Of a stretch of 64,000 nt of DNA, positions 1 to 64,000 are shown piece after piece. A program made the position numbers and the translations under genes. The notes under the pieces were generated by a model, which searched no databases, was not told the DNA's origin, and was given only the letters and a program-made list of their open reading frames with translations. The stretch lies in assembly GCA_018110825.1 (NCBI GenBank), contig JAGBCL010000095.1:186001-250000 (forward strand), read 5' to 3'. Source of the stretch: Oscillospiraceae bacterium (GTDB taxonomy: Bacteria; Bacillota; Clostridia; Oscillospirales; Ruminococcaceae). How positions within the stretch are numbered: the stretch's first letter is position 1; each line of letters opens with the position of its first letter.

Positions 1-312
1 GATGGAATGTCAAAGGAAGAAGAAAAGAAAAAGCTTGAGGCAGAAAAGAAGGACAAGGCTGAAACAACAATGCGTGAGGCAGCGGTAATGTTCGGTAAGC
101 TTTATCTCCCTGCTGATATTGCGAAAATGAATATTTTCAAATCACCTTTCAGTGATGTAAAGGACTCAGACAAGGAAGCAGGATATCTTGCAGTTGCATA
201 TGAAAAGGGATTTGTAACAGGCTCAGACGGAAAGCTTGGCGGAAGCAATACAATTACCCGTGCAGAGGCTGTACAGATTATGTATGATTACCTCAAAAAG
301 ATTTCAAAATAA
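1..312 (+). CDS. SLH-domain protein, C-terminal fragment
   Basis: Only the 3' end lies in the window. The frame is open back to base 1, so the true start is upstream. The visible part begins with a Lys/Glu-rich helix and continues as an S-layer homology domain, with FSDV and then ITRAEAVQIMYDYL near the end. SLH domains usually bind secondary cell-wall polymers and anchor exported proteins to the envelope. The enzymatic or structural part of the protein is not visible, so its specific function is unknown. A perfect hairpin terminator follows directly. Confidence 0.75.
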   Translation, partial: DGMSKEEEKKKLEAEKKDKAETTMREAAVMFGKLYLPADIAKMNIFKSPFSDVKDSDKEAGYLAVAYEKGFVTGSDGKLGGSNTITRAEAVQIMYDYLKKISK

Positions 313-316
313 AAAT

Positions 317-340
317 AAAGGGTACCGAAAGGTACCCTTT
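317..340. terminator. Bidirectional intrinsic terminator
   Basis: Arms AAAGGGTACC and GGTACCCTTT form a perfect 10-bp stem around a GAAA loop. The A/T flanks suit both strands. It sits between the convergent SLH gene and the CAP gene. Confidence 0.85.
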
Positions 341-351
341 AATCTTTGTAA

Positions 352-1338
352 TTAATCAGTAAAAACCTGAACCCAGTAGTAGCCGTAACCGAATGTGGTT
401 TCTACAAGTGCCACACCGATTTTTTCAGCATCAGCACTAAGAATGTTATCTCTGTGTCCGGTTGACCTCATCCATGTGCTCATTACCTCTTCAGCATCTC
501 TCTGACCTGCAGCAATGTTTTCAGCCGCATGTCCGTATGTTATACCATTTTCGGAAAGTGCAGTGAAACAGTTTGTACCGTTAGGTCGTGTATGTGAAAG
601 ATTGTTAAGCAGTTCTTCTGCACGAAGCTTTGCTACTTTATTGAGAGAATCGTCCATCACAAGTTTTGGAAGACCGGCTGCTTCACGTTCTTCATTTACA
701 AGGTCTACAACCTTTACTTCTTCGCTTACTGAAGAAGTTGAGCTTGCAGATGAACTTGTTGATGAAGTGTTCTTACCGGTAACATTTACAGTAATTGTTT
801 CCATTGTGGTTTTGGAGTAACCCTTTGCATAAACCTTGATTAATGCAGAACCTGCAGCCTTACCTTTGATTTTGAATTTAAGCTTATCGCCGTCCCATTT
901 AACGGAAGTAATTGTGCATTTTTCAGGGGCGCCATTGCTGTAAGAGATTTTCTTTGAACCTTTGACACTTACAGTAGCAGTAATTGTCTTTCCGATACCT
1001 ACCGATACCTTTTCTTTTTCAGCTGTAATAAAAGACTTCTTTACAGTAATCTTGCATTTAAGATTTTTTTTGCCGACCTTGGCAATAATGTGTGTAGTAC
1101 CTGAGCCTACACCTACGATTTTAGCGGTATTGCCTTTTGAAGATTTGATTTTAGCAACAGATTCATCACGGGATGACCATGTAACTTTATCTGCATTGCT
1201 TACTTTAAGTGTTACAGAGTATCCGATTGGCAGACTTGCTGTAGATTTATTCAGCTTTGGTGAAGCTGCAGAAGCGGGAATAACGCAAAGCGAGCAAACC
1301 ATTACAACTGCCATGAGAATGCTTAAAAGCTTTTTCAT
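352..1338 (-). CDS. Secreted CAP (SCP-like) domain protein with BIG2-like repeats
   Basis: A 328-residue exported protein. Residues 1-24 are a signal peptide (MKKLLSILMAVVMVCSLCV followed by an ASA cleavage motif). Two bacterial Ig-like (BIG2-type) segments follow, at about 27-100 and 105-190. A Ser/Thr linker then leads to a C-terminal CAP domain (about 210-328) with the motifs SHTRPNG, AENIA, GHRDNIL and YYWVQVF. CAP proteins in Clostridia (YkwD type) are extracellular and of poorly known function. The start at 1338 is chosen over an upstream ATG because a GGAGGAA ribosome site precedes it and the signal peptide begins there. It has its own promoter. The BIG2 segment resembles that of the GH5 protein at 44.8-46.2 kb. 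Confidence 0.9.
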   Translation of the reverse strand: MKKLLSILMAVVMVCSLCVIPASAASPKLNKSTASLPIGYSVTLKVSNADKVTWSSRDESVAKIKSSKGNTAKIVGVGSGTTHIIAKVGKKNLKCKITVKKSFITAEKEKVSVGIGKTITATVSVKGSKKISYSNGAPEKCTITSVKWDGDKLKFKIKGKAAGSALIKVYAKGYSKTTMETITVNVTGKNTSSTSSSASSTSSVSEEVKVVDLVNEEREAAGLPKLVMDDSLNKVAKLRAEELLNNLSHTRPNGTNCFTALSENGITYGHAAENIAAGQRDAEEVMSTWMRSTGHRDNILSADAEKIGVALVETTFGYGYYWVQVFTD

Positions 1339-1369
1339 TTTTAATTCCTCCCAAAATATTGTTATTGAA

Positions 1370-1398
1370 ATTATACACAAAAAAATTCCATTTGTCAA
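1370..1398 (-). promoter_or_regulatory. SigA-type promoter of the CAP gene
   Basis: On the minus strand, TTGACA (1393-1398) and TATAAT (1370-1375) are 17 bp apart. This is a perfect consensus, 31 nt upstream of the start codon. Confidence 0.9.
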
Positions 1399-1411
1399 CA
1401 ATATAATCATA

Positions 1412-1441
1412 TTGACTGACAATGCACTTTTGTGGTATACT
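1412..1441 (+). promoter_or_regulatory. SigA-type promoter of the DUF3783-ArsC pair
   Basis: TTGACT (1412-1417), an 18-bp spacer, then TATACT (1436-1441), with a start codon at 1463. It is divergent from the CAP promoter. Confidence 0.75.
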
Positions 1442-1462
1442 ATTCCAAAAGGAGTTGTCATA

Positions 1463-1855
1463 ATGAAAGCAAGAATTATTCCGACAATACCTGAAACGGT
1501 GTTGCATTACAATATCGGTACGAAAAAGCTGCTTCTGGAGCAGACAGCGGCTTCACTCAATATGAAGTGTGGCGAAATTCCTTATGATAAGGCAGGGGAA
1601 AGCATAGGCTTCCTTGCGGGGTATAACGGCTTCACGTCAAATGGTACGTCTATTACAGCAGAGGGTGAGTGCCTGATTTTTTCGGGAATAGACAGCAAGC
1701 GCCTTGATATGCTTCTGAAAGCAATGAGAATGGCGGGGCTGAATGTTCCGCTGAAAGCGATTGTTACCGCAACAAATCAGAACAAAAGCGTGGAGTGGCT
1801 TTTAGAGGAGCTTAAAAAGGAACACGAGGCAATGACAAGGAGAAACGGACAATGA
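1463..1855 (+). CDS. DUF3783 domain protein
   Basis: A 130-residue cytoplasmic protein. The second half contains FSGIDSKRLDMLLKAMR and LKAIVTATNQ, typical of DUF3783 proteins, which are small and uncharacterised in Clostridia. The start at 1463 follows an AAAGGAG site at 7-nt spacing; a longer open frame upstream is antisense to the CAP gene and is not used. The stop overlaps the next start by 4 nt (ATGA), so the pair is probably translationally coupled. Function unknown. Confidence 0.8.
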   Translation: MKARIIPTIPETVLHYNIGTKKLLLEQTAASLNMKCGEIPYDKAGESIGFLAGYNGFTSNGTSITAEGECLIFSGIDSKRLDMLLKAMRMAGLNVPLKAIVTATNQNKSVEWLLEELKKEHEAMTRRNGQ

Positions 1856-2184
1856 ACATACAAATCTTCGGAAAATCAAAGTGCTTCGACACTAAAAAAG
1901 CGGAGCGTTACTTCAAGGAGCGTGGGGTGAAATTCCAGTCGGTGGATATTCTCTCCAAGGGTCTGAGCAAGGGAGAGCTTGACAGCGTTTGCAAGGCTGT
2001 TGGCGGACTTGAAAAGCTTATTGATGAAAACAGCAAGGACTACTGCAATATTAAGTATCTTCTTGATGACGCAAAGGCGGATAAGCTTGCGGAGTGTCCC
2101 AAGCTGTATAAAACACCTATAGTCCGCAACGGCAGGCAAGCTACGGTTGGGTACTGCCCCGACGTGTGGAAGAACTGGGAATAA
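1852..2184 (+). CDS. ArsC/Spx-family thioredoxin-fold protein
   Basis: A 110-residue protein with the arsenate reductase (ArsC-family) fold. It has an N-terminal beta strand MNIQIFG and a CFDTKKAERYF helix with a single active-site-type Cys at residue 11. The C-terminal TPIVRNG is the cis-Pro segment. Members include arsenate reductases, Spx regulators and many redox proteins of unknown substrate. There is no CxxC of the Spx type, so a reductase-like role is more likely, but the substrate cannot be read from the sequence. It overlaps the DUF3783 gene by 4 nt. Confidence 0.8.
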   Translation: MNIQIFGKSKCFDTKKAERYFKERGVKFQSVDILSKGLSKGELDSVCKAVGGLEKLIDENSKDYCNIKYLLDDAKADKLAECPKLYKTPIVRNGRQATVGYCPDVWKNWE

Positions 2185-2193
2185 AAACGAATT

Positions 2194-2222
2194 GAGGATA
2201 CCATGCAGGTGTCCTCTTTTTT
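2194..2222 (+). terminator. Intrinsic terminator
   Basis: GAGGATACC and GGTGTCCTC pair over 9 bp (one G-U) around ATGCA, followed by TTTTTT. Confidence 0.85.
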
Positions 2223-2235
2223 GTACTCTTTATGC

Positions 2236-2264
2236 TTTACTTTTGGTGCATTTTGTGCTATAAT
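2236..2264 (+). promoter_or_regulatory. Probable promoter of the GNAT-addAB operon
   Basis: TTTACT (2236-2241), a 17-bp spacer, then a consensus TATAAT (2259-2264), 34 nt before the GNAT start. The -35 box is weak. Confidence 0.6.
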
Positions 2265-2297
2265 TTATTCTATTATGTTATATTACGGAGATGTAAA

Positions 2298-2771
2298 ATG
2301 ATAAGAAAATTTGAAGCGGCTGACCTTGAGCGTGTGATGGAAATATGGATTGACTCAAACCTTGACGCTCACAGCTTTATCCCTGCGGATTACTGGCAGA
2401 CGCACTTTGCAGGTGCAAAGGAAGCTATTGCCGCCGCAGAGGTTTATGTTTACGAAATTGACGGCAGAATTGCCGCATTTATGGGAATAAAAAACAGACA
2501 TATCGAGGGTATTTTTGTTGATTCAAAGTATAGGTCGCAGGGCATTGGCAAGGAACTTCTTGACCACGCAAAAGGCTTGTATAACAAGCTTACGCTGAGC
2601 GTTTACAAGCGTAATGCAAGGGCGGCGGAATTCTATCTGCGTGAGGGGTTTGCCGGTGACCGTGAGCAGATGGATTTCGATACCTGTGAAACGGAAATTT
2701 TTATGAAGTGGGAAAATGGTGAGGCGAAAAATGAAAAGCTCAATTCTTACAGAAACATTTTTTCATCGTGA
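2298..2771 (+). CDS. GNAT-family N-acetyltransferase
   Basis: A 157-residue acetyltransferase. The acetyl-CoA binding segment is IEGIFVDSKYRSQGIGKELL, with the RSQGIG loop. The C-terminal motif is AAEFYLREGF. The acceptor substrate is unknown. Start 2298 (MIRKFEAADL) is used because residues upstream in frame do not belong to the fold and the promoter lies there. Its 3' end overlaps the next gene by about 40 nt in another frame, which suggests one transcript. Confidence 0.85.
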   Translation: MIRKFEAADLERVMEIWIDSNLDAHSFIPADYWQTHFAGAKEAIAAAEVYVYEIDGRIAAFMGIKNRHIEGIFVDSKYRSQGIGKELLDHAKGLYNKLTLSVYKRNARAAEFYLREGFAGDREQMDFDTCETEIFMKWENGEAKNEKLNSYRNIFSS

Positions 2772-3258
2772 TGCACTTGAAGTCGCCCCTGACCTTGTGG
2801 GAAAGCTTATTGTGCGTACCCTTGATGACGGCAGCGAGGTAACTCTCCGCATAACCGAAACTGAGGCTTACCGAGGCGAGGAGGATACCGCCTGTCACGC
2901 AAGCAAGGGACGTACTCCGAGGACGGAACTTCTTTACGGAAAAAGCGGTGTGATTTATGTGTATCTTTGCTACGGTATGCACTGGCTGATGAATGTTATT
3001 ACAGGCGAGGAAGGACAACCTCAGGGGGTGCTTTTCCGTGCGTGTGAGGTTTACGACGGACCTGCAAAGCTGACGAAAAAGCTTGGTATTGACAAAAGCT
3101 TCAACGGCGAAAGCTTCTGCGGCAATCCGAGAATAAGAATTGAAGATGACGGCTATCGTGCCGAAATAGAAACGCTGCCCCGTGTGGGGATAAATTATGC
3201 AACTCCCGAGTACCGTGATATACTCTGGAGATTTGCCGACAAGAACAGAAAAAAGTGA
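2731..3258 (+). CDS. DNA-3-methyladenine glycosylase (AAG/Mpg family)
   Basis: A base-excision repair glycosylase of about 175 residues that removes alkylated purines such as 3-methyladenine. Family marks are LVGKLIVRT, ITETEAYRGEEDTACHA, RTELLYGKSGVIYVYLCYGMH (general-base Glu in ETEAY) and FCGNPRI. The start at 2731 is preferred over 2716 because GGTGAGG lies 5-8 nt before it. It is embedded between a GNAT gene and addB, so the cluster is repair-themed. Confidence 0.9.
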   Translation: MKSSILTETFFHRDALEVAPDLVGKLIVRTLDDGSEVTLRITETEAYRGEEDTACHASKGRTPRTELLYGKSGVIYVYLCYGMHWLMNVITGEEGQPQGVLFRACEVYDGPAKLTKKLGIDKSFNGESFCGNPRIRIEDDGYRAEIETLPRVGINYATPEYRDILWRFADKNRKK

Positions 3259-3268
3259 GGGGAAGGTT

Positions 3269-6200
3269 ATGCTCAACATTATAACCGGCGGTGCAGGCTG
3301 TGGAAAGACATACGAAATGATGAGCCGTATTGAAGCCGCTGTAAAGGCTGACAAGGACGTGCTTGTGATAATTCCTGACCAGTTTTCCTTTGAGTTTGAC
3401 CGTGCGCTTTACGAGCGTATAGGTATGACTTTGTTCAATCGTGTTGAAGTGCTTTCCTTTGCAAGATGTGCAAAGGAAATTTTTATAAAGCACGGCGGAT
3501 TGAAGGGCAGATATGCTGATGATATTGTGAAGAACATCATGATGTTCCGTACGCTGAAAACCCTTTCGGAAAGAGAGGGACTCTGCTTCTACAATCGTCA
3601 GGCGAAATCTCCGATGTTTGTGGAAAGTGGTCTTGATATTGTAAAGGAACTTACTCTCAGCGGCATAACTGCTGAACATCTTACCGATTGCGTAAACGGA
3701 CTTGACGAGAATATCCGTGACAAGGTTTCTGATATTGCACTGATTTATTCGGAATATGAAAAGCTGCTTTCTGCAAGCGGCTATAAGGACGGCGAGGGTG
3801 ATATTTCCGAGGCGGCAAAACGTGCTCAGCTCCATGGATATTTTTGCGGTAAAACTGTGTTCATCGACTCGTTCAAAAGCTTTACGGCAGATGAATATGC
3901 TTTCCTTGAGGCAGTAATCTGTCAGAGCGAAAGTACAACAGTTTGTCTTGCAACTGCAGACGAAACTGCAAAGGATTTTTCAGTTTTTGAAACTGTAAAC
4001 AATACCCGTAACAAGCTTGTTCGCATTGCATTGGAACACGGTATCAAAATTGAAACAACCATGCTGCGTGAGCCGAAACGTTTCAAAAATCACGAACTGA
4101 CTTTTCTCAGCGGAAATATCCTGCGTTATGTCCGTGAAAAGTATAACGGTGAGTGCAGTGCAGTAAAGGTATACCGCTCATCGGACAGCTATGGAGAAGG
4201 CGATTTTGTATGTTCGGAGATACGCAGACTTGTTATGGAAGAGGGCTACAGTTACAATGATATAGCAGTTCTTGCCCGTCAGAAGGAAACATATTCTTCG
4301 GTAATGGAAAGTGCCTTTGAACGTTACGATATACCGTTTTATACCGATGAAAGCTATACTGCTTCCCATAAGGCATTGTTTATTTTTGTACGTACTGCAT
4401 TGCTTCTTGCGGCAAATAAAAACGCTTCCACAGAAGAGTGGCTGCGTTATATGAAAACCGGTTTAACGGGGCTTTCCGATGACGAAATTGCAGCAGTGGA
4501 AAGTTACTGCTATAAGTGGAGCGTCGAGGGGGAAATGTGGAGTAGTCCATTTGACCGCGACGAAAAATCAGAAGAGGCTGAGGAAGTAAGAAAACGTGTT
4601 ACAGAACCGATTTGTGTGCTTCGTGAGCAATGTATTGATGCCGATGGTGCGGAAATATGCACGTTTTTGTTGGATTTCTTTGATGAAATCGGGTTGGAAG
4701 AAACTCTCTGTACAATGCATGACAACTGTACAGCTGAGGACGCAGCGGCCCTTTCTGCTGTACGTGAAGTGAAACAGTTGTGGGAGCTTCTCTGTAGTTT
4801 GCTTGAAACCATGAATAAGGTTCTTGCTGAAACGAAAACTGACCTTTTGAGCTTTGCTGAACTTTTCGGCAACGCTGTTTCAAAGCTTAAGCTTTCATCG
4901 CCGCCTCAGACTCTAGACAGTGTTCAGTTCATGGCCGCACATACAGCACGCCTTGCTGAACCGAAAGTGATATTTGTAATCGGTGCAAATGAAGGAGTTT
5001 TTCCATATGCAGCAAAGTCGTCGGGTCTGTTCAGTGAACGTGACCGACTTGCACTTGAAACGGCTGGAATAGCCCTTTCGGGAAGTGCAAAGGACAAGCT
5101 TTCTGAGGAAAGATTTGTTGCCTATTCGGTTCTTTCAGGTGCATCTGAAAAGGTGTATGTCAGCTGTTCAATGTCGGATATTTCAGGCAAGCCTCTTTAT
5201 CCGTCGCTTGTTATCAATCAGCTTTGTGAAATGTTCGGGAATGATATTTCTTCCGACTTTAACAGCCGAGGTCTTCTTTCTTTCTGCACAACAGCCGATG
5301 CGGCTTATTATCAGTATGTTCAGAACTATAAACGTAATGATATTGCGTCTGCAAGCCTTTTTGCCGCACTTAATGAAATTCCTGAATATTCAGCACGAAT
5401 CGAGTACCTGAAAAGCGTTGAAAATGAAGGCGAACATTATCTTACTCCTCAGACGGGAAAACGGCTTTTCGGTACAACCGTTTCAATGTCTGCATCACGT
5501 TTTGAGGATTACAATAAATGTCCGTTTGTTTATTACTGCGAAAAGGGACTGAGAATTTATCCGCCTGAAAAGGTAGAGCTTGATAAGCCGTCAAAGGGCA
5601 ATGTTATTCATTACTGCCTTTGCGAAATATTAAGCGCAAATAACAAGGCTGATTTTGAAGCGTTAAGTCGTGAGCAACTCAGCAAGCAGGTGAAATTCCA
5701 TCTTGACAACTATTATAACAGCAGCGCAGTCGGAGGCGATTACGGCAAAACAAGACGCTTCAAAGCGGCATATAAAAGTCTTGCGGATACTCTTACTGAC
5801 ATACTTGTACGCCTTTCGGACGAATTCAGACAGAGCAGTTTTGTTCCATGCGAATATGAGTATAAAATCGGAAGGGACGGAAAGGGAAAAGCACTGAAGC
5901 TTGTTACGGAAAATGGCATAACCGTGTATTTCGAAGGCACGGTAGACCGTGTCGATATGTATGAAAATGACGGGAAAATGTATATCAGGGTTGTGGATTA
6001 CAAATCGGGAATAAAGGAATTCAGATTTGAAGATTTGCTTTACGGAATCAACATGCAGATGCTGTTGTATCTGTTTGCACTTACCGATGAAAACAATGAA
6101 GGAAAGTATGGAAATGCTGTTCCTTCAGGTGTGCTTTATATGCCTGCAAAGGACGTAGCTCCGTCACTTGAACGTGATGACGACGATACCGTAAGAATCT

Positions 6201-6580
6201 ATAATGATACTTTCAGAATGAAGGGTGCCGTTCTTTGTGACAAGGATGTAATTTCAGCTATGGAAAAGGATATAAGCGGCAATTTTATTCCGGTAAGGGC
6301 AAAGACTGACGGTACATATTATGCGGCATCAAAGCTTGTTACCCGTAATCAGATTGAAAATCTGCGCAGGTATGCTTATGAACTTATGAAAGAAACAGCG
6401 GATAATATTACCGGAGGAAAAATTCAGGCAAGTCCGTTGAAGCAGGGAACGAAGCTTCCTTGTTCTTATTGCAACTATAAGAGCATATGCGGCAATTATC
6501 CGCCGTTAAATCCGAGAGTGTACGATGAAAATTCATTGCAGAGAATAAATGAAATAATGAAGGACGGTGAAGAAGGGTGA
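3269..6580 (+). CDS. addB: ATP-dependent nuclease subunit AddB
   Basis: A 1103-residue subunit of the AddAB helicase-nuclease that processes double-strand DNA ends for recombination. The N-terminus has a Walker A GGAGCGKT (residues 7-14). The C-terminal RecB-type nuclease contains VDYKSG. Four cysteines expected to hold a 4Fe-4S cluster are visible: C751 in NKCPFVYYC, then C1065, C1068 and C1074 in PCSYCNYKSIC. The start at 3269 follows GAGGGGAAGG; residues further upstream overlap the glycosylase gene. The stop overlaps addA's GTG start, so translation is coupled. Confidence 0.95.
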   Translation: MLNIITGGAGCGKTYEMMSRIEAAVKADKDVLVIIPDQFSFEFDRALYERIGMTLFNRVEVLSFARCAKEIFIKHGGLKGRYADDIVKNIMMFRTLKTLSEREGLCFYNRQAKSPMFVESGLDIVKELTLSGITAEHLTDCVNGLDENIRDKVSDIALIYSEYEKLLSASGYKDGEGDISEAAKRAQLHGYFCGKTVFIDSFKSFTADEYAFLEAVICQSESTTVCLATADETAKDFSVFETVNNTRNKLVRIALEHGIKIETTMLREPKRFKNHELTFLSGNILRYVREKYNGECSAVKVYRSSDSYGEGDFVCSEIRRLVMEEGYSYNDIAVLARQKETYSSVMESAFERYDIPFYTDESYTASHKALFIFVRTALLLAANKNASTEEWLRYMKTGLTGLSDDEIAAVESYCYKWSVEGEMWSSPFDRDEKSEEAEEVRKRVTEPICVLREQCIDADGAEICTFLLDFFDEIGLEETLCTMHDNCTAEDAAALSAVREVKQLWELLCSLLETMNKVLAETKTDLLSFAELFGNAVSKLKLSSPPQTLDSVQFMAAHTARLAEPKVIFVIGANEGVFPYAAKSSGLFSERDRLALETAGIALSGSAKDKLSEERFVAYSVLSGASEKVYVSCSMSDISGKPLYPSLVINQLCEMFGNDISSDFNSRGLLSFCTTADAAYYQYVQNYKRNDIASASLFAALNEIPEYSARIEYLKSVENEGEHYLTPQTGKRLFGTTVSMSASRFEDYNKCPFVYYCEKGLRIYPPEKVELDKPSKGNVIHYCLCEILSANNKADFEALSREQLSKQVKFHLDNYYNSSAVGGDYGKTRRFKAAYKSLADTLTDILVRLSDEFRQSSFVPCEYEYKIGRDGKGKALKLVTENGITVYFEGTVDRVDMYENDGKMYIRVVDYKSGIKEFRFEDLLYGINMQMLLYLFALTDENNEGKYGNAVPSGVLYMPAKDVAPSLERDDDDTVRIYNDTFRMKGAVLCDKDVISAMEKDISGNFIPVRAKTDGTYYAASKLVTRNQIENLRRYAYELMKETADNITGGKIQASPLKQGTKLPCSYCNYKSICGNYPPLNPRVYDENSLQRINEIMKDGEEG

Positions 6581-9500
6581 GCTGGACAAACGAACAGCTG
6601 AATGCGATAAATGCAAGAGAAACTGGAGTTATTGTTTCAGCGGCGGCAGGAAGCGGAAAAACCTCAGTTCTTGTTGAAAGACTTCTCAGAATTCTTTCCG
6701 ACACGGAGAATAAAACACCTGCCGACAGACTTATTGTAGTAACTTTCACAAATGACGCCGCAGCTCAGATGAAGCAAAGACTCTCAGCGGCACTTTCGGA
6801 GCAGATAGGCAGAGAGCCTGACAATCTGTGGCTTTGCCGTCAGCAGGCACTTCTTCAGACTGCAAAAATTTCTACAATACATTCATTCTGCTTTGACCTG
6901 ATAAGGGAAAATATCCGTTCCCTGGATGTTTCTGCCGGATTCAGAATTCTTGATGATGCGGAAGAGGGCTTGCTTAAAAGACAAGCTGCAGAAAACACCT
7001 TTGAAATTTTTTACAGCAAGTATCCTGAAAAAATCAGCAGGCTTTCAGATTTCTTCAGCGGCAGCGAAAGAAGCGACCGTCAGCTGGAGGAAAACCTGTT
7101 GAAAATATACGATTTTCTTATGTCTGTACCATATTATGAGGATTGGATTAAAGAGCGTATTGACTTTTGGGAAAGAGGTTTTATACCTGCCACGGACCCT
7201 CTTTCGGAAATTTACCTGAACAAGCTGGAAAGTGTGTACAGAAATATTCTTATGAAAGCAGAATATGCGGGAGAATATTATTTTAATGAATTCGGCAAGC
7301 AGTCTGATGCAATATGTGAAGAGATTGACAGGCTCAGATTGATGATAAAGAATATTACATCTGATGAGTATGACTGGGATAAACGTGTTCTTATGCCTGC
7401 ACAGTCGAAAAAAAGCATAAGCTTTCCTCGTGGCATGGATGATTATCATAAAGAAATTTCAGAGAAAATCAAAAGCATAAGAAACGGCTATAAAGAAATT
7501 CTGAAAAAAATTCCGGAGAATATTTTTACGTATGACGATATATGTTCGGATTATAAGATTCATGCGGAAATCATGAAGGATTTGCAGGACTTGATAAGGA
7601 CTTTTTCAGAAGAAGTCGGAAAGCTTAAAACGGAAAAAAATGCGCTTGGCTTTTCTGATGCGGAACAGCTTGCGATAAAGCTGCTTACCGAAAAAGACAG
7701 CGATGGAGCAATTTGCAGAACCCCGCTTGCCCGTGAACTTTCTGATTATTACAGCATGATTATGATTGATGAATTTCAGGACGCAAACAATAATCAGGAT
7801 TTGATTTTCAAGATTCTTTCCAAAGACGGAACTGCCGAAAAAGGCGGAACCAATTTGTTTGTTGTAGGTGATGTAAAACAATCCATTTACCGTTTCAGAC
7901 TGGCTAATCCGAAGCTGTTTATCGATGCACTGAACAAGTCAGATGAGTACAGCGGAGATGGTTTCGAGGGGACAAATGCAGCGATTTTCCTTAACCGTAA
8001 TTTCCGAAGCAGTGAGCAGGTAATTGATTTTGTCAACTATGTTTTCAGCAGTCTTATGAGCCGTACTACAGGCGAAGTGGATTATACAGAATCGGAAGCT
8101 CTTGTGAAGGGTCTGGAGTATCCTGAAGCAGACCGTACTACGGAGTTTATAATAGTTCCTACTACTGATTCGGAAGATGAGGACGGGAATCCTATTGATG
8201 AGGCATATGCAGCTGCACAGAAAATCAGTACCATGATAGGAGTTAGTCAGGTTTACGATAAAGGGGTACTTCGTCCCTGCGAGCCAAGAGATTTTTGTAT
8301 TCTTTTGCGAGGAAAGGCAGAAGCAGAAGCTTATGCGGAAGCACTTGCAGCAAGGGGCATTAAGGCACATGCCGAAGAACCTGAGGGGTATCTTGAATCA
8401 AGAGAAATATCAGTACTTATCAACTTGTTAGCGGTTATTGATAACCCTATGCAGAATATACCATTAACATCCGTGCTGATGTCTCCGATGTTTATGCTTA
8501 CAGCAGAGGAAATGGCACTTCTTGCGATTGCTAAGGGTAAGGACGAAGAAAAATATTTCCGTGTTATAAAACGGATTCTTGACGGTGAAACAGAAATTGA
8601 TAAGGAAACGGTACTGTATAAAAAGCTTGAGCGTTTTATGAGCGTTTTTGACAAACTGCGTTACTGTGCCGCATCTCAGAGACTGGAACGATTCATACGT
8701 ACAATTTATGACAGCACAGATTTTCTTTCTGCGGTTCAGGTATTCCGTGACGGAAGTCAGAAGCGTGCAAATCTGCGTCTGCTTCTTGATGTTGCGGAAA
8801 GTTATGAGAAAAATTCGGGCGGAGGTATATCAGGTTTTGTAAGGTATGTGGATATGATTATCCGTAAAAACAGCGACCTGAAACGTGCGTCAACGGTTTC
8901 TGCGGCAGATAACGCTGTTTCTGTCAAGACAATCCATAAGTCTAAGGGGCTGGAGTATCCGTTTGTATTTTTGTGCGGTACATCCAAGAAGTTCAATGAA
9001 AGTGATGTAAACAGCAGAATGATTATAAATCCCGATTTCGGTCTGGGATTTAAGATTCAGGACAGGGCAAACCTCAAGTCATATAATTCGTTTCCTCTTT
9101 ATGTTATGCGCAGAATTGAGCGGGATAACCTTGCAAGTGAGGAAATGCGCCTTTTGTATGTTGCACTTACCCGTGCGAGGGAGCGGCTTTTTATAACAGT
9201 TTCAGACAGCGAAAAAGTCAGAAAAAAAATATCATCTGTAAGCGATGAGATTATTATTTCGGGAGGACTTACAGCAGATATGATTTCTTCTGCAAATTCA
9301 ATGCTGTACTGGATTTCAGCAGCAATGCTGGTTCATCCTGACGGTGAATGGTTCCGTGACGGAAATCCTGTTCCTCAGGTAAAGGAAGCACCCGCAGTCA
9401 GATTTTCCGTAATTAAGCCTGACAGCCGCAGCAGGGAGAATGAAAAGGAAGATGTTGTGTTTCCTGATAGTGCTGAAGTGCAGCAACTCAAAGATTTTTT

Positions 9501-10137
9501 TGAGTATAAATATAATAGTGAGTTGATTGACAAATCTGCTAAGATAACTGTCACTGAAATTTCAAAAAGCGGCGATAATGAGAAACTCTATTTGCGAAGG
9601 CCTGATTTTGTTTCGGAAAGGGGACAGCTTACTGCTGCCGAAAAGGGAACAGCGATGCATACATTCATGCAGTATTCCGATTATTCTGCTGCAGAGGAAA
9701 ATCCTGAATCCGAGGCAGAAAGACTTGCGGAAATGGGACTGCTGACAGATGAGGAACGCCAGAGTCTTGATATGCAGCAGCTTAAAGAGTTTTTTAAGTC
9801 GGAATTGTACGGCAGAATGAAAAAATCCGACAAGGTTCGGTGTGAACAGAAATTTTTAATCAAAAAATCCGACGCTGCTCTTGACGATGAAAGACTAATG
9901 GAGTATAATAATAGTAGTATGCTTCAGGGTATTGCCGATTGTATGTTTGAGGAAAATGACGGTATTGTCATTATCGACTACAAAACCGACCGTGTGAGCA
10001 GCGAAGGTGTGCTTGTGAGAAGATATGACCTTCAGCTGAAGCTCTACAGTGCTGCACTCGGAAGAATTTTCGGCAAAACAGTGAAGGAAGCGTATCTCTA
10101 TTCCTTTGCTCTTGGCAAGGCAATAAGGGTTGTTTAA
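6577..10137 (+). CDS. addA: ATP-dependent helicase/nuclease subunit AddA
   Basis: An 1186-residue UvrD-type helicase with a C-terminal nuclease, partner of AddB. Walker A AAAGSGKT is at residues 22-29 and Walker B DEFQD at 398-402. Motif IV-VI elements VKTIHKSKGLEYPFV and LLYVALTRARERLFI are present. The nuclease motif DYKTD starts at residue 1134. The start is GTG at 6577, overlapping the addB stop (GTGA) and preceded by GAAGAAGG. The length is normal for AddA. Confidence 0.95.
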   Translation: MSWTNEQLNAINARETGVIVSAAAGSGKTSVLVERLLRILSDTENKTPADRLIVVTFTNDAAAQMKQRLSAALSEQIGREPDNLWLCRQQALLQTAKISTIHSFCFDLIRENIRSLDVSAGFRILDDAEEGLLKRQAAENTFEIFYSKYPEKISRLSDFFSGSERSDRQLEENLLKIYDFLMSVPYYEDWIKERIDFWERGFIPATDPLSEIYLNKLESVYRNILMKAEYAGEYYFNEFGKQSDAICEEIDRLRLMIKNITSDEYDWDKRVLMPAQSKKSISFPRGMDDYHKEISEKIKSIRNGYKEILKKIPENIFTYDDICSDYKIHAEIMKDLQDLIRTFSEEVGKLKTEKNALGFSDAEQLAIKLLTEKDSDGAICRTPLARELSDYYSMIMIDEFQDANNNQDLIFKILSKDGTAEKGGTNLFVVGDVKQSIYRFRLANPKLFIDALNKSDEYSGDGFEGTNAAIFLNRNFRSSEQVIDFVNYVFSSLMSRTTGEVDYTESEALVKGLEYPEADRTTEFIIVPTTDSEDEDGNPIDEAYAAAQKISTMIGVSQVYDKGVLRPCEPRDFCILLRGKAEAEAYAEALAARGIKAHAEEPEGYLESREISVLINLLAVIDNPMQNIPLTSVLMSPMFMLTAEEMALLAIAKGKDEEKYFRVIKRILDGETEIDKETVLYKKLERFMSVFDKLRYCAASQRLERFIRTIYDSTDFLSAVQVFRDGSQKRANLRLLLDVAESYEKNSGGGISGFVRYVDMIIRKNSDLKRASTVSAADNAVSVKTIHKSKGLEYPFVFLCGTSKKFNESDVNSRMIINPDFGLGFKIQDRANLKSYNSFPLYVMRRIERDNLASEEMRLLYVALTRARERLFITVSDSEKVRKKISSVSDEIIISGGLTADMISSANSMLYWISAAMLVHPDGEWFRDGNPVPQVKEAPAVRFSVIKPDSRSRENEKEDVVFPDSAEVQQLKDFFEYKYNSELIDKSAKITVTEISKSGDNEKLYLRRPDFVSERGQLTAAEKGTAMHTFMQYSDYSAAEENPESEAERLAEMGLLTDEERQSLDMQQLKEFFKSELYGRMKKSDKVRCEQKFLIKKSDAALDDERLMEYNNSSMLQGIADCMFEENDGIVIIDYKTDRVSSEGVLVRRYDLQLKLYSAALGRIFGKTVKEAYLYSFALGKAIRVV

Positions 10138-10164
10138 AATAAGACGTTCAAGGAGGCTTTTCTG

Positions 10165-10599
10165 ATGGCAAATCAGCAACACTCACGTCCCGTAAAGCGT
10201 TCGGGCGGTATCAATGCAACATTTCTCGGTGCGGTTATTCTTGGTATATGTATCCTGATTGCCGGTCTTAATATCAGCGGCAGTATAAAGAAGCTGAACA
10301 AGACTGTTACTGAAACACAGTTTGCGGCAACAAACAATCTTAATGTTCCTTCTGAAATGGCTGTCGGAAACAATAACTATCTTACAGAAGCAGAGGCGGG
10401 GGAATATCTCAATCTGTCTACCGAGAAGATTATTGAACTTATTGCGAATGGCGAGATTACAGAGTATGTAAAAACGGATTCCGGGTATTCTATCTCTGTA
10501 AAGGTGCTTGATGAGTGGTTTGACAATGAAGCTTATCAGACGAAGCTCAAGTATAATACTGCGGTTTCTTCCGAAGATACAGAAGAAACTGCTGAATAA
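10165..10599 (+). CDS. Membrane-anchored protein with excisionase-like HTH domain
   Basis: A 144-residue protein. Residues 1-15 are basic (RPVKRSG), residues about 17-38 form one membrane helix, and residues about 70-125 resemble an excisionase-type winged helix (YLTEAEAGEYLNLSTEKIIELI, then a strand-rich part). The positive-inside rule places the HTH-like domain outside the cytoplasm, which is odd for a DNA-binding fold, so it may have another role there. It follows addA by 27 nt with an AAGGAGG site. Function unknown. Confidence 0.7.
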   Translation: MANQQHSRPVKRSGGINATFLGAVILGICILIAGLNISGSIKKLNKTVTETQFAATNNLNVPSEMAVGNNNYLTEAEAGEYLNLSTEKIIELIANGEITEYVKTDSGYSISVKVLDEWFDNEAYQTKLKYNTAVSSEDTEETAE

Positions 10600-10614
10600 A
10601 ATTCAAAAAAGGTA

Positions 10615-10643
10615 TTGACAAACGGAAAAATGTGTGGTATACT
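10615..10643 (+). promoter_or_regulatory. Promoter of infC-rpmI-rplT
   Basis: TTGACA (10615-10620), 17 bp, TATACT (10638-10643), about 180 nt upstream of infC. Confidence 0.9.
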
Positions 10644-10649
10644 GTCATA

Positions 10650-10806
10650 CGTTGGCAATATGCCGTAATGAAAACAAAGCAGAACTTTCCGTTCTCACCC
10701 TGCCGCAAAGGCGACGCAGTGGTCAATATCTGATTGAATTTAAGTACAACTATGTGCTGATTAGGATTTCAGTGAGCGGAAACTATCTGTTTCCGCTCAT
10801 TTTTAT
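10650..10806 (+). promoter_or_regulatory. infC operon leader with attenuator (L20-leader type)
   Basis: A roughly 150-nt leader between the promoter and infC ends in a 10-bp hairpin (GAGCGGAAAC 10774-10783, GTTTCCGCTC 10789-10798) followed by TTTTTATT. In Firmicutes this operon is commonly repressed by ribosomal protein L20 binding its own leader and favouring such a terminator. The terminator is visible; the L20 site is inferred from context. Confidence 0.75.
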
Positions 10807-10823
10807 TATTGGGGGTGCTTACC

Positions 10824-11348
10824 ATAAGCAATAACAGCAAAGAAGTTCAGATCAATGAAGAAATCCGTGATAAGGAAGTCCGTGTAATCGACAACGACGG
10901 TACACAGCTCGGTATCATGTCCGCAAAGGAAGCTCTTGCAATTGCAGAGGAAAAGGAATTTGACCTCGTAAAGATTTCTCCTCAGGCAGTTCCGCCTGTA
11001 TGTAAGATTATGGACTACGGCAAGTATGTTTTTGAACAGAACAAGCGTGAAAAAGAAGCGAGAAAGAACCAGAAGGTTGTTGAAATCAAGGAAATCAGAA
11101 TGTTTTCCACAATTGATACAAATGACTTCAACACAAAGGTTAACCAGGCTATCAAGTTCCTGAAAGCCGGTGACAAGATTAAGGTTTCCGTTCGCTTCAG
11201 AAAGAGAGCAATCGCTCATCCTCACCTCGGCGAGGAGCTGCTTGAAAAGTTCAAGGAAGCTTGTGCAGAAGCAGGTACAGTTGAAAAGCCATCCAAAATG
11301 GAGGGACGCGCACTTGTAATGTTCGTTTCCCCGAAGGCTTCAAAATAA
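10824..11348 (+). CDS. infC: Translation initiation factor IF-3
   Basis: A factor of about 174 residues that binds the 30S subunit and checks start-codon/initiator-tRNA pairing. Family marks are INEEIRDKEVRVIDNDG, PPVCKIMDYGKY, KEIRMF and KVSVRFRKR. The GGGGGTG ribosome site (10811-10817) lies 6 nt before ATA at 10824, and ATA-AGC aligns with the usual start of the protein. Rare AUU/AUA starts are known for infC and allow IF-3 to repress its own synthesis. GTG at 10815 is the alternative start but has no ribosome site. First gene of infC-rpmI-rplT. Confidence 0.93.
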   Translation: MSNNSKEVQINEEIRDKEVRVIDNDGTQLGIMSAKEALAIAEEKEFDLVKISPQAVPPVCKIMDYGKYVFEQNKREKEARKNQKVVEIKEIRMFSTIDTNDFNTKVNQAIKFLKAGDKIKVSVRFRKRAIAHPHLGEELLEKFKEACAEAGTVEKPSKMEGRALVMFVSPKASK

Positions 11349-11390
11349 ACAACAAGGACAGTTTTTGTCTAAATTGAAGGAGGATATATT

Positions 11391-11588
11391 ATGCCAAAGC
11401 AGAAGACACATTCCGGCGCTAAGAAGCGTTTCAAGCTCACTAAGGGCGGTAAGGTTAAGTACCAGAAGACAAACAGACGTCACAGACTTACTCAGAAGGC
11501 TACAAAGCGTAAGAGAATCAACAGAGCAGCAGGTTACACAGGCTCTGCAAATACAGCAACAGTTAAGCAGCTTATCCCTTACATGTAA
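11391..11588 (+). CDS. rpmI: 50S ribosomal protein L35
   Basis: A 65-residue basic protein starting [17 protein letters not shown], diagnostic of bL35, which binds 23S rRNA in the large subunit. It is preceded by GGAGG. It lies between infC and rplT, as in most bacteria, and is presumably under the shared L20-controlled leader. Length is normal. Confidence 0.97.
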
Positions 11589-11636
11589 TAGGAAGCTGTA
11601 CATCAACCAAAATTAATTTAACGGAGGTAAAAGATT

Positions 11637-11990
11637 ATGGCTCGTGTTAAGGGAGCAATGGCTACTCGTAAGAGAAGAAATAAAGTATTAAAGCTTGCTA
11701 AGGGTTACTGGGGCGCAAAGAGCAAGCACTTCAAGATGGCTAAGGAAGCTGTTATGAAGTCCGGCAATTACGCTTACATCGGCAGAAGACTCAAGAAGCG
11801 TGATTTCAGAAAGCTCTGGATTACAAGAATTTCCGCAGCTTGCAAGATGAATGGTATGAACTATTCTACATTCATGAACGGTCTCAAGAAGGCTGGCATC
11901 ACTCTCAACAGAAAGATGCTCTCCGAAATTGCTATCAATGACGCTGCTGGCTTTACAGCACTCGTTGAAAAGGCAAAGGCTGCTCTTTAA
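11637..11990 (+). CDS. rplT: 50S ribosomal protein L20
   Basis: A 117-residue bL20 with [23 protein letters not shown] at the N-terminus and the usual [16 protein letters not shown] segment. It is an early 23S assembly protein and the likely autoregulator of this operon. ACGGAGGT precedes the start. A strong terminator follows 14 nt after the stop. Confidence 0.97.
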
Positions 11991-12003
11991 TTCAAGATTA
12001 CTT

Positions 12004-12037
12004 AAAGTCAGAGGCAAATTCTTGCTTCTGACTTTTT
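12004..12037 (+). terminator. Intrinsic terminator of infC-rpmI-rplT
   Basis: A 14-bp stem (arm 12004-12017, arm 12022-12035, one G-U) around ATTC, followed by T residues. Confidence 0.9.
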
Positions 12038-12092
12038 GTGGTTTTTTATGATGTTTGATTTTGAACTTTTATACGGTATAAGGAGGTGCAGT

Positions 12093-12878
12093 ATGCAGAA
12101 AATCACGTCGAAGGATAACCCGAATATCAAGCTTTATATTAAGCTTGCAGGCGGTAAAAAGTACCGTAAGGAGAACGGTATGTTCACGCTTGAGGGGGTG
12201 CGTCTGGTTGAGGACGCAGTCAAGGAAAATGCAGAGCTTCACTCTGTTTTTGTGACGGAGAGCTATACGAAAAAGCTTGCACAGCAAGGTGAAGCATTGA
12301 ATTTTCCCGACAACATAAGGGTGTTTGAAATTCCTGATGAAATAGGAAACAAAATGTCCTCTACCGACAATGCACAAGGCGTTTTTGCTATCTGCAAGTG
12401 CATTGAAAAACCGACTTTTGATGATACCGTGAAGCAGGGCGGAAAGTATCTTCTTCTCCACTCAATTCAGGATCCCGGCAATCTGGGAACGATAATCCGT
12501 ACCGCTGACGCAGTTGGTGTTGATGCGGTTTTCCTTGCGGATTGCTGCGATTTGTACAATCCTAAGGTTGTCCGTTCAACCATGGGAAGCCTGTTCAGAC
12601 TCAACGTTTCCGAGATTAAGTTTGATGAAGATTTCCCATTGTTTGAGGAAAGAGGTGTGCCAAGTTTCGCAGCTGTAATTGACAGCGATGCTGTGTCCCT
12701 TACAGAGTGTGATTTCTCCCAGGGCGGAGTAATTCTCATTGGTAATGAGGGCAACGGTCTGCCCTGTGAGGTCAGCAGTATGTGTACCGAAAAACTTACA
12801 ATAAAAATGCAGGGTAATGTTAATTCCCTGAATGCTGCGATGGCGGCAGGAATTATTATGTGGGAACTTGTAAAATAA
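12093..12878 (+). CDS. TrmH/SpoU-family RNA 2'-O-methyltransferase
   Basis: A 261-residue SPOUT methyltransferase. The N-terminal substrate-binding domain includes KYRKENGMFTLEGVRLVEDA. The C-terminal knotted domain has motifs LLHSIQDPGNLGTIIRTADA, LIGNEGNGLP and SLNAAMAAGIIMWE, which bind S-adenosylmethionine. Relatives (RlmB, TrmH, TsnR types) methylate rRNA or tRNA ribose; the exact target is not readable. Start 12093 follows AAGGAGGTG; a longer open frame reaches to 12036 but overlaps the terminator. In rplT-distal genomes this neighbour is common. Confidence 0.88.
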   Translation: MQKITSKDNPNIKLYIKLAGGKKYRKENGMFTLEGVRLVEDAVKENAELHSVFVTESYTKKLAQQGEALNFPDNIRVFEIPDEIGNKMSSTDNAQGVFAICKCIEKPTFDDTVKQGGKYLLLHSIQDPGNLGTIIRTADAVGVDAVFLADCCDLYNPKVVRSTMGSLFRLNVSEIKFDEDFPLFEERGVPSFAAVIDSDAVSLTECDFSQGGVILIGNEGNGLPCEVSSMCTEKLTIKMQGNVNSLNAAMAAGIIMWELVK

Positions 12879-12894
12879 AAAGGAGGTCGGCATA

Positions 12895-14145
12895 ATGGAC
12901 AGCAGTAATATCTTTGAATGGCTGTGGATAGTCAATTGCTTTGGCTGCGGCAACAGCAGGATATGGCAGATAATGTCAGAATTTCAAACGGTTACTGAAG
13001 CATATGAAGCTCTGAATGACAGGAATGTGCGTGCAAAGCACTTGAATGCAGCCGAATGTAAAAATGCCGACAGAACTACAGATGAGCAGATTAACAAGCT
13101 CATATCCTATTGTGAAAGCAAACACATTTACATACTTACTTATGATGATGTGCTTTATCCCGATAGGCTAAGAAATATCTATAACCCTCCTGCTGTGCTT
13201 TTCTGCAGAGGCGATATGACCTGTCTGGAAAATGATTTCAGTATGTCGGTTGTGGGTACGAGAAAGCCTTCCGATTACAGCGTCAGGGTCACAGCGTCTC
13301 TTGTTAAGGAACTTTGCAGGCTCGACATGACGATTGTCAGCGGATTTGCGGTAGGTATCGATATTACAGCAAATCTTGCTGCAGTAAGAAACGGCGGCAA
13401 AACAATAGCGGTGCTCGGATGCGGTCTTGACCATGATTATCCTAAAGAGAATATACAGTACCGCGAAGAAATCGAAAAGAATGGTTTGTTTATTTCCGAG
13501 TATTTCCCACAATTCAGTGGTTCTCACGTTTCCTTTCCTGCAAGGAACAGAATCCTTTCGGGACTTTCCCTTGGAACAATTGTTGCGGAAGCTGCTGTAA
13601 AAAGCGGGGCAATGAATACGGCAAATCTGGCACTTAGTCAGGGAAAAGGAATATTTGCTTTTGCACCGCATAACCTGTTTGATAAGCGTTACGGAGGAAA
13701 TGTTACGCTTATACGTGACGGAGCAGTATGTCTCTGCGGAATTAAGGATATTATCTATGAATATTACGAAAACTACGGGCATAAAATAGCGAAAACACAG
13801 CTTTCTGATGTTGTTGTTCTACCGTCTGACTTTGATGAAAAGCCAAATAAAACCAAATCAAAACCGAAGGCGGTTTTATATACGGATATTGAAGATAATC
13901 TGAAAAATACTTATTTTGAAGAAAGTGCACCGGCAGCTGAAAAAATAACCTTTGACGCTTCCGTCTTGGAAGATGAGTTGCTTGAAGTTTACAATAAGCT
14001 GAAGGACGCGGGAAAACCTGTTCAGGCTGATGAGCTTGCACAGATGTGCGGAATGGATATTTCAGAAATGCTGATGGTGCTTACAGACCTTGAAATTGAG
14101 GGTGCTGTTCAGTCAGCAGCAGGAAATATTTATACTGCCAATTAA
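12895..14145 (+). CDS. dprA: DNA-processing protein DprA
   Basis: A 416-residue protein that binds incoming single-stranded DNA and loads RecA during natural transformation. The central Rossmann domain has VVGTRKPSDYSVRV, VSGFAVGIDITANLAAV and TIAVLGCGLD. The C-terminal region (about 350-410) is a DprA-type winged helix. AGGAGGTCGG precedes the start. It lies directly upstream of topA, the frequent Firmicute order dprA-topA-trmFO. Confidence 0.93.
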   Translation: MDSSNIFEWLWIVNCFGCGNSRIWQIMSEFQTVTEAYEALNDRNVRAKHLNAAECKNADRTTDEQINKLISYCESKHIYILTYDDVLYPDRLRNIYNPPAVLFCRGDMTCLENDFSMSVVGTRKPSDYSVRVTASLVKELCRLDMTIVSGFAVGIDITANLAAVRNGGKTIAVLGCGLDHDYPKENIQYREEIEKNGLFISEYFPQFSGSHVSFPARNRILSGLSLGTIVAEAAVKSGAMNTANLALSQGKGIFAFAPHNLFDKRYGGNVTLIRDGAVCLCGIKDIIYEYYENYGHKIAKTQLSDVVVLPSDFDEKPNKTKSKPKAVLYTDIEDNLKNTYFEESAPAAEKITFDASVLEDELLEVYNKLKDAGKPVQADELAQMCGMDISEMLMVLTDLEIEGAVQSAAGNIYTAN

Positions 14146-14196
14146 AAAAGTTATTCCGATAAACGGATGCTCATAGATTTGAAAGGATAGGATAAA

Positions 14197-16275
14197 ATGT
14201 CAAAACTTGTAATCGTAGAGTCGCCTGCAAAGGCTAAAACAATAAAAAAATATCTGGGCAGCGGATATGAGGTCGTTGCTTCAATGGGGCACGTACGCGA
14301 CCTGCCCAAGTCTAAACTCAGCGTTGACGTGGAAAACGGCTTTGAGCCTGTTTACGTTGACATCAAGGGCAAGGAAGAACTTATCGCAAGCCTGAAAAAA
14401 GAAGCAAAGAAGTCTGACTTCGTTTACCTCGCAACTGACCCTGACCGTGAGGGTGAAGCAATTTCCTGGCACCTTGCACAGATGCTTGAGCTGCCGCTGG
14501 AGCAGACTAATCGTGTAACATTCAACGAAATCACAAAGACAGGCGTGCAGAACGGTATGGCAAGCCCCCGTTCCATCGACATCGACCTTGTAAATGCACA
14601 GCAGGCACGCCGTATCCTGGACAGAATCGTTGGCTACAAGCTTTCTCCGTTCCTCTGGAAGAAGGTCCGCCGCGGTCTTTCTGCAGGACGTGTTCAGTCG
14701 GTAGCGGTTTCACTTATTGTTGAGCGTGAAAAGCAGATCAACAGCTTTAAGCCTGAAGAATACTGGTCTATTGACGCAAAGATGACAGCACCGTCTTCAA
14801 AGAAGCAGTTTGACGCAACATTTATGGGCATCGGCGGTGAAAAGACAGAGCTTCATTCACAGGCTGAAGCTGACGCTGTACTCAAGAAAATTGAGGGCGC
14901 TGAGTACAAGGTTACCGAAGTGAAGAAATCTGTACGCAGAAAGTCACCTGCACCTCCATTCACAACATCTACAATGCAGCAGGAAGCTTCCAAGAAGCTT
15001 GGTTTTGCGGCGGCAAAGACAATGAAGGCTGCACAGACACTTTACGAAGGTGTTGACATCGAAGGTATGGGTGCTGTGGGTCTTATCACTTATATGAGAA
15101 CAGACAGCCTCCGTGTTTCCGATGAGGCAAGAGCAGCTGCTTACGAATATATCAACGCTACCTACGGCAAGAATTATGTTCCTAACACACCGAAGATTTA
15201 TAAATCCAAATCCAATGCACAGGACGCTCACGAAGCAATCCGTCCGTCAATGCCTGAGCTTACTCCTGACCGTGTAAAAGGCAGCCTTACAACCGAGCAG
15301 TATAAGCTTTATAAGCTTATCTGGGAACGCTTCATTGCAAGCCAGATGGCAAATGCTGTTCTTGATACGGTTTCCGTCGACATTGATGCAAACGGCTGTA
15401 ATTTCCGCGCAACAGGATTCTCCGTAAAGTTTGACGGTTTTACTGTTCTTTACGAGGAATCCAAGAATGAAGAAGAAGGCAAGGTGCTTCCTAATATCGA
15501 GGTTGGTGACGTGCTTAAGCTGAAGAATATCGAGGGTCACCAACACTTCACACAGCCTCCTGCACGTTACACAGAAGCAACTCTCATCAAGGCACTTGAA
15601 GAAAACGGTATCGGACGTCCTTCCACTTATGCACCTACAATTTCCACAATCATCAACCGTTTCTATGTTGAGCGTGACGGCAAGCAGCTTCGTCCTACAG
15701 GTTTGGGTGAGGTTACAACCGACCTTATGAAGCAGCATTTCAAGCATATTGTTGATGCAAAGTTCACAGCTACAATGGAAAGCAATCTCGACAAGGTTGA
15801 AGTGGGTGAAATGAACTGGGTTGACACACTCAGCGAGTTCTACGAGGACTTTGCGGAAACTCTCACAAAGGCTGAAAAGGCAATGGACGGCAAGCGTGTA
15901 CGTGTTCCCGATGAGGAAACAACGGAAGTCTGCGAAGTCTGCGGCAAGCCTATGGTTATCAAAATCGGTCGCTTCGGCAAGTTCCTTGCCTGCAGCGGTT
16001 TCCCTGATTGTACAAATACAAAGCGTATCGTAAAGGATACAGGCGGCGTATGTCCTAAGTGCCACAAGAAGGTGCTTCAGAAGAAGTCCAAGAAGGGTAA
16101 GAAATATTTCGGCTGTGAGGATAATCCGAACTGCGAATTTATGACATGGGATACACCTGTTTCCGACAAGTGTCCTAAGTGCAACGACGGCACAACCCTC
16201 TTCAAGAAGGGCGGAAAGATGTTCTGTCTGAAGGACGGCTGCGGCTACGAGGTTGCTATCAAAAAGGAAAAGTAA
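14197..16275 (+). CDS. topA: DNA topoisomerase I
   Basis: A 692-residue type IA topoisomerase that relaxes negative supercoils. The Toprim domain opens with KLVIVESPAKAKTIKKYLG and has DPDREGEAI. The catalytic Tyr299 is in GLITYMRTDS. The C-terminus carries three CxxC-type zinc ribbons, starting at about residue 579 (CEVCGKPM, CPKCHKK, CPKCNDG). Length and order are normal. GAAAGGATAGG precedes the ATG. Confidence 0.97.
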   Translation: MSKLVIVESPAKAKTIKKYLGSGYEVVASMGHVRDLPKSKLSVDVENGFEPVYVDIKGKEELIASLKKEAKKSDFVYLATDPDREGEAISWHLAQMLELPLEQTNRVTFNEITKTGVQNGMASPRSIDIDLVNAQQARRILDRIVGYKLSPFLWKKVRRGLSAGRVQSVAVSLIVEREKQINSFKPEEYWSIDAKMTAPSSKKQFDATFMGIGGEKTELHSQAEADAVLKKIEGAEYKVTEVKKSVRRKSPAPPFTTSTMQQEASKKLGFAAAKTMKAAQTLYEGVDIEGMGAVGLITYMRTDSLRVSDEARAAAYEYINATYGKNYVPNTPKIYKSKSNAQDAHEAIRPSMPELTPDRVKGSLTTEQYKLYKLIWERFIASQMANAVLDTVSVDIDANGCNFRATGFSVKFDGFTVLYEESKNEEEGKVLPNIEVGDVLKLKNIEGHQHFTQPPARYTEATLIKALEENGIGRPSTYAPTISTIINRFYVERDGKQLRPTGLGEVTTDLMKQHFKHIVDAKFTATMESNLDKVEVGEMNWVDTLSEFYEDFAETLTKAEKAMDGKRVRVPDEETTEVCEVCGKPMVIKIGRFGKFLACSGFPDCTNTKRIVKDTGGVCPKCHKKVLQKKSKKGKKYFGCEDNPNCEFMTWDTPVSDKCPKCNDGTTLFKKGGKMFCLKDGCGYEVAIKKEK

Positions 16276-16276
16276 T

Positions 16277-17602
16277 ATGAGCGAAAAAATTACCGTAATT
16301 GGTGCAGGCCTGGCAGGCTGTGAAGCGGCATGGCAGCTTGCAAAGGCAGGTTTTCAGGTGGATTTGTGGGAAATGAAGCCCGTAAAATTTACCCCTGCAC
16401 ATAAATATCAGGGCTTTGCCGAATTGGTTTGTTCCAACTCTCTGAAAGCCTCACGTGTCAACTCTGCGGCTGGTCTGCTGAAAGAGGAAATGCGTAGACT
16501 TGGTTCGCTTACCGTGCCCTGCGCCGAGGAAACTAAAGTCCCCGCAGGTGGTGCGCTTGCTGTTGACCGTGAAAAATTCTCCGATTTGGTGACGGAGAAA
16601 ATAAAATCTGAGCCTAACATCACCGTTAAGTGCGGCGAGATTACCGAAATTCCCGATGGCAACGTGATAATCGCAACGGGCCCTCTCACAGCAGGCGGAC
16701 TTGCTGAAAGCATCGAAAAGCTCTGTGGCGGTTACCTCAGCTTTCACGATGCGGCGGCGCCTATCGTAACCTACGAGTCGCTGGATAAGGAAAGAATTTT
16801 TTTTGCTGCACGCTACGGCAAAGGAGACGATGATTATATCAATTGTCCCTTTACGAAAGAGGAGTATATTGAGTTCTGGAACGAACTGAAAAATGCCGAA
16901 TCCGCTCCTCTACACGAGTTTGACACTCAGAAGCCAAAGGGCAATGATGACTTCACCGTGTACGAGGGTTGTATGCCGATTGAGGTGCTTGCAAAGCGCG
17001 GCGAGGAAACAATGCGTTACGGTGCAATGAAGCCTGTGGGTCTGTACGACCCCGTAACAAACCGCCGTCCTTATGCTGTTGTACAGCTTCGTAAGGAGAA
17101 CAGCGGCGGCACGCTCTACAACATTGTCGGCTTTCAGACAAACCTGAAATTCGGCGAGCAGAAGCGTGTTTTCTCAATGATTCCCGGACTTGCAAATGCG
17201 GAGTTTGTCCGCTATGGCGTAATGCACCGCAACTCCTTCATAAACTCTCCAAAGGTGCTTGACGGCGACTTCTCGCTGAGAGTACGGAGCAACCTGTTCT
17301 TTGCGGGACAGATTACAGGTGTCGAGGGCTATATGGAGTCAGCCGCAAGCGGAATTATGGCTGGACTTAATATGGCAAGACGTTTACAGGGCAAGGATAC
17401 AATCATTCTTCCGAAAGAAACAATGATTGGTGCACTTGCAAGATATATTTCCGACGAAACGGTTGAAAATTTCCAGCCAATGGGTGCAAATATGGGAATT
17501 CTCCCCGAAATCGGAGTACGCATAAAGGACAAGCAGGAACGCTATCAGGTTATCGCCGACAGGGCACTTGAAGCGTTTGAGGGGTTTATGAGAGAGGTAT
17601 GA
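16277..17602 (+). CDS. trmFO: Methylenetetrahydrofolate-tRNA (uracil-5-)-methyltransferase TrmFO
   Basis: A 441-residue flavoprotein that makes 5-methyluridine at tRNA position 54 using methylenetetrahydrofolate. An FAD-binding GAGLAGCEAA is near residues 9-18. Family motifs FAELVCSNSLKA, YEGCMPIEVLA and GQITGVEGYMESAASG are present. Start 16277 is right after the topA stop; the AAAAAGGAAAAG ribosome site lies in the topA end. Confidence 0.96.
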   Translation: MSEKITVIGAGLAGCEAAWQLAKAGFQVDLWEMKPVKFTPAHKYQGFAELVCSNSLKASRVNSAAGLLKEEMRRLGSLTVPCAEETKVPAGGALAVDREKFSDLVTEKIKSEPNITVKCGEITEIPDGNVIIATGPLTAGGLAESIEKLCGGYLSFHDAAAPIVTYESLDKERIFFAARYGKGDDDYINCPFTKEEYIEFWNELKNAESAPLHEFDTQKPKGNDDFTVYEGCMPIEVLAKRGEETMRYGAMKPVGLYDPVTNRRPYAVVQLRKENSGGTLYNIVGFQTNLKFGEQKRVFSMIPGLANAEFVRYGVMHRNSFINSPKVLDGDFSLRVRSNLFFAGQITGVEGYMESAASGIMAGLNMARRLQGKDTIILPKETMIGALARYISDETVENFQPMGANMGILPEIGVRIKDKQERYQVIADRALEAFEGFMREV

Positions 17603-17606
17603 CATA

Positions 17607-18128
17607 ATGGATAACGATATAATACAGATCAATAAGATTTTATTTGAGTTTAGTTCAAGGGTGAATTTTAAAAGACAGCTAAAATTTCAATTGTTTTTCT
17701 TCAAAGTAAAGATATTAAAATTCTTTCTTTTATTAATTGCGTATATTGTTTTGCTGAGTGTGTACAGCATAGCCGTGAAACAATATTCGGATTTGATTTT
17801 TAATGCTGTTATGCTGGGAATTGCAGTGGTAATTATTGTGATTTCGATATTTGCACCGATTATTGACGAACTGTATTATAACGATGATATCCCCGATAAA
17901 TATATTTTCTATGAAGACAGGCTGGAAAATATTGATTTTCACGGAAGCGTCACTGCTTATTACAAGGATATCAAAATAGTTTATGAAACAGAGGAATACT
18001 TTTATATAAATATTGTAAAAAACTCATATGGCATAATTGATAAGGACAAGTTTTCAGCAGAAGCCTGTGACGAATTTAGAAGATTTCTGTATGAAAAGCT
18101 TGGCGATAAATTCAAAATGAACAGATGA
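17607..18128 (+). CDS. YcxB-like membrane protein
   Basis: A 173-residue protein with two adjacent membrane helices (about residues 36-55 and 64-88) followed by a soluble C-terminal domain rich in Tyr/Asp (YIFYEDRLENID, YKDIKIVYET). This layout resembles YcxB-domain proteins, whose role is unknown. It is distinctly AT-rich compared with trmFO and plsX and breaks an otherwise ordinary housekeeping run, so it may be a later insertion. It starts 5 nt after the trmFO stop. Confidence 0.65.
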   Translation: MDNDIIQINKILFEFSSRVNFKRQLKFQLFFFKVKILKFFLLLIAYIVLLSVYSIAVKQYSDLIFNAVMLGIAVVIIVISIFAPIIDELYYNDDIPDKYIFYEDRLENIDFHGSVTAYYKDIKIVYETEEYFYINIVKNSYGIIDKDKFSAEACDEFRRFLYEKLGDKFKMNR

Positions 18129-18147
18129 TATGAAAGGAAGTAAAGCT

Positions 18148-19158
18148 ATGAAAATAATTGTTGACGCATTCGGCGGCGACAACGCACCTCTCGAGGTCAT
18201 CAAGGGTGCGGCGGAAGCTGTTGCAAAGCTTGACGTTGAGGTTGTCCTCACGGGTAACGAAAAAATCATCAAGGACACAGCCGCTGAAAACGGTATAAGC
18301 CTTGAAAAAATATCCATAATACATACTGAGTCGGTTATCGACATTCACGAAGAACCTACCGAGGTTATCAAGGGCAAGGCTGACTGCTCAATGGCTGTGG
18401 GACTCAAGGCACTTTCCGAGGGTCAGGGCGACGCATTCGTTTCCGCAGGCAGCACGGGTGCTCTCGTTGTGGGTGCAACCTTTATCGCAAAGCGTATCAA
18501 GGGTGTTAAGCGTGCGGCACTTGCTCCGATTATGCCAACAGCAGCAGGTCATATGATTCTCGTTGACGGCGGTGCAAACGTGGATTGCCGTCCCGAAATG
18601 CTTGTACAGTTCGGTGTTATGGGCAGCTGCTATATGAACAAGGTTATGGGCGTTGACTCACCTAAGGTGGGACTTGTAAACGTCGGCGCTGAGGATACAA
18701 AGGGCAGAGAAATCGAGCTTGACGCATACAAGCAGTTCAAGGAAGCTCCTGTTAATTTCTACGGCAACCTTGAAGCAAGAGAAATTCCGTTCGGAGCTTG
18801 TGAGGTTGTTGTTTCCGACGGCTTCACAGGAAACGTTATTCTCAAGCTTTACGAGGGTATGGGCTCATATTTTGCAAAAACTCTCAAGAATATGCTTACC
18901 ACAACAATCCGCGGCAAGCTTGCTGCACTTCTCATCTACAAGAAAATCAAGGCTTTCCGCAGCAAGATGGACTACAAGGAAGTGGGTGGTGCTGTTCTTC
19001 TCGGTATCTCCAAGCCTGTAATCAAGGCACACGGTTCTTCCGACGCAAAGGCTTTCTACAACGCAATCCGTCAGGCAAAGAACTGCGTTGAGGGCAAGGT
19101 TGTTGAGGAAATCACAGCTTCACTTGCTGAGCTTAACGCAAAGAAAAAGGCAGAATAA
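18148..19158 (+). CDS. plsX: Phosphate acyltransferase PlsX
   Basis: A 336-residue enzyme that converts acyl-ACP to acyl-phosphate for phospholipid synthesis. N-terminal KIIVDAFGGDNAP is diagnostic, followed by SAGSTGALV and VVSDGFTGNVILK. Start 18148 is used because GAAAGGAAG lies 8 nt before it; an ATG at 18130 would add six residues. Here plsX is followed directly by rnc, without the acpP often found between them. Confidence 0.95.
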   Translation: MKIIVDAFGGDNAPLEVIKGAAEAVAKLDVEVVLTGNEKIIKDTAAENGISLEKISIIHTESVIDIHEEPTEVIKGKADCSMAVGLKALSEGQGDAFVSAGSTGALVVGATFIAKRIKGVKRAALAPIMPTAAGHMILVDGGANVDCRPEMLVQFGVMGSCYMNKVMGVDSPKVGLVNVGAEDTKGREIELDAYKQFKEAPVNFYGNLEAREIPFGACEVVVSDGFTGNVILKLYEGMGSYFAKTLKNMLTTTIRGKLAALLIYKKIKAFRSKMDYKEVGGAVLLGISKPVIKAHGSSDAKAFYNAIRQAKNCVEGKVVEEITASLAELNAKKKAE

Positions 19159-19184
19159 CAACTCTTTTTTATGAGGAATTGAAA

Positions 19185-19874
19185 ATGAACTTTACAGAGT
19201 TTGAAAATAAAATCGGGTACACCTTCAAAAACAAGGATTTGCTTCACGAAGCATTGTCCCATTCTTCCTACGCAAACGAAAACAAACACCACGGCAGACA
19301 CTCCAACGAACGTCTTGAATTCCTAGGTGACAGCGTGCTTTCAATCGTTGTTTCGGAGCACCTTTTCACTCATTTCAAGCACCTTCCCGAAGGTGAGCTG
19401 ACTAAAATCAGAGCGTCGTTGGTCTGCGAAAAGGCACTGTTTGAGTTCTCGAAAAAAATTGATTTGGGACAGCATCTTCTTCTCGGCAAGGGCGAGGAAA
19501 ACAGTGGCGGCAGAGAACGTCCGTCGATTGTTTCCGACGCATTTGAAGCAGTTATCGCGGCAATTTTCCTCGACGGAGGAATGGAAGCAGCGGCAAAATA
19601 TGTGCTTTCCTTTATCCCGAAAAATCTTGATGCAAACAGTGCAAAGGCTTTGCAGGACTACAAGACTATGCTTCAAGAGATTATCCAGCGTAACCCCGAG
19701 GAACGTGTGGAGTACGTTCTTGCTGACCAGATTGGTCCAGACCACGACAGAAAATTCGTGGTAAATGTATGTCTCAACAGCAACGTTATCGGAACGGGTG
19801 AAGGACACAGCAAAAAGCAGGCTGAACAGGCTGCTGCAAAGGAAGCACTTAAGCTTATGGGCTGCAAAATATGA
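19185..19874 (+). CDS. rnc: Ribonuclease III
   Basis: A 229-residue double-strand-specific endoribonuclease for rRNA and mRNA processing. The catalytic signature NERLEFLGDSVLS is near residues 44-56. The second acidic cluster is VSDAFEAVIAAIFLD. A C-terminal dsRNA-binding domain (ALQDYKTMLQE to the end) is present. ATG 19185 is preceded by GAGGAA; an in-frame TTG at 19179 is less likely. The stop overlaps the next start (ATGA). Confidence 0.96.
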   Translation: MNFTEFENKIGYTFKNKDLLHEALSHSSYANENKHHGRHSNERLEFLGDSVLSIVVSEHLFTHFKHLPEGELTKIRASLVCEKALFEFSKKIDLGQHLLLGKGEENSGGRERPSIVSDAFEAVIAAIFLDGGMEAAAKYVLSFIPKNLDANSAKALQDYKTMLQEIIQRNPEERVEYVLADQIGPDHDRKFVVNVCLNSNVIGTGEGHSKKQAEQAAAKEALKLMGCKI

Positions 19875-20860
19875 AGCACAGCAACATTTCAATCTTCATT
19901 CCGCATCTTGGCTGTCCGAATATGTGCTCATTCTGCAACCAGCGTACAATCAGTCATACAGCTTCTGCACCATCGGCTTACGAGGTTAAGGAAACGCTGT
20001 CACAGGCTTGCGAAAGCTTGCCGCAGGGCACGGCTGAAATTGCATTTTTCGGCGGCAGCTTTACGGCGGTTGAGCGTAGTTATATGACGTCGCTGCTTGA
20101 AGTAGCATACCCATTCGTGCAAAGCGGCAAGGTCAGCGGAATACGAATTTCCACCCGTCCCGATTGTATCGACAGCGATGTGCTTGCGTTGCTGAAAAAG
20201 TACGGTGTAACCGCAATTGAGCTTGGAGCACAGTCAATGGACAATGAAGTTCTTGCGGCAAATGACCGCGGACATACTGCTGAGGATGTTGAAAAAGCGT
20301 CACGCTTAATCCGTGAAAACGGCTTTGAGCTTGGCTTGCAGATGATGACGGGGCTTTACAAATCCACTCCCGAAAAGGACTTGCAGACGGCTGAAAAAAT
20401 TGCCGAAATCAAGCCTGACACCGTAAGGATTTACCCCGTGGTAATTCTCCGAGGAACACGGCTCGGTGAGCTGTTTCAAAGGGGCGAATATGTGCTGTAC
20501 AGCTTCGACACGGCGGCGGAAATCTGTGCCGATATGCTCACATTGTTTGAGCAGAATGGCATACGGGTTATCAAGCTTGGTCTGCATGCTTCGGAAACGG
20601 TTGAGGGGGATATGTTGGGGGGATTTTATCACCCCGCTTTCCGTGAAATCTGCGAGGGCATACTGTTCCGCAGGGAGATTGAAAAGAACACAGAACACAA
20701 AAACAACTACACGGTTTTGGTTGCACCAAATGCGGTCAGCAAGGCGGCAGGTCAGAAGCGGTGTAACATTGAATATTTTGCCGCAAAGGGTATCGGAATA
20801 AAGATACGTCCCGACGGCAGTCTGAAAAATCGTGAAATTATATTGAAAAAGGACGAATAA
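19871..20860 (+). CDS. Radical SAM protein (Elp3-like subgroup)
   Basis: A 329-residue radical S-adenosylmethionine protein. The cluster motif is CPNMCSFC (CxxxCxxC, residues 15-22) followed by NQ. FFGGSFTAV and IRISTRPDCID are typical of the Elp3/oxygen-independent coproporphyrinogen-like subgroup. The substrate is unknown. It has no acetyltransferase domain. The rnc / radical SAM / smc order is common in Clostridia, and it overlaps rnc by 4 nt. Confidence 0.88.
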   Translation: MKHSNISIFIPHLGCPNMCSFCNQRTISHTASAPSAYEVKETLSQACESLPQGTAEIAFFGGSFTAVERSYMTSLLEVAYPFVQSGKVSGIRISTRPDCIDSDVLALLKKYGVTAIELGAQSMDNEVLAANDRGHTAEDVEKASRLIRENGFELGLQMMTGLYKSTPEKDLQTAEKIAEIKPDTVRIYPVVILRGTRLGELFQRGEYVLYSFDTAAEICADMLTLFEQNGIRVIKLGLHASETVEGDMLGGFYHPAFREICEGILFRREIEKNTEHKNNYTVLVAPNAVSKAAGQKRCNIEYFAAKGIGIKIRPDGSLKNREIILKKDE

Positions 20861-20861
20861 A

Positions 20862-23800
20862 ATGTATCTTGAATCACTTGAAATGCAGGGGTTTAAATCC
20901 TTCCCCGACAAAATAAAACTGGACTTCCACAAAGGTCTGACAGCAGTTGTCGGACCAAACGGAAGCGGCAAATCAAACATTGGTGACGCTGTGCGCTGGG
21001 TACTTGGCGAGCAGTCCTCAAAGAGCCTTCGCGGTGGTAAAATGGAGGACGTAATTTTTGCAGGTACGACTCAGCGAAAGGCTGTCGGTTATGCACAGGT
21101 TACCCTCAATATTGTCAACAACAGAGGTATTCTCCAGCTTCCGTCCGACAGGGTTTCCGTAACAAGAAAGCTCTACAGAAGCGGCGAAAGTGAGTACCTT
21201 ATCAACGGGGCACAGGTGCGTCTGAAGGACATTGTCGAGCTGTTTATGGATACGGGTCTTGGCCGTGACGGTTACTCCATAATCGGACAGGGACGAGTTG
21301 CTGAAATTGTTTCTGCGAAGTCAGGTGAGCGTCGTGAAATTTTTGAGGAAGCCGCAGGAATTTCAAAGTTCCGTTACAAGAAAGCAGAGGCTGAACGCCG
21401 CCTTTCTGCCGCACAGGAGAACATTCTCCGTCTGCGTGACATAATGGGCGAGTTGGAAAGCAGAGTTGAGCCGCTGCGTATTCAATCGGAAAAGGCAGCG
21501 AAATTCCTCGAATATTCCGAGCAGAAAAAAGCTTTGGAAATTACGGTATGGGTTAAACAGCTTGACGATTTGAAAATTAAGCTTTCTGAACTTTCTGATA
21601 AAATACTTATCAACACCAATGAGTATGAGGGCATCGAAGCTGACATTTCACGTCTTGAAGCTGAGGCGGAGGAGCTGCAGAACAAGATGCAGGCAAGCAC
21701 AATCCGTATCGAAGAACTGCGTGAAAAAATTCTTGAAGCAGAGCGTGCAAATACACAGATTCACTCGGATATTGCGGTTTACGAAAATGATATCGAGCAC
21801 TGCAACGAAGCAATTGCCGACATAGAAAACCAGCAGAAGAACGCTGAAAATTCGGGTGAGGAAAACCGCAGAATTATTGAAGAAAAGCAGGCTCTTGTAA
21901 AGAAAGCTGATGAGGATATTGCTGACAGCGAAAAGGAATATGCAAAGACAAGCGAGGAGCTGAACACTCTCATTTCTGAACAGGACAGCTTCGACAGCAA
22001 GTATTCCGATGTAAGCGGAAGCCTTAACAAGCTTTACATTAGGCAGTCTGAACTTAATATAACAATTACCTCAGGTGACAGCGGCAAGGCTGAGCTTGAA
22101 GAACAGCTGAAGCAGAGCCGTGCAATGGAGGAACAGCTCCGCATCAACAGCGAGGAGCTTACTAAGGAAAAGAAGGAAGTCGAGGACGGCGTAAGCCTTC
22201 TTGACGAAAAGACAAACGAGGCAAACAACCGTATTAACGGTATCTCAAAGCTTTATTCGGGACGTGCCGAAAAGCTTGCACTTGCGAAAAAGGAATACGA
22301 CGACATCGGCTTCTCTATCCGTGACAAGGAGCAGAGAATTCGCCTGCTGAACGACCTTGAAAACAGCATGGAAGGCTTTGCACACTCGGTAAAGCAGGTG
22401 CTTAAAGCGTCAAAAACGGGACAGCTTCGCGGTGTTTACGGTTCGGTTGCACAGCTTATCAGCATTGAGCAAAAGTACAGCGTGGCAATCGAAACAGCTC
22501 TCGGCGGTGCATTGCAGAACATCGTTGTTGACAACGAAGAAACCGCAAAGCGCGGTATCCGTCTTTTACAGGAAACAAAAGCAGGACGTGCAACCTTCCT
22601 TCCTGTAACCTCGGTAAAGGGCAACCGTCTTGCTGAAAAGGGTCTTGACGATTGCACTGGTTATGTTTCTCTTGCTGTTGACCTTGTTGGTTTCCAGCAG
22701 GAACTTGGCGGAATTTTCGCTTCACTTCTCGGCAGAATTGTTGTTGCCGAGGATATCGATACCGCAACAGTTATCGCTAAAAAATACGGCTACAAATTCA
22801 AGATAGTAACCCTCGACGGACAGGTTATCAACGCAGGCGGTTCGTTCACTGGTGGTTCTGCGGCAAAGTCCAGCGGCGTGCTTACACGAAAGAATGATAT
22901 TGAAAAGCTTACAGCCGAAAAGGATAAGCTTTCCGCACGTCTTGCAGAGGTGAAGCAGACCGTTGACAAGCTTCAGGCTGAAACTGACAAGCTTGGCTTT
23001 GATATTGAGGGTGCAAAGGACGAACTCCGCATAATCGGCGAGGACAGAATACGTTTTGACGCCGAAATCAAGCGTATTGACGCTCTTATGGAGCAGAACG
23101 CACAGCAGCTTGAAAATGCTGCAGACAACGCAAAATATTACGCTGAAAAGATTGCCGAAACTGAAAAGAATGCAATCACAGCAGCTGACGAATTGAAGAA
23201 GTGCGAGGCTGAAATTGCCGAGCTTGAAAAGCTTGCGGCGGACAGTGATGAGCAGAGAAGCAGTCTTCGTGAAAAGCGTGAGGAGCTCTCCGCAAAGCTT
23301 TCCGAAATGAAGCTCTATCAGATGGAGCGTGCAAAGGATAAGGAAGTGCTTTGTGCCGAAATCAAGCAGCTTGAGGAGCAGTTCTCCGCACTTGGCGACA
23401 ATACCGCAAGACTTTCCGCACAGCTTGAGGAACAGCACAGAATTATCGCTGAAAAGCAGGCTCTTATCGAGGAAAGAAAAGCATCTCTCGCAGGTGCGGC
23501 TGACGCGGTTGCAGGCATAAACGAGAAGATTGCCGAGCAGCAGTCAGAACACAGAGCAATGGAGCAGAAGTCTAACGAGGGACGTGTAAAAATCCGTGAG
23601 CTGAACGAGCAGAAGGAGAAGTTCTCCCGTGAAATGACAAGGCTTGAAGAACGCCGTGTTTCCGTGCAGAACAGCTACGATGGCATCATTTCCGAAATGC
23701 AGGAGCAGTACAATATGTACCTCTCCGAAGCAATGGAAATCGCTCAGCCTGTTGAAAACTTGCTTACAGTACAGCGTGACCTTAACGAAATCAAGCAGAA

Positions 23801-24431
23801 AATCCGTGGCCTCGGCAGCGTAAACGTTGCGGCAATCGAGGAGTACAAGGAAGTTTCCGAGCGTTACACATTTATGAAGGAACAGCTTGACGACGTTGAA
23901 ACCTCAAAGCGTGAGCTTGAAAAGCTTATTGACGAGCTGACCGACAATATGCGCCGTCAATTCAGCGAAAGCTTCAATCAGATAAACGAAAACTTCAAGC
24001 AGATATTTGTTGAACTTTTCGGCGGCGGTAAGGCTGAACTTGCACTCACCGACCCTGACGACGTGCTTGAATCGGGTATCGAAATCAACGTTGCACCTCC
24101 GGGCAAGGTTATCAAGAATCTGTCGCTTCTCTCAGGCGGCGAGCAGGCGTTTGTTGCAATTGCGATTTATTTTGCAATCCTCAAAATCAAGCCTGCACCA
24201 TTCTGTATCCTTGACGAAATCGAGGCGGCGCTTGACGATATAAACGTTTCAAAGTACGCACAGTATCTGCGAAACTTTACCGATACAACGCAGTTTATCC
24301 TCGTTACACACCGTCGAGGAACAATGGACGAAGCTGACGTTATGTACGGTGTAACAATGCAGGAAAAGGGTATCTCGAAGGTGCTTCGTCTTGACCAGCC
24401 GCCTGCGGATGTTGACTTTGAGGCGAATTGA
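20862..24431 (+). CDS. smc: Chromosome segregation protein SMC
   Basis: An 1189-residue condensin ATPase. Walker A GPNGSGKS is at residues 31-38. Two long coiled coils flank a hinge at about residues 500-650 (GVYGSVAQLI, GGSFTGGSA). The ABC signature LLSGGEQ is at about residue 1088, followed by Walker B ILDEIEAALDD. It acts with ScpAB in chromosome compaction. Length is normal. It starts one base after the radical SAM stop region. Confidence 0.97.
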   Translation: MYLESLEMQGFKSFPDKIKLDFHKGLTAVVGPNGSGKSNIGDAVRWVLGEQSSKSLRGGKMEDVIFAGTTQRKAVGYAQVTLNIVNNRGILQLPSDRVSVTRKLYRSGESEYLINGAQVRLKDIVELFMDTGLGRDGYSIIGQGRVAEIVSAKSGERREIFEEAAGISKFRYKKAEAERRLSAAQENILRLRDIMGELESRVEPLRIQSEKAAKFLEYSEQKKALEITVWVKQLDDLKIKLSELSDKILINTNEYEGIEADISRLEAEAEELQNKMQASTIRIEELREKILEAERANTQIHSDIAVYENDIEHCNEAIADIENQQKNAENSGEENRRIIEEKQALVKKADEDIADSEKEYAKTSEELNTLISEQDSFDSKYSDVSGSLNKLYIRQSELNITITSGDSGKAELEEQLKQSRAMEEQLRINSEELTKEKKEVEDGVSLLDEKTNEANNRINGISKLYSGRAEKLALAKKEYDDIGFSIRDKEQRIRLLNDLENSMEGFAHSVKQVLKASKTGQLRGVYGSVAQLISIEQKYSVAIETALGGALQNIVVDNEETAKRGIRLLQETKAGRATFLPVTSVKGNRLAEKGLDDCTGYVSLAVDLVGFQQELGGIFASLLGRIVVAEDIDTATVIAKKYGYKFKIVTLDGQVINAGGSFTGGSAAKSSGVLTRKNDIEKLTAEKDKLSARLAEVKQTVDKLQAETDKLGFDIEGAKDELRIIGEDRIRFDAEIKRIDALMEQNAQQLENAADNAKYYAEKIAETEKNAITAADELKKCEAEIAELEKLAADSDEQRSSLREKREELSAKLSEMKLYQMERAKDKEVLCAEIKQLEEQFSALGDNTARLSAQLEEQHRIIAEKQALIEERKASLAGAADAVAGINEKIAEQQSEHRAMEQKSNEGRVKIRELNEQKEKFSREMTRLEERRVSVQNSYDGIISEMQEQYNMYLSEAMEIAQPVENLLTVQRDLNEIKQKIRGLGSVNVAAIEEYKEVSERYTFMKEQLDDVETSKRELEKLIDELTDNMRRQFSESFNQINENFKQIFVELFGGGKAELALTDPDDVLESGIEINVAPPGKVIKNLSLLSGGEQAFVAIAIYFAILKIKPAPFCILDEIEAALDDINVSKYAQYLRNFTDTTQFILVTHRRGTMDEADVMYGVTMQEKGISKVLRLDQPPADVDFEAN

Positions 24432-24452
24432 TTTGCAGGAAAGGGAGTTTTG

Positions 24453-24950
24453 ATGGAAATACGTTATATCAACAGTGATGATGACAAATTTTTAATCAGC
24501 CATATCTATGAAGAAAGCTGGAAATTTGCGTATAAGGATATTATTCCGCAAAGCTACCTTGATAGCATTCCAACAGGACGTTGGGTGTCAAGTATTGACA
24601 AGGATGGCATGAACAATCTTGTAATGCTTGATAATGGTAAGTTTATTGGTACATCATGTTTTTGCAAGTCACGATTTAAGGATTTTGCAGATTTCGGAGA
24701 AATTGTTTCAATATATTTCTTGCCTGAATATATGGGTAAAGACTATGGAAAGCAATTGCTTGATTATGCTGTTAAAGAACTTTCAAAACTCGGATATAGT
24801 GATATATTCTTGTGGGTACTTGAAGAAAATTATCGTGCAAGAAAATTTTATGAAAAATGTGGATTTGTTGCTACCGATAATTATTTGGATGATAATATCG
24901 GCGGAAAAGAGTTAAGAGAAATTCAGTATCGTTTCCACATAGATATTTGA
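24453..24950 (+). CDS. GNAT-family acetyltransferase
   Basis: A 165-residue GNAT protein. The N-terminal half has IYEESWKFAYKDIIPQSYLD, common in the PhnO/RimI-like group. The cofactor loop is YMGKDYGKQLLDYA and the C-terminal motif is ARKFYEKCGF. The substrate is unknown. AAGGGAG precedes ATG 24453. The gene is visibly more AT-rich than smc and ftsY on either side, and it separates a pair that is usually adjacent, which suggests insertion. Confidence 0.82.
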   Translation: MEIRYINSDDDKFLISHIYEESWKFAYKDIIPQSYLDSIPTGRWVSSIDKDGMNNLVMLDNGKFIGTSCFCKSRFKDFADFGEIVSIYFLPEYMGKDYGKQLLDYAVKELSKLGYSDIFLWVLEENYRARKFYEKCGFVATDNYLDDNIGGKELREIQYRFHIDI

Positions 24951-24968
24951 CAATAAGGAGGAAAATCA

Positions 24969-26252
24969 ATGAACATTTTCAGCAAAATTGCCGCTGGTCT
25001 GAAAAAGACAAAGGATTCTATGATGGGCAAGCTTGAAGCGCTGATGAACTCATTTACAAAAATTGACGAGGAGTTTTTCGAGGAACTTGAAGAGCTTCTC
25101 ATAACCTGCGATATCGGTGTGGAAACCTCCCTCGATATCTGTGGAGAGCTTCGTAAAAAGGTAAAGGAAAAGGGTATCACCGACCCCGCTCTTATCAAGG
25201 ACGAATTAAAGGAAATCATTGCCGAAATGCTTGGCGAGGACAAGAAAATTGATACCTCCACCACCCCTACGGTTATTCTCATTATCGGCGTAAACGGCGC
25301 AGGCAAGACAACCACAATCGGCAAGCTTGCGGCACGCTACAAGAACGAGGGCAAGAAGGTTCTCGTTGCTGCTGCGGATACATTCCGTGCGGCAGCAATC
25401 GAACAGCTTGAGGTGTGGACAGAGCGCGCAGGAGTTGATATTGTAAAGCATGCGGAGGGTTCTGACCCTGCTTCCGTAGTTTTCGACGCAGTAACAGCGG
25501 CAAAGGCAAGAGGCACGGATATCCTTATCTGCGACACGGCTGGACGTCTCCACAACAAGAAAAATCTTATGGACGAGCTGAAAAAAATCAGCCGTATCGT
25601 TCACCAGCAGGCTGAGGGCTGTGTTCTTGAAACACTGCTTGTTCTCGATTCCACAACAGGTCAGAACGCTGTAAATCAGGCTAAGCTTTTCAGTGAGGTT
25701 GCCGAAATTACAGGTATCGTTCTCACAAAGCTTGACGGCACAGCAAAGGGCGGTATCATTATCTCAATTCACCGTGAACTTGGTATTCCTGTAAAGCTTG
25801 TTGGTGTGGGCGAAAAGCTTGACGATTTGCAGGATTTCAATGCAAGAGATTTTGCCGACGCACTCTTTGAAACGGAAACAGATTTCGACTACAACTACGA
25901 GCGCCTTGACGATAAGGAAGAAGAAAAAGAGGACGAGTCCGTGCTTGAAAAGGCAGAGGAGTTCTTCGAGGATATTGGTGACAAGATTGAAGATGTTGCC
26001 GACAAGGTAGAGGATAAATTTGAAGAAATCGGCGATAAAATCGAGGACAAGTTTGAGGATATCGTTGACGATATAAAGGATAAGCTTGACGGCGAGGATG
26101 AGTCCGAGGAAAGCAATGAAGAAACCGCTGACGAAGCTGAAAAGCCTGCCGAAAAGAAGGATTTGAAGAACGGTAAGTTCGGCTTCCTGTTCAAGGAAAT
26201 TTCCTTTGGCAAGAAGAAAAAGAACGAAGAAAACAACGATACTGAGGAATAA
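24969..26252 (+). CDS. ftsY: SRP receptor FtsY with acidic C-terminal extension
   Basis: A 427-residue GTPase that docks ribosome-SRP complexes at the membrane. An N domain starts [17 protein letters not shown], a likely membrane-targeting helix. The G domain has GVNGAGKT at residues 107-114, then [16 protein letters not shown] and TKLDG. The NG core ends near residue 300. The remaining about 125 residues are highly acidic with repeated DKIED/DKFED-like heptads. FtsY proteins with an acidic region normally have it at the N-terminus. AAGGAGG precedes the start. Confidence 0.95.
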
Positions 26253-26254
26253 TT

Positions 26255-26821
26255 ATGAAAATAATTCTTGCATCAAACAACAAGAACAAGCTCCGTGAAA
26301 TCCGTGAAATTCTTGAGCCTGCAGGCTTCGAGGTGGTTTCACAGGCGGAAGCGGGCGCTGATATAGAGGTTGAGGAAAACGGCAAAACCTTTGCCGAAAA
26401 CGCTTTCCTCAAGGCAAAGGCTGTCTACGAAATGACGGGGCTCCCCGTGCTTGCTGACGACAGCGGACTTGAAATCGAAGCCCTTGACGGCGCACCCGGA
26501 GTTTACTCCGCACGCTATGCACCCGAGGGACAGCGTAAGGCGAAAGTCCTTGCTGAAATGAAGGACGTGCCCGACGAAAAGCGTACAGCGGATTTTGCCT
26601 GCTGTATCTGCTACATTGACGAAAATGGTGCGGAGCATTACTTCGAGGGCAAATGTTTCGGCAAAATCGGCTACGAAAACCGTGGCACAAACGGTTTCGG
26701 CTATGACCCGATTTTTATGTACGGCGACAAGTCCTTTGCCGAAATTTCCGCAGAGGAAAAGAACGAGGTAAGCCACCGTGCACTTGCTCTTAAAAAGCTG
26801 AAAGAATATTTTGTGAAATAA
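26255..26821 (+). CDS. rdgB: dITP/XTP pyrophosphatase (RdgB/HAM1 family)
   Basis: A 188-residue nucleotide-sanitising enzyme that hydrolyses non-canonical purine triphosphates. It begins MKIILASNNKNKLREIREIL; further marks are LADDSGLEIEALDGAPGVYSARYA and NGFGYDPIF, and HRALAL near the end. It begins two bases after the ftsY stop and lies 12 nt upstream of polA, so it is likely co-transcribed with both. Confidence 0.95.
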   Translation: MKIILASNNKNKLREIREILEPAGFEVVSQAEAGADIEVEENGKTFAENAFLKAKAVYEMTGLPVLADDSGLEIEALDGAPGVYSARYAPEGQRKAKVLAEMKDVPDEKRTADFACCICYIDENGAEHYFEGKCFGKIGYENRGTNGFGYDPIFMYGDKSFAEISAEEKNEVSHRALALKKLKEYFVK

Positions 26822-26833
26822 GGAGAAAAAGCT

Positions 26834-29371
26834 ATGAAACTGCTTGCCATAGACGGTAACAGCATTATGAACCGTGCATTCTACGGAATAAAAATGCTGT
26901 CCAACAAAAAGGGCGTCTATACCAATGCCCTGACAGGATTTATGAATATCTATCTCGCTGTGGCAGGCGAGCTTAACCCCGACGGAGTTGCTGTTGCTTT
27001 CGACCTTCGTGCACCAACTTTCCGCCACAAGGCAGTTGCAAGCTACAAGGCTAACCGCCACGGTATGCCCGACGAGCTTGCACAGCAGATGCCGATGATT
27101 AAGGAATTGCTGACCGCTCTCGGCGCAAAGGTTATCGAGTGCGAGGGCTACGAGGCCGACGATATTCTTGGTACGCTCTCCAGGCTTTGTGATGACGAAA
27201 AGGGCGAGTGCTACATTCTCACAGGGGACAGGGACTCCCTCCAGCTTATTTCCGACAGCACAACCGTACTTCTCCACACAACAAAGGGCACGGTCAAGTA
27301 CAACGAAGCAAAATTCACCGAGGATTACGGAATTTCACCAATCCAGCTTATCGACCTGAAAGCGCTTATGGGTGACAGCTCCGATAACATCAGCGGTGTA
27401 AAGGGTATCGGTGAGAAAACCGCTACCCAGCTTATCAAGGACTACCACACAGTTGAGGGGCTTTACTCCGCACTTGAAAGCGGAAATGTTACCGCAACAA
27501 AGGCTGTTATCACCAAGCTTGAAGCAGGCAAGGCGGATGCCGAGCAGAGCAAATGGCTTGCAACAATCGTGAAGAATGCTCCCGTTGAAACGGATATTTC
27601 CGCGTATAAAACAGGCGAGGCTGACGAGGAAAAAATCTCACAGCTTCTCACAAATCTTGAAATGTTCAAGCTTCTTGACCGCCTTAAAATCAAGCCTTCC
27701 GCAGTTGTTGAAACAACTTCCGAAACTGCCCCAACAGAGAAAAAGGAGTATACAGTTTCAGGCGAATTTTCAGGCGATATAACAGCACTTGAACAAGCAA
27801 CTTTTATTATCAAGGACAATGTTATGCACCTAACATCCGAGGGCAAAATCTACACGGTTGCCGACAAGAAAACACAGCTTGATTTTCTTGCTTCCCCGTG
27901 CAGAAAATACACAGCAAACGCAAAACCCGTGTACCGCTTCTGCCTTGAAAACGGCACAGAGCTGAAAAACGTTGCCGCTGACGCAGATATACTGGGTTAT
28001 GTTCTGAATACAAATTCCAACGAGTACACAACCGAAAGAATGTGTGCCGAGTACGGCTCACCAAGTTACGAAGAACTTGGCGAATTTTCCGAAGTTGCGG
28101 CACTTGACACGCTTATTCCAACAATGCTTGCCGAAACCGAAAAGCAGGATATGATGTGGCTTCTGAATGAGGTCGAAATGCCGCTTACCGAGGTGCTTGC
28201 ATCAATGGAGCACTACGGCGTAAAGGTTGACAGCGAGGGCATAAAGGCTTTCGGCGAACAGCTTAAAATGGATATGGATGGACTTGAACAGCAGATTTAT
28301 TTCATGGCAGGTCACCAGTTCAACATCGGCTCACCGAAACAGCTTGGCGTGGTGCTTTTTGAGGAGATGGGACTCCCAACAGGCAAGAAAACCAAAACAG
28401 GCTACTCCACCAACGCAGAGGTGCTGGAAAATCTCCGTGACAAGTACGAAATCGTGGACGCAATTCTTCAGTACCGTCAGTATTCAAAGCTGAACTCAAC
28501 TTATGTTGAGGGTCTGTTGAAAGTAATCGCCGATGACGGCAGAGTACACTCCGTGTTCAAGCAGACCGAAACCCGAACAGGACGAATTTCCTCCGCCGAG
28601 CCAAACGTGCAGAACATTCCTGTCCGTACCGAGCTTGGCAGAAATATGCGTAAATTCTTTGTTGCAGATGAGGGTAAGGTGCTTCTTGACGCCGACTACA
28701 GCCAGATTGAACTGCGTATTCTCTCCCACATGAGCGGCGACGCAAATATGCAGGACGGCTTCAACAAGGGTATGGATATCCACACCGCAACCGCCGCACA
28801 GGTATTTGATATTCCTGCGGATATGGTTACTTCCGAAATGCGACGTGCAGCAAAGGCTGTAAACTTCGGTATCGTCTACGGTATCGGTGCATTCTCACTT
28901 TCAAAGGATATCGGCGTTTCCGTTGCTGAGGCTGACCGCTATATAAAGAACTATTTTGCAAAATATCCGAACGTGCAGAAGTTTATGGAAACAACTGTTG
29001 AAGATGCAAAGGAAAAGGGCTATGCTGTGACAATGTTTGGCAGAAGAAGACCAATTCCCGAACTCAAAAATTCCAACAAGAAAATTCAGGCTTTCGGCAA
29101 GCGTGCCGCAATGAACGCACCAATTCAGGGTACAGCAGCTGATATAATTAAAATCGCAATGATTAAGGTCTACAACCGTCTTAAAGCTGAACAGCTTGAC
29201 GCACGCCTTATTTTGCAGGTGCACGACGAACTGATTATCGAGGTAAGCGAGGCAGACGCAGAACGTGCGGAGGCGGTGCTCGGCGAGGAAATGCGTAACG
29301 CAGTAAAGCTTGATATTCCGCTTACCGCCGACGTTGCAAAGGGTAAGACCTGGTATGAGGCGAAGGATTAA
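26834..29371 (+). CDS. polA: DNA polymerase I
   Basis: An 845-residue repair polymerase. The 5'-3' exonuclease domain spans about 1-290 (LLAIDGNSIMNRAFYG, YEADDILGTL, GDSSDNISGVKGIGEKTA). Polymerase motif A is LLDADYSQIELRILSHMSGD, motif B RRAAKAVNFGIVYGIGAF and motif C LILQVHDELIIEV. The middle section has no DxE-type proofreading motif, so 3'-5' exonuclease activity is probably lost, as in many Gram-positive PolA. GGAGAAAAA precedes the start. Confidence 0.96.
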   Translation: MKLLAIDGNSIMNRAFYGIKMLSNKKGVYTNALTGFMNIYLAVAGELNPDGVAVAFDLRAPTFRHKAVASYKANRHGMPDELAQQMPMIKELLTALGAKVIECEGYEADDILGTLSRLCDDEKGECYILTGDRDSLQLISDSTTVLLHTTKGTVKYNEAKFTEDYGISPIQLIDLKALMGDSSDNISGVKGIGEKTATQLIKDYHTVEGLYSALESGNVTATKAVITKLEAGKADAEQSKWLATIVKNAPVETDISAYKTGEADEEKISQLLTNLEMFKLLDRLKIKPSAVVETTSETAPTEKKEYTVSGEFSGDITALEQATFIIKDNVMHLTSEGKIYTVADKKTQLDFLASPCRKYTANAKPVYRFCLENGTELKNVAADADILGYVLNTNSNEYTTERMCAEYGSPSYEELGEFSEVAALDTLIPTMLAETEKQDMMWLLNEVEMPLTEVLASMEHYGVKVDSEGIKAFGEQLKMDMDGLEQQIYFMAGHQFNIGSPKQLGVVLFEEMGLPTGKKTKTGYSTNAEVLENLRDKYEIVDAILQYRQYSKLNSTYVEGLLKVIADDGRVHSVFKQTETRTGRISSAEPNVQNIPVRTELGRNMRKFFVADEGKVLLDADYSQIELRILSHMSGDANMQDGFNKGMDIHTATAAQVFDIPADMVTSEMRRAAKAVNFGIVYGIGAFSLSKDIGVSVAEADRYIKNYFAKYPNVQKFMETTVEDAKEKGYAVTMFGRRRPIPELKNSNKKIQAFGKRAAMNAPIQGTAADIIKIAMIKVYNRLKAEQLDARLILQVHDELIIEVSEADAERAEAVLGEEMRNAVKLDIPLTADVAKGKTWYEAKD

Positions 29372-29408
29372 TCTTGCAAATTGGTTGTATTTGCGAAAGG
29401 TGAATTAT

Positions 29409-30281
29409 ATGGACAAAAGCAATTCGGCAATAAAAATTTATCTTACAATAATATTTGTTGTAACCTATGGACTTGGTATCCTTGAAGCAATTTTTCAGAC
29501 GGGAGTTTTTTACAATATTCTGCATATAGGCTTCACACCCCTTCCCGTAGTGACCGCATTGATTGTGCGTAAGCGTATGGGAGAAACAGACAAATTCAAG
29601 TTATCCCTCAAGGTATGGAAGAATTGGAAAATGTGGCTTTTCAGTGCATTTGTGCCTGGTGTAGCAATTGCTCTCGGTGCGGTTTTGTACTTCCTTGTTT
29701 TCAGCAGCGAATACAGCGGAGTTTTTGAAATGGGGGCACTGCTTGAAAATGCTTCGGCTATGGAAATATCAAATCCGTTGATATTTGTGGCAGTATGCGT
29801 TTTATTATCTGCGGTATTTGTTCCGCTTCATCTGCTGGAGCTCGGCGAAGAAATCGGTTGGCGAGGTTATCTGCTGTGGCATCAGGTTGAGAAGCACGGC
29901 GCAAAGAAAGCAATATTGATTAACGGCATTGAATGGGGACTTGCGCATATGCCGCTTATATATCTTGGCTTCAATTACAGCAGTGAAAATTTCGGTGCAC
30001 CGTGGACAAATATGGCAGTAATGATGCTGCTGTGCATAACTATGGGAATTGTTTTTTCGTATGTCACACTGAAAACAGGCAACTGTATGTATGCCGCAAT
30101 AATGCACGGCGTTGTAAATCTTATCGGAGAAATACCTGTTTTCTGTTCAGTATCGCTGAAAAGCGGTCTGCTTGGACCAAACCCGACAGGTGTGCTGTCT
30201 ATGACATTTTTAATTGTCACAGCAATAATTCTTTTTATCAAGCTTGATAAGCTTGTGATTGCACAAAAAACGGAATTGTAA
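29409..30281 (+). CDS. CPBP-family intramembrane metalloprotease
   Basis: A 290-residue multi-pass membrane protein with about eight hydrophobic helices. The Abi/CPBP motifs are [11 protein letters not shown] (EExxxR, with the Glu pair as metal ligands and base) and GLAHMPL, with a third His in HGVVNL. Bacterial relatives act in peptide maturation or immunity, but this one is not next to a bacteriocin gene. Start 29409 follows GAAAGGTG; a longer frame overlaps polA. Confidence 0.85.
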
Positions 30282-30304
30282 TTATTCCGAAAGGAAGTAC
30301 CCAC

Positions 30305-31282
30305 TTGGAACACATCTACATCAAAAACATAAAAATAGAAAAAACAGCCGCCCTTGCCCCTATGGCATCGGTTGCGGACAGAGCATACCGTGCGTTGTGC
30401 AAGGAAAACGGCTGTGCATATATGGTGTCGGAAATGATTTCCGCAAAGGGACTCTGCTACTCCGACCGCAAAACTGAGGAGCTTTGTACCGTTATGGACT
30501 ACGAGCGTCCCTATGCTTTACAGCTTTTCGGCAGTGAGCCTGATTTCATGGCAGAAGCGGCAAAACGGCTTATGGTGTACAAGCCAGATATCATCGACAT
30601 AAATATGGGTTGCCCCGTGCCTAAAGTCGCAGGCAACGGTGCAGGAAGTGCACTTATGAAAGACCCAAAGCTGGCGGCTGAAATTGTTGAAGCAACCGTC
30701 AAGGCTGTACCTGTACCCGTTACGGTGAAATTCCGCAAGGGTTGGGACGAAAATAACGTAAATGCCGTTGATTTTGCAAAGACAATGGAGCAGGCAGGCG
30801 CGGCGGCTGTTGCGGTGCACGGCCGTACCAAAAATCAGATGTACCACGGCAAAGCTGACTGGGATATTATCCGCAAGGTCAAAGAAGCCGTGCAGATTCC
30901 CGTCATCGGAAACGGCGACGTAAATTCCCCCGAAACAGCGGCGGCAATGTACCATGAAACAGGCTGTGACCTCGTTATGATTGGCAGAGGCAGCTACGGC
31001 AGACCGTGGCTTTTCGGACAGATTAAACACTACATTGAAACAGGAGAAATTCTCCCAGAGCCAACCCTTGAAGAGCGCCTCGAAATGATGTGCAGACAGG
31101 TTGAGCTTGCGGTGAAATATAAGGGCGAGCGTATCGGAATGAGCGAGGCACGCAGACAGTGTGCGTACTACTTAAAGGGTATGCCCGGGGCGGCTGAGCT
31201 TCGTAACCGCTGCGGAAAATTAAGCAGTATCGACGATTTGCGTGAGCTTTGCGATGAGGTTGCAAAAAGAAATAATGAGTGA
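30305..31282 (+). CDS. dus: tRNA-dihydrouridine synthase
   Basis: A 325-residue FMN enzyme reducing uridine to dihydrouridine in t[35 protein letters not shown] (catalytic Cys), HGRTKNQMY and VIGNGD are all present. The start is TTG at 30305, 8 nt after AAAGGAAG; no upstream ATG fits. It overlaps rimI by 8 nt. Confidence 0.95.
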
Positions 31283-31718
31283 TATAATAATCAGAAAAGC
31301 GGCGGCGGAGGACGTCCACACAATTGCAGAAATTGAAAAGGCAAGCATACCTCAGCCCTGGAGCGAGGCGGCTTTTGCAGACGCACTCACGCAGGAAAAT
31401 GCGGTAACTCTCGTTGCTGAAGCTGGCGACGAAATCTTAGGCTTTATTACAGGTGTTTTTCTTTTCGACAACGCCGATATCTACAGCGTTGCAACGTCTG
31501 AACAGCACCGCAAAAAAGGAATAGGGGCAAGCTTGCTTCAGGCCTTTTTCGATACGCTTCCGAGTGAGGTTGAAACAGTGGGACTCGAAGTACGTGAGAG
31601 TAATTCTGCGGCTATTTCGCTGTACGAAAAATATGGCTTTGAGCGTGTTGGTTTGCGTAAGAACTTTTACGAAGAGCCGAGAGAAAATGCAGTTTTGTAT
31701 ACCAAAAAGTTAAGATGA
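31275..31718 (+). CDS. rimI: Ribosomal-protein-alanine N-acetyltransferase RimI
   Basis: A 147-residue GNAT enzyme of the RimI type, which acetylates the N-terminus of ribosomal protein S18 in E. coli. [35 protein letters not shown] and [20 protein letters not shown] match the family. The neighbour tsaD supports the call, since rimI-tsaD pairing is common. Start 31275 lies inside the dus 3' end. Confidence 0.9.
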
Positions 31719-31745
31719 AGATATATTCCGAAAGGATTGAAAAAT

Positions 31746-32777
31746 ATGAAAATTCTTGCAATAGAAAGTTCCTGCGACGAAACAGCCGCAGCGGTTGTTG
31801 AGGACGGAAAGAAAATCCACTCAAACATCGTCGCTTCACAGATTGAGGAGCATAAAAAATTCGGAGGAGTTGTCCCCGAAATTGCGTCACGCCGTCATTG
31901 TGAAAACATCCTTGATGTTGTCCAGCGTGCACTTGAAGAAGCAAACTGTACACTTGACGATATCGATGCTTTTGCGGTAACCTATGCCCCCGGACTTATC
32001 GGCGCACTTCTCGTCGGTACAAGCTTTGCAAAGGGACTTGCAATGGCAACGGGCAAGCCGCTTATTCCAACACATCATATTGCGGGTCACATCGCCGCAA
32101 ATTACTTAACAAGCGCAGAAAGCGACGAACCGCTGAAACCGCCTTATCTTTGCCTTGTGGCAAGCGGAGGACACTCACATATTATCGAGGTGCTCGACTA
32201 TACAAAATTCCGAGTAATCGGAAGAACACGTGACGATGCCGCAGGCGAAGCATTCGACAAGGCGGCAAGAGTCCTCGGCTTCCCATACCCAGGCGGTGTG
32301 CATATCGACAAGGCGGCCAAAGAAGGCAACCCGAATACTTATAAATTACCTCACCCGAAGGTAACAGGAAGCGAGTTCGACTTCTCCTTCTCGGGACTCA
32401 AAACAGCCGTGATAAACATCGCCCACAACGCTGAACAGAAGGGCGAAACCGTGAACAAGAACGACCTTGCAGCAGCTTTCCAGAAAACAATTTCCGAAAT
32501 CCTCGTGGAAAGAACAATTGGTGCGGCAAAGGCCTACGGATATAAAACCGTTGCACTTGCAGGCGGCGTTTCCGCAAACTCTGCGGTGCGTGGATTACTT
32601 GAAAAGGAATGTAAGAAAAATGGCTTCAAGCTTTATATGCCTGCAATGTTCCTTTGCGGCGACAATGCGGCAATGATAGGCTGTCAGGCTTATTACGACT
32701 ACCTTGCAGGCAGACGTGCAGACGAAAGCCTTAACGCTGTCGCAACGCTTTCCCTTGACGATATTTCGGTAAAGTAA
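31746..32777 (+). CDS. tsaD: tRNA N6-threonylcarbamoyladenosine transferase TsaD
   Basis: A 343-residue ASKHA-fold enzyme that transfers the threonylcarbamoyl group to A37 of ANN-decoding tRNAs. ILAIESSCDETAAAVVEDG opens the protein, and the metal-binding HHIAGHIAANYL and VASGGHSHI follow. Start 31746 follows GAAAGGATTG; an in-frame TTG at 31737 is less likely. TsaB and TsaE are not in this window. Confidence 0.97.
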   Translation: MKILAIESSCDETAAAVVEDGKKIHSNIVASQIEEHKKFGGVVPEIASRRHCENILDVVQRALEEANCTLDDIDAFAVTYAPGLIGALLVGTSFAKGLAMATGKPLIPTHHIAGHIAANYLTSAESDEPLKPPYLCLVASGGHSHIIEVLDYTKFRVIGRTRDDAAGEAFDKAARVLGFPYPGGVHIDKAAKEGNPNTYKLPHPKVTGSEFDFSFSGLKTAVINIAHNAEQKGETVNKNDLAAAFQKTISEILVERTIGAAKAYGYKTVALAGGVSANSAVRGLLEKECKKNGFKLYMPAMFLCGDNAAMIGCQAYYDYLAGRRADESLNAVATLSLDDISVK

Positions 32778-32789
32778 AGGGTGACGTAA

Positions 32790-33599
32790 ATGCTTTACAA
32801 TGCAAAAGAGGATACATTAACAACTGATAATATGCAGCTTGATTACATTACTTTCGGCAACGGTGACAAGCCCCTTGTTCTGATACAAGGACTCAACACC
32901 CGTGGCATTAAAGGTGCATCGGTTTCGCTTACATATATGTTCCGTATTTTTACAAAGGAATATAAGGTGTATATTTTTGACCGAAAGGAAAATATCCACG
33001 AGGGATATACCGTAAGGGACATTGCAAAGGACGTTGCGGCGGCAATGGACAAGCTGAAAATATCAAATGCAGACGTTATCGGCGTGTCACAAGGCGGAAT
33101 GATTTCGCAGTACCTTGCAATTGACCGACCTGACCTTGTGAATAAATTAGTGCTTTGTGTAACACTTTCACGCAACAACGAAACAGTTGAAACTGTTGTG
33201 AACAACTGGATTGAAATGGCTGAAAAAGGCGATGTGAAAACCTTTGTAAAGGATATGGCTGAGAAAATGTATTCTGAGGAGTACGTCAGACGATATAAGC
33301 TTTTTATGCCGCTTCTTACAATAATGCAGAAGCCTAAAGACGTAAAGCGTTTTACAACTCTTGCGAAAGCCTGTCTGACCTGTGAAGCCTGGGACGAACT
33401 GAATAAAATCAGCTGTCCTGTGTTTGTGCTTGGCGGAAAAAAGGATAAGGTTGTTACAGGTGAGGCTTCCGAAGAAATTGCAGAGAAACTGAATTGCGAG
33501 ATTTATATGTATGAAAATCTTGGACATTCCGCATACGAGGAAGCAAAGGATTTCAACAGCAGAATATATGAGTTTCTTATAAAAGAAAGGATAGATTAA
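32790..33599 (+). CDS. Alpha/beta-hydrolase
   Basis: A 269-residue alpha/beta-hydrolase. The nucleophile elbow is GVSQGG (Ser about residue 102), an oxyanion segment LIQGLNTRG precedes it, and the catalytic His is in NLGHSAYEEA near the C-terminus. The substrate is not predictable. It sits between tsaD and yhbY with 12 and 1 nt gaps, in a run that otherwise serves translation. It has no signal peptide, so it is cytoplasmic. Confidence 0.85.
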   Translation: MLYNAKEDTLTTDNMQLDYITFGNGDKPLVLIQGLNTRGIKGASVSLTYMFRIFTKEYKVYIFDRKENIHEGYTVRDIAKDVAAAMDKLKISNADVIGVSQGGMISQYLAIDRPDLVNKLVLCVTLSRNNETVETVVNNWIEMAEKGDVKTFVKDMAEKMYSEEYVRRYKLFMPLLTIMQKPKDVKRFTTLAKACLTCEAWDELNKISCPVFVLGGKKDKVVTGEASEEIAEKLNCEIYMYENLGHSAYEEAKDFNSRIYEFLIKERID

Positions 33600-33600
33600 A

Positions 33601-33897
33601 ATGTTAAACAGCAAACAGAGAGCAAAGCTCAAAAGCATAGCTTCAACAGAGGATACAATTCTTCAGGTTGGTAAGAACGGTGTAATTGATACACTCGTTG
33701 TTCAGGTAAATGACGCACTCAAAGCGCGTGAGCTTATCAAGATGAAGGTGCAGGAAAACTGTATGCTTTCACCTGCCGAGGCAGCGAATGAGCTTGCAGA
33801 AAAGACAAAGTCAGAGGTTGTACAGGTTATCGGAAGCAAGTTCGTGCTTTTCAAGCGCAACCCGCAGAACCCGAAAATCGACCTCAAAACAAAGTAA
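33601..33897 (+). CDS. yhbY: YhbY-type CRM RNA-binding protein
   Basis: A 98-residue CRM-domain protein (MLNSKQRAKLKSIAS, VGKNGV, AREL.KMKV). YhbY binds the large ribosomal subunit precursor in E. coli. The stop overlaps nadD by one base (TAATG). The yhbY-nadD-yqeK-rsfS string is a standard Firmicute block. Confidence 0.92.
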   Translation: MLNSKQRAKLKSIASTEDTILQVGKNGVIDTLVVQVNDALKARELIKMKVQENCMLSPAEAANELAEKTKSEVVQVIGSKFVLFKRNPQNPKIDLKTK

Positions 33898-34505
33898 TGA
33901 ACAGAGCAATTTTCGGCGGAAGTTTTGACCCCGTGCATAAGGGCCACGTCAACCTCGTTCAGCAGATTTATGACAAGACCGAGCTTGATGAAATAATCAT
34001 TATGCCCACGGCAATTTCGCCTTTTAAGCAGAATATGGAGCGTAAGCCTGCTTCGGCGGAGGACCGCCTTGAAATGTGCAGACTTGCCTTTGCGGATATG
34101 AATTTCGTAACCGTCAGCGACTACGAAATCTCACTTTCAGAGGTAAGCTATACCGTGAACACAATCCGCCATTTCCGCACGCTTTATCCCGACGACAACC
34201 TGTTTTTCATCATGGGCAGCGATATGCTCCTTTCGTTTGAACGGTGGAAGAATTTTGAGGAAATCCTTTCGATGTGTACGCTCATCGCCGCATCCCGTGA
34301 GGACGGCGAAACGGATATTGCCGAGCTTGAAGCACAGGCTGAAAGGCTTCGTAAATACGGAAACGTAATGCTTCTGCGTACGGACGCTTATGAGGTTTCG
34401 TCAACGGAAATACGTGAAAAAATTAAAAATAATTCCGATGTGTCTTGCTATATGCACGAAAATGTAGTAAAATATATTCTGGAGAACAAGCTCTATACCG
34501 ACTAA
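33897..34505 (+). CDS. nadD: Nicotinate-nucleotide adenylyltransferase
   Basis: A 202-residue enzyme that makes nicotinate adenine dinucleotide. GGSFDPVHKGHVNLV holds the HxGH nucleotidyltransferase motif, and VSSTEIREKI is the C-terminal ISST-like motif. It is adjacent to yqeK and rsfS, as usual. The ATG at 33897 overlaps the yhbY stop, with a ribosome site in yhbY. Confidence 0.96.
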   Translation: MNRAIFGGSFDPVHKGHVNLVQQIYDKTELDEIIIMPTAISPFKQNMERKPASAEDRLEMCRLAFADMNFVTVSDYEISLSEVSYTVNTIRHFRTLYPDDNLFFIMGSDMLLSFERWKNFEEILSMCTLIAASREDGETDIAELEAQAERLRKYGNVMLLRTDAYEVSSTEIREKIKNNSDVSCYMHENVVKYILENKLYTD

Positions 34506-34520
34506 AAGGGGGATTTTCCT

Positions 34521-35117
34521 ATGTGCTTTGCGGCTGAAATTACCGATATTCTGGAAATAAGGCTGTCAAAAAAACGCTTTCAGCATAGTCTTAACGTTGC
34601 GGATGAGGCAAGAAAGCTTGCTGAAAGATACGATTATCCCGACAAGGAAAAAGCTTACCTTACGGGACTTCTCCACGATATCTGCAAGGAAATTCCAAAG
34701 GAAGAACAGCTCGAAATGGTGAAGAAATCAAAGCTGAATGTTTCCGAGGTCGAACTTTGCACACCGCCGCTTTTTCATGCCGTGGCAGGTGCGTGGTACG
34801 CTGAAAACGTGCTGAATATCCACGATGACGATATGCTGAATGCGGTGCGTTATCATACTGTGGGACGTGCAGGAATGAGCAAGCTGGAGAAGATAATTTA
34901 CCTTGCTGACCTTATTTCCGCCGACCGTAATTATAAAGATGTAAACAAAATGAGAAAGCTTGCCTTTCAGAGTCTTGATAAGGCAATGCTTGAAGCACTG
35001 AAATTTTCGGTAACGGACGTTGTTGCGAAAGGTTCAATGCTCCCGCACCACACAATTGAAGCGTATAATTTTTATATAACCGAAAAGAAAAAGGAAAAAG
35101 AAAGGATTGAAGCATAA
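34521..35117 (+). CDS. yqeK: HD-domain Ap4A hydrolase YqeK
   Basis: A 198-residue HD phosphohydrolase of the YqeK family, which cleaves diadenosine tetraphosphate symmetrically. HSLNVADEARKLA, GLLHDICKE (HD), HAVAGAWYA and RYHTVGRAGMSKLEKIIYLADLI hold the metal ligands. AAAAGGGGGATT precedes the start. It is one base before rsfS. Confidence 0.94.
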   Translation: MCFAAEITDILEIRLSKKRFQHSLNVADEARKLAERYDYPDKEKAYLTGLLHDICKEIPKEEQLEMVKKSKLNVSEVELCTPPLFHAVAGAWYAENVLNIHDDDMLNAVRYHTVGRAGMSKLEKIIYLADLISADRNYKDVNKMRKLAFQSLDKAMLEALKFSVTDVVAKGSMLPHHTIEAYNFYITEKKKEKERIEA

Positions 35118-35471
35118 ATGACACAGGAAGAGCTTATTGCATCTGCGGTAAAGATTCTCGACAGCAAAAAGGCAGAGGATATCCGCGTTATAAAGATAGG
35201 GGACTTGACAATTCTTGCCGATTATTTTATAATTGCAGACGGTACGTCCTCAACACAGACAAAAGCACTTGCTGATGAGGTTGAATTCAGACTCAAGCAG
35301 CAGGGCAGAGAGCCTAAGCAGGTTCAGGGCAACAACGGTTCAAACTGGATTATCCTCGACTACTCCGACGTTGTAATCCACATTTTCTACAAGGAAACCC
35401 GTGACTTCTACAACCTTGAACGTCTGTGGAGTGACGGCGAGGATATTGATATTTCCAAATATCTTGATTAA
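35118..35471 (+). CDS. rsfS: Ribosomal silencing factor RsfS
   Basis: A 117-residue protein that binds L14 and blocks subunit joining when nutrients are short. ILADYFIIADGTSSTQ, GNNGSNWIILDYSDVVIHIF and FYNLERLW are family signatures. It starts immediately after yqeK. Confidence 0.96.
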   Translation: MTQEELIASAVKILDSKKAEDIRVIKIGDLTILADYFIIADGTSSTQTKALADEVEFRLKQQGREPKQVQGNNGSNWIILDYSDVVIHIFYKETRDFYNLERLWSDGEDIDISKYLD

Positions 35472-35512
35472 TCAGTCATAAATAAAAAATTATTTCATGA
35501 GGAGTAACAGCT

Positions 35513-36136
35513 ATGAACAACGATTATGATATGGACGAAATTGAATTGCCCGTTCTTGAAAGCCTTGACGGCAGTGAAATGCCAGTGCTGGAAAGCCTTG
35601 ACGGAAGTGATTTCAAGGAAGAACCGATACCTGTGGAGCACAAGGAGTTTGTAATATCCGAAAGAATCGTTCCTCAGGAACCTGTTGCACCTAAGCCTAT
35701 TACAACAAGCGAGGGCGGCAGACGTGAACGTCAGGAAAGCTTTTTTGCGGCAAATTACAATGAAGAAGAAATGCGCAACCGCGAACAGGGAGAAAAGCTT
35801 GTTAAGGGAATCTGTATTTTTATGGTTGCTTCATCAGTGCTGTCGATGTTTCTGTCGTTCGGTGGACCTTCAATCGTAACAAACGGTACAAGAATATGGC
35901 TTATACACAAGTTTTACAAGGGCGGTTTCCTGCCGTGGCTTGCGTTGACGATAATGAATGTGCTGACAGCAATTGGCTTTTTCACCATTATCAGCAAGGT
36001 TGAACTTCTTGCGAAATTTGGATTTGTTTCAAATCCGGGTCTGCTCCAGTTTGTGTACGCTGTTTTCGGAATAGGCTATCTGCTTGTAGCTTTTCTTATG
36101 GTTTTCGATAAGCGTGTAAAGACATATTGCACTTAA
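35513..36136 (+). CDS. Hypothetical membrane protein
   Basis: A 207-residue protein. The first about 95 residues are charged and start with an internal duplication, LPVLESLDGSEM then MPVLESLDGSDF. Three hydrophobic segments follow (about residues 98-115, 135-160, 175-195). I do not recognise the family. TGAGGAGTAA precedes the start, 41 nt after rsfS, so it may be the last gene of that run. Confidence 0.7.
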   Translation: MNNDYDMDEIELPVLESLDGSEMPVLESLDGSDFKEEPIPVEHKEFVISERIVPQEPVAPKPITTSEGGRRERQESFFAANYNEEEMRNREQGEKLVKGICIFMVASSVLSMFLSFGGPSIVTNGTRIWLIHKFYKGGFLPWLALTIMNVLTAIGFFTIISKVELLAKFGFVSNPGLLQFVYAVFGIGYLLVAFLMVFDKRVKTYCT

Positions 36137-36183
36137 TAAATAAGCGGATTAACCGCACTAAATAAAGCAAAGGAATGATTTTT

Positions 36184-38610
36184 GTGGAAAGATACGATCA
36201 TACCGCCATTGAAAAAAAATGGCAGGAATACTGGGAGAAAAATGAATGTTTCAAAACTGATGTCTGGGATTTTTCCAAGCCTAAGTATTATGTGCTTGAT
36301 ATGTTCCCGTATCCATCAGGTGTAGGACTTCACGCAGGTCACCCAGAGGGCTACACAGCAACTGATATTGTTTCCCGAATGAAGAGAATGCAGGGCTATA
36401 ACGTGCTTCACCCAATGGGTTACGACTCCTTCGGACTTCCAGCAGAGCAGTATGCCGTTACAACAGGTAATCACCCTAACGGTTTTACACAGGAGAACAT
36501 CAAGACATTTTCAAAGCAGCTCAAGGAGCTTGGCTTTGATTATGACTGGTCAAAGATGATTGCAACCTCTGACCCATCATTCTATAAGTGGACACAGTGG
36601 ATTTTCAAGCAGCTCTATCTTGATGGCTATGCAAAGTATGTTGATATGCCTGTAAACTGGTGTGAGGAACTGGGCACAGTTCTTTCAAATGATGAGGTTA
36701 TCGACGGCAAATCCGAGCGTGGCGGATACCCTGTTGTAAGAAAGAATATGAAGCAGTGGGTTATCGACCAGCCTGCCTTTGCCGAAAAGCTTCTTGAGGG
36801 TCTGGAGGAAATTGATTGGCCTGAGTCTACCAAGGCTATGCAGCGCAACTGGATAGGCAAATCAACAGGTGTTGAGGTTAAGTTTGATATTGTCGGCGGC
36901 GGCGAGTTCAGCATATATACAACTTGTATCGAAACAATCTACGGCATTACCTTTATGGTACTTGCTCCTGACGGAGAGATTGTAAAAACACTTATGCCCC
37001 GTATTACGAACAAGGACGAGGTTCAGGCTTATATCAACGAAACTCTTAAAAAGAACGATATGGATCGTACAGAGCTTAACAAGACAAAATCAGGCTGTGA
37101 GCTCAAGGGCGTAACCTGTATTAACCCTGTAAACGGCAAGGAAGTAAGAATGTTCATCGGCGACTTTGTTCTTGCAAGCTACGGTACAGGTGCAGTTATG
37201 GCTGTCCCGTCCCACGACCAGCGTGACTTTGAATATGCAATTGCACATAATATTGATATGATACAGGTTATCGACGGCGAAGGTGTGGACGTTTCCGAAA
37301 AGGCTCTCGAAAAGGGCAGCTACCTCGGAAAGGGCTTCAAGCTTATCAACTCTGAAGAGTTTACAGGCCTTACCGTTGAGGAAGCAAAGGAAGCTATCAC
37401 AGTAAAGCTTGAAAAGATGGGTGTTGCAAAGCGTACAACAAACTATCATTTCAGAGAGTGGATTTTTGCACGTCAGCGTTACTGGGGCGAGCCTGTTCCT
37501 GTTGTTCATACTGAGGACGGTAAAATTCACGTCCTTGCAGATGAGGACCTGCCTCTTATTCTTCCTGAACTGGAGGACTACAAGGGTAAAAACGGTAAGG
37601 CACCTCTTGAAAATGCAACTGAATGGAAAAATTACGATGAAAACGGCGTAAAGGGTCTCAGAGAAACTTCCACAATGCCCGGTTCTGCAGGTTCAAGCTG
37701 GTATTACTTCCGCTACATCGACCCTAACAACGATAAGCAGTTTGCTGACCCTGAGCTGCTCAAGCACTGGATGCCTGTTGACCTTTACGTAGGCGGTCCT
37801 GAGCACGCTGTAGGACACCTTATGTACTCAAGAATCTGGAACAGATATCTTTACGATAAGGGTCTTGCACCTACCAAGGAACCGTTCAAGAAGCTTGTTC
37901 ACCAGGGTATGATTCTCGGTGAAAACGGAATTAAAATGGGTAAGCGTTTCCCTGAATTCGTTATTAACCCAAGTGATATCGTAAGAGATTACGGTGCAGA
38001 TACACTCCGTCTGTATGAGATGTTCATGGGTCCTCTTGAAGTTTCAAAGCCTTGGAGCAACGCAGGTGTAGAAGGTGCAAGAAAGTTCATTACAAGAGTA
38101 TGGAATTACTTTACCGAAAGCAAATATCTTACCGATGAAAATGACGGTACACTTACAATGGTATACCACCAGACCGTTAAAAAGGTCACAGAGGATTTTG
38201 AGGCACTTGCTTTCAATACAGCTATCAGCCAGCTTATGATATTTATGAATGCAGCATACAAGGCAGAAAAGTGCCCTAAGGAATATGCTGAAGGCATTGT
38301 GAAGCTGCTTTCTCCTATTACTCCGCACGTCTGCGAAGAAATCTGGAGCATTTTCGGTCACAACGATACCATTGCATACGAAAGCTGGCCTGTGTACGAC
38401 GAAAAGGAACTCGTAGTCGATACAATCGAAATTGCTGTTCAGGTCAACGGCAAGATCAAGGCTAAGATTATGATTCCTGCCGAAGCAGAACAGGCTGAGG
38501 TTCTCGGTATCGCAAAGGCAGACGAAAGCGTTGCTGCTGCAATCGATGGAAAGAACATAGTAAAGGAAATCTACGTTAAGGGCAGACTTGTAAATATTGT
38601 TGTAAAGTAA
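36184..38610 (+). CDS. leuS: Leucine-tRNA ligase
   Basis: A class I synthetase of about 808 residues. MFPYPSGVGLHAGHPEGYT has the HIGH-like motif and MGKRFPEFV the KMSKS-like motif (GENGIKMGKR). The editing domain (about 220-410, TTCIETIYGITFMVLAPD) is present. GTG 36184 (9 nt after AAAGGA) fits the usual MERYDHTAIEKKWQ start; ATG 36175 directly abuts that site and is less likely. I see no T-box leader upstream. Confidence 0.96.
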   Translation: MERYDHTAIEKKWQEYWEKNECFKTDVWDFSKPKYYVLDMFPYPSGVGLHAGHPEGYTATDIVSRMKRMQGYNVLHPMGYDSFGLPAEQYAVTTGNHPNGFTQENIKTFSKQLKELGFDYDWSKMIATSDPSFYKWTQWIFKQLYLDGYAKYVDMPVNWCEELGTVLSNDEVIDGKSERGGYPVVRKNMKQWVIDQPAFAEKLLEGLEEIDWPESTKAMQRNWIGKSTGVEVKFDIVGGGEFSIYTTCIETIYGITFMVLAPDGEIVKTLMPRITNKDEVQAYINETLKKNDMDRTELNKTKSGCELKGVTCINPVNGKEVRMFIGDFVLASYGTGAVMAVPSHDQRDFEYAIAHNIDMIQVIDGEGVDVSEKALEKGSYLGKGFKLINSEEFTGLTVEEAKEAITVKLEKMGVAKRTTNYHFREWIFARQRYWGEPVPVVHTEDGKIHVLADEDLPLILPELEDYKGKNGKAPLENATEWKNYDENGVKGLRETSTMPGSAGSSWYYFRYIDPNNDKQFADPELLKHWMPVDLYVGGPEHAVGHLMYSRIWNRYLYDKGLAPTKEPFKKLVHQGMILGENGIKMGKRFPEFVINPSDIVRDYGADTLRLYEMFMGPLEVSKPWSNAGVEGARKFITRVWNYFTESKYLTDENDGTLTMVYHQTVKKVTEDFEALAFNTAISQLMIFMNAAYKAEKCPKEYAEGIVKLLSPITPHVCEEIWSIFGHNDTIAYESWPVYDEKELVVDTIEIAVQVNGKIKAKIMIPAEAEQAEVLGIAKADESVAAAIDGKNIVKEIYVKGRLVNIVVK

Positions 38611-38674
38611 CTGTATTTATATAACCTGACTGAAAAATGTTAAGTTTTTTTGTTGAGTTTTTTTGAAATTGCTC

Positions 38675-38704
38675 TTGACAACATTAGGGTGTATAAGGTA
38701 TAAT
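38675..38704 (+). promoter_or_regulatory. Promoter of rpsU
   Basis: TTGACA (38675-38680), 18 bp, TATAAT (38699-38704): both hexamers are perfect consensus. Confidence 0.88.
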
Positions 38705-38761
38705 AAAATAGTTATATCTTGTATATAAACCTCTGCCGCATGGCAAAGGGAGGGAATTAAA

Positions 38762-38935
38762 TTGGCAGAAATTCGTGTTGGTAAAAACGAATCTTTGGAT
38801 ACCGCTCTCAAGCGCTTCAAGAGAAGCTGCGCAAAGGACGGCGTTATCGCTGAAGTTCGTAAAAGAGAACACTATGAGAAGCCTTCGGTAAAGCGTAAGA
38901 AGAAGTCCGAAGCTGCTCGTAAGCGTAAGTATTAA
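38762..38935 (+). CDS. rpsU: 30S ribosomal protein S21
   Basis: A 57-residue basic protein, [20 protein letters not shown] then many Lys/Arg, diagnostic of bS21. The start is TTG at 38762, 7 nt after GGGAGG, so ATG-only searches miss it. It is a single-gene unit with its own promoter and terminator. In Firmicutes bS21 is needed for full translation initiation and motility. Confidence 0.95.
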
Positions 38936-38963
38936 TTGTTAATTATTAACGCTTAATTGCAAG

Positions 38964-38994
38964 AAAGCGGGCAGAATAAAATCTGTCCGCTTTT
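38964..38994 (+). terminator. Intrinsic terminator of rpsU
   Basis: A 12-bp stem (38964-38975 with 38982-38993, one G-U) around ATAAAA, ending in T residues. Confidence 0.88.
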
Positions 38995-39043
38995 AAATTA
39001 TCCGTAAATATTGCGTTTACGGCGGAAAAAATGTGAAAAAGAC

Positions 39044-39072
39044 TTGCATTATTGCAAAATATATAGTAAAAT
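39044..39072 (+). promoter_or_regulatory. Probable promoter of efp
   Basis: TTGCAT (39044-39049), 17 bp, TAAAAT (39067-39072). A small hairpin (CCGTAAA/TTTACGG, 39002-39022) lies upstream. Confidence 0.6.
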
Positions 39073-39140
39073 ATATATGAGCATAATTGCTAAACCATAC
39101 GTGGTATGGTTGCGAAAAAAATTACAAGGATGGTTTATTT

Positions 39141-39698
39141 ATGATTACAGCAGGCGATTTCAGAAACGGCGTTACTTTTGAAGAAGACGGCAACGTTTTG
39201 CAGGTAGTTGAATTCCAGCACGTTAAGCCAGGTAAGGGTGCTGCTTTCGTAAGAACAAAGATTAAGAACGTTATTACAGGCTCCGTTATTGAAAAGAGCT
39301 ACAACCCTTCCGCAAAGTTCCCCACAGCTTTCGTTGAAAGAAAGGATATGCAGTATTCTTACACAGATGGCGAACTTTACTACTTTATGGACCCTGAAAC
39401 ATTTGAACAGGTGCCAATCAGCTCCGCTGAACTTTCCGACAACTTCAAGTTTGTTAAGGAAGAAATGATGTGTAAGGTTTGCTCTTACAAGGGTAAGGTT
39501 TTTGCAGTTGAACCACCAAACTTTGTTGAACTCCAGATTGCTCACACTGAACCAGGTGTTGCAGGTAACACAGCTACTAATGCTACAAAGCCTGCTACAA
39601 CAGAAACAGGTGCAGAAATCAAGGTTCCTCTCTTCATCAACGAAGGTGAAATGGTAAGAATCGACACAAGAACAGGCGAATACATGGAAAGAGCATAA
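39141..39698 (+). CDS. efp: Elongation factor P
   Basis: A 185-residue factor that rescues ribosomes stalled at polyproline. [19 protein letters not shown] opens the KOW-like domain and Lys32 lies in KPGKGAAF at the loop that is modified in many species. The C-terminal [17 protein letters not shown] is diagnostic. Start 39141 follows AAGGATGG. No epm-type modification gene is in the window. Confidence 0.96.
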
Positions 39699-39761
39699 TT
39701 GCTCTGCCGTGTGCATAAAATAATCTAATAATTAAAACAGTCCGAAAAGGAGGATTAACCT

Positions 39762-40226
39762 ATGAAGCTTGGTGAAAAGGTAGCATACCTCAAGGGTCTT
39801 ATGGAAGGCCTCGAAGTTGGCGAGTCCACAAAGGAAGGCAAGATTCTTGCAGTAATGGCTGATATTCTTCAGGATGTCGCTCTTACAGCAGAGGATATGC
39901 AGGATCAGATTGACGAAATCGTAGAGGTTGTTGATACAATCGATGAGGATCTCGGCGAAGTAGAGCGTGATTTCTATGAAATCGACGACGATTGTTGCTG
40001 TGACGACGATTGCTGCTGTGATGATGATGACTGCTGCTGCGACGACGAATATGATGAATATTACGATGAAGATGACGACGAGCTTTACGAGGTTGTTTGC
40101 CCAAGCTGTGGCGACACAATCTGCCTTAACGAGGGTATGCTTGAGGAAGGTTCTATGAACTGCCCTGGCTGCAACGAACTTCTCGAATTTGATTTCGACG
40201 AAGAGGACGAAGAAGCTGACGAATAA
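39762..40226 (+). CDS. CD1247-type domain protein with Cys/Asp repeats and zinc ribbon
   Basis: A 154-residue acidic protein. The N-terminal half (MKLGEKVAYLKGLMEGLEV to about residue 70) matches the family named after C. difficile CD1247, of unknown function. Residues about 75-95 are three CCC triplets separated by runs of Asp. A CPSCG / CPGC zinc ribbon follows at about 110-135, then an acidic tail. The Cys/Asp block looks metal-binding but this is inference. AAGGAGGATT precedes the start, 64 nt after efp. Confidence 0.8.
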   Translation: MKLGEKVAYLKGLMEGLEVGESTKEGKILAVMADILQDVALTAEDMQDQIDEIVEVVDTIDEDLGEVERDFYEIDDDCCCDDDCCCDDDDCCCDDEYDEYYDEDDDELYEVVCPSCGDTICLNEGMLEEGSMNCPGCNELLEFDFDEEDEEADE

Positions 40227-40251
40227 GCTCAATACAACTAAATAGCAACTG

Positions 40252-40367
40252 TTTCAGGGCGAGGTGTAATTCCTCACTGGTGGTAAAGTCCACGAGCGAA
40301 GTGAAAGCTTTGTTGATTTGGTGAAATTCCAAAACCAACGGTATAGTCCGGATGAAAGAAACAAACG
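40252..40367 (+). promoter_or_regulatory. FMN riboswitch (RFN element)
   Basis: Conserved blocks of the FMN aptamer appear in order: CAGGGCGAGGTG-AATTCCTC, TGGTGGTAAAGTCCACGAGC, GGTGAAATTCCAAAACC and AACGGTATAGTCCGGATG. It is followed by a terminator and by the riboflavin transporter gene, so bound FMN presumably stops transcription into ribU. Confidence 0.95.
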
Positions 40368-40392
40368 CATTATGCAATAATTTTGCGCGAGT

Positions 40393-40424
40393 ACGCCTGT
40401 GGAGTAATGTCCGCAGGCGTTTTT
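40393..40424 (+). terminator. Expression-platform terminator of the FMN riboswitch
   Basis: An 11-bp stem (ACGCCTGTGGA with TCCGCAGGCGT, one G-U) around GTAATG, followed by TTTT. Confidence 0.88.
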
Positions 40425-40489
40425 CCTGTTAAATAAGTGGCAAGCCACTTACGGTTGCTCTTAATAAATTTATTTATGGAGGTAATCTT

Positions 40490-41167
40490 ATGGAAAACTC
40501 ACTCAGAAAATCAAACCGTATGGATACGAAAAAGCTGGTCGTTCTGGCAATGCTGGCAGCAATTGCTTATATTACTGTAACGATTTTCAGAATTCCCGTT
40601 GTGGAGTTTTTAAAATATGAACCAAAAGACGTAATTATTACAATCGGTGGTTTTTTATTTGGTCCCGTTGCTGCAATGCTTATTTCAGCAGTAGTTTCAA
40701 TTATTGAAATGGTAACAATTAGTGATACAGGTCCAATCGGTGCACTTATGAACTTCCTATCAACAGTTTCCTTTGCATGCACGGCCTCAATTGTGTACAA
40801 AAAGATACATACAATCAAGGGTGCAGTAATCGGACTCGTAACTGGTTCAGTTGTAATGGTTGTTGTAATGCTTGCGTGGAATTATCTTATTACTCCGTTA
40901 TATATGGGAGTGCCAAGAGAAGTTGTTGCGGGAATGCTTCTTCCTACATTTCTTCCTTTCAACCTTCTTAAAACGGTGTTGAACAGTGCTATCACAATGC
41001 TTCTCTATAAGCCGTTGTCCATGGTTATGCGTAAGGCACACGTCCTTCCTGAAACAGCTTCTGCATCGACGGAAGGTAGTCATATAAAGCGGTACGCTTT
41101 TGTGTACGTTATCGCAATTTTCATTATAGCAACCTGTGCGGCAGTAATTTATTTCCTGAACAAATAA
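40490..41167 (+). CDS. ribU: Riboflavin ECF transporter substrate-binding protein RibU
   Basis: A 225-residue membrane S-component with about six helices. LAMLAAIAYITVTIFRIPVVEFLKYEPKD is the family N-terminus, with FLKYEPKD at the substrate site. It captures riboflavin/FMN and works with a shared energising module (EcfAA'T), which is not in this window. The riboswitch upstream fixes the substrate. GGAGGTAATC precedes ATG 40490. Confidence 0.95.
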   Translation: MENSLRKSNRMDTKKLVVLAMLAAIAYITVTIFRIPVVEFLKYEPKDVIITIGGFLFGPVAAMLISAVVSIIEMVTISDTGPIGALMNFLSTVSFACTASIVYKKIHTIKGAVIGLVTGSVVMVVVMLAWNYLITPLYMGVPREVVAGMLLPTFLPFNLLKTVLNSAITMLLYKPLSMVMRKAHVLPETASASTEGSHIKRYAFVYVIAIFIIATCAAVIYFLNK

Positions 41168-41174
41168 TTTCCTG

Positions 41175-41203
41175 TTGACAAATAGCGACAACCGTGCTAT
41201 ACT
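41175..41203 (+). promoter_or_regulatory. Promoter of metK
   Basis: TTGACA (41175-41180), 17 bp, TATACT (41198-41203), directly ahead of the SAM riboswitch. Confidence 0.9.
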
Positions 41204-41223
41204 TATATTGTAATTGAATAACC

Positions 41224-41341
41224 CTTATCAAGAGTGGCGGAGGAACTGGTCCTGTGAAGCCCGGCAACCTGATTGCAAACGAACCTTTGGTTCGCTGGCA
41301 AAAAAGGTGCTAAATCCTGCGGAATTATCCGAGAGATGAGG
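41224..41341 (+). promoter_or_regulatory. SAM-I riboswitch (S-box)
   Basis: The conserved S-box blocks are present: CTTATCAAGAGTGGCGGAGG, ACTGG, GAAGCCCGGCAACC, GGTGCTAAATCC and GAGAGATGAG. It controls metK through the terminator that follows; S-adenosylmethionine is expected to turn the gene off. Confidence 0.96.
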
Positions 41342-41363
41342 AATTTTTAAGATTAAAAATTCG

Positions 41364-41400
41364 CAGCGCTTGGAGTAGTTTCCGAGCGCTGTTCTTGTTT
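41364..41400 (+). terminator. Expression-platform terminator of the SAM riboswitch
   Basis: CAGCGCTTGGA (41364-41374) pairs with TCCGAGCGCTG (41381-41391), one G-U, then a T-rich tail. An AT-rich inverted repeat just before it may form the antiterminator. Confidence 0.85.
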
Positions 41401-41425
41401 AAATCAAATGAAAGGATTGATTAAA

Positions 41426-42604
41426 ATGGCAAAAATGCTTTTCACATCTGAATCAGTAACAGAAGGTCATCCTGACAAAATCTGTGACCAGATTTCCGAC
41501 GCAGTCCTCGACGCAATTCTTGCTCAGGACCCAATGGGACGTGTTGCCTGCGAAACTGCAACAACAACAGGTATGGTGCTCTGTATGGGTGAAATCACGA
41601 CAAACTGCTACGTTGATATCCCAAGAATCGTAAGACAGGTTGTTATCGATATCGGTTATGACCGTGCAAAGTATGGTTTTGACGGTCATACTTGTTCCGT
41701 GCTCCAGTCTATCGATGAGCAGTCCACAGATATCGCTATGGGTGTTGACAAGGCTCTTGAACATAAGGTAGGCGAAAGCAACGACGATATGTCCACAGGT
41801 GCAGGCGACCAGGGTATGATGTTTGGTTACGCTTGTAACGAAACTCCTGAACTTATGCCTATGCCTATCTCACTCGCTCACAAGCTTGCTAAGAAGCTTA
41901 CAGACGTAAGAAAGACAGGCGTTCTTCCTTACCTCCGTCCTGACGGAAAGACACAGGTTACTGTTGAATATGAGGACGGCAAGCCTGTAAGAGTTGATAC
42001 AATCGTTGTTTCTTCTCAGCACGCCGCAGAGGTTTCTCTGGATAAAATCCGTGAGGATATCATCGAAAAGGTTATTAAGCCAATCGTTCCTGCTGAACTC
42101 CTCATTGATACAAAGTATTTCGTAAACCCAACAGGACGTTTCGTAATCGGCGGACCTCAGGGCGACAGCGGTCTTACAGGACGTAAGATTATCGTTGATA
42201 CATATGGCGGATACGCTCGTCACGGCGGCGGTGCATTTAGCGGTAAGGACCCGACAAAGGTTGACCGTAGTGCTGCTTACGCTGCAAGATACGTTGCAAA
42301 GAATATTGTTGCAGCAGGTCTTGCTGAAAAGTGCGAGGTTGAGCTTGCATACGCAATCGGTGTAGCTAAGCCAGTTTCCATCATGGTTGATACATTCGGC
42401 ACAGGTAAGGTTGCTGACGATAAGCTTGCAGAAGCAGTTGACAAGGTATTTGACCTCCGTCCTGCGGCAATCATCAGCACACTTGAACTCCGTAAGCCAC
42501 AGTACCGTCAGCTTGCCGCTTACGGCCACATGGGACGTGAAGACCTTGGTGTTGCGTGGGAGCGTACAGATAAGGTTGAGGAGCTTAAGAAGGCTGTGAA
42601 CTAA
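41426..42604 (+). CDS. metK: S-adenosylmethionine synthetase
   Basis: A 392-residue enzyme making S-adenosylmethionine from methionine and [36 protein letters not shown] and [16 protein letters not shown] are the family signatures. The SAM riboswitch directly upstream gives product feedback. Start 41426 follows GAAAGGATTG; an ATG at 41408 in the same frame precedes that ribosome site and is not used. Confidence 0.98.
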
Positions 42605-42615
42605 TCCAAAACAAA

Positions 42616-42643
42616 AATCCCGTATCCAATAGGATACGGGATT
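42616..42643. terminator. Bidirectional intrinsic terminator
   Basis: AATCCCGTATCC and GGATACGGGATT form a perfect 12-bp stem around AATA, with A/T flanks on both sides. It separates convergent metK and the LTA-synthase-like gene. Confidence 0.9.
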
Positions 42644-42649
42644 AATTTT

Positions 42650-44653
42650 TTATTCAGCAATAATAACATTCGAGCGTCCAAGTTCGTCGTCTTCCTTTTC
42701 AGCCTGAATTACACAAAGTTCATCGCCTGAATCAAGTCTGTGTTCAGTACGAAGCGTTGTACGGTTAATAAACTCAGTATCAAGACGTTTGCCGTTCAGT
42801 GTAATAATACTGAACTCAGTGAAATTATCACCATACACGGTAATATAATTACCGTCAGGAGTTTCTGCAAAGATATAATCTGTAGCAACAACGTCCTTCA
42901 CACCAATTCTCATGTCGGTTGAAACATAATCGCCAAAAGTATACTGCTCACCGAAAAGCATATCGTAACCGATATCCTGCATTCTTGCAGGGTAATTTAA
43001 AGTATTTGCAAAGTTTCTGTTATAGTAGCTGATGTAACCACCGCCGAAGCCAAGCATATCGCTTACCTTTGCAGAAAGCTGATAAGCAGGGATGTCCTTC
43101 TTTTCAGCAGGGAACTGTTCATAGTTGCTCCAGATAACATATTCTGTCTGGAGAATATCACCATTTGCAAGATCTTCATTTTCAATGTTCAGATTAGGCA
43201 GGTGATCGCCGTAAAGAACAAGAACAGTAGGTTCATCATAGTTTTCAAGTGCAGCCATAAGCTCACCGATAAATGCATCTGTTTCGTGGAGCTGATTTAT
43301 GTAATACTCAAAAGCTGTTACGTCTCCCTCTTCCATATCATCTTCATATGCGGAAAGCTTGATATCATGAGGTGCACCTTCAGGCATCTCCTTAGGATAT
43401 CTTCCGTGAGGCTGAACAGAAACCGCAAAAACGAAATCACGGCTGTCGGAATAATTGAGAGCATCAGTGATGCATGGTACAAGTACCGAGTCATCTGCCC
43501 AGTTCTTTGCATTAAGTTCGACATCGTGCATATATTCAATCGGAGTAAATGTGTCAAAGCCAAGCTGTGAGTAAACAATGTGTCTGTCGTAGAAAGTACC
43601 GTCATTGTTGTGAATAGCATGTGTAGAATAACCATAATCAGCAAGGTTGTAAGCCATACTCTCACAAGGCATTTCCTTCAGCACAGTCTTGAATGGGTAT
43701 TCGCTTGCTCCGAAGAAGTCAAGGCTGATACCGGTAAGAATTTCGAATTCAGTGTTTGCAGTACCCGCACCGATTGAAGGCACAGTAAGCAATCCTGTCG
43801 GACAGCTTTCTTTAAGTGCAGTAAAATTAGGAACCGGATTCTCAGTAAATTTCTTGTTGTTAAGAAGATTTACATCAAAGAATGATTCAAGCTGAACAAT
43901 TACAACGTTAGGCTGAATTTCGGGAGCATGCTGTCCTCTGTCATTACCGATTTTTGCAGCAAGGGAATCCATAGCCTCAGGAGTGTAATCCTCTGGTTTG
44001 TCAATGCCGGTGTCAATCAGGCTGTTTGAAAAGCAGTAAACAAATCCGTAATCCTCGTATGCATCTGCAATATTCGGAAAGTTTGATGAGTCGCTTTCAG
44101 CAGCGATTGCAACATTATTGACAACAAGAGCGGAAGCAAAAGAAACGCATAAAATCATACAGGTTTTAAGATAGTGCATCTGACCTTTTGTTTTAGGTGT
44201 TTTAAAGAAAAGAATTACCAGACCAATTGCAACAGCAATTATTGCAACAATGATAAGTGCCAGTTCGAAACCATTGAGATATACATTTATAATGTCTATA
44301 ACAGAGCTTAAAATCTGCAGGTCAACCGCCGAAAACGGAGTTGTTCTGAATCCGAGCAGTACACAGTTTGTAATACCGCAGGCAAGCCACACAAGTGCTA
44401 TAAATGTAAATACAAAAATTCTCTTTCGGAAAATTGTACAGATGCCGAGAGTCATGAAAATAATAAAAGAATTATAAATGAACATGACAGGATGAACGGC
44501 AAGTGCCTCAAGTCCTCCGAAAAAACTTCTTCTGCTCAGCATTTCAACTGTTGTATTGAGTACAAGAGCAGAGTATAGACAGAAAGCAAAAGGATGAATA
44601 TTAAAAAAATCATAAGCTTTGTTAAAAAGCTGTTTAATTTTTGTCCAAAGCAT
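42650..44653 (-). CDS. LTA synthase family sulfatase-fold membrane protein
   Basis: A 667-residue protein with five N-terminal membrane helices (within residues 20-190) and an extracellular sulfatase/phosphoglycerol-transferase domain (about 245-560). VVIVQLESFFD holds the first metal-site Glu, GAGTANTEFEILTG the likely Thr nucleophile, and LYGDHLPNL the distal metal ligands. About 90 extra residues follow. Family members polymerise glycerol-phosphate on lipid anchors. The start is taken at 44653 after AAGGGGATT. A possible promoter has TTGACG inside an inverted repeat (CGTCAA A TTGACG, 44730-44742). Confidence 0.88.
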   Translation of the reverse strand: MLWTKIKQLFNKAYDFFNIHPFAFCLYSALVLNTTVEMLSRRSFFGGLEALAVHPVMFIYNSFIIFMTLGICTIFRKRIFVFTFIALVWLACGITNCVLLGFRTTPFSAVDLQILSSVIDIINVYLNGFELALIIVAIIAVAIGLVILFFKTPKTKGQMHYLKTCMILCVSFASALVVNNVAIAAESDSSNFPNIADAYEDYGFVYCFSNSLIDTGIDKPEDYTPEAMDSLAAKIGNDRGQHAPEIQPNVVIVQLESFFDVNLLNNKKFTENPVPNFTALKESCPTGLLTVPSIGAGTANTEFEILTGISLDFFGASEYPFKTVLKEMPCESMAYNLADYGYSTHAIHNNDGTFYDRHIVYSQLGFDTFTPIEYMHDVELNAKNWADDSVLVPCITDALNYSDSRDFVFAVSVQPHGRYPKEMPEGAPHDIKLSAYEDDMEEGDVTAFEYYINQLHETDAFIGELMAALENYDEPTVLVLYGDHLPNLNIENEDLANGDILQTEYVIWSNYEQFPAEKKDIPAYQLSAKVSDMLGFGGGYISYYNRNFANTLNYPARMQDIGYDMLFGEQYTFGDYVSTDMRIGVKDVVATDYIFAETPDGNYITVYGDNFTEFSIITLNGKRLDTEFINRTTLRTEHRLDSGDELCVIQAEKEDDELGRSNVIIAE

Positions 44654-44825
44654 TGAAACAATCCCCTTAAAATCAATAAATACCAACATTTCACCACATA
44701 GTATATCATACGCCTTAAAATAAAGCAATCGTCAAATTGACGTTAATATCAAGTGAAAAGCATGTTTTGTGGGACAAAATGCACATTAAACTGCACTTTG
44801 ATTTGTTGATAGCATATAAATTTAA

Positions 44826-46220
44826 TCAGCTTACAGCATCTACAAGAGTCTCAACCAATTCAGGGAAATACCATTTAAGAGTTTTTCTGTTGAGTAAGCC
44901 GAAGCCTTCGCCTTCACTTGGTGCGCAGATAGTTCCGTTATCCCACCATACGCAAGGTACACCGTATTTTTCCGCAACAGAGAGATAATATTTTGCAATC
45001 TCGATTCTGTCATCAATGTTGCTCTTGTTCATTGTTCCGAACTCGTCCATAATAACAGGAACCTTCTTACTTAGCAATTCGGAGTTGATGCTGGAGAAAA
45101 CATTGTCAATTTCCTTCTTGCCGTTTGCAGTAAGTTTTGTTTCGGAGGAATATCTGTTCAAAGCAGTATTGTAAGGTGAGTATGCATGAACCGAAACAGC
45201 AATTCTGTTGTCATCTTCAGGAATCCACAGGTCTGAAAGTGTTGCTTTGCTGCTGTTTGCGCAATAAGGAGTAAGGATTATAACACGTGTTTTGTTGTTT
45301 CCGCCTGTTGAACGGATTGTATCAACAGCACCCTGATACAAGCTGTTGAGAACTTCTCTTTCAGCCGATGTGCCACCGTTCCATTCCTGAGCGGAGCCCT
45401 CTGTTCTTGGTTCGTTAAGTATTTCAAAAAGGAGCTTTTCGTCATAATCTTTGAAGCGTGTTGCAATTTGTTTCCATACATAATTGAGCTTCTTCTTTGT
45501 TTCTTTTTCCTTGGAAGCGTCAAGCTTAACCCAGCCGTTTTCGTGGTGAGTATTGAGGATAATATACATATCGTTGTCATAAGCGTAGTCAACAACTTCC
45601 TGAACACGGTCAAGCCACTTGCTGTCAATCTTACCATTGGAATCAATGTGATCATTCCATGAAACAGGAATACGTACAGTGTTGAAGCCGGCTTTCTTGA
45701 CAGTATCAATCATAGCCTTTGTTGTTTTGATGTTGCCCCAGGCAGTTTCACAGTCAAGCTTGTCACTGAGCCATGTGCAGTTTACACAGTCAAGAGTATT
45801 GCCGAGATTCCAGCCGATAGTCATTTTATCAACAATGTCCTGAGCGGATTTGAAGCCAGAACTGTTTGTCTTGGCTTTTTTTGAGGATGTGCTTGCTTTT
45901 TTTACAGTAACCTTGCAGGTAGCCTTGTACTTGGTTCCCTTGATTTTCATTGTAATTGTAGCAGTACCTGCTTTTTTTGCAGTAACTTTACCGCCGCTTT
46001 TTACAGCAGCAACCGTTTTATCGGAGGTACTCCACTGAACTGTATATTTTGAAAAACCGGTTACGGTTTTCTTGAGTGTAATGCTTTCTCCGACTTCAAG
46101 AGTGATTTTGCTTTTGTTGAGCTTAACGCTTTTCTTTGTTGCTGCGGAAACGTTTACAGCCATAGCTGAAATGCAGATGAGTGCCGCTAAAAGAACTGAA
46201 AAAATCTTTTTTATTTTCAT
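44826..46220 (-). CDS. Secreted GH5 cellulase with N-terminal BIG2 domain
   Basis: A 464-residue endoglucanase-type glycoside hydrolase. Residues 1-27 are a signal peptide ending AVNVSAA. Residues about 30-108 form a BIG2 Ig-like domain (LEVGESITLK). The GH5 barrel spans about 122-464 with GWNLGNTLD, HHENGW, acid/base Glu270 in EILNEP and nucleophile Glu393 in IMDEFG. There is no dockerin or cellulose-binding module, so it is probably free or wall-associated. GGGAGGG precedes the start. It fits a fibre-degrading gut or rumen organism. Confidence 0.93.
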   Translation of the reverse strand: MKIKKIFSVLLAALICISAMAVNVSAATKKSVKLNKSKITLEVGESITLKKTVTGFSKYTVQWSTSDKTVAAVKSGGKVTAKKAGTATITMKIKGTKYKATCKVTVKKASTSSKKAKTNSSGFKSAQDIVDKMTIGWNLGNTLDCVNCTWLSDKLDCETAWGNIKTTKAMIDTVKKAGFNTVRIPVSWNDHIDSNGKIDSKWLDRVQEVVDYAYDNDMYIILNTHHENGWVKLDASKEKETKKKLNYVWKQIATRFKDYDEKLLFEILNEPRTEGSAQEWNGGTSAEREVLNSLYQGAVDTIRSTGGNNKTRVIILTPYCANSSKATLSDLWIPEDDNRIAVSVHAYSPYNTALNRYSSETKLTANGKKEIDNVFSSINSELLSKKVPVIMDEFGTMNKSNIDDRIEIAKYYLSVAEKYGVPCVWWDNGTICAPSEGEGFGLLNRKTLKWYFPELVETLVDAVS

Positions 46221-46248
46221 GAAATAACCCTCCCGTAAATTTTAAAAA

Positions 46249-46277
46249 ATTATATCAGAAATCGGTATACAATTCAA
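46249..46277 (-). promoter_or_regulatory. Promoter of the GH5 gene
   Basis: On the minus strand, TTGAAT (46272-46277), 17 bp, TATAAT (46249-46254), 29 nt before the start codon. Confidence 0.7.
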
Positions 46278-46331
46278 GTACATTATGTAAATAATGTAAA
46301 TGAAAAAATGGTGAAACTTTACAGTATAATC

Positions 46332-46360
46332 TTGAAAACGCAAAAATGATTTGCTATAAT
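46332..46360 (+). promoter_or_regulatory. Promoter of the lipid kinase gene
   Basis: TTGAAA (46332-46337), 17 bp, TATAAT (46355-46360), followed by AGGAGGAG and a TTG start. Confidence 0.8.
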
Positions 46361-46393
46361 TTATTTGATAAAGAGCTTCAGGAGGAGCAGAAA

Positions 46394-47299
46394 TTGAAAA
46401 AACTACTTTTTGTGTTTAACCCTCATTCCGGAAAGGGGCTTATAAAACAACACCTTATGACAATTACAGATATATTTACAAAGGACGGCTATGAAGTTAC
46501 CGTACATCCGACCCAGTGCAAAAATGATGCCTATGAAAAGGTTTTGTCACGTTGTAATGACTTTGACGTTATTGCGTGCAGCGGTGGTGATGGTACGCTT
46601 AATGAAACCATCAAAGCTGTAATGACGAACGGAAACAGACTTCCTATCGGCTATATCCCGTCAGGAACAATGAATGACTTTGCTTCTGCAATCGGTATTC
46701 CTAAGGATATGCCCGCAGCTGCACAGAAAATTGTTGACGGCAACATCATAACCGTGGATATAGGCTCATTCAATCAGGAGTATTTTACCTATATTGCTGC
46801 ATTCGGAATGTTTACCGAGGTCAGCTATGAAACGTCACAGCAGATGAAGAATATGTTTGGCAGTCTTGCCTATATCATGGAAGGTATGAGACGCTTCAAC
46901 GTGACAAAAACATATCGTGTCAGTGTTACTCATGATGGTGCAACACTTGAGGATGAGTATATATATGGTATGGTTTCCAATTCCTCGTCAGTAGGCGGAA
47001 TAAAGGGTTTTGGCGGTGATGATGTCCTGCTTGATGACGGCGTGTTTGAGGTGTTTCTGATTAAAGCGCCGAAAAATCTTCCTGAGTTTCAGTTTACAAT
47101 CAACGCACTTATGAAGCACGAGCTTGACGCAAAATGTTTCCGATGCTTCAAGGCTTCCGAGGTTACTTTTCATTCGGACAATGACCTGCCCTGGACTCTG
47201 GACGGTGAATTCGGCGGTAACTGCCGCAACGTGACAATAAAGAACAACCACCGTGCAATAGATATATTTGCGGAAAAAAATCTGCTTGTTGAACAATAA
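46394..47299 (+). CDS. Diacylglycerol/lipid kinase family protein
   Basis: A 301-residue DgkB/YegS-type kinase. FVFNPHSGKG, ACSGGDGTLNE (the nucleotide-binding GGDGT) and YIPSGTMNDFASAI are diagnostic. Members phosphorylate diacylglycerol to recycle the lipid left after lipoteichoic acid synthesis, or related lipids. The LTA-synthase-like gene nearby makes that role plausible. The start is TTG 46394, 7 nt after AGGAGGAG; an ATG at 46346 overlaps the promoter and is rejected. Confidence 0.9.
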   Translation: MKKLLFVFNPHSGKGLIKQHLMTITDIFTKDGYEVTVHPTQCKNDAYEKVLSRCNDFDVIACSGGDGTLNETIKAVMTNGNRLPIGYIPSGTMNDFASAIGIPKDMPAAAQKIVDGNIITVDIGSFNQEYFTYIAAFGMFTEVSYETSQQMKNMFGSLAYIMEGMRRFNVTKTYRVSVTHDGATLEDEYIYGMVSNSSSVGGIKGFGGDDVLLDDGVFEVFLIKAPKNLPEFQFTINALMKHELDAKCFRCFKASEVTFHSDNDLPWTLDGEFGGNCRNVTIKNNHRAIDIFAEKNLLVEQ

Positions 47300-47303
47300 A
47301 AAC

Positions 47304-47332
47304 AGGGTATCGGAACAAATCCGATACCCTTG
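47304..47332 (+). terminator. Intrinsic terminator (GGGTATCGGA family)
   Basis: AGGGTATCGGA and TCCGATACCCT form an 11-bp stem around ACAAA. Nearly the same hairpin recurs at 49098 and 63951. Confidence 0.85.
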
Positions 47333-47441
47333 ATTTATACCAATTTAAATGTAATTGTTTGAAGCTGTAAAAATTCTTTCCAACCTTTTGATGGCTTTTT
47401 ACACTGTATTATCAAGAACGTTCTTAAAGCGGGGGAAAACG

Positions 47442-49052
47442 ATGAACAAGTATGACGCTGACAAAATAATATCTTTATACGTTAAAAAGCTGTTCGGTTT
47501 TGCAATGTCAAAGCTGTCGAAAATTGACGAGGCAGAGGAGCTTGCGGCGGAAATAACCATTCAGGTTTACGAGTCATTATTAAAGCAGGACAGTATTGAA
47601 AATCCTGACGGTTATATATACCGTATCGCAAAAAATGTCTACGCACGGCATATCGACAGAAAAAACAAAACCACAGCTGTTGACGGTATCGAATATATTC
47701 CCGATGGCAAGGATTTTACGGCAGAGCTTATCGACAGCGAAACCTGCGGAATTCTGCGGCGTGAGATAACGTATCTCTCGAAAATTCAGCGTGAGATAAT
47801 TGTTCAGCATTATTTCCATGACAAAAAGGTCAAGAAAATTGCGGCAACGCTTTCCCTCAACGAAAATACAGTAAAATGGCATTTAGCCTGCTCACGGAAG
47901 GAGTTAAAATCAGGTATGGAAAGAACACGAACAACAGGAACACTCGGTGCAGAACCGATTAAATTTTGCAATATGGGACATTGCGGTCACCCAGGTTCAA
48001 AGGGTGACACGTCGGATTTTCTCGCAAAGGCTATTACGCAGAATATTGCCTATGCCGCATATCATCAGCCGAGAACAATAAACGAGATTGCCGAGGAACT
48101 TGGAATAAACCCTATTTTTGTGGAGGACGAGGTTGCCGTGCTTGAAGAATACGGCTATATGGACAAGCTTTCAGGCGGCAAGTACCTTACAAATATTCGT
48201 ATTACTGAACCAAATGAAACACGATACAGAATTTACAGAGAAATCGAGCCTAAATACTCCAAGCTTTTTGCAGAGAATTTTTTCGCACCAGTTCTTGAAA
48301 ATATAACGGAAATTCCCGAATGGCTTCACGTTCCCGATAATGACATCAATTTGCTTAAATGGTGTCTTGTGTGCTTTATGGCGTATAAGCTTTCTACAGC
48401 AGATATTTCCGACCAGAAATTTTCCGTCAAGCGTCCAGATGGCGGTGATTTTGTAGCAACAGCAATATTGGACGTAAAGCCCGATTGGGATATGAGCGAC
48501 GCAGAGCCGAATATTTACTGGGCTTGCGGTGATATGTGGCGTAACAGGTGTAACGAAGAAGTGTGGTGGAAAAGCTGGCAGTTGAATTTCCAGCAAACGT
48601 GCAGATGGGGCGGTTGGAAAGATAATCTTACCGAAGACTATGATAAAATGTATTTTTGGCTTAATAATCAGCTTCCCGAAATCACAAGCAATGCTGAAAG
48701 CTATGCACGTCTGCTTGAAAAGGGTTATCTGTTAAAGAAAGATAATAGCTACAAGTGCAACCTCATTCTTTGTGACAGCATAGCAAAGTGGTGGGAATAT
48801 ATTTGGGACTATATCCCCGAAGCAAACGAAGAAATCAAAGCGTTATCACTTGAATATACAGAGCAAGCTTTGAGGGCGGAGCTGTACGGTCAGCCCGAGC
48901 ATATGCACGAATTGATAAAGTATTACAATCAGAACTGTGCTTGTATGCTTCATACAAGGATAATGAAAAACCTGCTTGATATGGGCGTGCTGAAAATGCC
49001 GACAGAGGAACAGGCAAAGGGACTTTGCACGATTATGTTTATGGGTGAATAA
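47442..49052 (+). CDS. ECF-like sigma factor with long C-terminal extension
   Basis: A 536-residue protein. Residues 1-about 165 are a sigma-70 region 2 plus region 4 pair: EAEELAAEITIQVYESLL, NPDGYIYRIAKNVYARHID, and an HTH with LSKIQREIIVQHYF and LSLNENTVKWHLACSRKEL. A Cys/His-rich stretch FCNMGHCGHPG and a winged-helix-like part (NEIAEELGINPIFVEDEVAVLEE) follow. About 300 further residues rich in Trp and Cys (GDMWRNRCNEEVWWKSWQ) are not recognised. A standard ECF sigma is about 180 residues. No anti-sigma gene is adjacent. The start at 47442 follows GGGGGAAA. Confidence 0.82.
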   Translation: MNKYDADKIISLYVKKLFGFAMSKLSKIDEAEELAAEITIQVYESLLKQDSIENPDGYIYRIAKNVYARHIDRKNKTTAVDGIEYIPDGKDFTAELIDSETCGILRREITYLSKIQREIIVQHYFHDKKVKKIAATLSLNENTVKWHLACSRKELKSGMERTRTTGTLGAEPIKFCNMGHCGHPGSKGDTSDFLAKAITQNIAYAAYHQPRTINEIAEELGINPIFVEDEVAVLEEYGYMDKLSGGKYLTNIRITEPNETRYRIYREIEPKYSKLFAENFFAPVLENITEIPEWLHVPDNDINLLKWCLVCFMAYKLSTADISDQKFSVKRPDGGDFVATAILDVKPDWDMSDAEPNIYWACGDMWRNRCNEEVWWKSWQLNFQQTCRWGGWKDNLTEDYDKMYFWLNNQLPEITSNAESYARLLEKGYLLKKDNSYKCNLILCDSIAKWWEYIWDYIPEANEEIKALSLEYTEQALRAELYGQPEHMHELIKYYNQNCACMLHTRIMKNLLDMGVLKMPTEEQAKGLCTIMFMGE

Positions 49053-49097
49053 TAAAAAACGGGTACTGTTTTGAGCAGTTACCGTATAGAAATAAGT

Positions 49098-49128
49098 AAG
49101 GGTATCGGAACAAATCCGATACCCTTTA
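49098..49128. terminator. Terminator hairpin (GGGTATCGGA family)
   Basis: AAGGGTATCGGA and TCCGATACCCTT form a 12-bp stem around ACAAA, with T residues after it on the plus strand. It ends the sigma-factor gene. Confidence 0.82.
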
Positions 49129-49141
49129 TTTCTGATATAAA

Positions 49142-49349
49142 GAAAAACCGCCTTGCCGCCATGTGAAGCATAAAACCCGCACTCTGGCAGGTGGGCAATG
49201 CCCCTTCAGTTTCGCGCTCCCTGCGTCCGTTACTCCGCACATCTAATGCGGCGGGAGGTCTGCAATCCGCTGACGGAGGACAAATCCCTAATATAATGTG
49301 TTGGATTATAAAATCACACTTCATCGAACAAGGCAGAAATCTCTTTTCT
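49142..49349 (-). ncRNA. ssrS: 6S RNA
   Basis: A candidate of about 208 nt on the minus strand that regulates RNA polymerase by mimicking an open promoter. The 5' end carries CTGCCTTGTTCG and the 3' end GGCGGCAAGGCGG, so CTGCCTTG pairs with CAAGGCGG over 8 bp. TGTTCG and GGCGGCA match the conserved closing region of 6S RNA (E. coli has TGTTCG and GGCGGCA at the same places). An interrupted long hairpin with a large central bubble is consistent. Poly-T follows the closing stem. It has its own strong promoter. Confidence 0.8.
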
Positions 49350-49355
49350 GATAGT

Positions 49356-49384
49356 AGTATAGCACAATCAATCCGAAAAATCAA
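49356..49384 (-). promoter_or_regulatory. Promoter of 6S RNA
   Basis: On the minus strand, TTGATT (49379-49384), 17 bp, TATACT (49356-49361); the predicted first base is about 49349. Confidence 0.8.
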
Positions 49385-49430
49385 TAGCAATTTTTAGAAT
49401 TTTTGCTGACAAAATATGATATGCAATTGT

Positions 49431-50519
49431 TTACCAGTATGTGAAAACAAATCCCGCAAGGGGTGATAATACTATCATAATTACGGAAAAGCTGAACGAC
49501 TCAACGGAAGTAAGCGTCGCGCGCTGTTCCGATGGGAACATATCCTGCAGGATAGCGTTTGTACGTACCTGCAACGCATCATCTCCTACAGCTGCAATAA
49601 ATCCGCCCAGCGCCATAATCCAGTAAAGTGGGGAGTGTTCCGCAATAAATCCCGTCAGCACAAGTGATGTTGAAATTGCAAATATCAATTTGTAGCTGAT
49701 TTTCGGCAATTTCAGTATCAGCCTTGACCCGACAATTCCGCCCATTTCCATAAACAGCAGTGCAATTCCAAGTCCCCATTCGTGAATACCTTTTTCGGGA
49801 AGTTTAGCTTGCAGGAAAAACAGCAGAAGAATATCTACCGCACCAACAAACGAGTTGCAAAGCATCAAACCGATTGCCTTACGTACTTCCTTGATAAACG
49901 CAAAGCTTTCCCTGAAGCAGGAAATCAGCCTTTTGCCAAGTGGCACGTTATTGTTTGGTGCAACGGCGTAAACCTCGCGCAAAGAGGAGAGAACAGCAAT
50001 CTGTGCAGCACACATAATAATGTCAGCACCGTATGCAATCTTGTGCCCGATAGTAAGTGCGAAGCCTGCACAGAGAGTTGAGATACCGCTGCAAAGGCGG
50101 TAAATAATCAGTTGGTTGGATTCGTACTTCTCAAACCGACTTTCTTGTCGGGCAAGCTTGAGTGAGTCGTAAGCAAGTGCATCACCCGAACCTGACGAAA
50201 AGTTGTAGGTGAGTGCCATAAAAGCGATTGACAGACAAACCATAAAAAGATTGTCGGACATAATCATTATGACATTGGCAATCATATGCATAATTGCACT
50301 GACAATCAGCATTTTCTTTCTTCCGAACACGTCTGCAAGAACACCCGACGGAATTTCAAAAATAAGGCTTGTTATGTGGAATACGGTTTCAGCAATCCCG
50401 ATTTCCACAAGGCTGTAGCCCCGTGCCGCAAGTATTGCAACCCACGCACCCGTCAGCGATAGATTGCCCAGCACGGATGATGTATATAACTTTGATAATT
50501 GCTTCTTAATTTTAAACAT
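49431..50519 (-). CDS. MFS transporter, drug-exporter type, C-terminally short
   Basis: A 362-residue major facilitator with about 11 helices. The cytoplasmic signature GVLADVFGRKKML lies between helices 2 and 3, after ETVFHITSLIFEIPSG. The substrate is unknown; the N-terminus resembles Clostridial exporters in the macrolide/tetracycline MFS groups. The protein ends right after FSVIMIVLSPLAGFVF, where a twelfth helix would be expected. Start 50519 follows AAGGAG. It is preceded by a 220-nt leader with a peptide ORF and alternative hairpins, so induction by attenuation is likely. Confidence 0.85.
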   Translation of the reverse strand: MFKIKKQLSKLYTSSVLGNLSLTGAWVAILAARGYSLVEIGIAETVFHITSLIFEIPSGVLADVFGRKKMLIVSAIMHMIANVIMIMSDNLFMVCLSIAFMALTYNFSSGSGDALAYDSLKLARQESRFEKYESNQLIIYRLCSGISTLCAGFALTIGHKIAYGADIIMCAAQIAVLSSLREVYAVAPNNNVPLGKRLISCFRESFAFIKEVRKAIGLMLCNSFVGAVDILLLFFLQAKLPEKGIHEWGLGIALLFMEMGGIVGSRLILKLPKISYKLIFAISTSLVLTGFIAEHSPLYWIMALGGFIAAVGDDALQVRTNAILQDMFPSEQRATLTSVESFSFSVIMIVLSPLAGFVFTYW

Positions 50520-50529
50520 AAAAAATCTC

Positions 50530-50628
50530 CTTAACATAATTTTTCAATCGTTAAGAAGATAATGAACACCTATGTTAAGTTGGTCAGAAATGGTTAAATT
50601 TCAGCCTGTTTTTGACCGTCCAACTTAA
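50530..50628 (-). promoter_or_regulatory. Mutually exclusive hairpins in the MFS leader
   Basis: Three segments share pairing (plus-strand coordinates). 50620-50628 CCAACTTAA pairs perfectly with 50575-50583 TTAAGTTGG. 50571-50579 TATGTTAAG pairs perfectly with 50530-50538 CTTAACATA. The middle segment is common to both, so the helices exclude each other, and the second helix abuts the MFS ribosome site (AAGGAG on the minus strand). This is the layout of leader-peptide-controlled translation. Which state is 'on' cannot be decided from sequence. Confidence 0.75.
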
Positions 50629-50704
50629 AAAAGGGCGCACTATCCCTATAGCAGGGAAAAATGAAGCCTTTTTTCAGTTGTACATTAATCATTTTCCAGA
50701 ACAT
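50594..50704 (-). CDS. Putative leader peptide of the MFS exporter
   Basis: A 36-codon ORF, starting MFWKMINVQL, lies between the promoter and the MFS gene. AGAGG lies 8 nt before its ATG. Its stop lies between the first and second hairpin arms, so a translating or stalled ribosome would choose between them. A short AGGG/CCCT hairpin followed by TTTTTT lies inside the ORF and could add transcriptional attenuation. Similar short ORFs precede ribosome-targeting resistance genes, but I cannot identify this one. Confidence 0.6.
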   Translation of the reverse strand: MFWKMINVQLKKGFIFPCYRDSAPFFKLDGQKQAEI

Positions 50705-50745
50705 AAAATCAACCTCTGAATGTAATTGTTTCTGCGTACCTGCAC

Positions 50746-50774
50746 ATTATAGCACGGTTTACACAAATTGTCAA
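50746..50774 (-). promoter_or_regulatory. Promoter of the MFS gene
   Basis: On the minus strand, TTGACA (50769-50774), 17 bp, TATAAT (50746-50751): perfect consensus. The TTGACA sits directly next to the T-run of the DUF1292 terminator. Confidence 0.9.
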
Positions 50775-50806
50775 GAAAAAACGGAAGTGCTTGAAGGCAC
50801 TTCCGT
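50775..50806 (-). terminator. Intrinsic terminator of the DUF1292 gene
   Basis: ACGGAAGTGC and GCACTTCCGT form a perfect 10-bp stem around TTGAAG; on the minus strand a T-run follows. Confidence 0.88.
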
Positions 50807-50817
50807 ATGGTACTCAA

Positions 50818-51114
50818 TTATTCGCCGTCGTAAAGCTCGTTAAGACGGTCAAGGAACATATTGCCGATCTTTTCGTATTCCTCATCGCTGTCGATTGTAA
50901 CGAGAATTTCTTCGTCGTTTTCATCATATTCAGCCTTGAGAACAACCAGCTCAGCGTCAGCTTCGAGTTCCTTTGTAGGATCTTCATAATAAGGTACGAG
51001 AGCGTAGTAACGTTCACCGTCAACTTCGAGAGTGTCGAGCATTTCAAACTGCTGCTCAACGCCGTCCTCATCTTCAAGAGTATAAAGGTTAGCAGCCATT
51101 TCCATATCGTTCAT
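50818..51114 (-). CDS. DUF1292 domain protein
   Basis: A 98-residue acidic protein matching DUF1292 (TLEDEDGVEQQFEMLDTLEVDGERYYALVPY). The family is widespread in Firmicutes, often near RNA-metabolism or cell-envelope genes, and has no known activity. AGGAGG lies 8 nt before ATG 51114. Own promoter and terminator make it monocistronic. It is divergent from the large RNA region that follows. Confidence 0.85.
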   Translation of the reverse strand: MNDMEMAANLYTLEDEDGVEQQFEMLDTLEVDGERYYALVPYYEDPTKELEADAELVVLKAEYDENDEEILVTIDSDEEYEKIGNMFLDRLNELYDGE

Positions 51115-51186
51115 AGCAGAATCCTCCTAAAAAATATGATAGTGTCAGGGTTCCGAAGCACACGGCTGCAACACCCAACATATTTA

Positions 51187-51215
51187 ATTGTACAACTTTT
51201 GCGACTAAAAGTCAA
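51187..51215 (-). promoter_or_regulatory. Promoter of the DUF1292 gene
   Basis: On the minus strand, TTGACT (51210-51215), 17 bp, TACAAT (51187-51192), about 73 nt before the start codon. Confidence 0.75.
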
Positions 51216-51274
51216 GATAGAAAATAAACAAAAATAATGCACAAACACTGTACAGTATTTTGTGTGGAAACCTA

Positions 51275-51303
51275 TTGACAATGCACAAAAGTTGTGGTAT
51301 ATT
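51275..51303 (+). promoter_or_regulatory. Strong promoter of the non-coding region
   Basis: TTGACA (51275-51280), 17 bp, TATATT (51298-51303). The predicted first base is about 51310. It points into 1.18 kb without a recognisable gene. Confidence 0.85.
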
Positions 51304-51376
51304 ATATTCAAGGAAAGAGAACAACATAAAACAAGGTTCTCAAACCTAAAGAGTTGAAGCCGTACAGGTGGAGATA

Positions 51377-51535
51377 ATGCAGATAATCTTCCGTTCCAGA
51401 CTTACGGTAATTCAGAATTTTCTTGGAAAGGTTGGCGAGTCCGATGGCATCAGAACAGTTTATTTCACAGACAGTCCGCAGCGACTCGTTTGCAGCTATA
51501 CTTTAAGAAAATTAAGTTTAACCTGGGAAGTCTAA
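51377..51535 (+). CDS. Possible 52-codon small ORF in the candidate RNA
   Basis: An ATG frame starting MQIIFRSRLT and ending in a TAA, with GGTGGAG 4-7 nt before the ATG. It is basic and strand-rich, with no recognised motif. Its middle overlaps the first GGCGAGTCCGATGG motif copy and part of the 11-bp long-range helix, so it may be chance within a structured RNA. Kept because the ribosome site and length are reasonable. Confidence 0.3.
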   Translation: MQIIFRSRLTVIQNFLGKVGESDGIRTVYFTDSPQRLVCSYTLRKLSLTWEV

Positions 51536-51748
51536 ATGTAAAGCTATAAGCTTCACTTCCAAATTTGATACGATTTGTATAAGATTTAAACTTAAAGTAT
51601 ATAACGGGCCGCATCACTAAGCAAAAGCTGTAGGGAGTGCGGTATTTTTGTACCCTGAAAGCAAGCGAAGGTCAATGCGGGTTGTCTGTAAGCAAAGAAT
51701 ACCCTAAGGGGTTTTACATAAAACGCTGCAAAAAAATCTGATTAAAAA

Positions 51749-52452
51749 GGTGAATCCAATGGAGAAATAAGCGTCAGAGATATTTCAGAAAGAAGTGATG
51801 TCTATGACAGCAAAATTAATATTAGGTTTCAATAACCGTGTAATCTGAATTGATTGGAGTGAGACCACCAAAGCAGTTAATTTAACCTTGACCCAAATCT
51901 TAATGAAATGAAGGGATGTATATGAAATATACATATCACAATCTGAATATTTGATTACTAACGTAAGGGAGTGAGTCCGACAGGACAGGTAAGGCGGCTA
52001 TAAGCCGATTTCAGATAAAATAATTAAGAATTTGAGTGATTTATATGGTAATCAGAAAGACTTTATCCCATAAAATCTGAGAATACAGGAGTGAGTCCGA
52101 TGTCATAAACTGAGGCGTATGCCTTCACTGTTAAAATAATTCCGATAGGAGATGGCGGCAAAATGGTAATATTTATGCTGAATCGAAAGGAATATAAATT
52201 TTAAGGAGTGAGTCCAATGGCATAAGTCCATTCTCGATAATGAAATTCCAAACAGGAGATGAATATCATATGTGGTGATTCACATAATCTCAAAGGAATA
52301 TGAATTTCAGGGAGTGAGTCCAATGGCTTGAAAGATATCCGCATTAATCTGAAAAGGAGCGGTGTCTATGAAAAAAATGTATCTGAGTAAACTTAAAATC
52401 TGAAAAAATGGAGTGAGACCACCAGAACATTTAGCCTAACTTAATATATATC
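51749..52452 (+). repeat. Seven diverged tandem units of about 100-120 nt
   Basis: Copies of GGAGTGAG[T/A]CC begin at 51856, 51968, 52088, 52205, 52311 and 52410, with a diverged GGTGAATCC at 51749. The spacings are 107, 112, 120, 117, 106 and 99 nt. Most copies are preceded by AATCTGA or a similar purine-rich stretch, and most units hold a GGAG-like element followed by ATG in a hairpin. Outer stems differ but keep position: 52009-52016 with 52075-52082; ATTCC at 52139 with GGAAT at 52189; ATTCC at 52245 with GGAAT at 52295. The last unit is cut short by the terminator. Confidence 0.75.
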
Positions 52453-52488
52453 AGGAACTGTCAGGTCGGCAGTTCCTTTTTATTTTTG
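52453..52488 (+). terminator. Intrinsic terminator of the candidate large RNA
   Basis: AGGAACTGTC (52453-52462) and GGCAGTTCCT (52468-52477) form a 10-bp stem around AGGTC, followed by TTTTATTTTT. Confidence 0.9.
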
Positions 52489-52508
52489 GTAAAGATTTCA
52501 GAAAATGC

Positions 52509-52537
52509 TTGCTTTTGGGGGAAATTTGTGCAATAAT
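52509..52537 (+). promoter_or_regulatory. Possible promoter of the DUF368 gene
   Basis: TTGCTT (52509-52514), 17 bp, AATAAT (52532-52537), 34 nt before the start; imperfect boxes, but a terminator lies upstream, so some promoter is needed here. Confidence 0.4.
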
Positions 52538-52570
52538 AATTTCTGTAGTAAATTTGAAAGGAACTGAAAT

Positions 52571-53422
52571 ATGAGTTTTTTTGCAAAGGCAAAGGACAGT
52601 ATTATCCTTGCACTTAAAGGAATTATAATTGGTATCGGCAACGCTATCCCAGGTGTAAGCGGAGGTACAATTGCTGTTGTAACAAAAATATATGACCGAC
52701 TTATCGGTGCAATCACTCCGAATATAAAGAAGCTTATCAAGAATATGCCGTTTCTTATCCCTGTAGGGATTGGTATGGTAATCGGTATTTTTCTGACATC
52801 TGTTGCTCTGGAGCAGCTTTTCAAAAATTATAACGTTCCTACACAGCTTACATTTCTCGGACTTATTGTGGGAAGTTTGCCCCTTGTGTTGAACGAGTGC
52901 AAGAAGGAACAGAAGAAAATCCGTCCCATAAATCTTATCCCGTTTGCAGTTGGTGTGATATTTATGATTGTACTTCTTTTCGCAGGCAGCGGTAAGGCAC
53001 TGTTCAGCGGCGGTACATTAAGCGTAAGAGATGTTGTGCTGTATATCGTGATGGGATTTATTGCTGCTGTAACAATGATTATCCCAGGTGTAAGCGGTTC
53101 AATGGTAATGAAGATTTTCGGTGCTTACGACTCTGTAATTTCAGCTGTTGCAAATCTGGAAATTCCCGTGCTTGTATGCTTCGGAGCAGGTGCCGTAATC
53201 GGTGTGTTCGTTGCTGCAAAGGTTATCGATGTGCTGATAAAGAAGTATCGTCAGGGAGTCTACTGCCTGATTATCGGTCTGATTGTCGGCTCTGTGCCGC
53301 ATATTTTTCCTGCAGAATTCCGTTTCAATGCACAGGGAATTATCGGAATAATATTGTTCTTTGTCGGTGCGGCAATTCCGCTTCTGATGGAGCGTCCATT
53401 CAAAAAAAAGGAAAGCGAATGA
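52571..53422 (+). CDS. DUF368-family polyprenyl-phosphate transporter
   Basis: A 283-residue membrane protein with about eight helices in two inverted halves, each with a glycine-rich loop: GNAIPGVSGGTIAVVT near residue 24 and IIPGVSGSMVMKIFG near residue 177. DUF368 proteins (PopT type) were recently linked to flipping the C55 undecaprenyl-phosphate carrier back across the membrane for wall synthesis. The assignment rests on the duplicated PGVSG motif. GAAAGGAACTG precedes the start; a terminator follows. Confidence 0.88.
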   Translation: MSFFAKAKDSIILALKGIIIGIGNAIPGVSGGTIAVVTKIYDRLIGAITPNIKKLIKNMPFLIPVGIGMVIGIFLTSVALEQLFKNYNVPTQLTFLGLIVGSLPLVLNECKKEQKKIRPINLIPFAVGVIFMIVLLFAGSGKALFSGGTLSVRDVVLYIVMGFIAAVTMIIPGVSGSMVMKIFGAYDSVISAVANLEIPVLVCFGAGAVIGVFVAAKVIDVLIKKYRQGVYCLIIGLIVGSVPHIFPAEFRFNAQGIIGIILFFVGAAIPLLMERPFKKKESE

Positions 53423-53426
53423 TTGT

Positions 53427-53453
53427 GGGGTGCTGAATTTACAGCACCCTTTT
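53427..53453 (+). terminator. Intrinsic terminator
   Basis: GGGTGCTG and CAGCACCC form an 8-bp stem around AATTTA, followed by TTTT. Confidence 0.88.
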
Positions 53454-53564
53454 GTTGTAATAATTTGTTTTACAAATACTAACAAAATTATGACATAAAA
53501 AATACAAATTAGAATATATAACATTTTGTTTTTAAGTTATAATATCATCTGATGAGGTGATAAA

Positions 53565-54902
53565 ATGGCTAAAACAACAAATCTTACAGAGGGAAAGGTT
53601 TCCGCAATTCTTCTCAGCTTCTTTTTCCCTATGCTGTTTACAAACCTGCTGCAGCAGGTATATACATTTGCCGATGCCGCAATTGTGGGTAAAGGACTCG
53701 GTGACAACTCCCTTGCGGCAGTCGGAAATATGACTTCACTTGCTTTTTTTATAACTGGATTTTCAATCGGCATGACAAACGGGTTCGGTGTTATTATTGC
53801 ACAGAATTACGGAAGCGGTAATATTGACAAGTTAAGGAAAAGTATTGCTGCTTCGATTAAGCTTTCGGCAATCATTTCGGTAGTGCTGACAATTGTTGGA
53901 CTGGTTTTTCTCAGACCCGTAATGATTGCAATTCATACCTCTGAAGATATTCTTGAGGAAAGCCTCTTGTACGGCTACATTCTTTTCGGCGGACTTGTTA
54001 CAGCTGTAGCGTATAATATGTGTTCGGGTATACTCCGTGCACTGGGTGACAGTACAACTCCTTTCAAGGCAATAATTGTTTCTTCTGTGGTAAATGTTGG
54101 ACTTAACTGTATTTTTATTTTCGGTTTAGGTACAGGAGTAGAAGGTGCGGCAATAGCAACAATTATTTCTCAGGCACTTTCTGCAGTTATCTGTTTTATC
54201 AGAATAAGGCAGATTGAGGTAATTGCACTCAGACGTGAGGATTTTGCGGCAGATATGAAGCTTAATGGAATATTGCTGAAAAATGGTATTCCAATGGCTT
54301 GTATGAATTCAATAACGGCTGTCGGAAGTATGATTGTTCAGTCTTATGTAAATGCACTCGGTGTAATATACACCTCAGCATATTCTGTAGGAATAAGATA
54401 TATCAATCTGCTCATGATACCATCTTTGACAGCAGGATTGTCAACATCATCATTTGCAAGTCAGAATTATGGTGCCGGTAAATATCACCGTATCAGAGAG
54501 GGCGTGCGTGTAAGTATTGGAATAGCACTGCTTTCGTATGTCTTTGTCGGTGCAGCACTGCTTCTTGTGCCTGAATTCCTTGCCAAAATAATGCTTAACG
54601 GAGATGAGGCGATAGGTCTTGCTGTGGAATTCCTCCGTATAGTTGGAGTAACCTTCTGGATTATAAGTGTAATGTTTACATTCAGAAATGCCGTTCAGGG
54701 AATGGGATACCCATTTGTGCCGATGTGCTCAGGAGTGCTTGAAATGATTATGAGAATTTCCGCAATTGTTCTGTTGCTTCCGAAAATAGGATTTAAGGCG
54801 ACTGCGGTTGCAGAAGCTGCTGCATGGTCAGGAGCATTGCTTATGAATTTTGCTGCATACGTTGTTCATATAAACAAGAAGCTGAAAAAAACAATTGAAT
54901 AA
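53565..54902 (+). CDS. MATE-family efflux transporter
   Basis: A 445-residue protein with 12 membrane helices in two homologous halves. LTEGKVSAILLSFFFPMLFTNLLQQVYTF and a GFGVIIAQNYGSGN loop are typical of the DinF/NorM-like MATE group, ion-driven multidrug or metabolite exporters. The substrate is unknown. ATG 53565 follows GAGGTGA; TATAAT at 53538-53543 is a likely -10 box although no good -35 is seen. Confidence 0.9.
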   Translation: MAKTTNLTEGKVSAILLSFFFPMLFTNLLQQVYTFADAAIVGKGLGDNSLAAVGNMTSLAFFITGFSIGMTNGFGVIIAQNYGSGNIDKLRKSIAASIKLSAIISVVLTIVGLVFLRPVMIAIHTSEDILEESLLYGYILFGGLVTAVAYNMCSGILRALGDSTTPFKAIIVSSVVNVGLNCIFIFGLGTGVEGAAIATIISQALSAVICFIRIRQIEVIALRREDFAADMKLNGILLKNGIPMACMNSITAVGSMIVQSYVNALGVIYTSAYSVGIRYINLLMIPSLTAGLSTSSFASQNYGAGKYHRIREGVRVSIGIALLSYVFVGAALLLVPEFLAKIMLNGDEAIGLAVEFLRIVGVTFWIISVMFTFRNAVQGMGYPFVPMCSGVLEMIMRISAIVLLLPKIGFKATAVAEAAAWSGALLMNFAAYVVHINKKLKKTIE

Positions 54903-54955
54903 TAATTTCAGAATTTTCGGGAAAGCTAATAAAAACTTTCCGAGGAGAAAATACG

Positions 54956-56080
54956 ATGAAAATTTCTGAAAAATCAAAAAGCTCCGGGCAGTTTAATAAC
55001 AGCCGCATCGGAGCTTTTCCGTTTGTTGTGCTTGCTGTGTCGGCAGCTATGATAATCCTTGCTTCTGTTGGAATGTACTTTTTGGGCAGCTCAGATACAG
55101 AGGCGGAGGAAACATACAGAAGCGTTATAACTTTTACAAAGGCAAAAAAAGAGCTTTCCGTTCCTGAAATAGTAAAAAAGGTAAAGCCGTCTGTCGTTGG
55201 AATTTCCTCAGATTTCGGAGAAAAAAGCGGGACGGGTACAGGGATAATCATATCATCTGACGGTTATATTGCAACAAATGCTCATGTCGTGAGGAGCAGC
55301 GACGTCCAGCATTTACCTGCCGAACAGATTACAGTGGTGCTTGAAGGGAAAAGTGAGTATACAGCAGAAATTGTAGGTGTTGACCCGAGAACAGACCTTG
55401 CAGTACTGAAAATAGATGTTGGAGATTTAAAGCTGACTGCTGCAGAGTTTGGGGATAGTACGTCCCTTACCGAGGGAGAACTTGCGGTTGCAATCGGCAA
55501 TCCGTTGGGATTTGAATTATATGGCTCTGTAACATGCGGAATAATAAGTGCACTGAATCGTACAATAACAATTGATGAATACGAAATGACACTTATACAG
55601 ACCGATGCAGCCATTAATCCGGGCAACAGTGGTGGACCTCTTCTCAACTCCTGCGGTCAGGTCGTTGGTATTAATTCAAGTAAAATCATTTCTGACTATG
55701 CAGAGGGACTCGGATTTGCAATTCCGATAACATCAGCAAAAACAGTAATTGACGAACTCATTGAAAATGGTTATGTCACGGGCAGGGCAAGCATAGGAAT
55801 AAGCGGCGAGGATGTGGGCGAAAGCAATGCACGTTATTACGATTTGCCTGAGGGTGTGTATGTTAGGTATATAGAAAAAAATTCCGCTGCCGAAGCAAGC
55901 GGAATTGAAGTCGGGGATATAATTGTTGCAGCAGACGGAAAAAGTATCCGTACCATGCGTGAACTGAACAGAATAAAAGAAGATTTCAGTTCGGGAGAAA
56001 AGCTGCCGCTTACAATATTCCGTGACGGAGAAAATGTTAGTGTGACAGTAATTCTCGGTGAAGAAAAAACTAAAGTTTGA
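54956..56080 (+). CDS. HtrA/DegP-like S1C serine protease
   Basis: A 374-residue membrane-anchored protease. One helix (about residues 20-43) is followed by a trypsin-like domain with His110 (NAHVV), Asp147 (RTDLAV) and Ser225 (NPGNSGGP). A PDZ domain (about 272-370) includes AAEASGIEVGDIIVAADG. HtrA proteases degrade misfolded exported proteins. GAGGAGAAA precedes the start. A hairpin just upstream (54917-54943) could affect the ribosome site. Its 3' end overlaps the convergent lipoprotein gene by 11 nt. Confidence 0.93.
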   Translation: MKISEKSKSSGQFNNSRIGAFPFVVLAVSAAMIILASVGMYFLGSSDTEAEETYRSVITFTKAKKELSVPEIVKKVKPSVVGISSDFGEKSGTGTGIIISSDGYIATNAHVVRSSDVQHLPAEQITVVLEGKSEYTAEIVGVDPRTDLAVLKIDVGDLKLTAAEFGDSTSLTEGELAVAIGNPLGFELYGSVTCGIISALNRTITIDEYEMTLIQTDAAINPGNSGGPLLNSCGQVVGINSSKIISDYAEGLGFAIPITSAKTVIDELIENGYVTGRASIGISGEDVGESNARYYDLPEGVYVRYIEKNSAAEASGIEVGDIIVAADGKSIRTMRELNRIKEDFSSGEKLPLTIFRDGENVSVTVILGEEKTKV

Positions 56081-56600
56081 TGTATACTGTGGTGAGTTGT
56101 CTGTTTGTGAATTCAAAAACAAGCTGTGTTATTCCTCCGCCTTCAAATGTGTAAACAATATGTTCGTCTTCAATACCCATGACAGAGTTCGCATAACCGA
56201 CTTTTTTCGGAATGTCTGATGGCCGTGCACTGAAATCAATTCCGTATAAGGAAAAGTCCGACGGAGAAGTGCCGCGGGAAAATTGTAAGGAAACTATGTT
56301 GCCATTTTCATCAGTTTCAGCATTTGCATAGGAATTATCATCAAAGTATATGATGCCTTCCAATAAAGCAAATTGAGAATACTCGTCAGGTGACATGGGA
56401 AGCGGACGGTATTCTCCGCAATAGAAAATGCTTTCCAGAAGCTGTTTTCCGGTCCAGTCACGTACAAGTGCATATTCATTTTGAGTATCTGCGGTGGTTA
56501 TCGTTGTTGTTTCGGTAACCTCCGCATTTTTGGTTTCATTGCTGCAGCCGCAAAGAATTACAGCTGACAGCAGACAAGATAAAAAGCATCTGAAATTCAT
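56070..56600 (-). CDS. Hypothetical lipoprotein
   Basis: A 176-residue exported protein. The signal peptide MNFRCFLSCLLSAVILCGC ends in a lipobox with the acylated Cys at position 19, followed by a Thr-rich linker. The rest has no family I recognise (DWTGKQLLESIFYCGEYRPLP, FEGGGITQLVFEF). A promoter lies upstream, and AGGAGA precedes the ATG. No terminator separates it from htrA; their ends overlap by 11 nt. Confidence 0.75.
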   Translation of the reverse strand: MNFRCFLSCLLSAVILCGCSNETKNAEVTETTTITTADTQNEYALVRDWTGKQLLESIFYCGEYRPLPMSPDEYSQFALLEGIIYFDDNSYANAETDENGNIVSLQFSRGTSPSDFSLYGIDFSARPSDIPKKVGYANSVMGIEDEHIVYTFEGGGITQLVFEFTNRQLTTVYIKL

Positions 56601-56629
56601 AGGTATTCTCCTGAGTTATATTCAATAAA

Positions 56630-56658
56630 ATAATATCACAACATTATTTTGCTGTCAA
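56630..56658 (-). promoter_or_regulatory. Promoter of the lipoprotein gene
   Basis: On the minus strand, TTGACA (56653-56658), 17 bp, TATTAT (56630-56635). Confidence 0.8.
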
Positions 56659-56711
56659 TAAGCGGTTAAATATTTCAATATGGTTACAAAAATTCTGATT
56701 TTGCAGCAATA

Positions 56712-56740
56712 TTTAAAAATTGGTTACAGTTTGATATAAT
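56712..56740 (+). promoter_or_regulatory. Possible promoter of the ABC operon
   Basis: TGATATAAT, an extended -10 box, occurs at 56732-56740 and again at 56763-56771, ahead of the first permease gene. A weak TTTAAA lies 17 bp before the first copy. Confidence 0.5.
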
Positions 56741-56818
56741 GATAGAAAAATATGAATTGTTATGATATAATTATTAAGAATTAATAGAAAAATCGGGAAA
56801 GGAGATGTAATATCTGTT

Positions 56819-57703
56819 ATGAAAAAGAACAAATCTTCCATAAAACGTGATAAGGACAGTGTGTTTCCTTTTCTGTGTCTTATACCAAGTGTTATAGGTG
56901 TTCTGATTTTCTTTATAATTCCGTTTCTGGTAATTATTTTCTACTCAATGGTTGATAACCCTATAAATAAGGAATTCGTGTTTCTTGAAAATTACATAAA
57001 CGTCATGAAAAACAATGCCTTTAAAAAAGCGGCAATGAACACTTTTACTTTTGCGATAATATCTGTTCCGCTGGCAGTGGTGCTTTCAATGCTGCTGGCA
57101 ATGCTGCTGGACAGCAGGATTCCTTTTGTCAGCCAGTTTCGAACCAGTTTTCTTTGCCCAATGATGGTGCCTGTCGCATCAGTAGTGCTTATATGGCAGG
57201 TTATTTTTCACTATAACGGCGCACTGAATGAGTTCCTTGCACGATTTGATGTGGATAAGATTGACTGGCTTAAATCCGAATGGGGTCAGCTTGTGGTCGT
57301 AGTGCTGTTCTTGTGGAAGAACCTTGGATACAATATGATTCTGTTCCTTGCAGCGTTAAACAATATTCCGAAGGATGTCCTGGAGGTTGCAACCCTTGAG
57401 GGTGCAGGAGCAATGTATAAATTTTTCAGAATCAAGCTTCGCTACCTTTCACCGACAATTCTTTTTGTTACAGTACTGTCTTTGATAAATTCCTTTAAGG
57501 TCTTTCGTGAGGTTTACCTTCTTACAGGAGATTATCCGTATGACAGCTTGTATATGCTTCAGCATTTCATGAACAACACCTTCCGTAACATTGATTATCA
57601 GAAGCTTTCTTCGGCAGCAATTCTTATGTCAATTGTTATGATAATAATTATCGGCGCGTTGTTTATTGCTGAAAATAAGTTCGGGGAGGACGTTGAAGGA
57701 TGA
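56819..57703 (+). CDS. ABC transporter permease, sugar type (first)
   Basis: A 294-residue permease of the MalF/UgpA type, six helices. The EAA loop is EVATLEGAGAMYKFFRIKL, which docks an ATPase. Its sugar or other substrate is unknown. The start follows a GGAGATG site at a rather long 13-14 nt spacing. The stop overlaps the second permease start (ATGA). First gene of a five-gene operon. Confidence 0.9.
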   Translation: MKKNKSSIKRDKDSVFPFLCLIPSVIGVLIFFIIPFLVIIFYSMVDNPINKEFVFLENYINVMKNNAFKKAAMNTFTFAIISVPLAVVLSMLLAMLLDSRIPFVSQFRTSFLCPMMVPVASVVLIWQVIFHYNGALNEFLARFDVDKIDWLKSEWGQLVVVVLFLWKNLGYNMILFLAALNNIPKDVLEVATLEGAGAMYKFFRIKLRYLSPTILFVTVLSLINSFKVFREVYLLTGDYPYDSLYMLQHFMNNTFRNIDYQKLSSAAILMSIVMIIIIGALFIAENKFGEDVEG

Positions 57704-58623
57704 TTAACTCTGTTACTGCGGATAAAAAACGCAGACCTTCCCGTACAAAGCAGAAGATAATTATGGCACTGCTTACGATTTTTGCAGCAGTTGCGGCGGT
57801 TATATTTCTGCTTCCCACAGTCCTGACAATTGCAAATTCGTTTATGAGTGCCTCAGAAATCAATTCGAATTACGGTGCTGTATTTGCAACAACTGAGGAA
57901 GGCAGTAAGGTTTTTATTGCTGAAAAGGTTAACCTGAAATTTATTCCCGATATGGTTTCATTCAGTCAGTATTTTACAGTGCTTTTCAAAAGTCCTGATT
58001 ATCTGCTGAAATTCTGGAATTCGGTAATTCTGGTTGTTCCGATTGTGGTTTTTCAGCTTGCAACAGCGACGCTTGCAGCATATGGTTTTGCAAGACTTAA
58101 AGGCAGACTGAAGGAAATATTGTTTTTCGTGTACATAGTCGTAATGCTTATGCCGTATCAGGTAACGCTTGTACCGAATTACCTTGTGTCAGATTGGCTG
58201 AATATACTTGATACACGTTGGGCAATCATTCTGCCGGGTATATTTACCCCGTTCTCTGTTTTTTTGCTGACAAAAATAATGAGACGTATTCCTCCGGTAA
58301 TGATTGAAGCGGCAAAGCTTGACGGAGCAGGTGAGCTTCAGATTTTTATGTATATCTGTATGCCGCTTTGCAAAAGTGCACTTTACTCTGTGGCAATTCT
58401 CGTTTTTATTGATTACTGGAATATGGTTGAGCAGCCTCTTATTCTGCTTTCGGACCAGGACCTTTATCCGTTGTCGGTATTTCTGTCTCAGATTAACACA
58501 GGAGAAATTGGTCTTGCATTTGCAGTTGCAACAATTTATATGATACCTGCTTTGCTTATTTTCCTCTATGGTGAGGACTATTTGGTTGAGGGCATTACTT
58601 ATTCCGGCGGTATCAAGGGTTAA
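57700..58623 (+). CDS. ABC transporter permease, sugar type (second)
   Basis: A 307-residue permease of the MalG/UgpE type. The EAA loop is EAAKLDGAGELQIFMYICMP and the family PxxxFLLTKIMRRIPP-like segment precedes it. It forms the second half of the channel with the gene before. Overlap of 4 nt indicates coupling. Final residues YSGGIKG are typical of the carbohydrate uptake group. Confidence 0.9.
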   Translation: MINSVTADKKRRPSRTKQKIIMALLTIFAAVAAVIFLLPTVLTIANSFMSASEINSNYGAVFATTEEGSKVFIAEKVNLKFIPDMVSFSQYFTVLFKSPDYLLKFWNSVILVVPIVVFQLATATLAAYGFARLKGRLKEILFFVYIVVMLMPYQVTLVPNYLVSDWLNILDTRWAIILPGIFTPFSVFLLTKIMRRIPPVMIEAAKLDGAGELQIFMYICMPLCKSALYSVAILVFIDYWNMVEQPLILLSDQDLYPLSVFLSQINTGEIGLAFAVATIYMIPALLIFLYGEDYLVEGITYSGGIKG

Positions 58624-58638
58624 GAAAGGAATTTGCAT

Positions 58639-60522
58639 ATGAATGAAAATAGTACGAAAAAAAGGGAATGGGTAAAAAATGCAATAATTATTTTCCTTGT
58701 AATTATGCTGATTTTAACATTCTTTTCCAATACGATAATGAATTATTCTCTTCCTGAGGTTTCGGCACAGTATGTAAGCAGCGGTACCCTCTCTGAACAG
58801 ATAAGAGGAAGCGGTATGGTTGAAGCTAATCAAAGCTATGAAGTAAAGCTTGATGAAACCAGAACAATCGAATCTATCAGCGTGAAGGTAGGTGACATTG
58901 TCCAGAAGGGGCAGACTATACTTACTCTTGAAGATAGCGAAAGTACTGAGCTTGAAGCTGCAAAGAAAACACTTGACAGCCTTAAGCTTGAGTATGAAAA
59001 GTCACTTCTTGCTGCAGGTGCTGATTATAGCCTTGATAATCTGAGCATAGCGAATAAGGAAGAAGATCTTGAACTCCTTAAAGCTGATTATGAAAAGCTT
59101 GGTGAATATCGTGAGGAGTATGAAAAGGTTGAAGATACAATCAAGAATTACGAAAAGATGATAGAATCCTATACAGAGCAGATTGCTGCACTGGGTACAG
59201 GCGATTATTCTGTTCTGAGCGGAGATTTCTACACAAAAGTAAACAATGCAAAAACCGCATATGATGCAGCCGAAAAAGCTAAGGCAAAGACAGAAGAAAA
59301 AATTAAAGAGTACGAAAACGAAATTGCATCAGGCGGAAATGATGAAGCAATAAAGGCTGCAAAGCAGGCTGTTGAAAATAAGGCCCTTGAAATTGAAAAT
59401 ACTGAAAATGCGATTACTCTTGAATATCTCAGTGATGATTACAATGAAGAAACGGTTAATAGCCTGAGAACTTCGCTTACACAACTGAAACTTGAATTGA
59501 AACATCTTCAGGAGGATTATGACAGCGAGCTTTCCAAGTCGGGCAATTACTCAAAAAGCAAGCTGCTTCTGCAAGGTGAAAAGTCAACGCTTTCTGTTAA
59601 TCAGGGCAAGTGTGACAAGACAAAGGAAAATCTGGATAAAGTTCTTGTGGAGGTTAAGAATGATTTAAAGAAAAAGCTGGAGGAAACTCAGGAAAAGCTT
59701 GATGACCTTAAAGCTGATTCTGAAGAATTGAAGAGCAAAGCTTCCAAGACTGACAGTGAAGCTGAAGCTGAAATCCGTGCAATTGAACGTGAGCTTGAAC
59801 AGATGAAGATAACTCTTGCTCAGAAACAGCAGGCTGATGCTGAAAGTGCAGGAGTTGCAGAACTGGATATGGCTGCAAAGCAAGAAGAAATTGCTGAGCA
59901 GGAGGCGCTTGTTGAGAAGCTGGCGTCAAGGTCTGTTGATGCCGAAATAGTTGCACAGGTTGCAGGAAAAATCACAGCACTTCCGTTTGTTGCAGGAGAA
60001 GAGGCTGCACAAGGTTCTTCCGTTGCAACAATTGAAATTGTGGATAAGGGCTATACTCTTGATATGACCGTAACAACAGAGCAGGCAAGAAAGCTTAAAA
60101 TCGGAGATACAGCTGAAATTCAGTATTTCTGGTATGGTGAGGTTTCTGCAACACTGCAGTCGATTAAATCTGATACGGCTAATCCCGCAAAGAACAAAAT
60201 CCTTAGCTTTGCAATAACCGGAGATGTTACTCCCGGTCAGAGCCTGCAGCTTGCCATAGGTGCAAAAGGTCAGCCGTATGAAACAATCGTCCCTAACAGT
60301 GCAATCCGTGAGGACAATAACGGTAAGTTTGTTCTTGCTGTCAAGGCAAAGAGCAGTCCTCTTGGAAATCGGTATACTGCGGAAAGAGTTGATATTGAGG
60401 TGCTTGCTTCCGATGATACTTCATCGGCAATTTCAGGCGGCCTTTTCGGCGGCGAATTTATTATAACAACCTCCACGAAGCCTATTGAAGCAGGAATGCA
60501 GGTTCGACTTGTAGAGTCCTGA
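58639..60522 (+). CDS. HlyD-like adaptor (membrane fusion protein)
   Basis: A 627-residue protein with one N-terminal membrane helix (about 13-37), then a split lipoyl/barrel domain (VEANQSYEVKLDETRTIESISVKVGDIVQKGQ), and a long coiled-coil hairpin of about 320 residues (about 105-440) before the returning half (AQVAGKITALPFV). It resembles periplasmic adaptor proteins of export systems; in Gram-positives these extend from the membrane to the wall. Start 58639 is used because GAAAGGA lies 8 nt before; TTG 58633 is in frame. Confidence 0.85.
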   Translation: MNENSTKKREWVKNAIIIFLVIMLILTFFSNTIMNYSLPEVSAQYVSSGTLSEQIRGSGMVEANQSYEVKLDETRTIESISVKVGDIVQKGQTILTLEDSESTELEAAKKTLDSLKLEYEKSLLAAGADYSLDNLSIANKEEDLELLKADYEKLGEYREEYEKVEDTIKNYEKMIESYTEQIAALGTGDYSVLSGDFYTKVNNAKTAYDAAEKAKAKTEEKIKEYENEIASGGNDEAIKAAKQAVENKALEIENTENAITLEYLSDDYNEETVNSLRTSLTQLKLELKHLQEDYDSELSKSGNYSKSKLLLQGEKSTLSVNQGKCDKTKENLDKVLVEVKNDLKKKLEETQEKLDDLKADSEELKSKASKTDSEAEAEIRAIERELEQMKITLAQKQQADAESAGVAELDMAAKQEEIAEQEALVEKLASRSVDAEIVAQVAGKITALPFVAGEEAAQGSSVATIEIVDKGYTLDMTVTTEQARKLKIGDTAEIQYFWYGEVSATLQSIKSDTANPAKNKILSFAITGDVTPGQSLQLAIGAKGQPYETIVPNSAIREDNNGKFVLAVKAKSSPLGNRYTAERVDIEVLASDDTSSAISGGLFGGEFIITTSTKPIEAGMQVRLVES

Positions 60523-60536
60523 TGAATGGAGCAGAT

Positions 60537-61601
60537 ATGAAACGAAAATACATACTTCTTATTGCATTGAACGGAATTTCAGTTCTGCTTTTTGTAATAA
60601 TGACGCTGATTGCGGCAGGGATTGAGAAATCCTTGCCTGACCAGCAGACTGTCGGAAGATGGTCAGACAAAGATAATCGTTATTCTCAGGTAAGCGTTTT
60701 TACCGAAAGCATGTCATCAATTAATATTGACGGTATTTTTACTGCAAGAGTTGATATTGAAAAGAGGCTTGTTGAAAATTCCCTTGTTTCTGAGAAAGCA
60801 AATGCAAGAATCTGGGTTGACGCTTTTTCTTCAAATCAAGGAAAATTGACTGTAACATCAGCTTACGGAAATGCAGAAGCGGAAACAATTATTACCGGCG
60901 GAGATTTCTTTTTGTTCCATCCTCTTGAACTTATTTCAGGATACTATTATTCTGAGGATAACCTCATGCATGACAGAATACTGATTGACGAAAACCTTGC
61001 GTGGCAGCTTTATGGTGCAAGCGACATTCAGGGAAAGCCAGTGATTATAGGTTCAAAATATTACTATATTGCAGGTGTTTTCAAAAATAGCAGCAATTCA
61101 GATGTTGAAAAGGTTTCGGGTAATGTGCCTACTATGTTTATGCCTTATCAGGGCTATGAAATTCTTGGTAATACTCCGTATTTCAGCTGTTATGAAGCCT
61201 GTTTGCCCAATCCCGTAACGGGACTTGCACTTAAAATCGTTACCGATTCAGTGCCTGTAAAAGAAACAAATTCGGTTATTGTTGAAAATTCCGAACGATA
61301 TAGTTTGAAAAACAAATTCGGAATAATACAGAACTTTGGTATGCGTTCGGTAAAAGATAATGCTGTAGTGTATCCATATTGGGAAAATGCCGCAAGAATT
61401 ACTGAGGACAAATCAGCACTGGTGCTTGTTTTCCAGCTTATAGGGCTGATAATTCCAATCGGTACAGTATTAACATACATAGTTATCGGCTACCGAAAAA
61501 GGAAAAACTTTTTTACATGGTTTGCAAATGCCGTAAAAAGCATTTTCAATAAATTATTTGCAAAATTCAAAAACAGAAAGGCAGGTATTGCTGATGAATA
61601 A
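60537..61601 (+). CDS. MacB-like periplasmic core domain protein
   Basis: A protein of about 354 residues. An N-terminal helix (about residues 5-27), a large extracellular domain and one C-terminal helix (about 300-325) are visible. VIIGSKYYYIAGVFKNS and the strand order match the core of MacB/FtsX-type permeases, but the three-helix FtsX part is reduced to one helix. ATG 60537 follows TGGAG; ATG 60522 is an alternative start. It overlaps the next start by 8 nt. Confidence 0.72.
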   Translation: MKRKYILLIALNGISVLLFVIMTLIAAGIEKSLPDQQTVGRWSDKDNRYSQVSVFTESMSSINIDGIFTARVDIEKRLVENSLVSEKANARIWVDAFSSNQGKLTVTSAYGNAEAETIITGGDFFLFHPLELISGYYYSEDNLMHDRILIDENLAWQLYGASDIQGKPVIIGSKYYYIAGVFKNSSNSDVEKVSGNVPTMFMPYQGYEILGNTPYFSCYEACLPNPVTGLALKIVTDSVPVKETNSVIVENSERYSLKNKFGIIQNFGMRSVKDNAVVYPYWENAARITEDKSALVLVFQLIGLIIPIGTVLTYIVIGYRKRKNFFTWFANAVKSIFNKLFAKFKNRKAGIADE

Positions 61602-63945
61602 AATTGCATCAAGAATTACTGCAGCAGTAATGGCAGTGGGTATGGCACTTTCCCTTACATCCTGCGGTAAAAAGGAAGTCTACGCTTCCAAGGACAACAT
61701 TTACTCATCACAGAAGGTTGAGCTTCCGGGCGGTCTTGACTACATCAACCGTATGCTCTACTCAAACGAAAAGTTCTACATTGTAGGTGATAAGTCCCAC
61801 ACTGAGGGTGAGGGCGAAAATATGACCTACACCAGCGAAACTCTGCTGCAGGTTGTTGACCTTGAAGGTAATCTTGTGAAAGAAGCTGTCCTCACATCCA
61901 ACGACGGCACATCCAACTCAAGCAGATATATCAGTTCTCTCAATATGGACAACGACGGAAATCTCGTTGCAATTGAAAGTTCCTATGAGTGGAATGAGAC
62001 AACAGGTGAGTCCAAGGAAGGTTACTTTGTAAAGAAGTTCAATACTGACGGTGAACTTCTTTCTGAGCTTGACCTTACAAAGTTCAGTGAAGCGGTAAAG
62101 AAGGAAACGGGACAGGATTGGTTCTATCCCGAAAACTTTACCTTTGCAAATGACGGAACAATGCTTATCAGCAGCAACAGTATGATTTTCGGTGTTGACG
62201 ATAACGGCGGTATAAAGTACGTTATCAAGAATGAAGCTGCTAACGAAAACAGCTGGATGGGCGGTATGTATAAAGCAGGCGACGGCAGAATTTTCACAAT
62301 GTTCTCAACAGGTCGTGAACTTGACGGCGAATATGTCAGCGAAAGCAAGCTTTACGAAATTGACTGTGAAAAACAACAGCTTGGTGCTGAATATGTTTAC
62401 GAAATGAACGGCCAGATTATGAACGGTACAGACGAGCACGACCTCCTCATCACAAGGGATTCAGGTCTTGTTGGTTACGATATCGAAACCGGTGAAAGCG
62501 AAGTAATTATTGACTGGCTCAAGTCAGGTATTGACACAACAGCTATGGACAGCAACGGTACAACCGTGCTCCCTGATGGAAGAATTCTCTGCCTTACATA
62601 CGAGTATGATTTCAATGGCGGTGGTTACAGCTGGAGCACTGATGACCTTGTAATCAACATTCTTACAAAGGTTGACCCTGCTGATATTCCTGACAAGAAG
62701 CTTATCAAGATTTATGCTCTTTACCTTGATGTCGGCGTTAAGCGTCAGATTGTAGAGTTCAACAAGACAAACGAGATGTATAAAATCGAGCTTACCTCTT
62801 ATGACGATTATGCAACAAAGAGCTACGATGAAGCACTCAAGAGAATGAACAACGATATGATTTCGGGCAATATTCCTGATATTATCGTGCTCAACAACGA
62901 GCTTCCTGTTGACAGCTACATCTCCAAGGGACTTCTTGCTGACCTCTATCAGTTTATGGATAAGGACGAAACAATCAACAAGGAAGATTACCTCACAAAC
63001 ATCTTTGACGCATATTCGGTTGACGGCAAACTTTACGAGCTTGTACCAAGCTTCAATATCACAACTCTCGTTGGTAAGTCCTCAATCGTCGGTGAAGAGC
63101 CAGGTTGGACAATGGATGAATTCATTGCCCTCGCTGACACTCATCCTGAGGCAATGGTATTCGGCTACGAAATGACCCGTGACAACGTGTTTATGACTCT
63201 TGTTTCCAATTGTTACGACAGCTATATTGACACAGCAACAGGTAAGTGTAACTTCAATTCCGATGATTTCATCAAGCTGCTTGAATTCTCAAGCCGTTTC
63301 CCTAAGGAAATCGACTGGGATACACTTTATGAGGATGATAACTACTGGATGGAACAGGAAACTCGCTTCAGAGATAACAAGGCACTTGTAATGGACCAGT
63401 ATATGAGCAATTTCCGTACAATCCGTGAAATGGAAATGGGCAACTTTGGTGAGCCTATTACTTTCAAGGGTTATCCGGGTGCAAAGGGCAACGGTGCCGC
63501 AATCGATGCATATACATCTATCGCAATCACAGCCAAGGCAGCTAATCCTGACGGCGCATGGGAATTCATCAAGTATTTCCTTTCCGACGAGTATCAAAAT
63601 GAGTTGGAATGGCAGTATCCTATCAAAATTTCCGCACTTGAAGCTCAGATGGAAAAGGCTAAGAAAAGACCATTCTGGGTTGACGAAAACGGCGAAAAGC
63701 AGTACTATGACAACACCTACTACATTGGCGGTCAGGAAATCAAAATCGGTGAAAATACCGATGAGGATAACCAGCGTGTACTTGACCTTATCAAGTCCAC
63801 AACAAACGTAAGCCGCTATGACCGCGACATCTACAAGATTATCGAGGAAGAAGCAGCACCATTCTTTGAAGGACAGAAGACAGCCAAGGAAGTTGCAGAC
63901 ATCATCCAGAACAGAGTTTCAAACTACATCGCAGAAAATATGTAA
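61594..63945 (+). CDS. Large extracellular solute-binding lipoprotein
   Basis: A 783-residue ABC binding protein. The signal peptide ends in a lipobox LSLTSC (Cys about residue 25). The first about 375 residues are repeat-like strands (NMDNDGNLVAIESS, TFANDGTMLISS, LPDGRILCLTYEY) that suggest a beta-propeller; the rest is a family 1 solute-binding domain (VKRQIVEFNKTNEMYKIELTSYDDY, GNIPDIIVLNNELP, GPAK-like GYPGAKGNGAAIDAYTSIAI). Normal members are about 430 residues. Start 61594 follows AAAGGCAGG. It closes the operon. Confidence 0.85.
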   Translation: MNKIASRITAAVMAVGMALSLTSCGKKEVYASKDNIYSSQKVELPGGLDYINRMLYSNEKFYIVGDKSHTEGEGENMTYTSETLLQVVDLEGNLVKEAVLTSNDGTSNSSRYISSLNMDNDGNLVAIESSYEWNETTGESKEGYFVKKFNTDGELLSELDLTKFSEAVKKETGQDWFYPENFTFANDGTMLISSNSMIFGVDDNGGIKYVIKNEAANENSWMGGMYKAGDGRIFTMFSTGRELDGEYVSESKLYEIDCEKQQLGAEYVYEMNGQIMNGTDEHDLLITRDSGLVGYDIETGESEVIIDWLKSGIDTTAMDSNGTTVLPDGRILCLTYEYDFNGGGYSWSTDDLVINILTKVDPADIPDKKLIKIYALYLDVGVKRQIVEFNKTNEMYKIELTSYDDYATKSYDEALKRMNNDMISGNIPDIIVLNNELPVDSYISKGLLADLYQFMDKDETINKEDYLTNIFDAYSVDGKLYELVPSFNITTLVGKSSIVGEEPGWTMDEFIALADTHPEAMVFGYEMTRDNVFMTLVSNCYDSYIDTATGKCNFNSDDFIKLLEFSSRFPKEIDWDTLYEDDNYWMEQETRFRDNKALVMDQYMSNFRTIREMEMGNFGEPITFKGYPGAKGNGAAIDAYTSIAITAKAANPDGAWEFIKYFLSDEYQNELEWQYPIKISALEAQMEKAKKRPFWVDENGEKQYYDNTYYIGGQEIKIGENTDEDNQRVLDLIKSTTNVSRYDRDIYKIIEEEAAPFFEGQKTAKEVADIIQNRVSNYIAENM

Positions 63946-63950
63946 AATTA

Positions 63951-63984
63951 ACGGGTATCGGAGCAATTTCCGATACCCGTTTTT
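63951..63984. terminator. Terminator hairpin (GGGTATCGGA family), operon end
   Basis: ACGGGTATCGGA (63951-63962) and TCCGATACCCGT (63969-63980) form a 12-bp stem around GCAATT, followed by TTTT. On the minus strand a gene ending L-A-E-E-stop may enter at 63986-64000; too little is present to call it. Confidence 0.88.
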
Positions 63985-64000
63985 CTTATTCCTCAGCAAG

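Follow-up and report, generated by a model that had tools for sequence, protein, structure and literature searches.

Natural two-codon genes are known from phage and from laboratory constructs, leader-peptide attenuators carry a short open reading frame (ORF) within a fold ahead of a terminator-like hairpin, and 6S RNA binds RNA polymerase. The tarsal-less/polished rice transcript of Drosophila, which was thought to be noncoding, holds several short ORFs whose peptides share a motif and constitute the product, and the psm-alpha operon of S. aureus comprises four ORFs of ~20 codons with membrane-active products. The locus analysed in the current work resembles tarsal-less in carrying several short ORFs on a seemingly noncoding transcript, but tarsal-less is eukaryotic and most of the peptides specified here are weakly constrained; with psm-alpha it shares several very short ORFs on one (predicted) bacterial transcript, although psm-alpha is without two-codon ORFs or a repeated motif, unlike the array described here. 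Length, a partly covarying structure and a transcription unit of its own are features held in common with OLE, ROOL and GOLLD RNAs, whereas the array is without an Rfam match, its start and stop sites are conserved throughout and its covariation is found mainly in the leader and the 3’ end, being weaker around p4 and p7-p10 (see Table 1); the likeness to these RNAs drawn in a preliminary description of this DNA rests only on length. As in leader-peptide attenuators, a short ORF in a conserved fold is followed by a terminator-like hairpin, but the sequence behind the hairpin is not a protein gene here and no run of a sensed codon was seen. 6S RNA is a neighbour of the locus and the decoy mechanism proposed below is drawn by analogy with it, but the two are unrelated by the Rfam model and the proposed target here would be the ribosome. 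The bar minigenes of phage lambda, associated in lambda with peptidyl-tRNA drop-off, likewise consist of a Shine-Dalgarno (SD) sequence followed by an AUG-sense-stop ORF, whereas here the two-codon ORFs occur in tandem on a presumed chromosomal transcript, with ORFs of 10-15 codons between them and a sense codon that is mostly GCA; according to a review, expression of bar-type minigenes can tie up tRNA and inhibit translation (PMC8012679).

The window analysed is the whole stretch of 64,000 nucleotides, in which the preliminary description had proposed, between a near-consensus promoter and a 10-bp terminator, a large structured RNA lacking ORFs above 60 codons. Both boundary signals were found to be present, the promoter scoring 11/12 and the terminator consisting of a 10-bp stem (52453-52477) followed by TTTTTATTTT. 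Since promoter-like sites (12 found versus 11.4 in shuffles) and terminator-like sites (4 versus 3.3) occur in this region at chance frequency, conservation is needed to decide, and both signals recur in relatives, with the identical terminator stem sequence seen again in several genera. Under a simple terminator rule, 33 of 45 loci have a site, at a promoter distance of 0.6-1.7 kb, but the rule also passes two false-positive loci (L052 and L054), so that on its own it is weak and this length range approximate. The homologue search that the preliminary description had suggested, performed with a 1251-nt query, gave a match in 20 of the 21 genus genomes (own included; E <= 0.001) and in other genera too; all 10 genus genomes with a completeness of 90% or more and a contamination of 5% or less match, and the one miss, G014, is 82% complete. 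No ORF of at least 60 codons lies inside 51312-52497, as had been noted, but the interval hides 11 conserved micro-ORFs.

The Rfam comparison, also suggested there, gave no family match on the transcription unit at gathering thresholds, and a permissive search of the unit returned only two chance-level matches (E 4.7 and 5). Among 60 sources from relatives (59 distinct, L105 having been used twice, and the array being absent from some), Rfam recognised only 6S, RNase P, tRNA and one Gut-1. A tRNA or tmRNA identity was ruled out with ARAGORN (0 genes in 49000-53600), as was a phage-borne element (0 exact GGAGTGAGTCCVATGGCWTA matches in viral contigs), and no description of this RNA appeared among the titles and abstract starts of the open-access matches listed. 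These comparisons confirm a real, conserved and independent unit that is absent from Rfam and presumably transcribed; judged from its sequence, it is best read as an array of micro-ORFs and putative ribosome sites with a structured leader, from which its function is inferred.

Table 1 Features of the locus (positions in the window; p1 to p11, micro-ORFs; fractions refer to rows of the genus alignment unless stated otherwise)
Feature	Position	Strand	Remarks
6S RNA	49141..49342	-	3’ side of DUF1292 in many relatives
Divergent DUF1292 gene	50818..51114	-	PF06949, E 1.9e-17
Conserved promoter	51275..51303	+	-35 TTGACA, 17 nt, TG-extended -10 TATATT; recurs upstream of array in other genera
Inferred transcription unit	51310..52488	+	Promoter and terminator; matches in 20/21 genus genomes, own included
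ORF1 domain	51413..51650	+	37 pairs; wider fold 54 pairs
ORF1 (p1)	51444..51506	+	MASEQFISQTVRSDSFAAIL-stop; 18/18 orthologues, 20-26 codons
11-bp helix overlapping ORF1 stop	51497..51601 (51497-51507 / 51591-51601)	+	Helix 2
Terminator-like internal hairpin, possible attenuator	51608..51649	+	Helix 5; 7 bp including G-U, followed by T5
p2	51759..51770	+	MEK-stop; 2-3 codons; 12/18 orthologues
p3	51804..51848	+	MTAKLILGFNNRVI-stop; 18/18, 13-14 codons
Motif 1	51856..51866	+	GGAGTGAGACC; 7 nt past p3 stop; then ACC, no ATG
p4	51922..51954	+	MKYTYHNLNI-stop; 18/18; pN/pS 0.25
Motif 2	51968..51978	+	GGAGTGAGTCC; 13 nt past p4 stop; then GACAGGACAGG
p5	52045..52080	+	MVIRKTLSHKI-stop; 18/18, always 11 codons; weak SD match
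Motif 3 and two-codon p6	52088..52108	+	GGAGTGAGTCC and ATGTCATAA; 2 codons in 18/18
p7	52163..52204	+	MVIFMLNRKEYKF-stop; 15/18
Motif 4 and two-codon p8	52205..52225	+	GGAGTGAGTCC and ATGGCATAA; 17/18, all 2 codons
p9	52270..52278	+	Here MW-stop; 17/18
Motif 5 and two-codon p10	52311..52331	+	GGAGTGAGTCC and ATGGCTTGA; 17/18, all 2 codons
p11	52368..52403	+	MKKMYLSKLKI-stop; 18/18
Motif 6	52410..52420	+	GGAGTGAGACC; 6 nt past p11 stop; then ACC, no ATG
Intrinsic terminator	52453..52488	+	Orthologues keep stem with paired base changes

In an alignment of 18 same-genus orthologues (L001 being the window; the fragments L007 and L015 were left out), the 11 micro-ORFs stand behind SD-like sequences at conserved start positions, are present, from p1 to p11, in 18, 12, 18, 18, 18, 18, 15, 17, 17, 17 and 18 of the 18 rows, and have stop codons that swap in place among TAA, TAG and TGA. 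Several ORFs each have a predicted ribosome-binding site, as in a polycistronic message, some of these sites being weak. The lengths of p3, p4, p5, p7 and p11 are 10-14 codons, except in two unusual rows of p11, L010 having 15 codons and L004 a 23-codon reading that runs through N letters, and p9 has two codons only in the window and in L002, with 10-15 codons in the other 15 rows having it. The three two-codon ORFs (p6, p8 and p10) are mostly ATG GCA stop and show the minigene arrangement of an SD followed by AUG-NNN-stop in 18, 17 and 17 of the 18 rows, respectively; the stop of p6 is TAA in 11 rows, TAG in 6 and TGA in 1, with unchanged length. In these counts the p8 row of L019 is a repeat of its own p6 site, and the p7 row of L020 aligns an ORF of another module kind.

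The expectation by chance was estimated with 200 shuffles of 21 of the 33 delimited RNAs, 8 from the genus and 13 from 12 other genera. SD-preceded ATGs number 204 in these relatives as compared to a shuffle mean of 72.6 (maximum 94), ATGs with at least 5 SD matches 130 versus 29.8 (maximum 43), and SD-preceded ORFs of at most 3 codons 81 versus 13.4 (maximum 22), the same three counts on the antisense strand being 9, 3 and 0. As the loci are related, these counts are not independent; all 13 outside-genus loci individually exceed their own shuffle means. Among 114 ORFs that follow CC[ACG]ATG, 52 have exactly two codons, 17 have three and 4 have one, and GCA (24) and GCT (6) are the commonest of 53 second codons counted. 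Genes with high expression show a preference for alanine as their second residue (PMC1397820).

The selective constraint on the specified peptides was assessed as pN/pS from 12-17 sequences per ORF, with identical sequences and rows containing N or of unusual length being dropped; given the shortness of the ORFs and a possible overlap with structure, the ratios are rough. Strong amino-acid constraint is seen for p4 alone (pN/pS 0.25; changes by codon position 29/6/40; consensus M..YAYHDLNI-stop), the values of p1, p3, p5, p7, p9 and p11 being 0.77-0.91 and the pooled value 0.70. These data bear on the possibility that the unit is a polycistronic micropeptide mRNA, the peptides of 10-15 and 20 residues being its product with a signalling, membrane-active or regulatory role. 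Such a role would agree with the constraint on p4, with the (Y/F)HDLN-like ends that, read by eye, are seen again ahead of the third motif class in several further genera, and with ORF1, which retains recognisable sequence (its frame changes near its end in L006, L010, L016 and L018) and for which 31 of the 36 other loci taken as carriers have a counterpart, 14-27 codons long and in many cases acidic at its start. Two-codon ORFs, however, can carry no peptide message, and the ratios of most of the longer peptides also speak against this possibility, which is considered somewhat unlikely. Ribosome occupancy is preferred over peptides as the putative function because only p4 is strongly constrained, and because start, stop and length of the micro-ORFs are better kept than peptide sequence.

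An 11-mer of the form GGAGTGAG(T/A)CC is repeated six-fold in the unit and had, like the micro-ORFs, gone unseen in the preliminary description. Within the genus it is usually located 0-13 nt past the stop of a 10-15-codon ORF, the window distances from stop to motif being 7 (p3), 13 (p4), 7 (p5), 0 (p7), 32 (p9) and 6 nt (p11), of which the 32-nt gap results from the shortening of p9 in the window, as in most orthologues p9 ends beside the motif. Motifs 1, 2 and 6 have no ATG behind them, and distinct motif copies in the 42 loci searched are followed by ATG in 52 cases, by CC in 58 and by other sequences in 35. Exact GGAGTGAGTCC occurs in four copies in the 3.1-Mb genome, all at this locus, and general SD usage of the genome was rejected as an explanation, the exact motif occurring in G000 only here; a CC[ACG]ATG context is found in 1 of 44 uncurated window ORF starts.

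Pairing was calculated against a 16S 3’ tail sequence that was assumed, the tail not having been found in this assembly. With this assumed partner, motif strings of all classes give -13.5 to -16.4 kcal/mol, as compared to -14.5 for the best of the 44 uncurated window ORF start regions and -25.7 for a perfect complement, of which the motif falls short. The SD-like sites of p1 and p11 are strong (-16.7 and -16.1), and those of p3, p4, p5 and p9 are ordinary (-9.3, -9.1, -6.5 and -9.5). Extended SD pairing has been documented in S. aureus (PMC13009471). The deviation of the motif from the perfect complement is a constant one and speaks for an additional constraint, and the preservation of the exact 11-mer across genera, copies without ATG included, suggests a requirement more specific than SD strength.

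An order-wide scan with GGAGTGAGTCC matched 75 of 394 genomes, mostly as single scattered matches, a reversed control also matching many genomes; by our reading, at least two copies within 1.5 kb occur only in G000, G107, G199 and G266, all of the window’s family. A phylum scan with AAGGN{0,4}GAGTCCRATG matched 61 of 398 genomes, with several matches on one contig only in G107, and exact GGAGTGAGTCCVATGGCWTA in a collection of 84,980 species was found in 25 stretches, all from Ruminococcus sp., Oscillospiraceae or Clostridia MAGs.

Within the family sample, the nucleotide query matched 33 of 247 genomes and 22 of 126 genera, matches outside the genus being often confined to the promoter or to short stretches. 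Loci from 26 (L031-L056) of the 29 outside-genus genomes with a match were examined; 21 of them carry GG[AG]GTGA[GA][AT]CC, all with a divergent DUF1292 gene. L052, L054, L055 and L056, with a promoter match only and without motif and DUF1292, were treated as false positives. A further divergent-DUF1292 locus, L038, making 22 of 26, has micro-ORFs with a variant motif: the exact motif is absent, and at RNA positions ~380-525 this 0.6-kb relative shows three AGTCCAATG/GGTCCAATG two-codon ORFs (M-K-stop, not M-A-stop). A second survey was guided by DUF1292, found in 27 of 28 family genomes picked among those without a BLAST match, and used a strict rule under which an array needs a promoter, an ORF resembling ORF1 and one or more CCnATG ORFs that follow an SD and have no more than 3 codons. 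By this rule, the 28 family loci comprise 9 arrays (two from one genome), 2 partial cases and 17 scored as neither, among which L123, L136, L137 and L140 yet show the promoter and single elements and several of the remainder have a protein gene in the array’s place. None of the 20 loci examined from other families of the order scores (2 of them have <400 nt of upstream DNA), one, L105, being partial with promoter, ORF1-like ORF and variant motifs; three other-family loci and one family locus were left out as they were not re-found by tblastn. Relatives with promoter, divergent DUF1292 and predicted micro-ORFs thus appear in many, not all, genera of the family.

Of the 20 genus loci (L001-L020), 18 have a divergent DUF1292 gene beside the unit, as do the 22 outside-genus loci mentioned above; the two exceptions, L005 and L007, lie on contigs that stop at the place expected for the gene or short of it. 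With a single query, no DUF1292 match was obtained in 7 genomes outside the order, and neither DUF1292 nor YrzB occurred in a title or abstract among the literature matches listed. In three sets of relatives 6S RNA was found in 11/20, 13/20 (mostly without array) and 14/20 sources, and by the coordinates compared it lies on the same strand as DUF1292, on its 3’ side; as it adjoins DUF1292 also in families without the array, the pair is wider spread than the array. The genetic linkage to DUF1292 makes this protein a candidate partner if GGAGTGAG(T/A)CC were a repeated protein site comparable to the GGA sites of CsrB-type RNAs, the RNA a sponge for an RNA-binding protein and the micro-ORFs secondary. 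The exact conservation of the 11-mer even where no ATG follows, and its uniqueness in the genome, would suit such a sponge, but relatives often have GGGG in place of the GGA core, the two-codon ORFs and the placement near stops would be unexplained, and families without the array still keep DUF1292; the sponge is regarded as improbable.

A gene for a PF04018 protein (undecaprenyl phosphate translocase-like; DUF368 is the older name) lies 82 nt downstream of the unit on the same strand, and 9 of 20 genus loci have a gene of this type behind the unit. The unit might accordingly be viewed as the leader of this gene, yet a terminator stands between the two and no such gene is present in the flank of the other 11 genus loci or of any of the 26 outside-genus loci (many flanks being short or cut); this highly improbable reading was rejected, the gene being absent beyond the 9 genus loci in the flanks examined. 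The PF04018 protein, when searched against viral contigs, had no relative there.

Other elements were observed in the vicinity of these loci. The divergent neighbour of DUF1292 in L097 and L108, from two other families, looks like infC (translation initiation factor IF3), a name which we assume from the start of the protein; L103 has a marginal Gut-1 RNA match at 2138-2213 (50.2 bits, cutoff 50), ~640 bases from the start of its DUF1292 match; and in one genus member RNase P RNA directly follows the array on the same strand (L003:1-320, minus strand). The window itself contains FMN (40246-40367) and SAM (41222-41342) riboswitches on the plus strand, and a perfect 12/12 promoter (50774-50746, minus strand) which lies immediately past the DUF1292 terminator and upstream of an MFS gene.

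The leader of the unit shows a conserved fold. In the ORF1 domain, GGCGAGTCC (51434-51442), just 5’ of the ORF1 start, pairs with the ORF1 codons GACTCGTTT (51483-51491). The 11-bp perfect pair reported in the preliminary description exists, with 83 nt between its arms, and helix 2 of the genus consensus (99.3% of cells paired) comprises 8 of its pairs; the internal hairpin reported there is likewise real, corresponding to helix 5 (51608-51614 with 51637-51643; 98.4% of cells paired) and being followed by at least five T in 18 of 18 rows. For the 37 pairs of this domain, 96.7% of cells are paired in the 18 sequences as compared to 34-42% in slid controls, and 22 cells with changes on both sides were counted versus 8.5 in shuffles, of which 0 of 500 reach 22; these changes sit in 4 pairs of one helix, and 186 of 500 shuffles reach 4.

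The whole genus alignment was checked stretch by stretch using RNAalifold folds and 300 shuffles. Both-side changes were found in 11 of 18 pairs before ORF1 (49 cells versus 15.8 in shuffles), in 10 of 54 pairs of the wider ORF1-domain fold (45 versus 18.4) and in 7 of 30 pairs from p11 to the terminator (30 versus 12.1), cell counts reached by 0 of 300 shuffles in each of these stretches. Changes of this kind occur in 4 of 36 pairs across p7-p10 (12 cells versus 3.7), in 2 of 26 pairs of the p4 stretch (10 versus 4.4) and, unconvincingly, in 2 of 9 pairs of the linker (4 versus 2.2), and no pair with both-side changes was found in p2-p3 and p5-p6 of the 18-row alignment. The shuffles flatter these structures, as the folds were obtained from the alignment under test, whose sequences are related. 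Folding of the window sequence gave z -1.38 for 51410-51660 (18 of 200 shuffles fold as well) and z -3.12 for 51740-52440 (0 of 20).

Leader and 3’ end are thus, on covariation, structured RNA as first suspected, and parts of the array are unsupported. A large structured noncoding RNA of the OLE/ROOL/GOLLD kind with incidental ORFs could account for this covariation and for the folding of the array region, but not for the 81 tiny SD-preceded ORFs or the in-place stop swaps, nor would it be expected to leave stretches without both-side changes, and it has no Rfam match; it is judged quite improbable. The earlier proposal of an undescribed large structured RNA stands as to an independent unit with structured parts, but the unit is no ORF-free ornate RNA, with conserved SD-like sites, starts and in-place stops all along it. 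The arrangement of the leader, with the ORF1 pairing, a helix over the stop and a terminator-like hairpin with a U run after a short ORF, resembles an attenuator and may control readthrough. ORF1 letters GCGACTCG could, by eye only, pair with CGGGCCGC of the internal hairpin, a candidate for a competing antiterminator helix.

The preferred reading, to which a probability of about 0.42 is assigned, is that of a standalone RNA with a structured leader and repeated ribosome-site modules, whose function would be ribosome occupancy as a decoy or sensor. The leader would hold the 20-codon ORF and the terminator-like hairpin, and would be followed by about six modules, each combining an SD-like site with an ORF of ~10-15 codons; past the ORF stop, as a rule at a distance of 0-13 nt, comes GGAGTGAG(T/A)CC as an extended partner of the 16S 3’ tail, and in half of the modules a two-codon ORF is next. 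Ribosomes may start, stop and be recaptured repeatedly along such an RNA, which would serve to sequester or to sense free small subunits and the capacity for initiation, and translation of ORF1 might decide the passage of transcription beyond the internal hairpin. The main evidence against ribosome occupancy is provided by p4 and ORF1; the imperfect 16S complement, the absence of ATG behind motifs 1, 2 and 6, the ordinary SD at p3, p4, p5 and p9, the window p9 being cut to two codons with its stop 32 nt before the motif, and a structure better supported than a pure start-site array needs also count against it. The attenuator part is weakened by the internal hairpin being U-poor and by GGTATTTTTATACC, which can form a competing hairpin. 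A further-reaching version, drawn by analogy and regarded as unlikely, is that the RNA would be a dedicated translational counterpart of 6S RNA in this gut family, switched by its leader ORF and encoded beside DUF1292 and 6S RNA. Its extended SD motifs and two-codon genes in tandem would imitate start sites, at which 30S subunits would be loaded and recaptured so as to throttle or report translation initiation.

The locus cautions against taking a long intergenic unit for noncoding simply because none of its ORFs exceeds 60 codons. If the array is translated, it would represent a chromosomal RNA whose conserved content is largely the starting and stopping of translation, retained throughout one genus and in many further genera of a family of gut bacteria. 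Translation would also bring natural two-codon genes into normal cell physiology, and would offer a handle on DUF1292, which is listed in Pfam as a family of unknown function.
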